The notes beneath the pieces are model-generated. The model was not told the DNA's origin and did not search any database. It saw only the letters and a program-made list of their open reading frames with translations. This document shows, piece by piece, positions 1 through 35,743 of a stretch of DNA of 35,743 nt. The stretch covers positions 1 through 35,743 of the forward strand of contig LFSF01000042.1 of the NCBI GenBank assembly GCA_001512665.1. The letters are read 5' to 3'. The stretch is from Clostridiales bacterium DTU073 (lineage in GTDB: Bacteria; Bacillota; Peptococcia; DRI-13; DTU073). Each line of letters begins with the position of its first letter. The stretch's first letter is position 1. A program made the translations under genes and the position numbers.

Positions 1-1293
1 TATTTACTAATGAGTATATTTTTAACCCTAATCTTTACTCTTTTTGCCGGCTATCAAGGCTGTAAAGGGATCCTTCAGCTGGAACCGGCTGAAGCAATGC
101 GTCCCCCGGCTCCACCAATCGGGAAAAATATCTTTCTTGAAAAAATCTCTTTTTTTTGGCAAACTCTTACCGTACAAGGCAAAATGTCTTTACGTAGTAT
201 GTTCCGGCATCCGGGGCGCACTTTGTTTATGTTTTTGGGAATTATGTTTACTTTTGCCCTGGTCAGTTCTCCCTGGATACTTTGGGATATCGTAGAAAAA
301 ATGATGTTTGACCAATATGAAAAAATAGAAAGCTATGACGCCAAAGTCAACCTTACCGTACCACTAAACCAACAGCAATTAGAACAAGAGTTTAACCGCT
401 TACCAGGTGTAAAAAAAGCTGAAAGTCGGGCTGAAATCCCCGTAACTTTGAAAAATAATTGGTATAAAAAAAATTTAGTCTTGATGGGAGTGCCGTCAAA
501 TAGTGCCTTGTATCATATACGAAATAAACAAGGGCAAAAAATTGAGCCAGCTGAAAATGGAATACTCATCTCCGAGCGACTGGCTTCACTCTTGAATGCT
601 GAGCCGGGGACACCATTAAAGTTGGAAAGTGCTATGGCTAAAGAGCCAACTAAAGACAAAACCGTTGTGGTACAAGGGATCATACCTCAATATATCGGAC
701 TTAATGCCTATATGGAATTAAACTCACTCCAAAAGCTTTTAGAACAAGGAAAGATAAGCACCACCATAATGCTGCGTTTAGATGAACAAGGGCTTTCAGC
801 ACTCAAAGAAAAATACAGAAACTCTACCCTGATTGCCGGGATTGAAGATAAAAAAGCACTCCTTCGACAAACTAAAGAATTGATGGCCTCCTTTTCGGGA
901 ACCATTTATATCTTCTTAATCCTAGGAGTAATTATCGGTTTTGCGATTATCTATAATATCTCAATTACAACTGTTTCTGAACGCAATCGCGAACTGGCTT
1001 CGATGATGGTCCTCGGCATGACCCCTCGAGAAGTACTTTCGGTAATTACTTTTGAGCAATGGTTTATCAGTATTTTCGCCATGCTGGCAGGCATCCCGCT
1101 AACGAAAATATTCTTAATAAGTATGAATCAATTAATTAATAGTGACTTTTATTCCATGCCTACTAATCTTAACAGTACAGGTATACTGGCAGGGTTTTTT
1201 GTCACCATAGCCTGTATTCGTATTGCACAGCTAGCATCAGCTCGCAGAATTAAACGCCTTTCCATTGTTGGAGCTTTAAAAGCCAACGAGTAA
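1..1293 (+). CDS. ABC transporter permease, FtsX/MacB type (C-terminal part, cut by window edge)
   Basis: Membrane subunit of an ABC exporter. The reading frame is open from base 1, so the ATG at 10 is probably internal. The first visible residues form a hydrophobic segment that would end an N-terminal FtsX domain, followed by the linker 'LEPAEAMRPP', which normally lies in the middle of permeases of roughly 750-800 residues. A second membrane segment follows an RHPGRT motif near residues 64-88. An extracytoplasmic domain of about 200 residues comes next, and then three more membrane helices near 297-320, 347-369 and 390-408, the standard C-terminal FtsX layout. The adaptor gene begins 45 bp downstream, and an ATPase gene is expected upstream outside the window. 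The substrate cannot be told: lipid, peptide and antibiotic exporters share this architecture. Confidence 0.85.
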   Translation, partial: YLLMSIFLTLIFTLFAGYQGCKGILQLEPAEAMRPPAPPIGKNIFLEKISFFWQTLTVQGKMSLRSMFRHPGRTLFMFLGIMFTFALVSSPWILWDIVEKMMFDQYEKIESYDAKVNLTVPLNQQQLEQEFNRLPGVKKAESRAEIPVTLKNNWYKKNLVLMGVPSNSALYHIRNKQGQKIEPAENGILISERLASLLNAEPGTPLKLESAMAKEPTKDKTVVVQGIIPQYIGLNAYMELNSLQKLLEQGKISTTIMLRLDEQGLSALKEKYRNSTLIAGIEDKKALLRQTKELMASFSGTIYIFLILGVIIGFAIIYNISITTVSERNRELASMMVLGMTPREVLSVITFEQWFISIFAMLAGIPLTKIFLISMNQLINSDFYSMPTNLNSTGILAGFFVTIACIRIAQLASARRIKRLSIVGALKANE

Positions 1294-1338
1294 ACTTAAA
1301 ATATTTTATTAATCTTAAAATGAAAGTGAGGATTTAGC

Positions 1339-2436
1339 ATGAAGAGAAAATGGAAAATAATTCTTGGCAGCCTATTCCTTGTAACTATAATTCTTTTCTT
1401 TGCCCTCAGCAGCAATCAAGAATTAACAACAAAACTCTTAGAAGTTCAACCTGGTTCTATCGCCAAAACCTTTACTGAAGAAGGATTAGTCAAATCCGCT
1501 GAGGAGTTTCCTCTTTATACAACCTATGGAGGCACAATCGAAAAGCTGCAAATTCAAGAAGGAGAAAAGGTACAACAAGGCGACTTGCTCCTTACTTTTT
1601 CTAACGCTGAACTCCACTTTCAACTACAACAACTTCAGGGTGAACTAAAAAGTATCCAATCACAACAAGAACTAGAACTTGCCAAATTAGAACTGGACAA
1701 ACTCAAACAATTAGCGAAAATAGGCGCCATTAGTCAAAAAGAATATGAAGACGCTCTTAATACCGCTAAATCCAATTATTACCCCGGTCAAATCCAAGCA
1801 CTACAAGCCCAAATAGATGCCATCCAGCATAAACTGAGCCAAAGCTCCGTTTTTGCACCTACTACTGGGGTAGTCTCCCAGTTCTCCTTGAAAGAGGGCA
1901 TGATCATTCCTCCCGGTTCACAACTCTTGACCATTTATCAAAGTGACGAATATTTGGTAGAGGTCTATATCCTGACTGAGGATGCCGCCAGAATTCAACC
2001 CGGAATGGAAGTTGAGTTAATCCAGGATAATAAAGACAAAAAGATAAGCTTCAAAGGTGTTGTAGAAAAAATAGCCCCTACAGCAGAAGAAAAAATGTCT
2101 GCCTTAGGACTAATGGAACAACGGATTAAATTAGAGATTAAACCGGAACTTCCTAAAAACTTAATTGTAAAACCCGGCTATGCACTGGATGTGATATTTA
2201 CAATCGATAAGCAAGAAAATAAACTGATCGTCCCTAAAACAGTTCTTTTCCCTTATCAAGACGGGGAAGCTCTCTGGGTAGTACGCAACAACACAGCACA
2301 CATTCAACCTGTAGAAACCGGTTTTGAAAACGAACAGGATATTGTCATTGAAAAAGGCTTAAAAGCCGGCGATCAGGTAATATTAGACCCACAACTGGAA
2401 GGATTAAAAGAAGGAGCAAAGATCAAGAACTTATAA
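1339..2436 (+). CDS. HlyD/MacA-like membrane fusion (adaptor) protein
   Basis: Adaptor subunit partnering the upstream FtsX permease. The 365-residue product has a single N-terminal membrane anchor at about residues 7-24. A half-lipoyl motif follows ('GGTIEKLQIQEGEKVQQGD'), then a Gln/Leu/Lys-rich coiled-coil hairpin at about 95-165, the second half-lipoyl segment ('FAPTTGVVSQFSLKEG'), and beta-barrel and membrane-proximal domains. This is the usual MacA/RND-adaptor order. No lipobox is visible, so it is anchored by the helix. The start is supported by GTGAGG about 9 bp upstream. It is last in its transcription unit and is followed by a strong hairpin at 2477-2517. In a Gram-positive cell such adaptors sit on the outer face of the membrane. 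The exported substrate is unknown. Confidence 0.85.
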   Translation: MKRKWKIILGSLFLVTIILFFALSSNQELTTKLLEVQPGSIAKTFTEEGLVKSAEEFPLYTTYGGTIEKLQIQEGEKVQQGDLLLTFSNAELHFQLQQLQGELKSIQSQQELELAKLELDKLKQLAKIGAISQKEYEDALNTAKSNYYPGQIQALQAQIDAIQHKLSQSSVFAPTTGVVSQFSLKEGMIIPPGSQLLTIYQSDEYLVEVYILTEDAARIQPGMEVELIQDNKDKKISFKGVVEKIAPTAEEKMSALGLMEQRIKLEIKPELPKNLIVKPGYALDVIFTIDKQENKLIVPKTVLFPYQDGEALWVVRNNTAHIQPVETGFENEQDIVIEKGLKAGDQVILDPQLEGLKEGAKIKNL

Positions 2437-2476
2437 GGTTTAAATTAAATATAAAGATACCCCGGATTTTTTAAAG

Positions 2477-2517
2477 AAAAGCGACAAGGAGGAATTACTC
2501 TCTTGTCGCTTTTTTTT
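2477..2517. terminator. Bidirectional intrinsic terminator between the adaptor gene and ilvD
   Basis: The inverted repeat AAAAGCGACAAG / CTTGTCGCTTTT (2477-2488 and 2502-2513) is followed by a T run on the plus strand. Reading the minus strand, the stem is followed by TTTTCTTT. It lies between two convergent genes and can serve both. Confidence 0.85.
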
Positions 2518-2530
2518 GCATATTTTTTTC

Positions 2531-4201
2531 TTATTCTGCTTTTACCACAGCACCGGTACTTGCCGAAGTCACCAAAGCGGAATAACGAGCGAGATAAGAC
2601 TTTCCGGTAACCTTAGGCTCAGGTTTCTGCCATTTTGCAAAGCGCTGTGCGATTTCTTCCTCACTTAGTTTTACATTAAGCTGTCGATTGGGCATATCAA
2701 TCTGAATAATATCCCCTTCCTCTACAATGGCAATCGGTCCTTTTTCCGCAGCTTCCGGGGAAATATGCCCAATAGCAGCACCCCTAGTTCCTCCGGAAAA
2801 ACGTCCATCAGTAATTAAAGCTACATCTTTGTCCAGACCCATACCGCCCAAAGCAGCCGTTGGACTGAGCATTTCTCTCATCCCGGGACCGCCCTTAGGT
2901 CCTTCATAACGAATGACAATAACATCACCTTTATTGATTTTTCCGCCCATTATAGCCTCAAAGGCCTCTTCCTCTGATTCAAACACACGAGCCGGTCCTT
3001 CATGCTTGAGCATTTCCGGTACAACAGCCGATTGTTTCACCACTGCGCCATCAGGAGCAAGATTACCACGCAATACGGCTATACCGCCTTCCTGCATATA
3101 CGGATTATCCAAGGGACGAATAACCTGAGCATCTAAAACCTTAGCACTCTCAATATTTTCAGCCAAGGTCTTACCCGTAACAGTTATCCCTCCACCATCA
3201 ATCAAATCCGCATCATATAGTTGCTTTAATACCGCCGAAATACCGCCGACCTCATGCAGAGTTATTAAAAAATCCTTACCGGCAGGACTTAACTTGACGA
3301 TATTGGGAACCTTGCCGCTAATCTCATCAAATGTTTCCAAAGATAATTCCAGATCAGCCTGATAAGCTATCGCCAAAAGATGCAAAACCGTATTCGTAGA
3401 ACCACCAATGGCCATATCTAAGGCAATAGCATTCTTAAACGCCTGTAAAGTCAGAATATCGCGCGGACGAATATTTCTTCTGACCATTTCCATAACCTGC
3501 TGTCCTGCCTTTTTAGCCAAGGCCAGGCGTTGCCCATAAGGTGCGGGAATCGTTCCGTTACCGGGCAAACCAATACCTAAAGCTTCTACCAGACAATTCA
3601 TCGTGTTAGCGGTAAAAAGTCCGGCACAACTCCCACAAGACGGGCAGGCTTTCTCTTCCATTTCCGTTAGATCTGCTTCGCTGATTTTCCCTTGCGCACA
3701 AGCACCTACTGCTTCAAATGCTCCACTGATCAGATCTATATTTTCACCGTGATAACTTCCGGGAAGCATCGGTCCACCACCAACATAAACCGTGGGGACA
3801 TTCAAACGTGCCGCCGCCATCAACATCCCAGGAACAATCTTATCACAATTCCCAATTAAAACCATGGCATCAAATTTATGCCCCATCATCATAGCTTCAA
3901 TAGAATCCGCAATCAATTCTCTGCTCGCCAAAGGATATTTCATGCCACTATGATTCATAGCAATCCCGTCACAAATCCCAATTACAGGGAATTCTACCGG
4001 AGTGCCTCCAGCAGCTGCTATGCCCATTTTTACCGACTGAGCCAACTTATCCAAATGAAAATGACCGGGAATAATCTCATTATGCGCGCTAACTACCGCT
4101 ACCAATGGCTTCTCTAAATCTTCTCGCGTATAACCCATTGCATAAAAAAGTGAACGGTGTGGAGCACGGGCCACACCTTTGGTAACCTCATGACTATTCA
4201 T
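2531..4201 (-). CDS. ilvD: Dihydroxy-acid dehydratase
   Basis: Dehydrates 2,3-dihydroxy-3-methylbutanoate or -pentanoate to the 2-oxo acid, the step before transamination in valine and isoleucine synthesis; cytoplasmic Fe-S enzyme. The 556-residue length is normal. Visible motifs are CDGIAM (Mg2+-ligand Asp78), [10 protein letters not shown] (cluster Cys119, Lys121), CPSCGSCAG (Cys186/189/192), [11 protein letters not shown] and the C-terminal [11 protein letters not shown] and TDGRFSGG blocks. The position that is Cys in the oxygen-stable [2Fe-2S] subgroup (P-C-N) is Gly46 here (P-G-H), as in E. coli IlvD, which points to an oxygen-labile [4Fe-4S] enzyme. The start has an AGGGGGT ribosome site. 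It lies 12 bp downstream of ilvE in the same direction, so the two are probably co-transcribed. Confidence 0.97.
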
Positions 4202-4213
4202 AAATCTTACCCC

Positions 4214-5251
4214 CTACTTTAATTCATATGACCAGCCTAATTTATCTTCTACCCTGCCATATTGAATGTCAATTAGTTTATCATAAAATATCTTAGTAAT
4301 ATTCCCCACCTGATTATTATTAATATAATAATTGGTATCTTGATAATGAAGCATTCCTACCGGAGAAATTACCGCTGCCGTACCGGAACCAAACATTTCT
4401 GTGAGTTTTCCCGTCTTGATTCCCTCAAGAACTTCATCTATAGAAATACGTCTTTCTTCCACCTCTAATTCCATTTCCTTAGCCAATCTAATTACAGAAT
4501 CTCTGGTAATCCCGGGAAGAATAGAACCGGTGAGCATAGGAGTAACAATTTTCTCCCCGAAAACAAAAAAGACATTCATCGCCCCAACTTCTTCTACATA
4601 TTTATGCTCTCGGGCGTCGAGCCATAGCACCTGGGAAAAACCTTTCTGCTCTGCTCTGAATCCACCCAACAAACTAGCCGCATAATTCCCGCCTGTTTTA
4701 ATATCACCGACACCACCAACAGCTGCCCGTACTAATTTGTCCTCCACATAAATACTAACCGGATTAAAACCGGCTTTAAAATAGGCGCCAACCGGTGATA
4801 AAATAATATAAAATAAATATTCTTTAGATGCATCTACTCCCAAAAAAGCTTCCGTCGCTATCAGCGTCGGGCGTATATACAATGAAGTACCGGGTGTATC
4901 AGGTATCCAATCCTGATCAAGTAAAATCAATTCTTGCAAAGCATTAAGAAAAATCTCTTCCGGTAGTTCCGGCATACACAGTTTTGCGGCAGAACGATTC
5001 AATCTTCTGGCATTCTGCTCCGGTCTAAAAAGAAGAATTCTTCCGTCCGCTGCTTTATAAGCTTTTAAACCTTCAAAAACTTCCTGTGCATAATGTAAAA
5101 CCGCAGTGGCCGGATCCATCATAAACGGACCATATTTTTGGATCTTACCATCATGCCAACCTTGACCCTCACTATACTTAATGCTAAACATATGTTCTGT
5201 AAACATTCTGCCAAAAACAAGTTTTTCGGCGTCCCCATATGGTGCTCTCAT
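4214..5251 (-). CDS. ilvE: Branched-chain amino acid aminotransferase
   Basis: PLP enzyme of fold type IV that transfers an amino group between glutamate and branched-chain 2-oxo acids; cytoplasmic. The 345 residues contain 'FTEHMFSIKY', 'YAQEVFEGLKAY', 'YIRPTLIATE', the PLP lysine in GDIKTGGNYA (Lys185), 'EEVGAMNVFFVF' and 'GSGTAAVISPVG', all typical of the longer BCAT class II enzymes. The N-terminus is slightly shorter than many relatives, but the ATG has GGAGGA seven bases upstream and no better start is visible. It is the first gene of an ilvE-ilvD unit. The 167-bp upstream gap holds a TATAAT box on the minus strand (5321-5326) with no convincing -35. I see no T-box or other leader here, unlike the metNIQ locus. 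Confidence 0.95.
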   Translation of the reverse strand: MRAPYGDAEKLVFGRMFTEHMFSIKYSEGQGWHDGKIQKYGPFMMDPATAVLHYAQEVFEGLKAYKAADGRILLFRPEQNARRLNRSAAKLCMPELPEEIFLNALQELILLDQDWIPDTPGTSLYIRPTLIATEAFLGVDASKEYLFYIILSPVGAYFKAGFNPVSIYVEDKLVRAAVGGVGDIKTGGNYAASLLGGFRAEQKGFSQVLWLDAREHKYVEEVGAMNVFFVFGEKIVTPMLTGSILPGITRDSVIRLAKEMELEVEERRISIDEVLEGIKTGKLTEMFGSGTAAVISPVGMLHYQDTNYYINNNQVGNITKIFYDKLIDIQYGRVEDKLGWSYELK

Positions 5252-5418
5252 TGATTATTCCTCCAATTTTCAGCGCTCTTCAAGCCTTTTAGCCGTGGAT
5301 AACTAATTTTTGCCCTCTGTATTATAATAATAATGCAAATCCTACTGTGTATTCTAATAGATATACAACAGAATGTACAGTCTTTCTTTAAAAAATATTA
5401 TATTTAATTTATAAGAAA

Positions 5419-7515
5419 CTAAAAAAGAGAACTAAAAAGAAAAACGGACTGAGATACCAAAAAACAAAGTAGCAGCCCCATCAGAGTAGGTACTAAAAAA
5501 GAAATTACAGTCCATTTGCAACTCTGTGTTTCCTTATAAATAGTAAACAAAGTCGTGCCACAAGGGAAGTGGTTTAAAACAAGAAGCATCATGCACACAG
5601 CCGTTAACCAAGTCCAACCATTTTGGATAAACAAATCTCTCAAGGCTTCCAGGCTATCGAATTCCTGTATTGAACCGGTAGCCAGATAACTCATAATCAA
5701 GATGGGAATCACAATTTCATTTGCTGGTAAACCCAAGATAAAAGCTAGCAAAATATGACCATCTAAGCCAAACAAACGAGCAAAAGGATCGAAAAAACCG
5801 GCACAATAATTTAAAATACTAACCTCATTTACGGTAAAATTAGCTAAAAGCCAAATCAAGGCACCGGCCGGAGCTGCTACCATTACTGCCCTTGCCAGCA
5901 CAAATAAGGTGCGATCGAAAATTGAACTGATAATCACCCTTCCCACCTGTGGTTTCCGATAAGGAGGCAGCTCCAAAGTAAAGGAAGAAGGCAAACCACG
6001 CAAAATTGTTTTTGATAATATTCGGGAAACAAACAGCGTAATAACTACACTTAGGACAATCACCATTAAGATAATTACCGCCGCCCCTAAAGACTGCCAG
6101 GGTGCAGCTATACTTGACACTAAAAAAATCATTGCTAACGCGATCAATGTTGGAAAACGCCCATTACAAGGTACAAAATTATTAGTGATGATCGCGATCA
6201 ACCGTTCCCTAGGCGATTCGATAATGCGGCAAGCAATAATCCCAGCCGCATTACAACCAAACCCCATACACATAGTTAAAGCCTGTTTTCCATGAGCACA
6301 AGCTTTTTTAAAAAAATTATCCAGATTAAAGGCAATCCGTGGTAAATACCCTAAATCCTCTAATAAGGTAAAGAGTGGGAAAAAAATAGCCATCGGCGGA
6401 AGCATCACAGAAACCACCCAAGTCATAGTCCTATACACACCTGTAACAATTATTCCATTCACCCAATCAGGCAATCCACTTGCTAAAAATAAGGCTGTTA
6501 AATATCCTTCTAACCAAAAAAACCCCCTTGCTAATAATTCTGACGGATAATTAGCACCTTTAATGGTAATCCAAAAAACCACTCCTAATAACGCTAACAT
6601 AACCGGAATTCCAAATTTCTTGGACATTAAGATACTGTCCAATTTGCGATCAAATTGGTGATAATCCTCACTTTCTACTTCCAAAACTTCTTGCCCGATC
6701 TGCTCTGCTGTATTAAACAAACCGGTAACAATACTGTCTTTAACCTCTTCCTCGGTCATTTTTTGCTGATTAAAAAAATTCTGTACTTCTAAACGTGCTT
6801 TTTTTAAAGCAGAGTTTTCTAATAAATTACCTGCAAAATTTGTGTTGAGTGCTAACTCAATTTTTTTATTATTTTCTAACAAACGCAAAGAGACCCAGCG
6901 AGAACTAATCTGTTTCTTAAACAGCTTCTCCACAACCGGCTGCAAAATATCCAAAGCTTTTTCAATTGGTTCTGCATATGTAATTTGTACAGGATTACAG
7001 CATAGGCTCTGCTCACTAATTTTATTTATGACCTCCTTCAATTCAGTCAACCCTTGCCCATCCCTAGCCGTTGTCCCTACTACCGGTACTCCTAGTATGC
7101 GGGAGAGCTTGTTTAAATCTACCTTTATCCTTTTCCGTTTCGCTTCATCCAATAAATTAACACAAACTACTACCTTTTTGGTAATTTCTAATATTTGCAA
7201 AACTAGATTCAAATTTCTTTCTAAACATGTAGCATCAACAACGACAACAGTAACCACAGGATTACCAAAACATAGAAAATCCCTCGCTACTTCTTCTTCC
7301 GGCGAATTAGCGAGAAGAGAATATGTTCCGGGCAAATCTACCAAAAGAAAGCTTTTCTCATTATGTTTAAAATATCCTCGCGCATTCATCACCGTTTTCC
7401 CCGGCCAATTTCCCGTGTGCTGTTTCAAACCGGTAAGGCGATTAAAAATAGTACTTTTACCTGTATTGGGATTACCGGCTAAAGCGATTACAAAATCGTA
7501 ATTATCTCCTCCCAT
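5419..7515 (-). CDS. feoB: Ferrous iron transport protein B
   Basis: Membrane Fe2+ uptake protein with an N-terminal GTPase. Seen: G1 GNPNTGKS (14-21), the G2/switch segment GNWPGKTV (to Thr41), G3 DLPG (60-63) and G4 NLLD (120-123), then a helical domain, then the polytopic gate region with 'GCNAAGIIACRII', 'FVPCNGRFP' and a C-terminal 'KETQSCKWT'. The length of 698 residues is normal. The Asn in GNPN matches the K+-activated FeoB group. Gate cysteines are present, and no FeoC gene lies nearby. It is 27 bp downstream of feoA on the same strand and surely co-transcribed with it. The start has a GAGGGGG site. No hairpin terminator is evident beyond its stop codon. Confidence 0.97.
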   Translation of the reverse strand: MGGDNYDFVIALAGNPNTGKSTIFNRLTGLKQHTGNWPGKTVMNARGYFKHNEKSFLLVDLPGTYSLLANSPEEEVARDFLCFGNPVVTVVVVDATCLERNLNLVLQILEITKKVVVCVNLLDEAKRKRIKVDLNKLSRILGVPVVGTTARDGQGLTELKEVINKISEQSLCCNPVQITYAEPIEKALDILQPVVEKLFKKQISSRWVSLRLLENNKKIELALNTNFAGNLLENSALKKARLEVQNFFNQQKMTEEEVKDSIVTGLFNTAEQIGQEVLEVESEDYHQFDRKLDSILMSKKFGIPVMLALLGVVFWITIKGANYPSELLARGFFWLEGYLTALFLASGLPDWVNGIIVTGVYRTMTWVVSVMLPPMAIFFPLFTLLEDLGYLPRIAFNLDNFFKKACAHGKQALTMCMGFGCNAAGIIACRIIESPRERLIAIITNNFVPCNGRFPTLIALAMIFLVSSIAAPWQSLGAAVIILMVIVLSVVITLFVSRILSKTILRGLPSSFTLELPPYRKPQVGRVIISSIFDRTLFVLARAVMVAAPAGALIWLLANFTVNEVSILNYCAGFFDPFARLFGLDGHILLAFILGLPANEIVIPILIMSYLATGSIQEFDSLEALRDLFIQNGWTWLTAVCMMLLVLNHFPCGTTLFTIYKETQSCKWTVISFLVPTLMGLLLCFLVSQSVFLFSSLF

Positions 7516-7542
7516 GGAAGGGCCCCCTCATCTCCTTTATGC

Positions 7543-7788
7543 TTAGAATATTTCTACCATAATATTTGCTGCTTCTTCCGAACGCAAGGCAATAACTGCC
7601 CCTCTGATTTGATAGGCAGTTGGATCTCCAGAAGGGCTCTGACACAAAGCTTTGACAACAGTATCACTGATTAAACCTAAATCAAGCATCCTTCTACGAG
7701 TATCATCCTTCGCCCGTAACTCTTTTACCCGACCGGTACAACCTATCGGCAGCCTATGAAGAGGAATACATTTCTCCTGCATTTGCAT
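7543..7788 (-). CDS. feoA: Ferrous iron transport protein A
   Basis: Small cytoplasmic SH3-like protein that works with FeoB. The 81 residues carry the family signatures 'IPLHRLPIGCTGRVKEL', 'RRRMLDLGL', 'TVVKALCQSPSGDP' and a C-terminal 'IALRSEEAANIMVE'. Two in-frame starts exist, at 7788 and 7782. The purine-rich GGAAAGGAAGG sits immediately next to the first ATG, so the second (79 residues) is equally or more likely. It is the first gene of feoAB. A long, gene-free leader with palindromic sites lies upstream, suggesting metal-dependent control. Confidence 0.95.
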   Translation of the reverse strand: MQMQEKCIPLHRLPIGCTGRVKELRAKDDTRRRMLDLGLISDTVVKALCQSPSGDPTAYQIRGAVIALRSEEAANIMVEIF

Positions 7789-7992
7789 CCTTCCTTTCCA
7801 CTTTTAGCAGAATGAAACTCTCTTTCTCTAGGCTAATATATGAACAAAATATTTTCTTTGTGCTCTTATCTTTTTTTAAAATTAAATTGAAGCTCAAACT
7901 TCTTTTAATGACGAACACATACATTATTATTCCGGCTGCACTGGAATGGTAATCCCGCAGCACTCTTTCCATTTCAGGCAGACAAAATATCG

Positions 7993-8021
7993 CACAGATT
8001 TTAACCAAGTCTCATATTATA
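7993..8021 (+). promoter_or_regulatory. Sigma-K-like promoter for the 42-residue protein gene
   Basis: CACA at 7993-7996, a 16-bp gap, then CATATTATA at 8013-8021. This fits the mother-cell sigma-K pattern (mACm, 16 bp, CATAnnnTA). The downstream paralogous gene has the same arrangement with the same spacing, which strengthens the call. The -10 overlaps the opposing candidate feoAB -10. Confidence 0.5.
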
Positions 8022-8059
8022 CCATAGATGAGTATCTCAATTAGTATGAGTGCCTCATA
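8011..8059. promoter_or_regulatory. Palindromic operator cluster with candidate feoAB promoter
   Basis: Two dyads lie 18 bp apart centre to centre: TGAGTATCTCA (8029-8039) and TATGAGTGCCTCATA (8045-8059). A further CTCAT half-site is at 8011-8015. On the minus strand TTGAGA (8035-8040) and TAATAT (8013-8018), 16 bp apart, form a plausible feoAB promoter whose -35 is covered by the dyads. A repressor binding here would block feoAB. The sequence does not match the classical Fur or DtxR consensus closely enough to name the regulator. Confidence 0.55.
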
Positions 8060-8097
8060 ACTTAAATTAAGCATGTAAAGAAAAGGAGGATCTATTT

Positions 8098-8226
8098 ATG
8101 GTTGATGTATCTAGCAGCTGTGGCTTCAATAATTTTTGTTGCCCTCGTAGCAATTTTTCCACCTTATTTTTAGTAATTCTGCTCCTTTTACTGTTTCCCG
8201 GATTTTTTAATAACAACTTCTTTTAA
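8098..8226 (+). CDS. 42-residue Cys-containing hydrophobic protein, paralogue of the next gene
   Basis: I do not recognise a named family. The product starts with a short polar part with Cys8, Cys14 and Cys15, followed by a membrane-length hydrophobic segment (residues about 21-37) and an Asn-rich end. GGAGGA lies 7 bp before the ATG, so translation is well supported despite its size. The tail 'NFSTLFLVIL' plus 'LLLFPGFFNNN' is almost identical to the C-terminus of the 117-residue protein encoded at 8354, so the two arose by duplication. The upstream sigma-K-like promoter suggests expression in the mother cell late in sporulation, with the product as a small coat- or membrane-associated protein. 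That role is inference. Confidence 0.8.
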   Translation: MVDVSSSCGFNNFCCPRSNFSTLFLVILLLLLFPGFFNNNFF

Positions 8227-8237
8227 AGCCAATTTTC

Positions 8238-8268
8238 CAAGGACCTCTTTAGAGGTCCTTGCTTCTTT
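8238..8268 (+). terminator. Hairpin after the 42-residue protein gene
   Basis: CAAGGACCTCT / AGAGGTCCTTG (8238-8248, 8251-8261) can form a near-perfect stem. The following tract is CTTCTTTC, a poor T run, so termination may be partial. Confidence 0.6.
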
Positions 8269-8279
8269 CATCACATTGT

Positions 8280-8308
8280 CACCACTAAGGGACAAGATTC
8301 ATATAATA
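8280..8308 (+). promoter_or_regulatory. Sigma-K-like promoter for the Cys-Pro-rich protein gene
   Basis: CACC at 8280-8283, 16 bp, then CATATAATA at 8300-8308. This matches the promoter at 7993-8021 in element sequence and spacing. A sigma-A reading (TTGTCA 8276-8281, TATAAT 8302-8307) would need a 20-bp spacer, which is unfavourable. Confidence 0.5.
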
Positions 8309-8353
8309 ATGCAGGTTCGTTAATTATTAAGCAAAATAAAGGAGGAAAAATAA

Positions 8354-8707
8354 ATGAATGATTTTATGAAAACTGAGGGGAACAATTGTCCTAATAACTG
8401 CCCCAATCCTTGCCCATGTCCCTGCCCCCCTAGTCCTTGTCCTGGTCCCTGTCCGGGTTTTGCACCTGTTTTCAGTCCTTTCTCCGGCTCAGGCAATTGT
8501 CCCGGAATGTGTCCTGGCAGTTGTCCCGGAATGTGTCCCGGTTTTGGAACAAGTGAAATAGCTCAATTCGGTTGTCCTTGTCCCGGAACTGGTTTTATAG
8601 GCGCTCCGTTTTTTGGTGCACGTAGAAACTTTTCTACATTATTCTTAGTAATATTAATCCTGTTACTGTTCCCCGGTTTCTTTAATAACAACTGTGGCTG
8701 CTTTTAG
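8354..8707 (+). CDS. Cys-Pro/Gly-rich repeat protein with hydrophobic C-terminus
   Basis: No known function is recognised. The 117-residue product has 15 cysteines, and the first 13 are each followed by proline (CP, CPGP, CPGM and CPGF units) in residues about 12-77. After a short linker comes a hydrophobic helix (about 93-108) and a final NCGCF. The C-terminal 25 residues are nearly the same as in the 42-residue neighbour. GGAGG lies 8 bp before the ATG. Possible roles are a disulfide-cross-linked spore coat protein (favoured by the sigma-K-like promoter) or a metal- or heme-binding surface protein (CP motifs, feoAB beside it). Both are inference. A strong hairpin follows. Confidence 0.8.
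   Translation: MNDFMKTEGNNCPNNCPNPCPCPCPPSPCPGPCPGFAPVFSPFSGSGNCPGMCPGSCPGMCPGFGTSEIAQFGCPCPGTGFIGAPFFGARRNFSTLFLVILILLLFPGFFNNNCGCF
8497..8538 (+). repeat. In-gene tandem repeat, 24-bp period
   Basis: TTGTCCCGGAATGTGTCC occurs at 8497-8514 and exactly again at 8521-8538. The unit encodes CPGMCPGS/CPGMCPGF, an eight-codon period, so the protein probably grows and shrinks by slippage. Confidence 0.85.
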
Positions 8708-8717
8708 CTTATAAAAA

Positions 8718-8753
8718 AAGAAGGAGACGGCAAAATGTAGCTGTCTCCTTCTT
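8718..8753. terminator. Bidirectional intrinsic terminator
   Basis: AAGAAGGAGAC (8718-8728) pairs with GTCTCCTTCTT (8743-8753). On the minus strand the stem is followed by a run of eight T, making it a strong terminator for the alcohol dehydrogenase gene. On the plus strand the tail is CTTTATC, adequate for the Cys-Pro-rich gene. Confidence 0.85.
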
Positions 8754-8780
8754 CTTTATCAATAACTTAATTCTATTATC

Positions 8781-9899
8781 TTAAACACATTTTTCTAAAA
8801 TTGCCCTGACATCTTTTTCCTCAACCATGCGCGGATTATTCTTTATAGAGCGGGTATCAAAAGTAGCGGTAACAATCTGTTCTTCCTGTCCTTCCTTATA
8901 CCCTGCCTCGGTTAGTGTCTGTGGCAATGGTAACTGTTTAATCATTTTACGCAAGTAAGCAGAAAATTCTCCTTTATATCCTAACTCATCAACTATTTCC
9001 TGATATTTTTCCATACAAACCTGACTATTATAATCAATCACAACCGGTAATAAAATTGCACAGGCTAAACCATGAGGAATTTGAAATAAAGCACCTAAGG
9101 GATGAGAAATAGAATGAGCTACACCGACTCCTGTCTGAGCAAACGCCATTCCTGCTATCATACTGCCCCAGGCCATCATTTTTCTGCCTTCAATATTATT
9201 TTTATTTTTCACAGTTTCAACTAAATTAACAGTAATTATTTTTATTGCTTTCAAAGCTAAAACTTTAGTCACTTCATTGGCCTTCAGTGAAGTATATGAC
9301 TCTACGACATGAGTTAACGCATCCATCCCTGTAATAGCCGTAAGTTCCGGAGACATACTGTAAGTCAAAGTAGGATCAACAATACTGAAGCGAGCCTGAA
9401 AACAAGGATGGGCTATACTTTTTTTGTTACCGGTTACCGGATTGTATAAAACTGAATTTAGGGTAATTTCACTACCTGTACCTGAGGTAGGCGGTATCGC
9501 AATAAAGGGTATACCCTTATACTCAAAGGGAGCTTTATTAAGATAGTCGACTGTCGGCAAATCCTGTCCTATCAATCCTGCTGCCGCCTTAGCCGTATCA
9601 AGTGCACTACCTCCGCCCAAAGCAATAAGAAAATCCACCTTTTCCTTTTCTGCTAAAGCTCTTACTTCATCTACAATCGCACAATCAGGTTCCCCTTTTA
9701 CCTTTGAAAAACAAAGAGACTCAATTCCTTTTTCCTTTAAACTCTCTACTGCCCTTTGTAATGCCCCTGATTGACGTGTTGATTTTTGACCGGTAACAAG
9801 TAAACATTTATTCCCATATTCTACGACATTTTCTCCAAGCTGATCAATTGTATTTTCTCCGAATATTATCTTTCCGGGAAACTGTAAAATAGACTGCAT
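8781..9899 (-). CDS. Iron-containing (group III) alcohol dehydrogenase
   Basis: NAD(P)-dependent oxidoreductase interconverting an alcohol and an aldehyde or ketone; cytoplasmic. The 372 residues show the nucleotide-binding GGGSALDTAKA (95-105), 'PPTSGTGSE' (136-144) and the metal-ligand set Asp193, His197, His262 and His276, spaced as in FucO-like enzymes, with the HSISHPLGA and PHGLACA blocks. The length is usual. The start has GGGGAT 7-8 bp upstream. It lies 90 bp downstream of an acyl-CoA-synthetase-like gene on the same strand. The gap carries a 13-bp direct repeat, so it may have its own control. Substrate is not predictable: 1,3-propanediol, butanol and lactaldehyde enzymes all share these motifs. 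Confidence 0.92.
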   Translation of the reverse strand: MQSILQFPGKIIFGENTIDQLGENVVEYGNKCLLVTGQKSTRQSGALQRAVESLKEKGIESLCFSKVKGEPDCAIVDEVRALAEKEKVDFLIALGGGSALDTAKAAAGLIGQDLPTVDYLNKAPFEYKGIPFIAIPPTSGTGSEITLNSVLYNPVTGNKKSIAHPCFQARFSIVDPTLTYSMSPELTAITGMDALTHVVESYTSLKANEVTKVLALKAIKIITVNLVETVKNKNNIEGRKMMAWGSMIAGMAFAQTGVGVAHSISHPLGALFQIPHGLACAILLPVVIDYNSQVCMEKYQEIVDELGYKGEFSAYLRKMIKQLPLPQTLTEAGYKEGQEEQIVTATFDTRSIKNNPRMVEEKDVRAILEKCV

Positions 9900-9930
9900 C
9901 CATTATCCCCACTCTTCTATTTAACTTATT

Positions 9931-9969
9931 ATTTTGTTTAGTTTAAATAGCTTTAGATTTTGTTTAGTT
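9931..9969. repeat. 13-bp direct repeat upstream of the alcohol dehydrogenase gene
   Basis: ATTTTGTTTAGTT occurs at 9931-9943 and again at 9957-9969, 26 bp apart start to start, in the gap in front of the alcohol dehydrogenase start. It could be a paired regulator site. The AT-rich composition makes chance possible. Confidence 0.5.
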
Positions 9970-9989
9970 AATTATTTCTCTATTAATTG

Positions 9990-11561
9990 TTAACAAGAAG
10001 CCTTTAACAGTTCCTGATCTTGACAATACTTCTCTCTTAATTTCGGCTTCTCAATCTTACCGGTCGGATTACGTGGAACCTTATCAAAGAAAACTAATCG
10101 AGGTCTTTTATACCTGGGCAAGTCCTGACAAAACTCCATCACCATTTCTTCTGTTAAAACCCAACCCTGCTTTAATTCTATAATTGCGGCAGGTATTTCC
10201 CCTAAACGCGCATCAGGCATCCCGATAATTGCAGCATCTCTGATCCCCTCATGGGAACGCAGGAAATCTTCAATCTCTACAGGGTAAATATTCTCGCCAC
10301 CCATAATCACCACATCTTTTTTGCGATCGACCAGATAAACAAAACCATCGCGATCCATCTTCGCCATATCTCCGGTATAGAGCCAACCATCTCTCAAGAC
10401 TTTTCTGGTTGCTTCCGGATTCTTATAATAGCCTTTCATAACTCCCGGTCCTTTTACTGCTAATTCCCCTACCTTACCGGCAGGGAGAGAGTTTCCGTTT
10501 TCATCAACAATCTTAATCTGCCAATTAAAACCCGGTACCCCTATGGCCCCTACCTTATGAATATTCTCCAAGCCAAGATGAACACAACCGGGACCGGTAG
10601 ATTCACTTAAACCATAATTAGTATCATACTTCTGATTAGGAAAATATTTCTTCCATCTGATAATCAAACTTGGCGGCACCGGTTGAGCCCCAATATGCAT
10701 TAAGCGCCATTGTTTGAGTTCATAGTCTTTTAACTTTACATCTCCACGTTCAATCGCATCAAGGATATCTTGCGCCCACGGTACAAGTAACCAAACAATA
10801 CTTACTTTTTCTTCCGAAACAACCTGTAAAATCCACTCAGGCTTTACACCCTTAAGTAAAACTGCCTTTGCACCAACTGGCAGACCTCCAAACCAGTGCA
10901 TTTTGGCACCCGTATGATATAAAGGAGGAATACAAAGAAAATTATCCTCATGTGTCTGTAGATGATGATTATTCTCCGTTTGACAAGCTGAAGCCAGATT
11001 GGCCTGAGTCAAAAGAATCGGTTTTGGCATGCCCGTTGTTCCCGAAGTAAAATAAAGTGCCGCATCATCTTCCGCACAAAGGGTTATTTGTGGCGGTTCG
11101 GAAGAAAATTCGTTGATTATTTTCGTAAAGCTTTCGTCCCCCGCCGGACAATCTGCTCCTACAAAAATAAAGCCCTCTACAAAACTCAATTCTTCCTTAA
11201 TTTGTGCGATTCTCTCCTTAAATTCCGGGCCATATATTAAAATTTTTGCTTCTGCAACTTCTAAACATTTTTTAATCTCTTCTGCGGTGAAACGAAAATT
11301 CAAAGGAACAACCAAAGCTCCCGTTTTCAAGACACCAAAATAAGCAGGCAGCCATTCCAGACAATTCATTAGCAATATTGCTACTTTATCGCCTTTCATT
11401 ACTCCCTGCTTTATTAAATTATTCGCTAAACTATTAGCTTGTTGTTCAAATTCCAACCAAGTTATTTCTCTACGCCTGTCTATAGCAGGCTCACGTTCAA
11501 TTAAACTAACCTCATGGGGATACACCCGTGCATTACGGGCTAACATTTCCGTGAGCAACAT
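9990..11561 (-). CDS. AMP-forming acyl-CoA synthetase/ligase (ANL superfamily)
   Basis: Activates a carboxylic acid through an acyl-adenylate and usually passes it to CoA; cytoplasmic. Seen in the 523 residues: P-loop-like 'YFTSGTTGMPKP', 'YGLSESTG', 'GELAVKGPGVMKGYY', 'DGWLYTGDMAKMDRDGFVY', hinge 'DRKKDVVIMGGENIYPVEIE' and C-terminal catalytic lysine in 'PRNPTGKIEKPKL'. These are the family core motifs in order. The usual Gly after the A3 lysine (PKG) is Pro here. An AGGAGGT site lies about 10 bp before the ATG. The substrate is unknown: medium-chain, aromatic and cyclohexane-type acids are all possible. The 238-bp upstream gap holds a small palindrome TACTA-N4-TAGTA (11681-11694) that could be an operator. 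Confidence 0.9.
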   Translation of the reverse strand: MLLTEMLARNARVYPHEVSLIEREPAIDRRREITWLEFEQQANSLANNLIKQGVMKGDKVAILLMNCLEWLPAYFGVLKTGALVVPLNFRFTAEEIKKCLEVAEAKILIYGPEFKERIAQIKEELSFVEGFIFVGADCPAGDESFTKIINEFSSEPPQITLCAEDDAALYFTSGTTGMPKPILLTQANLASACQTENNHHLQTHEDNFLCIPPLYHTGAKMHWFGGLPVGAKAVLLKGVKPEWILQVVSEEKVSIVWLLVPWAQDILDAIERGDVKLKDYELKQWRLMHIGAQPVPPSLIIRWKKYFPNQKYDTNYGLSESTGPGCVHLGLENIHKVGAIGVPGFNWQIKIVDENGNSLPAGKVGELAVKGPGVMKGYYKNPEATRKVLRDGWLYTGDMAKMDRDGFVYLVDRKKDVVIMGGENIYPVEIEDFLRSHEGIRDAAIIGMPDARLGEIPAAIIELKQGWVLTEEMVMEFCQDLPRYKRPRLVFFDKVPRNPTGKIEKPKLREKYCQDQELLKASC

Positions 11562-11799
11562 TGACTTAATTACCTCCTAACCTACTGTCCTACTCTTTTT
11601 TATATAACTCAATTTTATATACCTACCATTCTTCCGTCCTTCACCCCCCATTAAGTTAATTATTGATATTTTATCATATCTACTAAAAATAGTAAATAAA
11701 AAAATATACGTACTGTTTATGCGTTTCTTTACGGAGTGAAACTCAACAGACTTTACGATAACGTAGGAGAATGCAGAGACGATTACACGATGTTAGCGG

Positions 11800-13191
11800 C
11801 TATCCTTTATTATTAAAACACATCTCCCTGTTTAAACAAATCACCGCATCAGTATATAATTCTCGGTCAATTACAAATTGGATATTCACCTGACGCAAAG
11901 ATTGAGAAATACAATGAATATTGATCCCGTTTTCTGCAAGTACAGTTGCCGCCTTGGCCAATACCCCAGGTTTGGCAATATTTGAACCAATCAAAAAGAC
12001 CACAGCGACCTTCTCTACTCTTACCGTTTCAAATTCCGCTTTTAAATCTTGAATCAATTCATCAGTCAAGGCACTTTCCCAAATAACCATAGAAATACTG
12101 TTAGCATTAGTAGCTTTCATAATATAACTTACATAATGCTTCTTAATAATCTTCATAATCTCATAATCAAAGCCCACCTGCCCAACCATGGAGGCATCAT
12201 GTATTTCTATGACTACAACCTGATCCGAACCGGTAATGATCTCAATCTTCGAATCTTTTCCCACATAATCTTTAGAAATCAAGGTTCCGGGATGATGAGG
12301 GTCAAAAGTGTTTTTGATCCTTAAATTGATTCCCGCTTTCTCCAGAGGCTTTGAGGCTTTAGGATGAATTGCCTCCATCCCCACATCAGCCAATTGATCC
12401 GCAACATCATAGTTTGTATTACCCACAATAATAGTTTGGTCAAGCCCGACTATTTTCGGGTCTGCTGATGATAAATGAAATTCTTTATGAATAATAGCTT
12501 CATCAGCTTTTAATAAAACTGCTATTTTTGAAAAAGTGATTTCTGAATAACCCCGGTCGAATTCGCGCATAATCCCCTCTATCCCTCGCGTATAACCGGT
12601 GGCAACCACAATATTATTCTCATAATCAACAGTACTAAAACAACTGCTGATTCTTTGATCAATCGTGCAATTAGAAGGATCATGAAAACCTGTTAAATCT
12701 ACAAATTCGGCATTTATCCCATTATTCCTTAAAATATTTACCATATTATAAGCAGAATGAGCTTCCCCTAATGAAGCTAACAGCTCTCTTGCCGCTAAAA
12801 AGATATTATTTTTATCTACATATCCAGAGGAGATAACCTTATCCATACTTTTTAAATAAGCAATGGTCAACTCAAATCTCTCATCAAGAAAAGCATTGGC
12901 TTCTGTTAAATTCAACCCAATTTCTACAAACTGTTCATTGATTTTTTTCAGTTTTTGCAATAAATCCTTTATTCCACTCTCATAGTCTTGCTGCTCTACA
13001 AATTGGGCATAAATTCCCGGTGCTTTAGTTTTTTTATCCTCTAAAAGCATATTGGTTACGCCACCATAAGCAGAAACGACAAATACCCTCCCATAACGAA
13101 ATTCCGGGTCTGAGGGAAGATGAACAATATTCTTCAAGACATGATGGAATTGAGACATGGAGGTGCCGCCAATTTTCTCCACAGTTAACAT
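11800..13191 (-). CDS. Aspartate kinase, Ask_Ect-like
   Basis: Phosphorylates aspartate to aspartyl phosphate, the entry to lysine, threonine, methionine and diaminopimelate synthesis; cytoplasmic. The start is set at the internal ATG, giving MLTVEKIGGTSM and 463 residues, because GGAG is 8 bp upstream. The longer frame begins with an ATG lacking a ribosome site. The amino-acid kinase domain has KIGGTSM in place of the common KFGGTSV, with 'GYTRGIEGIMREFDRGYSE', 'HKEFHLSSADPKIVG' and 'DVGMEAIHPKASKPLE'. Two C-terminal ACT domains follow ('AVVFLIGSNIAKPGVLAKAA'). This sequence style is what I know from the kinase in ectoine clusters, yet no ect genes are present here. It follows rng by about 55 bp. 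Feedback behaviour cannot be read from the sequence. Confidence 0.9.
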   Translation of the reverse strand: MLTVEKIGGTSMSQFHHVLKNIVHLPSDPEFRYGRVFVVSAYGGVTNMLLEDKKTKAPGIYAQFVEQQDYESGIKDLLQKLKKINEQFVEIGLNLTEANAFLDERFELTIAYLKSMDKVISSGYVDKNNIFLAARELLASLGEAHSAYNMVNILRNNGINAEFVDLTGFHDPSNCTIDQRISSCFSTVDYENNIVVATGYTRGIEGIMREFDRGYSEITFSKIAVLLKADEAIIHKEFHLSSADPKIVGLDQTIIVGNTNYDVADQLADVGMEAIHPKASKPLEKAGINLRIKNTFDPHHPGTLISKDYVGKDSKIEIITGSDQVVVIEIHDASMVGQVGFDYEIMKIIKKHYVSYIMKATNANSISMVIWESALTDELIQDLKAEFETVRVEKVAVVFLIGSNIAKPGVLAKAATVLAENGINIHCISQSLRQVNIQFVIDRELYTDAVICLNREMCFNNKG

Positions 13192-13246
13192 TTCTCTCAC
13201 TCCTCTAAACATAAAACATTAATATTATAAAATTAAAACTTAACCT

Positions 13247-14947
13247 TTATTCCGGTAATATTTTAGCCTTAGCATAAGTACGGAACACCTTTTCTATCTC
13301 CATTAGCACCTTTTCACCTAATTTTACCGCACCATTCTCAACCTGCACAACATAACCACCTAGACGAACAATACCGTCATCTGGGGAATGAACATGTCTT
13401 TCTTCGATGGTGCCTTTAATAATCTGACCTTCCTCCACAGGAATTTGCGCACCGCATAAATCAAAAGTGTTATATACGGGTCTGATTACATATTCCGACA
13501 AATGATAATGCTCTTTACCTTTAATAACAATCGATTTCCCATATTCCTTTTCCAAATTAAGCTGCTGATTGCCACCTACTCCAATAACTAAAGCAGCCAC
13601 CAGAGGATGCGCCTCAACAATAATATGTTCGGCTGAAGTACGAGCCATCACTTCATGTAGTTCTTCTCTCAGCTTAAGATAAACAGTTTGCTCTGATAAT
13701 ACTCTACCCTTACCTTCACAATAAGGACAACTCTTTTCTAAAGTACTGGAGAGAGACTGCCTAACTTTTTTTCTGGTCATTTCCACAAAACCTAAAGAAG
13801 TAATCCCCAAAATATGTGTCTTAACTTTATCTTTTTTCAATTCTTCCTCTAAAACGGATAAGACCTTTTGACGATGTTCTTCCGTATCCATATCAATAAA
13901 ATCAATAATGATGATACCACCAATATTTCTTAATCTCAACTGACGGGCAATTTCCCGAGCTGCTTCACAGTTAGTTCGTGAAACAGTATCTTCTAAATCG
14001 GTAGCTCCTATGAATTTCCCCGTATTAACATCAACTGCCGTCAAGGCTTCTGTCTCATCAATAATCACATATCCGCCATTTTTTAGCCAGACCTTTCTTT
14101 TCAAAGCCTGGGCAATTTCCTGATCTACCGCATATTTTTCAAAAAGCTTACTTGTATTACTTAAGAAAACTCTTCCTTTTAAACTTTCATCAATTACTTC
14201 CAAATAATCAATCACTTTTTCCATTACAGAACGAGAATTAACACTGAGTTTTTGAATATCATCAGTAAAAATATCCCGTAAAATTCTTTGGACAAGCTCT
14301 AGGTCTTTATGCAACAGCATGGGACCAGAGGTGTTATTTCCCCGTAATTTTATGCGCTCCCACATTTTAAGTAAACTTTGCAGATCTTGCTCAAACGCTT
14401 CTTTGGAAGCTCCCTCAGCAACGGTACGGACAATAAGACCCATGTTTCCAGGTTTTATTTCTTCTGCTATTTGTTTTAACCTCTCCCGTTCTGCTTCATC
14501 TTCAATCCGTCTTGATATGCCAATATAATCAACCATGGGCATTAATACCAAATATCTACCCGGCAAAGTAAGTCTTGTCGTTATACGTGCTCCTTTAGTA
14601 CCGATTGGTTCTTTGACAATCTGGACAATAATCTCTTGTCCTTCTTTCAATAAATCACGAATATTAGGCTGAGTTGTTTCACTGCTGTATTCCAGGATCT
14701 CTCCACCCAAGCCATAAATATTGGTTAAAACATCCTCCACATATAAAAAGGCATTCTTCTCCAACCCAATATCTACAAACGCTGCCTGCATTCCAGGCAA
14801 TACATTTTTAACTACACCTTTATAAATATTACCTACCAGCCGCTGATCCAAGCCGCGTTCAACATAAATTTCTACCAATTGTCCCTCTTCAAGTACAGCC
14901 ACTTTTGTTTCATCTTCAGCCACCTGGACCAAGATTTCTCGATACAT
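13247..14947 (-). CDS. rng: Ribonuclease G/E family endoribonuclease
   Basis: Cuts single-stranded AU-rich RNA, with roles in rRNA maturation and mRNA decay. The start is taken at ATG 14947 (MYREILVQ, 566 residues) because AGGAG is 8 bp upstream; the frame also has a GTG three codons earlier that overlaps that site. Domains: an S1-like RNA-binding region at about 35-125 ('GNIYKGVVKNVLPGMQAAFVDI'), the RNase E/G catalytic core with Mg2+ aspartates in DVNTGKF and DFIDMD, the Zn-link CPYCEGKG near 405, and a C-terminal TRAM-like region. It is downstream of TIGR03936 and TIGR03960, the common clostridial order. The ribosomal genes rplU/rpmA that often follow are not here; aspartate kinase is instead. 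Confidence 0.95.
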   Translation of the reverse strand: MYREILVQVAEDETKVAVLEEGQLVEIYVERGLDQRLVGNIYKGVVKNVLPGMQAAFVDIGLEKNAFLYVEDVLTNIYGLGGEILEYSSETTQPNIRDLLKEGQEIIVQIVKEPIGTKGARITTRLTLPGRYLVLMPMVDYIGISRRIEDEAERERLKQIAEEIKPGNMGLIVRTVAEGASKEAFEQDLQSLLKMWERIKLRGNNTSGPMLLHKDLELVQRILRDIFTDDIQKLSVNSRSVMEKVIDYLEVIDESLKGRVFLSNTSKLFEKYAVDQEIAQALKRKVWLKNGGYVIIDETEALTAVDVNTGKFIGATDLEDTVSRTNCEAAREIARQLRLRNIGGIIIIDFIDMDTEEHRQKVLSVLEEELKKDKVKTHILGITSLGFVEMTRKKVRQSLSSTLEKSCPYCEGKGRVLSEQTVYLKLREELHEVMARTSAEHIIVEAHPLVAALVIGVGGNQQLNLEKEYGKSIVIKGKEHYHLSEYVIRPVYNTFDLCGAQIPVEEGQIIKGTIEERHVHSPDDGIVRLGGYVVQVENGAVKLGEKVLMEIEKVFRTYAKAKILPE

Positions 14948-14969
14948 GAAAGTCACTCCTCACAAACCC

Positions 14970-15659
14970 CTATGATCTTTCCAGAGGTGACCAAATTTTA
15001 TCTCCTTCACGAATAAACAACCCTAAACGATGTACCCTTATATTTTTTCCCCAAGGAAAAGAACTTACTCTTTGCAGTATTTCCAGTACTTCTTCCGGCT
15101 TAACATTTCCGGAACTACCTGTTTGTACATCCATTTCTAAAATCAACTTCTTCTCTATTCGACCCTGTAGGCGATAGACACCCGGTCGAATATCCACCTC
15201 GCGTACCCCTTTTTTCCCTTGTCGAACTACTACCCACTCCGCAAGTGAAAGTGCGTCATTAATCATTTTTTCCACATCCTGCTGCCGGATAGCTTGCAAA
15301 AGCGGGTTCTCCACATGATAACGAGCCATATTTATTATTGCCATTAAACTTTCTTTTCTTTTGGTCACAGGTACTACCGCCAAAACCTTGAGCCCCTGAG
15401 GAAGAAAATTTTGTAATCGTTTCCAGACTTCATCTGCAGCTAAATCCTCTTCCAACTCGAGATCAAGATATTCACCCTCACTAGTAACTCCAACCGCTAA
15501 AGCTGAAGCGTAAGAAATACGCGGATGAGGATTAAACCCCTCGGAAAAAGCTAACGGCAATTGAGCGCGCCGAAACGCTCTTTCCATCGCAGTCATTAAA
15601 TCTAAATGAGATAAAAACCTGGCCTCTTCCTCTTTACTATATTGCAAACATAACAACAT
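14970..15659 (-). CDS. TIGR03936 family protein (DUF2344)
   Basis: A conserved protein of about 230 residues, paired with the preceding TIGR03960 radical SAM protein in many Firmicutes; exact function not established to my knowledge. Seen: 'RFLSHLDLMTAMERAFRRA', 'PLAFSEGFNPHPRISYASAL' and 'GVTSEGEYLDLEL', the family's hallmark N-terminal blocks. The frame opens at a GTG (15671) that overlaps the upstream stop codon, but ATG 15659 is better placed after AAAGGTG and gives 229 residues. Close coupling to both neighbours (4 bp from the upstream stop, about 22 bp to rng) indicates one operon. Relatives are sometimes fused to the radical SAM partner, so a shared RNA- or ribosome-linked task is plausible inference. 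Confidence 0.9.
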   Translation of the reverse strand: MLLCLQYSKEEEARFLSHLDLMTAMERAFRRAQLPLAFSEGFNPHPRISYASALAVGVTSEGEYLDLELEEDLAADEVWKRLQNFLPQGLKVLAVVPVTKRKESLMAIINMARYHVENPLLQAIRQQDVEKMINDALSLAEWVVVRQGKKGVREVDIRPGVYRLQGRIEKKLILEMDVQTGSSGNVKPEEVLEILQRVSSFPWGKNIRVHRLGLFIREGDKIWSPLERS

Positions 15660-15663
15660 CCCA

Positions 15664-17541
15664 TTATTCACCTTTCTTTAAAGACATAGACACATCTAGA
15701 TCCTGACAAATCCCACAGACAGTACAGGGAGCAAACCTGCAATCTCCCGTAGTAGCTAAGGCATAAGCCTTTTCTCTTTCCTGCCACAAATAATCTTTCT
15801 TTACACCAGTTTGCAGATGATCCCAAGGTAAAGCGTCATGATATGTCAAGGCCTTATTCGCGATTTCTTCCGGCACCACACCTGTTCTTTCAAATGCTTC
15901 CCGCCATAAATCATAACGAAAATGCTCTGACCAGCCGTCAAAACGACAACCCAAATGCCAGGCCTCATATAAAACTGCTCCCAGACGCCGGTCCCCTTTG
16001 GCAAAAACAGCTTCGAGAAAACTTAATTCAGACTCATGATAATTATAATTAATGCGTTTACCTTTGATTCTATTCCCTAAGTATTTTTGTTTTTCCTGCA
16101 ATACTTCTAAGGAATCCTGAGGCTCCCATTGGAAAGGAGTCTGCGGCTTAGGAACAAAGGAAGAAACACTAACCGTGATTTTAGGTCTCTGCTTACTTCC
16201 GATTTCGCGAAGGATTTCTTGAGCACGATGTAAAACCTTAGTGGCAAGATCGGCTATCCCGTCTAAATCTGCCAAAGTTTCCGTGGGCAATCCTAACATA
16301 AAATATAGTTTAAGCTGTGTCCAACCTTCACGAAAAACAGCTTCGGTGACTTCCATTAAATTTTCTTCAGTGACATTCTTATTAATAACATCCCGTAATC
16401 TTTGGGTTCCCGCTTCCGGAGCAAAGGTAAGCCCTGTTTTTCTTACTCGTTGTACCTCCTTGGCCAAATTAACGGAAAAAGAATCGACACGTAAAGAAGG
16501 TAAAGACACGCCAATCTTCTTTTGCTGAAAACGATTTAACGCTTCACGTAATAAAGATTCCACACAGCTATAATCACTGGTACTCAAAGACGTTAAGGAA
16601 ATTTCATTATGGCCTGTATTTTCACTAAGCCTTTCCGCTTGTTGTAATAATAATTCCTTACTGCGCTCGCGCACCGGTCGATAAAGGAAACCCGCCTGGC
16701 AAAAACGGCATCCCCTCGAGCAACCTCTTAAAACCTCCAGCATCATACGATCATGCACTACTTCCAAATAAGGAACGATCGGACGCAGAGGAAAATACGC
16801 TTGATCTAAATCTTTGACCACCCTTTTCACCACATATGGTGCAACCCCAGGCTCCTTTACTTTAACCCCTAGAAATTTCCCTTGCTGATCATAGAAGGTC
16901 TCATAAAATTTAGGTACATAAACTCCTCTGATTTGTGCTAATTCTTTTAATAACACCTCTTTATCCTGTTTCCCTTGCCTAATTGCTCGATGTTTAGCTA
17001 TTACTGCATATATTTCCAGAATAACCTCCTCTCCCTCACCTAAAACAAACAAATCAATAAAATCAGCTAAAGGCTCAGGATTGTAAGCACAAGGTCCACC
17101 GGCAATAATCAGCGGAAACTCATTGCCCCGTTCTTCTGCCCGTAGTGGTATCTTACCGAGATCCAACATATTGAGGATATTCGTATAGCTCATTTCATAT
17201 TGCAAGGTAAAGCCAATGCAATCAAAATCAGCTATAGGTCTTAAAGACTCTAAACTGTAAAGAGACAGACCCCGAGTCCGTAATTCCTTTTCCATATCCG
17301 GCCAGGGGGCAAAAACCCGCTCCATGAGATAATCTGTTTCCTCATTAACTAAACCGTAAAGAATCTGTAAACCCAAATGAGACATGCCCACCTCATAAAC
17401 ATCGGGAAAAGCAAAAAGAGAACGCAGTTTTACCGCCTTCCAATCCTTTTTAACCACGTTATACTCATTTCCCAAATAACGCAAAGGTTTCTTAACATTA
17501 GGCAGAATTTCTTCTTCTAATACTTGTTTAAACTGCCGCAA
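15664..17541 (-). CDS. TIGR03960 family B12-binding-like radical SAM protein
   Basis: Radical SAM enzyme of unknown substrate. The 625 residues have an N-terminal region resembling a cobalamin-binding fold (about 35-250, 'FPDVYEVGMSHLGLQILYG' and 'IIAGGPCAYNPEPLADFID'), then the [4Fe-4S] motif RGCSRGCRFCQAGF (CxxxCxxC), and a C-terminal part ending with CRFAPCTVCGIC that may bind another metal or cluster. The start is a TTG with AGGAGG 11 bp upstream; no ATG is available. A plausible promoter (TTGCGT-N17-TATATT) lies just upstream at 17606-17634. It heads the TIGR03960-TIGR03936-rng unit and follows a SpoIVFA-like gene after 99 bp. Confidence 0.92.
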   Translation of the reverse strand: MRQFKQVLEEEILPNVKKPLRYLGNEYNVVKKDWKAVKLRSLFAFPDVYEVGMSHLGLQILYGLVNEETDYLMERVFAPWPDMEKELRTRGLSLYSLESLRPIADFDCIGFTLQYEMSYTNILNMLDLGKIPLRAEERGNEFPLIIAGGPCAYNPEPLADFIDLFVLGEGEEVILEIYAVIAKHRAIRQGKQDKEVLLKELAQIRGVYVPKFYETFYDQQGKFLGVKVKEPGVAPYVVKRVVKDLDQAYFPLRPIVPYLEVVHDRMMLEVLRGCSRGCRFCQAGFLYRPVRERSKELLLQQAERLSENTGHNEISLTSLSTSDYSCVESLLREALNRFQQKKIGVSLPSLRVDSFSVNLAKEVQRVRKTGLTFAPEAGTQRLRDVINKNVTEENLMEVTEAVFREGWTQLKLYFMLGLPTETLADLDGIADLATKVLHRAQEILREIGSKQRPKITVSVSSFVPKPQTPFQWEPQDSLEVLQEKQKYLGNRIKGKRINYNYHESELSFLEAVFAKGDRRLGAVLYEAWHLGCRFDGWSEHFRYDLWREAFERTGVVPEEIANKALTYHDALPWDHLQTGVKKDYLWQEREKAYALATTGDCRFAPCTVCGICQDLDVSMSLKKGE

Positions 17542-17605
17542 AGCCGTGATAGCCTCCTCTAAAAAACACTGGTAACTGTAAAGTCAATAAATTGCTACAT
17601 CCTAT

Positions 17606-17634
17606 AATATATATTTCTTTCCCCAACTACGCAA
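17606..17634 (-). promoter_or_regulatory. Candidate sigma-A promoter for the TIGR03960-TIGR03936-rng unit
   Basis: On the minus strand TTGCGT (17629-17634), a 17-bp spacer and TATATT (17606-17611). It would give a leader of roughly 60 nt before the TTG start. Confidence 0.4.
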
Positions 17635-17640
17635 GAAAAA

Positions 17641-18366
17641 TTACACACGTTTTGCCGCAGGCATAAAAAGTTTAGTGGGATCAACAGACTGGCCTTTTAC
17701 AGAAACACTAAAAAACAACTGAGGATAAGGAGCATTACCTGTTTGGCCAACCTTGCCAATAACCTGACCTTCTTGCACGTCCTCATTTAGATTAACCAGT
17801 ATCTCCTTACAATACGCATATCTCGTAATAATTCCTCCCTCACTGCTAATCACAATTACCCGCCCCAATTCAACTTCATTTCCTATCCGAGATACAGTAC
17901 CCCCTACGGCCGCTTTAATAGGTGTTCCCTCTTTAGCAATGATCGTAATTCCATCATGGAAAACACGTGACCTATCTGCCCGTTCTGTCCAGCCATAAGA
18001 TTTCCCCAGTTGTCCCGAAACAGGTACCGTAAAAGGTGCGGATATATCCAAAGTCGTAACCACCTCAAAAGCCGCTCTTTCTAAAGTATCACCCCAGATA
18101 CCAACACTACTGAAAAATTGCATAACCGGTTGCAAATCGTAATCCTGAGTAAACCACTCCCTGATTTTTCCTTGAGCAGAAACCATTACCGGGTTTTCAA
18201 AACAGAACACACCCCAAATCAGCAAAAAAATTAACACAGAGACAAGGCTTTGCAGCAATATTTTCTTAAGAAAAATTCGAGTTCCACGTTTTTCCGGCAA
18301 AAGCCATAGATTATTCTTAAAGCTCCGAGAAAAATAACGTTCCCTCGGCTCCCATAGTTTGCCCAT
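17641..18366 (-). CDS. SpoIVFA-like membrane protein with degenerate LytM/M23 domain
   Basis: A 241-residue protein with one membrane helix at about 34-54 and a C-terminal LytM (M23) fold from about 112 onward ('PVSGQLGKSYGWTE', 'GTPIKAAVGGTVSRIG'). In active M23 enzymes zinc is held by HxxxD and HxH. Here the first motif is H137-DGI-T141, the second is LFF (217-219), and the usual YAH is YAY, so the site cannot be catalytic. That pattern, plus the position next to TIGR03960, fits SpoIVFA, which holds the intramembrane protease SpoIVFB inactive during sporulation. No SpoIVFB (M50) gene follows in the 99-bp gap. A GGGGG ribosome site precedes the ATG. A generic inactive M23 protein is the alternative. 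Confidence 0.75.
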   Translation of the reverse strand: MGKLWEPRERYFSRSFKNNLWLLPEKRGTRIFLKKILLQSLVSVLIFLLIWGVFCFENPVMVSAQGKIREWFTQDYDLQPVMQFFSSVGIWGDTLERAAFEVVTTLDISAPFTVPVSGQLGKSYGWTERADRSRVFHDGITIIAKEGTPIKAAVGGTVSRIGNEVELGRVIVISSEGGIITRYAYCKEILVNLNEDVQEGQVIGKVGQTGNAPYPQLFFSVSVKGQSVDPTKLFMPAAKRV

Positions 18367-18469
18367 AGGTCTTCCCCCTTTTTCCCTCTTTTCATTAAAA
18401 TATATTGTCCCCTTTGCAGGAATATGACAGAATAAATCTAATGATAATTTAAACTAGGAGGTGTTCACC

Positions 18470-20902
18470 TTGCGGGAGTTTTTATCAACTTTAAAAGAAA
18501 AAGTACTTCTGGCTGATGGTGCTATGGGCACGATGCTCACCAAAGAAGGTCTCCCGGCCGGAGAAAATCCCGAGCTATGGATGCTTAACCATCCGGAGAA
18601 GCTAAAAAAAATCCACAATCACTACCTTAAAGCAGGGTCTAAAATCTTACTAACTAATACCTTCGGCGCTAACCGCTTAAAACTTCAAGAATATCAAGCC
18701 TCTTCCCGCGTAAAAGAAATTAATCTGACCGCTGCCCGTATAGTTAAAGAAATTGCCGGCGAAAAAACTTTTATTGCCGGAACTGTAGGTCCTACCGGTC
18801 ATTTTCCTGCTCCCCTCGGTGAATACACTTGGGCTCAACTGGTAGATGTTTTTCGTGAACAAATAGAAGCATTACAGGAAGGTGGCGTAGACTTTATCCT
18901 GCTCGAAACCTTTTCCGATTTAGGAGAAGCCCGCGCCGCACTCTATGCAGCCAAAAACTATACTACCCTTCCCGTCGCCTGTTCCTTAACCTATACCCAA
19001 GGTCGCACCTTGACCGGTACGCCTCCGGAAACTGCTGCAGTAGTTCTGGAAGCAATGGGTGCCGACATTATCGGAGCAAACTGTTCTACCGGAGCACGGG
19101 AGTTGCTCCCCATTATCGAAGCATACAGCAAAGCCACTAATCTTCCTCTCTTGGTAGAACCTAATGCCGGACTGCCTGAATTAGTGGAAGGGAAAACAGT
19201 CTACAGAGAAACTCCGAAAATGATGGCTGAAGCGGTAAAACCCTTTCTGCAATTAGGTGTTCGTATTATCGGTGCTTGCTGTGGCAGCACTCCCGCACAT
19301 ATCCGGGCCATGAACGATGAATTACAAGCATGGGACTCTGCTAAAGACAATACCCTTACAGCTCGCTCTAAAAAATTGTTTTCCACACGCTTAGCCAGCC
19401 GTACAAAAGTTGTCTCTATAGGAACGAACGAGCTACCTCGTCTAATCGGTGAAAGAATTAATCCTACGGCCCGCAAAGCTATTGCCGAAGCCTTTCGCAA
19501 TAACAAATGGGATGTTATCGTCAAAGAAGGTTATGAACAATGGCAAAAAGGTGCCGAGCTATTAGATCTGAATGTAGGACTTCCGGAGTCCAATGAAGGT
19601 GACCTTCTCAGGGAAGGAATCAGACAATTGCAGATGTCTTTAGACGTTCCTTTAGTCTTGGATTGTACCAAGCCCGAAGCACTGGAAAAAGGTCTTCAGG
19701 AATACCAAGGCAAAGCCCTCATTAATTCCATAAACGGAGAAGAAAAAAGTCTTGCTGCCATTCTACCTTTAGCAAAAAAATATGGCGCAGCTGTTCTGGG
19801 ACTAACCTTAGATGAAAACGGCATTCCGACTAAAGCTGAAGAACGTTTGAAAATTGCCGAAAAAATTGTCTCTAGAGCTTTAGAAATCGGTCTCGCCAAA
19901 GAAGATATCCTTATAGACTGTTTAGTCCTTACAGCAGCTACTGATCCCACCCTTGCCTTGGAAACAATCAAAGCTATTCAGCTAGTAAAACAGCATTTAG
20001 GAGTTAGTTGTGTGTTGGGATTAAGTAATGTATCGCACGGATTACCACAGCGGTCCTGGCTGAATAATACCTTTCTTGCCCTGGCTCTTGGAGCCGGATT
20101 AGATGCGGCTATAGCTAATCCTCTTGATCCAAGAATAAGCGAAACCCTTGCCGCCGGAGCTCTCCTGACCGGACGCGATGCAGGAGCCAAGCATTATTTG
20201 CAAGTAACAGGAAAAGCTGACATTTTCGCTACTTCTACTCCTGACCATACCCAGAACAACTCAACTGATCAAACAGCAACCCTCTACACCTATATCCTAC
20301 AAGGACAAAAAGAACCACTTATCTGCTTACTCCAAGAACTTGTCTCCACAAAAAAGATGAACCCCTTAAGCATCATTAATGAAGAAATCATTCCTTCTCT
20401 GGAGAAAATAGGGGAACTCTTTGATCAAGGAAAAATCTTTCTGCCTCAATTATTATTGAGCAGTGAAGCCGTGAAAGCCGCTTTTTCTTATCTGCGCCGA
20501 CAGCTTCCTGTCAGTTCGTTAAAAAACAAAGGAACGATTATCCTGGGTACGGTTAAAGGCGATATTCACGATATTGGTAAAAATATCGTCAAAGCCCTTT
20601 TAGAAAACCATGGCTACAAAATTATTGATTTAGGTAAAAACGTACCGGCAGAGGCTTTTATTAATAACGCCGTAAAAGAAAAGGCGCAAATAATTGGCTT
20701 AAGTGCTCTCATGACTACAACAATGGTGGAAATGGAAACAGTGATTAAAGAAGTACAAAAGAAAAAGCTTGCTGTAAAAATTCTTGTGGGTGGTGCCGTA
20801 GTAACTGAGGACTATGCTCGTAAAATAGGAGCAGACGGTTATGGAAAAGATGCAGTAGAAGCGATTAAAGTGATAGAAAAACTCTTAGATCAGGGAGAAT
20901 AA
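18470..20902 (+). CDS. metH: B12-dependent methionine synthase lacking the activation domain
   Basis: Transfers a methyl group from methyltetrahydrofolate through cobalamin to homocysteine. The frame begins with a GTG inside AGGAGGTG. The TTG nine bases later, correctly spaced from that site, is the likely start (810 residues). Domains in order: homocysteine-binding barrel with Zn cysteines in GANCS (Cys205) and GACCGSTP (Cys270/271); pterin-binding barrel from about 315 ('LIGERINPTARKA', 'LLDLNVGLPES'); B12 cap helices at about 610-685; cobalamin domain with DIHDIGKN, whose His near 700 is the lower cobalt ligand. The fourth AdoMet-binding reactivation domain of E. coli MetH is absent and is encoded by the next gene. 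A weak promoter-like TTGCAG-N17-TCTAAT lies at 18414-18442. No SAM or cobalamin riboswitch is seen upstream. Confidence 0.95.
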   Translation: MREFLSTLKEKVLLADGAMGTMLTKEGLPAGENPELWMLNHPEKLKKIHNHYLKAGSKILLTNTFGANRLKLQEYQASSRVKEINLTAARIVKEIAGEKTFIAGTVGPTGHFPAPLGEYTWAQLVDVFREQIEALQEGGVDFILLETFSDLGEARAALYAAKNYTTLPVACSLTYTQGRTLTGTPPETAAVVLEAMGADIIGANCSTGARELLPIIEAYSKATNLPLLVEPNAGLPELVEGKTVYRETPKMMAEAVKPFLQLGVRIIGACCGSTPAHIRAMNDELQAWDSAKDNTLTARSKKLFSTRLASRTKVVSIGTNELPRLIGERINPTARKAIAEAFRNNKWDVIVKEGYEQWQKGAELLDLNVGLPESNEGDLLREGIRQLQMSLDVPLVLDCTKPEALEKGLQEYQGKALINSINGEEKSLAAILPLAKKYGAAVLGLTLDENGIPTKAEERLKIAEKIVSRALEIGLAKEDILIDCLVLTAATDPTLALETIKAIQLVKQHLGVSCVLGLSNVSHGLPQRSWLNNTFLALALGAGLDAAIANPLDPRISETLAAGALLTGRDAGAKHYLQVTGKADIFATSTPDHTQNNSTDQTATLYTYILQGQKEPLICLLQELVSTKKMNPLSIINEEIIPSLEKIGELFDQGKIFLPQLLLSSEAVKAAFSYLRRQLPVSSLKNKGTIILGTVKGDIHDIGKNIVKALLENHGYKIIDLGKNVPAEAFINNAVKEKAQIIGLSALMTTTMVEMETVIKEVQKKKLAVKILVGGAVVTEDYARKIGADGYGKDAVEAIKVIEKLLDQGE

Positions 20903-20903
20903 G

Positions 20904-21596
20904 ATGAATTTATTTAAAATCCCTTTAAACCTCACATACCATGAGAGTTTACCCTTTCTGGGCATGAATAAAGAACCATCCCCACAAGAAAAAGAACTGA
21001 TCGAACATTACCTCATAAAAATTAAGCAGTTAACCCAACCAATAGGTACCTGGAAAACCTTTGCCGTAAAAGCAAGAGAATCAGCAAGAATCCACTTAGC
21101 AGAAACACCTCTGCAAATAGTAGGGAGCAGCACTTCTGAGCATTTCCAAAGCTGTGAACAAATCACTCTCTTAGCCGCCACATTAGGAGCAGAAATTGAT
21201 CAACTACTTTCCCGTCTAAGTTCGGAAAACCCGGCACATGCACTTATTGCTGATGCCGTAGCCTCTTCTGCTATCGAATTTTTTACTGAACAATTTGATC
21301 TTTATCTCTCAACACAAATCAGACACAAAGGTTTTTTCCCTACTGCACGTTTCAGCCCCGGTTATGGTAACTGGCCGCTCAACTGGCAAAAAGAATTCTT
21401 ATCCAGCGTAAAAGGGGAAAAAATCGGACTTACCACAACAGACTATTTTATCCTCAAACCAACCAAATCCATTACCGCAGCCATAGGTTGGAGTAAACTT
21501 CCTACTAAAAAAACGAGGAAACCTTGTCGCGAACAGCAAACTTGTCGCTCTTGCCGGCTGGCTACTTCCTGCCCGGACCGTTTTGTCTCAAATTAA
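20904..21596 (+). CDS. Stand-alone methionine synthase activation-domain protein
   Basis: The 230 residues correspond to the AdoMet-binding reactivation domain missing from the upstream MetH. They include 'AATLGAEIDQLLSRL', a central helical region and the hallmark RFSPGYGNWPL (AdoMet-binding RxxPGYG). It should return oxidised cob(II)alamin on MetH to methylcobalamin using AdoMet and an electron donor. The C-terminus carries C-x5-C-x2-C-x5-C ('CREQQTCRSCRLATSC'), possibly an Fe-S or Zn site for electron entry (inference). The ATG starts one base after the metH stop and has its own GGGAG inside the metH end, so the two are translationally coupled. Split pairs of this kind are known in anaerobes and Thermotoga. 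Confidence 0.88.
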   Translation: MNLFKIPLNLTYHESLPFLGMNKEPSPQEKELIEHYLIKIKQLTQPIGTWKTFAVKARESARIHLAETPLQIVGSSTSEHFQSCEQITLLAATLGAEIDQLLSRLSSENPAHALIADAVASSAIEFFTEQFDLYLSTQIRHKGFFPTARFSPGYGNWPLNWQKEFLSSVKGEKIGLTTTDYFILKPTKSITAAIGWSKLPTKKTRKPCREQQTCRSCRLATSCPDRFVSN

Positions 21597-21603
21597 TCCG
21601 GTC

Positions 21604-21633
21604 TTGTCAAACATAGGAAAAAATTGTTACAAT
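21604..21633 (+). promoter_or_regulatory. Candidate sigma-A promoter for glnA
   Basis: TTGTCA (21604-21609), an 18-bp spacer and TACAAT (21628-21633), 34 bp before the glnA ATG. No clear GlnR dyad (TGTNA-N7-TNACA) overlaps it. Confidence 0.6.
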
Positions 21634-21667
21634 AACTAAGATAATAAACGAAAAGAGGGTGCTTTTC

Positions 21668-23002
21668 ATGCCTAAAATCTCGCGTGAAGAAATTTTAAAA
21701 CTTGTTTCCCAACATAACGTAAAATTTATTCGGCTACAATTTACTGACATCTTAGGTATTCCCAAGAATGTCTCCATTACCGTCAAACAACTGGAAAAAG
21801 CTTTAAATAACGAAATAATGTTTGACGGCTCTTCGATCGAAGGGTTTGTACGCATTGAAGAATCTGACATGTATCTTCATCCCGATCCTAATACCTTTGT
21901 TATTTACCCATGGAATAATAGCGAGGAAGGTAAAGTAGCCAGACTAATCTGTGATATTTATACTGCTGACGGTATCCCCTTTAGCGGTGATCCTCGTTAT
22001 GTTTTACGACGCGCCCTCAAAGCAGCCGAAGAGATGGGCTATACTTTTCATGTGGGGCCTGAAGCTGAGTTTTTCCTTTTTCACACTGCTCCAGATGGCT
22101 CATCGACAACACTTACCCATGATAAAGCAGGATATTTTGACCTCTCTCCGGTTGATTTAGGGGAAAATGCCCGCCGTGAAATGGTTCTGACTTTAGAAAA
22201 TTTCGGTTTTGAAATAGAAGCTTCTCACCATGAGCTTGCTCCCGGGCAACATGAAATCGACTTTAAATACTCTGATGCCTTAGACATTGCTGATAAAATC
22301 ATTACTTTTAAAATGATTGTCCGTACCGTAGCCCAGCGTCATGGTTTACATGCTACTTTTATGGCTAAACCAATTTACGGAGAGGCCGGAAACGGCATGC
22401 ATATGAACCAATCGCTATTTCATGGTGATCACAATGTTTTCTGGGATAAAAACAGTCCTAACGAATTAAGTAAAGAAGCTTTATATTATATTGGCGGAAT
22501 TCTTAAACACGCCAAAGCCATTACCGCCATAACCAATCCTACCGTCAATTCTTACAAACGACTTATTGCCGGATATGAAGCCCCGGTATATATAGCTTGG
22601 TCTGCGCAAAATCGCAGCCCTTTAATTCGTATTCCGGCCAAACGGGGTTCTGCCACCAGAATTGAACTTAGAAGTCCTGATCCTACCTGCAACCCTTACT
22701 TAGCTTTAGCTGTTGTTTTAATGGCTGGACTGGACGGGATTAAAAATAAAATTGAACCTCCGAAACCATGCAATCGTAATATTTTTGAACTGACCGAACA
22801 AGAAAGAAGAGAACAAGGCATCGATACTCTGCCTAGTTCTCTTCAGGAAGCTCTGGAAGCATTAGCAGCCGACGATCTTGTTAAAGACACTTTAGGACCT
22901 CATATCTTAGATCGCTACCTAGACGCCAAAAATCATGAGTGGAAAGAATATATGTCTAAAGTTCACCAGTGGGAGCTAGATCAATACCTTACTGTTTATT
23001 AA
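21668..23002 (+). CDS. glnA: Glutamine synthetase, type I (alpha)
   Basis: ATP-dependent amidation of glutamate to glutamine; cytoplasmic dodecamer. The frame opens at a GTG (21659), but GAGGG sits properly only for ATG 21668 (MPKISREE, 444 residues). Seen: '[18 protein letters not shown]', 'GPEAEFFLF', '[12 protein letters not shown]', '[17 protein letters not shown]', '[17 protein letters not shown]' and '[16 protein letters not shown]'. The length of about 444 and the absence of the adenylylation-loop tyrosine region place it in the GSI-alpha group of Firmicutes, which is controlled by feedback inhibition rather than adenylylation. It has its own promoter after the methionine synthase genes. 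Only 11 bp separate its stop from the convergent ATPase gene, with no hairpin between. Confidence 0.97.
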
Positions 23003-23013
23003 TTAATAGGATG

Positions 23014-24126
23014 TTAAATTCCTGACAAGATTTTTTCTAGCAGCTCTTCTCTTTTCTGATTAACATCCTCAAAATTCATGGCCGGAAAATATAATTTCTC
23101 TAACTGATCGTGATACACTTTCGCCATCTTTAATTTATTCCAAGCTTCATTCCTCAAAAACAGGAGACGTTTTTTAGCGTCTTTCCTTTCTTGTTGATAA
23201 AATAATAGTTCTTTAGTTTTAAGAAACTGATCAAAATCTAAATCTCGGCAAGCTTGTAAAGAGTAAAGATTAACAGGTTCATAAGCCAAAGGTTCATCCA
23301 CACGAAGAAAACCTATTGCCGGTTGAGGTAAATATAATAGCTCAATTCTTTGAGGGGCAAAAGGGCAATGATACACTTCAAGATCAATACCCCGGTTTAC
23401 TGCCTCATAATAAAGAGCTTTTAAAAACCCCGTTTTACCGGTACCGACTTCACCACGTAAAAGATATAACTTCCGCGCATCTTGCAGAATACTATCTAAA
23501 TGATGCACATAACCCCTGGAGGTATTGGCACTGGCAAAAAGACGTCTTACCGCGCACGCTTTCGTAAACTGCGGAGTGATACTGTTTAAAGCAGACTCCT
23601 TAACAAAAAAAAGCAACTTCCTAACCCCTGCCACATCAAGAGCTTCTTGATGATAGCTTTCCAGCTGTTCTTGAACTACCTTTGCTTCCCGCAAATGTTC
23701 ATATGCTAACCGAAACATCTGCCCTTTCTGTTTATTTATCTCAATAATTTTTTCTTTGTTTCTGCGTAAAAGCGGTTCATCCCAAAAATCTCCTAAATTA
23801 ACCATGTTCTCTACAACACCAGGGTATTTAGGATCCACTACATGCGGAGCAGTACCATCCAAAATAGCCATCTTTAAATCCGGAATAACTAACCCATCCA
23901 AGGATTCATTATCTGACGAACAATAATGATATTCCGCAGCAAAACCCCTCTTAACAATTTCTGCGCCTACCTTTTTCATCAAAGTGGATTTTCCGGATCC
24001 GGGACCTCCTTTGAGGATGAAAACCTTTTCCGCAGGGAAAAATATCATTTGATGATAAAAAGAATAGAAGCCTTCACTAGTATTATTTCCCGGAAACATT
24101 TTTCTGATTTTTCCCATAGTCATCAA
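23014..24126 (-). CDS. Double P-loop ATPase of unknown function (PRK06851-like)
   Basis: No biochemical role is known to me. The 370 residues contain two related halves. The first has 'GKIRKMFPGNNTSEGFYSFY' and Walker A GGPGSGKST (about 40-48). The second has 'RRLFASANTSRGYVHHLDS' and Walker A GEVGTGKT (about 224-231). The repeated NTS-x-G-x-Y lead-in before each P-loop shows internal duplication. Lysine- and glutamate-rich helices join the halves and form the C-terminus. Relatives are found in spore-forming Firmicutes, so a sporulation or stress link is possible but unproven. The frame opens at TTG 24126 with GGAG 8 bp away; ATG 24123 is almost as well placed. It is monocistronic and convergent with glnA. 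Confidence 0.8.
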   Translation of the reverse strand: MMTMGKIRKMFPGNNTSEGFYSFYHQMIFFPAEKVFILKGGPGSGKSTLMKKVGAEIVKRGFAAEYHYCSSDNESLDGLVIPDLKMAILDGTAPHVVDPKYPGVVENMVNLGDFWDEPLLRRNKEKIIEINKQKGQMFRLAYEHLREAKVVQEQLESYHQEALDVAGVRKLLFFVKESALNSITPQFTKACAVRRLFASANTSRGYVHHLDSILQDARKLYLLRGEVGTGKTGFLKALYYEAVNRGIDLEVYHCPFAPQRIELLYLPQPAIGFLRVDEPLAYEPVNLYSLQACRDLDFDQFLKTKELLFYQQERKDAKKRLLFLRNEAWNKLKMAKVYHDQLEKLYFPAMNFEDVNQKREELLEKILSGI

Positions 24127-24242
24127 GCTTTCCGCTCCTTTATATTTAATTGTTTTTAACTAACACCTTTATCATGTACCTCTTCATATTTATGTATAAA
24201 TAACTACTTTAGAATTGAAAATTATTTCTTTTATAAAGATTA

Positions 24243-24271
24243 TTACTGTGTTATAATTTATTTTATATAAT
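24243..24271 (+). promoter_or_regulatory. Candidate sigma-A promoter for pckA
   Basis: TTACTG (24243-24248), a 17-bp spacer and TATAAT (24266-24271). A second TATAAT lies at 24252-24257. Confidence 0.5.
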
Positions 24272-24293
24272 ACTTAGTTGGGAGGAGTTTTTA

Positions 24294-25874
24294 ATGTCCA
24301 CACAAGCACAAAAGCACTTAGAAATTCTAAATAGACCCGATGTTAATTTTAATCTTTCCCTTCCCAGATTAATGGAAATTGCTATTAAAAAGGAAGAAGG
24401 TCGCCTTACCCCAAAAGGCTCACTCCTGGTTACTACCGGTAAATATACGGGACGGTCACCTAATGATAAATTTTTTGTTCAAGATGAAACTAGTAAAGAT
24501 GTTCTTGACTGGGGAGAAGTAAATAAACCTTTCTCCACAAAGAATTTTCAAAGATTATATGATGATATGATGGATTATCTAAAAGATAAAGAACTCTTCA
24601 TTTTTGATGGTTTTGGTGGTGCTGATCCTAATCACCGTTATAATTTACGCTTTGTCAATGAGCATGCATGGCAAAATATCTTTGTCCGCCATCTCTTTAT
24701 TCGGCCTACACAGGAAGAACTCCAAAACTTTACACCCGATTACCACATTATTGCTGCACCTGGGTTTAAGGTCGATCCGGCAAAACATGGCACAAATTCC
24801 GAAGTAGCTGTAGTGATAAACTTAACCGAAAAACTGATTTTAATTGCCGGTACTTCTTATGCCGGTGAAATGAAAAAGTCAGTTTTTACGCTCATGAATT
24901 ATCTGCTTCCACAACAAAATATCCTCTCCATGCATTGTTCAGCTAATGTGGATGCTAAAGGGCATACCGCCCTCTTCTTCGGACTTTCGGGAACCGGAAA
25001 AACTACTCTTTCTACCGACCCGGAAAGGAGTTTGGTCGGTGACGATCAACATGGTTGGTCAGATGAAGGTATCTTTAACATCGAAGGTGGCTGTTACGCA
25101 AAATGTATCAATCTGAGTCCTATTGATGAACCACAAATATACAATGCTTTGCAATTTGGCGCAGTTCTCGAAAACGTGGTTATGGACGAGAACACACGCG
25201 AATTGGATTTCAGTGATGCTTCCATTACGGAAAACACCAGAGCGGCTTATCCTATGGATTACATACCTAACTCTTTAACACCCAGTTTTACCGGGCATCC
25301 GGCGGTTATCTTTTTCTTGACCGCTGATGCATTTGGTGTTCTTCCTCCTGTTGCTATACTTAATGAAAGTCAAGCGATGTATCATTTCCTTTCAGGATAT
25401 ACCAGTAAATTAGCCGGAACAGAAAGAGGTATTAAAGAACCACAGACCACATTTTCTGCTTGCTTTGGCGCCCCCTTCCTCCCGCTCTCGCCCGTAAAAT
25501 ATGCTAACCTTTTAGGCGAAAAAATGAGAAAGCACAATACGCGGGTGTATTTAATTAATACAGGTTGGACAGGAGGACCTTATGGTGTAGGTCATAGATT
25601 TAAAATACCCCACACACGGGCAATAATTAAAGCCGCTTTAGAAGGAAAACTGGAAACCTTACCTACACGTATTGATCCCATTTTCGGTTTCAAGATTCCA
25701 CTTAGCTGTCCGGAGGTACCGGAAGAAATCTTTTATCCGGAAAAGACCTGGGATAACGCTGAAGATTATCAAGCACAAGCAAAAAATCTGGCTTTGGCTT
25801 TCCAAAAAAACTTTGCCAAATTTAAAGACATTCCGGAGAAAATTTTACAAGCCTCTCCAAAAATAAACGAATAG
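24294..25874 (+). CDS. pckA: Phosphoenolpyruvate carboxykinase (ATP)
   Basis: Interconverts oxaloacetate + ATP with phosphoenolpyruvate + CO2 + ADP. In an anaerobe it can run either way, for gluconeogenesis or anaplerosis. The 526 residues carry 'TTGKYTGRSPNDKF' (substrate Arg near 59), P-loop GLSGTGKTTLS (about 231-241), the metal-binding GDDQHGWSDEGIFNIEGG, 'DASITENTRAAYP' and 'NTGWTGGPYGVG'. This motif set belongs to the ATP-type enzyme, not the GTP type. The start follows GGGAGGAG. It is a single-gene unit between the divergent ATPase gene and a tRNA gene. No clear terminator hairpin follows the stop. Confidence 0.97.
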   Translation: MSTQAQKHLEILNRPDVNFNLSLPRLMEIAIKKEEGRLTPKGSLLVTTGKYTGRSPNDKFFVQDETSKDVLDWGEVNKPFSTKNFQRLYDDMMDYLKDKELFIFDGFGGADPNHRYNLRFVNEHAWQNIFVRHLFIRPTQEELQNFTPDYHIIAAPGFKVDPAKHGTNSEVAVVINLTEKLILIAGTSYAGEMKKSVFTLMNYLLPQQNILSMHCSANVDAKGHTALFFGLSGTGKTTLSTDPERSLVGDDQHGWSDEGIFNIEGGCYAKCINLSPIDEPQIYNALQFGAVLENVVMDENTRELDFSDASITENTRAAYPMDYIPNSLTPSFTGHPAVIFFLTADAFGVLPPVAILNESQAMYHFLSGYTSKLAGTERGIKEPQTTFSACFGAPFLPLSPVKYANLLGEKMRKHNTRVYLINTGWTGGPYGVGHRFKIPHTRAIIKAALEGKLETLPTRIDPIFGFKIPLSCPEVPEEIFYPEKTWDNAEDYQAQAKNLALAFQKNFAKFKDIPEKILQASPKINE

Positions 25875-25911
25875 ATTAAACTTAAATTTAATTCATTTTT
25901 AATTGTATTTC

Positions 25912-25940
25912 TTGACTTTATTACTTAACCGTGGTAAGAT
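25912..25940 (+). promoter_or_regulatory. Sigma-A promoter of the tRNA-Leu gene
   Basis: TTGACT (25912-25917), 17 bp, TAAGAT (25935-25940). A short hairpin CTTGAGC / GCTCAAG (25949-25955, 25965-25971) sits in the precursor before the mature tRNA. Confidence 0.75.
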
Positions 25941-25980
25941 ATTTGTTGCTTGAGCTTGAGACTCGCTCAAGGAGCATATT

Positions 25981-26065
25981 GCGGAAGTGCTGGAATTGGC
26001 AGACAGGCACGTTTGAGGGGCGTGTGTCGCAAGGCGTGTGGGTTCAAGTCCCACCTTCCGCACCA
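25981..26065 (+). tRNA. tRNA-Leu, anticodon GAG
   Basis: An 85-nt class II tRNA. The acceptor stem is GCGGAAG (25981-25987) with CTTCCGC (26055-26061), discriminator A at 26062 and encoded CCA at 26063-26065. The anticodon stem CACGT/GCGTG encloses loop TTGAGGG, giving anticodon GAG. The long variable arm and the GGTTCAAGTCC T-arm are present. It decodes CUU and CUC. It stands alone with its own promoter. Confidence 0.95.
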
Positions 26066-26149
26066 AAATTTTATGTCTAATTAAGCCTTATGGATTTTGT
26101 ATTAATAACACAAGGTTTTTTCATAATAAAAAATTTTTTGTCATAACTA

Positions 26150-26178
26150 TTGACAATTTATAAACAAAAGATTATACT
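26150..26178 (+). promoter_or_regulatory. Sigma-A promoter of the metNIQ leader
   Basis: Near-consensus TTGACA (26150-26155), 17-bp spacer and TATACT (26173-26178). Transcription should begin near 26185, just ahead of the T-box. Confidence 0.8.
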
Positions 26179-26184
26179 TCATTC

Positions 26185-26517
26185 CATATTAATTTTATTC
26201 TCATCGATTAACACAACCGAATAAATACTATCTTTAAAGCAATGAAAAGAAGAGTAAGCAAAGAGATACGCTACAGAGAGCCCGAATTGCTGAGAACGGG
26301 TACGGAAGGCTTTGCTGAAGATGGTCTTGGAGCAGCGCCCCGACTGCATATTTTTATGAAATATGCACAGGCGGCGACGGGAGCGCCCGTAACAGCGCAG
26401 GAGTATTGATTGTATTGTACTCTCAAAGGTCCATATCGTAAGATATGGGCAAAACAAGGTGGTACCACGAAGCAAATTGCTCTCGTCCTTGATGAATTCA
26501 TCAAGGACGTTTTTTTT
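26185..26517 (+). promoter_or_regulatory. T-box leader (tRNA-Met-sensing riboswitch) controlling metNIQ
   Basis: A transcription-attenuating leader that binds uncharged tRNA. The conserved T-box AACAAGGTGGTACCACG is at 26453-26469. Its TGGT would pair with the ACCA end of a tRNA with discriminator A. Stem I is recognised by AGAGATACGCT and AGAGAG followed by 'GCTGAGAACGGG'. The specifier is most simply ATG (26321-26323) in the context GAAG-ATG-GTC, matching methionine and the transporter downstream. The terminator at 26484-26517 competes with the antiterminator. It fills the 473-bp gap between the tRNA and metN; bases 26066-26149 hold nothing I recognise. Confidence 0.92.
26484..26517 (+). 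terminator. Attenuator terminator of the T-box
   Basis: The palindrome CGTCCTTGATGAA / TTCATCAAGGACG (26484-26496, 26497-26509) is followed by eight T. The bases at its centre must form the loop. It lies 21 bp before metN. Confidence 0.9.
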
Positions 26518-26538
26518 GCCCAAGAAAGGAGAACAAAC

Positions 26539-27546
26539 ATGAGCAAAAGCCCGATTATTCAAATCCAAAATCTTAACAAAACTTTTAAATCCGGTGAAAA
26601 CACCGTAATGGCGCTAGATAATATTAACATTTCCATTGAACGCGGTGAAATATTCGGGATCATCGGTCTGTCAGGTGCCGGGAAAAGTACACTGGTACGC
26701 TGTATTAACCTGTTAGAAAAACCAACCTCAGGACGCATCATCGTGGATGAACAAGATATGACTAAACTTTCGGAACGTGAACTTAGAAAAGCACGACAAT
26801 CTATGGGCATGATTTTTCAAGGCTTTAATCTCTTAATGCAACGTACCGCTTTAGAAAATGTTTGTTTCCCCTTAGAACTTGCCGGTGTACCAAAAAGCAA
26901 AGCTAAAATCCGGGCCAAAGAACTACTGGAGGTAGTAGGACTTACAGATAAAGAAAACGCCTATCCCGTTCAACTCTCCGGTGGACAGAAACAGCGTGTG
27001 GCCATTGCCAGAGCACTGGCCACAAATCCCAAAGTTTTACTGTGCGACGAAGCTACCAGTGCCCTTGACCCCACAACTACGCAATCCATCCTGGCCCTCT
27101 TAAAAGAACTAAACCAAAAACTTGGCGTCACTATTGTGATCATCACCCATGAAATGAAAGTTATCGAACAGATTTGTCATCGCGTAGCCATTATCGCGGA
27201 AAGCCGCCTTGTAGAACTAGGGACAATTGACGAGGTTTTCCGTAACCCCAAAACTACAGCAGCAAAAAAGCTGCTTTACCCACAAGGTGAGCATGTTGAA
27301 AAATTTACCGGGAAAGGGAAGTTTTTACGTCTTGTCTTTGACGGTAGCTCCACTGACCGCCCCATTATCGCCAATATGGTTCTCAAATGCGGGGCACCGG
27401 TTAATATCGCCTTTGCCGATACGAAAAATATCGATGACAAGATTTTTGGACATATGATTATACAGTTACCGGATAACCCTGCTACCGTCCAACGAATGCT
27501 CAATTATCTGGATGAGGAGCAAATCACTTATGGAGAGGAGGAATAA
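26539..27546 (+). CDS. metN: Methionine ABC importer ATP-binding protein
   Basis: ATPase driving uptake of methionine; cytoplasmic face of the membrane. The frame extends upstream to 26410 through the T-box, but ATG 26539 (MSKSPIIQIQN, 335 residues) follows AAAGGAG and is the true start. Seen: Walker A GLSGAGKS (43-50), Q-loop 'MIFQGFNLLM', signature LSGGQ (146-150), Walker B VLLCDE (166-171), switch His in IITHE, and a C-terminal NIL/ACT-like domain (about 255-335) that in E. coli MetN binds methionine and inhibits transport. That predicts protein-level feedback in addition to T-box control. It is first in a metN-metI-metQ operon. Confidence 0.96.
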   Translation: MSKSPIIQIQNLNKTFKSGENTVMALDNINISIERGEIFGIIGLSGAGKSTLVRCINLLEKPTSGRIIVDEQDMTKLSERELRKARQSMGMIFQGFNLLMQRTALENVCFPLELAGVPKSKAKIRAKELLEVVGLTDKENAYPVQLSGGQKQRVAIARALATNPKVLLCDEATSALDPTTTQSILALLKELNQKLGVTIVIITHEMKVIEQICHRVAIIAESRLVELGTIDEVFRNPKTTAAKKLLYPQGEHVEKFTGKGKFLRLVFDGSSTDRPIIANMVLKCGAPVNIAFADTKNIDDKIFGHMIIQLPDNPATVQRMLNYLDEEQITYGEEE

Positions 27547-27548
27547 CC

Positions 27549-28211
27549 ATGCTAAGCAGTGATATGATTCAACTAATGTGGATCGGCTTGCTGGAAACAT
27601 TATATATGACTGTCGTTTCTACTTTTGTTGCTTATATCATCGGTTTACCCGTCGGTCTGCTACTTTATGTAACTGATAAAGACGGAATTAAACCCCATAC
27701 CGCTATCAACCAAATTGTCGGCGGTATCGTCAATATCCTACGTTCTGTTCCCTTTATTATCCTTTTAGTAGCAGTCATTCCCATTACCCGAGCCATCGTA
27801 GGCACTTCCATTGGTTCAACGGCAACTATCGTGCCTTTGGTTATCGCCTCAGCACCTTTTGTGGCCAGAGTAGTAGAAAGTTCAATCAAAGAGGTAGATC
27901 GGGGAGTGATTGAAGCATCTCTCTCTATGGGTGCCTCCACTCTGCAAGTTGTCTATAAAGTATTAGTACCTGAAGCCTTACCTTCCCTCATCTTCGGTGC
28001 AGCTATTGCCACCACCACCATTCTCGGTTATTCGGCTATGTCCGGATTCGTAGGTGGAGGCGGTCTCGGTACCATCGCTATCAACTATGGATATTACCGT
28101 TCACAATCAGATGTCATGCTAGTCATGGTTGCCCTTCTGGTGTTGATTGTACAAATCTTCCAGGAAATCGGAACCTGGATTTCAAAAAAATGTGATAAAC
28201 GCATCAAATAA
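27549..28211 (+). CDS. metI: Methionine ABC importer permease
   Basis: Membrane channel of the MetNIQ importer. The 220 residues have about five hydrophobic helices and the cytoplasmic coupling (EAA) motif 'EASLSMGAS' with 'LVPEALP' at about 120-145. The sequence 'GYSAMSGFVGGGGLG' near the end is typical of MetI. The start lies 2 bp after the metN stop and uses the GGAGAGGAGG at the metN end, so translation is coupled. Normal length, no oddities. Confidence 0.96.
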   Translation: MLSSDMIQLMWIGLLETLYMTVVSTFVAYIIGLPVGLLLYVTDKDGIKPHTAINQIVGGIVNILRSVPFIILLVAVIPITRAIVGTSIGSTATIVPLVIASAPFVARVVESSIKEVDRGVIEASLSMGASTLQVVYKVLVPEALPSLIFGAAIATTTILGYSAMSGFVGGGGLGTIAINYGYYRSQSDVMLVMVALLVLIVQIFQEIGTWISKKCDKRIK

Positions 28212-28293
28212 ACCATAAACCGATAACCCGCAATGCTAATCTGGCAAAGCGGATCATATAAATTATTAACTTATGATTATAGGAGGAATCAAA

Positions 28294-29127
28294 ATGAAAA
28301 AAACAAGTCTTATTCTAATCGCACTTATTCTTGTCTTAACTTTAATTACCGGCTGCGGAAATAACACCAATACAGCCGATGAGCAAGGAACACCTACTAC
28401 TACTCTTGTTGTTGGAGCTAGCGTAACACCTCACGCCGAAATCCTTAATGTAGCCAAAGAAATCCTTGCTGAAGAAGGAATCGAGTTAAAGGTTGTAGAA
28501 TTCGCCGATTATGTCCAACCTAACATCAATGTAGAAAGCGGTGACTTAGACGCTAACTATTTCCAGCATAAACCATACCTCGATCAGTTTAACAAGGATA
28601 ACAATACCCACCTGGTCTCAGTAGCGGCCATCCATTACGAACCTTTTGGTATCTATGCCGGGAAAACAGCTTCTATCGACCAGCTTGCAGATGGAGCCAT
28701 TATTTCAGTACCTAACGACGGTACCAATGAAGCCCGTGCTCTGTATCTGCTGGAAGCACAAGGACTTATTAAGCTAAAAGAAGGCGTAGGATTTTCTGCA
28801 ACTGTACTTGACATTGCCGAAAATCCCAAAAACTTAGTGATCAAGGAACTGGAGGCTGCCCAGCTCACTCTCTCCTTACCCGATGTTGACCTTGCCGTCA
28901 TTAACGGAAACTATGCCATTCAAGCTGGGTTAAACGCAACCTCTGACGCTCTAGCCATCGAAGATAAAGATTCTGAAGCTGCTCAAACATATGCCAACAT
29001 CATCTGCGTCAAGGAAGGTAATGAGAATGACCCTGCTATCCAAGCATTATGCAATGCTTTAAAGAGCGATAAGGTCAAAGAGTTTATCGAAAACACCTAT
29101 GAAGGCGCCGTTGTCCCCATGTTTTAA
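28294..29127 (+). CDS. metQ: Methionine-binding lipoprotein
   Basis: Extracellular substrate-binding protein delivering methionine to MetNI. The frame opens at 28273, but that stretch contains the ribosome site (AGGAGG, 28281-28286). ATG 28294 (MKKTSLIL, 277 residues) is the start. A type II signal peptide ends in the lipobox LITGC, with lipidated Cys21. The mature part has NlpA/MetQ-family blocks: 'GASVTPHAEIL', 'FADYVQPN', 'LDANYFQHKPYL', 'VPNDGTNEARAL' and 'AVINGNYA'. The 82-bp gap after metI contains a small hairpin (28228-28252) that might tune stability so that the binding protein is made in excess (inference). A strong terminator follows. Confidence 0.96.
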   Translation: MKKTSLILIALILVLTLITGCGNNTNTADEQGTPTTTLVVGASVTPHAEILNVAKEILAEEGIELKVVEFADYVQPNINVESGDLDANYFQHKPYLDQFNKDNNTHLVSVAAIHYEPFGIYAGKTASIDQLADGAIISVPNDGTNEARALYLLEAQGLIKLKEGVGFSATVLDIAENPKNLVIKELEAAQLTLSLPDVDLAVINGNYAIQAGLNATSDALAIEDKDSEAAQTYANIICVKEGNENDPAIQALCNALKSDKVKEFIENTYEGAVVPMF

Positions 29128-29132
29128 TACAA

Positions 29133-29183
29133 AAAAAGCGTAGTAGTTTTACTGATTTTACTAGCTTAGCTACTACGCTTTTT
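29133..29183. terminator. Intrinsic terminator after metQ
   Basis: AAAAAGCGTAGTAG (29133-29146) pairs over 14 bp with CTACTACGCTTTTT (29170-29183), with a loop of about 23 nt. It ends the metNIQ unit. Confidence 0.85.
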
Positions 29184-29292
29184 ACTTCACTTAATTATGC
29201 TTACAAGTCATTAATCGCAAATATTATTTAGCATATTTTTAGGGAATTATAGATAATATTTTAAAAATAATGCTCTGAAAGGATTTTCTTAA

Positions 29293-29321
29293 TTGCATTA
29301 TTTATTACTATACGCTAAAAT
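29293..29321 (+). promoter_or_regulatory. Candidate promoter for pyruvate:ferredoxin oxidoreductase
   Basis: TTGCAT (29293-29298), 17-bp spacer, TAAAAT (29316-29321). This gives a leader of about 115 nt. The rest of the 261-bp gap is AT-rich with no other signal I can support. Confidence 0.45.
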
Positions 29322-29372
29322 ATAGTTTATAATTATTCTTTGCTGTCTAAGCTGTTATTTGCTTGTTATTAG

Positions 29373-32966
<3,594 letters not shown>

Positions 32967-32986
32967 ATTAAAAAGGCTCTTACAAC

Positions 32987-33023
32987 AAAGGCTTTGCTGT
33001 TTAACCAACAGCAAAGCCTTTTT
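32987..33023 (+). terminator. Intrinsic terminator of the pyruvate:ferredoxin oxidoreductase gene
   Basis: AAAGGCTTTGCTGTT (32987-33001) and AACAGCAAAGCCTTT (33007-33021) form a perfect 15-bp stem with a 5-nt loop, ending in TTTTT. Confidence 0.92.
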
Positions 33024-33098
33024 CTTTACAATCTACTTTCTTCTTAACCTCTATCCACTATAATTTTTCTCACAAAACTTTCTACTCTGTCTTTACAT

Positions 33099-34016
33099 TT
33101 ATTTCATAAATCCTTGTAAAATTGTTTCTTCTGCTTCTTTAGCCGATAGACCTAAAGTCATTAATTTAATAATCTGTTCTCCGGCTATTCTTCCTATCGC
33201 TGCTTCATGTACTAATTGAGCATCGGCATGATGTGCAGTGATTTCAGGAATAGCCCTTACGGTAGCTTGATCCATGATAATCGCATCACACTGTACATGT
33301 CCTCGGCATTTATTAAAACCCGCAACCCGTGGATAAAAGATCTGTTTTGATTTTTCCTGGGCCACTGAACGTGAAATAATCTGTACTGTCGAATCTTCAC
33401 CTTCCAAATCAACGCTCATATCAGATTCGGCAGTTTGCTGACCGTGAGTTAACAGTCTTTCCGTAATTAAAAGATGTGCCCCTTTACCAAGCACTGCTTT
33501 AGTCTCCCTTTTTGTAGAATCTACACCACGAATCTGTACCATTTCTAATTCTGCAGTTGCCCCTTCTGCCAACTCAATGTTGGTCTGAGGATTAAGGATT
33601 CTTTCGCCAGTCCCCTCTCCCTCGCCATAATGTTTTTCTACATAGCGAATATGAGCACCTTTGCCGATAATAAAATTATGCACACCGTCATGCTGTGATT
33701 TAGTTGAACCCGGATTATGAATCCCACAACCGGCAACAATCAACACATCAGCATAATCACCAATATAAAAAGTATTATAGACCAAATCATTTAATCCTTC
33801 AGCGGTAATAATCACCGGAATGTGTACACTTTCGCCGCGAGTCCCCGGCTTCACAATTATATCAATCCCCGGTTTGTCTTCTTTCGGCTTAATCTCGATA
33901 TTTGCCGTAGAATGTCTTTTAACTCCCTCACCATTTTTTCTGATATTATAAGCACCTTGAGGGATTTCATGCAAATCAGCTATCTTAAACAATAAATCCA
34001 GATCAGTTCTTTCCAT
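33099..34016 (-). CDS. SufB/SufD-like Fe-S scaffold subunit (SmsB-type)
   Basis: Scaffold on which Fe-S clusters are assembled with the SufC ATPase encoded just upstream. At 305 residues it is much shorter than canonical SufB (about 470). It keeps the beta-helix core: 'GCGIHNPGSTKSQHDG', 'HIRYVEKHYGEG' and the C-terminal 'KCRGHVQCDAIIM', 'IPEITAHHADAQLVHEAAIG' and 'LMTLGLSAKEAEETIL' blocks. No sufD, sufS or sufU gene is adjacent. This two-gene layout matches the minimal SUF (SMS) type reported in methanogens and strict anaerobes. The ATG lies 7 bp after the sufC stop, so they are coupled. The sulfur donor must come from elsewhere. Confidence 0.88.
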   Translation of the reverse strand: MERTDLDLLFKIADLHEIPQGAYNIRKNGEGVKRHSTANIEIKPKEDKPGIDIIVKPGTRGESVHIPVIITAEGLNDLVYNTFYIGDYADVLIVAGCGIHNPGSTKSQHDGVHNFIIGKGAHIRYVEKHYGEGEGTGERILNPQTNIELAEGATAELEMVQIRGVDSTKRETKAVLGKGAHLLITERLLTHGQQTAESDMSVDLEGEDSTVQIISRSVAQEKSKQIFYPRVAGFNKCRGHVQCDAIIMDQATVRAIPEITAHHADAQLVHEAAIGRIAGEQIIKLMTLGLSAKEAEETILQGFMK

Positions 34017-34023
34017 TTTATAC

Positions 34024-34761
34024 TCATGCCCTTTCTACACAATCTTTACGACAATCACATCTATTAATAATTCCGTCTAAAAGGTCTTCCTTATCGCCTT
34101 TTTCCTTAACTTGCCCTTCGGCTAACACAATAACTTCATCAGCTAAAGCCAGTATCCTTTCTTGGTGGGAAATTATTACCGTACAAGTACCATCCTTCTT
34201 TTTTAAATTTGTAAATATCTCCGTTAATCTACTAAAGCTCCATAAATCTATACCTGCTTCAGGCTCATCGAAAATGGCAAGACGGCAGTTTCTACTTAAA
34301 AGTGAAGCTATTTCTATCCGTTTCAATTCACCGCCGGAAAGACTGGCATTTACCTCCCTTTGTTCATAATCCTTGGGACACAATCCCACATCATATAAAA
34401 AATTGCATCCCGCTCCATTGCCGTCAGAACTCTGCCCATTTTTACGAGTGGACAGCCTGAGTAATTCCTCAACGGTAATCCCTTTAAAACGAGGTGGTTG
34501 CTGAAAAGCATACCCAATACCTAAACTCGCCCGCTCTGTTATGCTTAGTTCTGTAATATCTTGCCCTTCAAAAAATATTTTTCCTGAAGTGGGCTGATAA
34601 ATACCCATAATAATCTTCGCTAATGAAGATTTTCCGCCACCGTTCGGACCCGTAATTACATAAAAACGGTTTCTCTCTAAGGTCAAATTAATATCTTGCA
34701 AAACAGGATTGGCATCCTTGTCGCCTTCTGGTATATAAGTTATATTTTTTAATTGAAGCAA
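34024..34761 (-). CDS. sufC: SufC-like Fe-S assembly ATPase (SmsC-type)
   Basis: Cytoplasmic ABC ATPase that drives conformational change in the SufB-like scaffold. The 245 residues show Walker A GPNGGGKSS, 'GYAFQQPPRFKGITVEE', signature LSGGE, Walker B with D-loop 'LAIFDEPEAGID' and switch IISHQ. The QPP-x-FKG and EPEAGID styles are typical of SufC rather than of import ATPases. It starts at TTG 34761 with GAGGG 7-8 bp upstream; no ATG is nearby. An unusual C-terminal tail 'CDCRKDC' could bind metal or a cluster. First gene of the sufC-sufB pair. The 92-bp gap to the ZIP gene holds no clear promoter, so read-through from the ZIP promoter is possible. Confidence 0.92.
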   Translation of the reverse strand: MLQLKNITYIPEGDKDANPVLQDINLTLERNRFYVITGPNGGGKSSLAKIIMGIYQPTSGKIFFEGQDITELSITERASLGIGYAFQQPPRFKGITVEELLRLSTRKNGQSSDGNGAGCNFLYDVGLCPKDYEQREVNASLSGGELKRIEIASLLSRNCRLAIFDEPEAGIDLWSFSRLTEIFTNLKKKDGTCTVIISHQERILALADEVIVLAEGQVKEKGDKEDLLDGIINRCDCRKDCVERA

Positions 34762-34853
34762 GATTTATCCCTCTCTTTCTATACTATCAAGTTTAGAATA
34801 AATAGTTCTATAAAAATAGCTAATCATAGATAATATTATTATAACATTACGCT

Positions 34854-35573
34854 TTATCTTAAAAACAAAGAAAATAAAATTCCCGCCACAATTCCTATAT
34901 TAGCATACTTGCCATATGAACGATGACTTTTAGGAATCAGCTCCGCACTTGTAATATAAATCATCGCTCCTGCCGCAAAAGCTAAAGAAGCAGAAATAAA
35001 AAAGGCAGATATGGTTATTATAGCTTTCCCAATAATAGTACCTAAAAGCGTAGCTAAACCGGTAATAGTAGTAATATATACTATCCTCGATTTTTTCATA
35101 TTAGGGCTCAAGCTCAAAGGCATTGCCACACTAAGTCCCTCAGCAATATTGTGAATACCGATAGACACAGCCATATAAAAACCCATTACTACGGAAACCT
35201 CATTACTAACGCCGATCGCGATTCCTTCCGGAAGATTATGCACGGCAATTCCAATAGCAATAAAATAACCCATTTTTTTGTATTCATCATATTCCATTTC
35301 ATTTTTGTGGATATGCGGTAATCCATAATCAAGCAGACCTAAAAAACCAGCTCCGCTTACAAACCCCAAGGCACAAAAATAAATATTCCCTAACTCCAAA
35401 CTTTCGGGAATTAAACTAAAGGTTGAAATCCCTAACATTATTCCTGCAGCAAATCCTAAAGATAAAGAAAGTAATTTATCGGAAGGATTTTTTATGGCAA
35501 TAGAAATAAGTGCTCCTACTCCCGTCAGTAAACCAGCTATTAAACTTGAAAGATAAATAGATATGGAAACCAC
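34854..35573 (-). CDS. ZIP family divalent metal transporter
   Basis: Inner-membrane carrier importing Zn2+, Fe2+ or similar cations. The 239 residues form about eight hydrophobic helices. The binuclear-centre motifs are intact: HNLPEG in helix 4 (near residue 112) and HNIAEG in helix 5 (near residue 141), plus a His/Glu-containing loop ('LPHIHKNEMEYDE') between helices 3 and 4. Relatives include ZupT-like bacterial ZIPs. The only in-frame start is GTG 35573, with AGGAAGG unusually close upstream; a stop codon lies six codons before it. A consensus promoter and a palindrome are found upstream. Same strand as sufC-sufB, suggesting metal supply for cluster assembly (inference). Confidence 0.88.
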   Translation of the reverse strand: MVSISIYLSSLIAGLLTGVGALISIAIKNPSDKLLSLSLGFAAGIMLGISTFSLIPESLELGNIYFCALGFVSGAGFLGLLDYGLPHIHKNEMEYDEYKKMGYFIAIGIAVHNLPEGIAIGVSNEVSVVMGFYMAVSIGIHNIAEGLSVAMPLSLSPNMKKSRIVYITTITGLATLLGTIIGKAIITISAFFISASLAFAAGAMIYITSAELIPKSHRSYGKYANIGIVAGILFSLFLR

Positions 35574-35625
35574 CCTTCCTAGTACATATTATGTTTCAAT
35601 AATTTCTTTAGATTCTACCCCATAC

Positions 35626-35655
35626 ATTATAAGATTAGCCTTAAACCAGTGTCAA
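35626..35655 (-). promoter_or_regulatory. Sigma-A promoter for the ZIP transporter gene
   Basis: On the minus strand a perfect TTGACA (35650-35655) and a perfect TATAAT (35626-35631) are separated by 18 bp. Such a strong promoter usually needs a repressor or activator for control; see the palindrome just upstream. Confidence 0.8.
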
Positions 35656-35678
35656 TAGCCGTATTTTTTTCGCTAAAT

Positions 35679-35695
35679 ACTTGCAGATTGCAAGT
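35679..35695. promoter_or_regulatory. 7-3-7 palindrome, operator candidate
   Basis: ACTTGCA-GAT-TGCAAGT is a perfect inverted repeat starting 24 bp upstream of the ZIP gene -35. It may bind a dimeric regulator, perhaps metal-responsive, or belong to a gene outside the window. Confidence 0.5.
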
Positions 35696-35743
35696 TTAAT
35701 TGCCTTACATTTTTTTACAAAACCCCTGTATTAGTTTTAAGCA

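Follow-up and report, generated by a model that had tools for sequence, protein, structure and literature searches.

A previously undescribed family of small hydrophobic-tailed proteins with sigma-K-type promoters in one order of spore-forming Clostridia

Two adjacent genes of the source genome encode members of a previously undescribed protein family that is conserved and multicopy in one bacterial order, and the genes of this family carry a sigma-K-type promoter. On balance, this order-restricted family probably consists of tiny mother-cell proteins that cross the membrane once, are made late in sporulation in dependence on sigma-K and have variable heads. Spore envelopes evolve fast, and many of their lineage-specific parts remain unannotated, as profile libraries miss proteins of such small size. 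In the present case, sequence alone defines a late-sporulation gene family, through its conserved tail and promoter, in an order that is mostly uncultured; this suggests that tiny hydrophobic sigma-K proteins arose or diverged repeatedly among spore-formers.

Two window genes and their sigma-K-type promoters

The window, i.e. the whole stretch of DNA analysed, is the complete contig C15 (35,743 bases) of a 1.67-Mb genome in 52 contigs that is 96% complete. Two plus-strand genes lie between feoA/feoB on one side and an iron-type alcohol dehydrogenase gene on the other, all of these neighbours being on the minus strand and named by eye from sequence. Gene 1 (8098..8226) encodes a 42-aa short form, MVDVSSSCGFNNFCCPRSNFSTLFLVILLLLLFPGFFNNNFF, characterized as an open reading frame, by profile search and by an AlphaFold model. 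Gene 2 (8354..8707, plus strand) encodes a 117-aa long form, in which a Cys-Pro-rich head with 15 cysteines, 13 of them in Cys-Pro, precedes the C-terminal hydrophobic tail common to both proteins. The two 22-residue tails (NFSTLFLVILLLLLFPGFFNNN and NFSTLFLVILILLLFPGFFNNN) are identical at 21 residues and their coding DNA matches at 54 of 66 nucleotides. Eleven of the 22 codons differ, ten synonymously and one by replacement, indicating that the tails are old, selected coding sequences and not a recent copy. The reading frames, their coordinates, the cysteine counts and the near-identical tails all agree with the original prediction. Its description of slippage-prone repeats in the long gene holds only weakly, as the tandem arrays (8429-8458 and 8492-8541) are short, with 12- and 24-base units.

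Ribosome-binding sites (GGAGG) are found on the plus strand at 8085..8089 for gene 1 and at 8341..8345 for gene 2. A hairpin scan detected an intrinsic-terminator-like structure 3' of gene 1 (8238..8261, plus strand), and a hairpin 3' of gene 2 (8718..8753, plus strand), seen by eye and not reported by the scan, is a possible terminator. Since each gene has its own promoter motif and ribosome-binding site, and a terminator-like hairpin follows gene 1, the genes appear to be transcribed separately. Elsewhere in the window, a T-box leader (RF00230, 102 bits; 26233-26493, plus strand) lies 5' of an ABC transporter operon, which by eye looks like a MetNIQ-like methionine importer.

Motif search placed a sigma-K-type promoter before gene 1 at 7993..8021 (plus strand; (G)CACA-N16-CATATTATA), and a second before gene 2 at 8280..8308 (plus strand; (T)CACC-N16-CATATAATA). 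Both conform to CACM-N16-CATANNATA, that is, to the predicted CAC(A/C)-N16-CATAT(T/A)ATA. The Bacillus subtilis sigma-K consensus comprises KCACM and GCATANNNTA (table, PMC3416734), and its 5-nt and 10-nt elements are spaced by 15 +/- 1 bp (PMC517825). Written in this frame, the window sites are GCACA-N15-TCATATTATA and TCACC-N15-TCATATAATA; they contain both elements at the published spacing and deviate in having T, not G, before CATA. The strict pattern CACM-N16-CATANNATR occurs twice in the window, exactly at the two gene promoters (expected 0.04). The whole genome contains only one further occurrence, three in total, and none of a control pattern. The genome encodes sigma-K itself (TIGR02846, 347 bits against a curated cut-off of 298.65), together with further sigma matches read as sigma-E, -G and -F, and spoIVA. 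As judged from sequence, control of the two window genes by sigma-K is strongly supported and very likely.

Conservation and distribution of the tail family

A third paralogue of 38 aa with a GTG start is encoded on contig C17 of the same genome. The profile built from the three paralogues retrieved homologues throughout families f1-f7 of the source order, with two to five copies in many genomes and the consensus MAExxxPGxGxxYxGRxGFxILFLVILILLLFPGFFGGxGY. One relative, G007, whose 3.8-Mb genome forms a single contig, carries five copies. Upstream regions of 28 homologues, pairwise less than 70% identical, were gathered via protein homology alone, so that promoter conservation among them is an independent test of the sigma-K claim. 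The motif AC-N16/17-CATANNNT(A/G) was present in 23 of the 28, compared with a mean of 0.2 and a maximum of 2 in 200 dinucleotide shuffles. The spacer between AC and CATA measured 17 bases in 23 of 25 sites of the redundant set, and the profile for (C/A)AC(A/C/T)-N-CATA was sharp, with 19 regions at 16 bp and at most four at any other length. From the end of the -10 element to the chosen start codon, distances were 35-111 nt (median 47). In C. difficile, the -35 element is ATA for sigma-E and AC for sigma-K (PMC3789822); the sigma-E form (ATA/CATACA) was found in 0/28 of the same regions. The suggestion that homologues would share the sigma-K-like spacing is thus borne out, and the pattern fits the published consensus, is conserved before homologues and occurs in a genome that encodes sigma-K.

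Across 398 genomes sampled from the phylum, matches at E<=1e-4 came only from members of the source order. A codon pattern for the tail core yielded 106 stretches in 84,980 species genomes, a search that is not a full census because the pattern restricts the codons; translations with the right context and C-terminal end came only from uncultured MAGs named 'Peptococcaceae', 'Clostridia' or 'Firmicutes'. Peptide search of genome contigs with a 27-residue hydrophobic query gave no confirmed relative, probably because E 1e-3 is out of reach for a query so short. The two window proteins and 20 homologues had no usable match in Pfam or NCBIfam. Weak hits to OapA_N and DUF3309 (best 2e-4 and 7e-5), whose models are short and hydrophobic, were dismissed as compositional. 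Comparison with PDB sequences returned one chance-level match (E 0.058).

Among 25 genomes of the source order, spoIVA and sporulation sigma factors are present in 19 and both are lacking in six. The tail family occurs in 13 of the 19 sporulators and in none of the six genomes without sigK and spoIVA (Fisher p 0.005, phylogeny not corrected for), a contrast confounded by phylogeny since all six non-sporulators belong to one family, f8, whose three sporulators are also without the tail. Abundant homologues in non-spore-formers, which would have refuted the original prediction, were not seen, and the claim of a new family in spore-forming Clostridia is supported; no Pfam or NCBIfam family fits. 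In six sporulators of the order no convincing copy is present, so sporulation as such does not require the family. The gene dpaA, tried as a sigma-K control, scored above the cut-off in no genome of the order. Within f8, both sporulation sigma factors and spoIVA are absent from G019-G024 and kept by three relatives, an apparent loss of sporulation.

Membrane anchor, long forms and proposed role

The tail reaches a Kyte-Doolittle maximum of 2.5 (17-residue mean). Lys or Arg stands within ten residues before the hydrophobic core in 29 of 32 homologues, and any charge follows the core in 3 of 32. AlphaFold predicts one helix at residues 17-32, with pLDDT of about 89 over residues 21-30 and a low overall value of 66.5. 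A hydrophobic helix flanked by Arg in this way points towards membrane anchoring, and the tail is likely a C-terminal membrane-spanning helix that serves as the anchor.

Three genera of family f1 encode long forms, whose heads are rich in Cys, Gly and Pro, namely in the window (117 aa, 15 Cys), in G004 (124 aa, 7 Cys) and in G001 (158 aa, 11 Cys). Their heads vary freely between genera and the tail is constant. In each of the three, the long form has a short form as its neighbour, and the divergent feoA/feoB genes lie next to the pair. Any Cys is found in 20 of 32 homologues, hence cross-linking cannot be a general function of the family and may be a specialised trait confined to long forms. 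In G004, a 170-aa rubrerythrin/ferritin-like protein adjoins the pair (L148:6508-7020), and in G001 (L149) a CotF-domain gene and a YmaF gene lie near it.

Among known proteins, YjcZ (PF09680) of B. subtilis is tiny, with a Gly/Tyr-rich N terminus and a hydrophobic C-terminal half. The tail family resembles it in its tiny size and sigma-K-type promoter, while the motif LFLVILILLLFPGFF, the Arg flank and a Cys-Pro long form are, to our knowledge, not described for YjcZ. The gene yjcZ belongs to the sigma-K regulon (PMC517825). The PF09680 profile matched none of 20 tail-family members at E<=1, and in 100 relatives it matched no genome of the source order and gave one weak match outside it, the B. 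subtilis control being detected. By analogy, the best reading is that the tail proteins would work like YjcZ-type tiny sigma-K proteins, with a variable and sometimes Cys-Pro-rich head. They probably serve the spore envelope.

In the proposed mechanism, sigma-K would switch on the tail genes in the mother cell at a late stage of sporulation, and the tail would span the membrane once with Arg on its N-terminal side. By the positive-inside rule, the head would then stay in the mother-cell cytoplasm, the site of coat assembly. The tails may reside in the outer forespore membrane or be packed into the coat, and short and long forms may pack together via their common tail. The Cys-Pro heads of the long form could conceivably be cross-linked, by analogy with other Cys-rich spore proteins; their oxidation during the death of the mother cell would create disulfides that link the membrane or inner coat with the outer layers of the envelope. 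More speculatively, a lineage-specific tail-anchored set with exchangeable heads (Gly-Tyr, Cys-Pro or charged) on one tail in the outer forespore membrane might form a sigma-K-timed membrane-to-coat scaffold. If true, such a scaffold would have no known counterpart in Bacillus or C. difficile.

The Cys-rich long form also recalls CdeC, CsxA and CotY/ExsY-type spore-surface proteins, which self-assemble, with disulfides implicated in the case of CdeC (PMC7677010; PMC7333573). Accordingly, the family might instead comprise self-assembling coat or exosporium proteins like CdeC or CsxA, with the tail as a packing segment in place of a membrane anchor and the Gly/Tyr or Cys-Pro heads as a cross-linked layer. 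Many homologues are indeed Gly/Tyr-rich at the N terminus with Tyr at the end; however, in length, hydropathy and Arg flank the tail corresponds to a transmembrane helix, and most short members consist of little beyond the tail. The window cysteines lie in CP/CPG repeats ahead of a hydrophobic tail, unlike those of the known proteins, and searches of Pfam, NCBIfam and PDB sequences gave no significant match to those proteins. This alternative is considered unlikely.

Less probable still is that these are membrane peptides under sigma-K that act late in some other role, such as germination, mother-cell lysis or metal handling via the Cys head. The single-pass form would suit such a role, a Cys-Pro head could bind metal, and in three genera feoAB lies divergently beside the pair. 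Nevertheless, synteny alone is no functional link, most members are not known near feo and many are without Cys. Tiny, hydrophobic and multicopy proteins may equally bring to mind toxic peptides of the type I toxin kind, an explanation that is very improbable here given the 90-residue heads of long forms and the conserved sigma-K promoter; PHROGs gave no match, and a search of the window for Rfam antitoxin RNA found none. Anchored mother-cell membrane proteins serving the spore envelope remain the preferred interpretation.

Related small-protein families and other sigma-K-like sites

An unnamed partner family with the core SYAKAFGI(V/A)FLIIFLLLFFPGIGVSSS adjoins tail genes in several genomes. 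It is represented at G000:C17:28921-29244 (L150:6922-7245) in the source genome, and also at L015, L017, L018, L022, L024, L031, L032 and L036. An AC-N16/17-CATAG(A/G/T)ATA-type site lies upstream of all nine copies read, two of which are near-identical. In another family of the phylum, at least five tandem proteins of 32-33 aa beginning MGFFGGKGYSSLVFLIILVLLIFDGKLFYS are encoded on the minus strand of L040 (G082:C7, 1354-2596), with a ferritin-like gene nearby and an AC-N16/17-CATAGTATA site upstream of one array head. Like the tail family, they have a Gly/aromatic start, a hydrophobic FLIIL core and a multicopy array, but they are without FP and the GG-Y end and reach only E ~0.003-0.006 to the tail profile. 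The array is a possible distant analogue.

A broader sigma-K-like motif gave 27 sites in the source genome against 14 for a control pattern. Well-placed sites precede all three tail genes, the SYAKAFGI partner, a NUDIX protein and a 210-aa protein, and others stand before a Cys-rich 258-aa protein and a protein with LysM, two peptidoglycan-binding domains and BsuPI. The latter (G000:C50:17255; L202) begins 37 nt past its sigma-K-like site and is a candidate spore-envelope protein.
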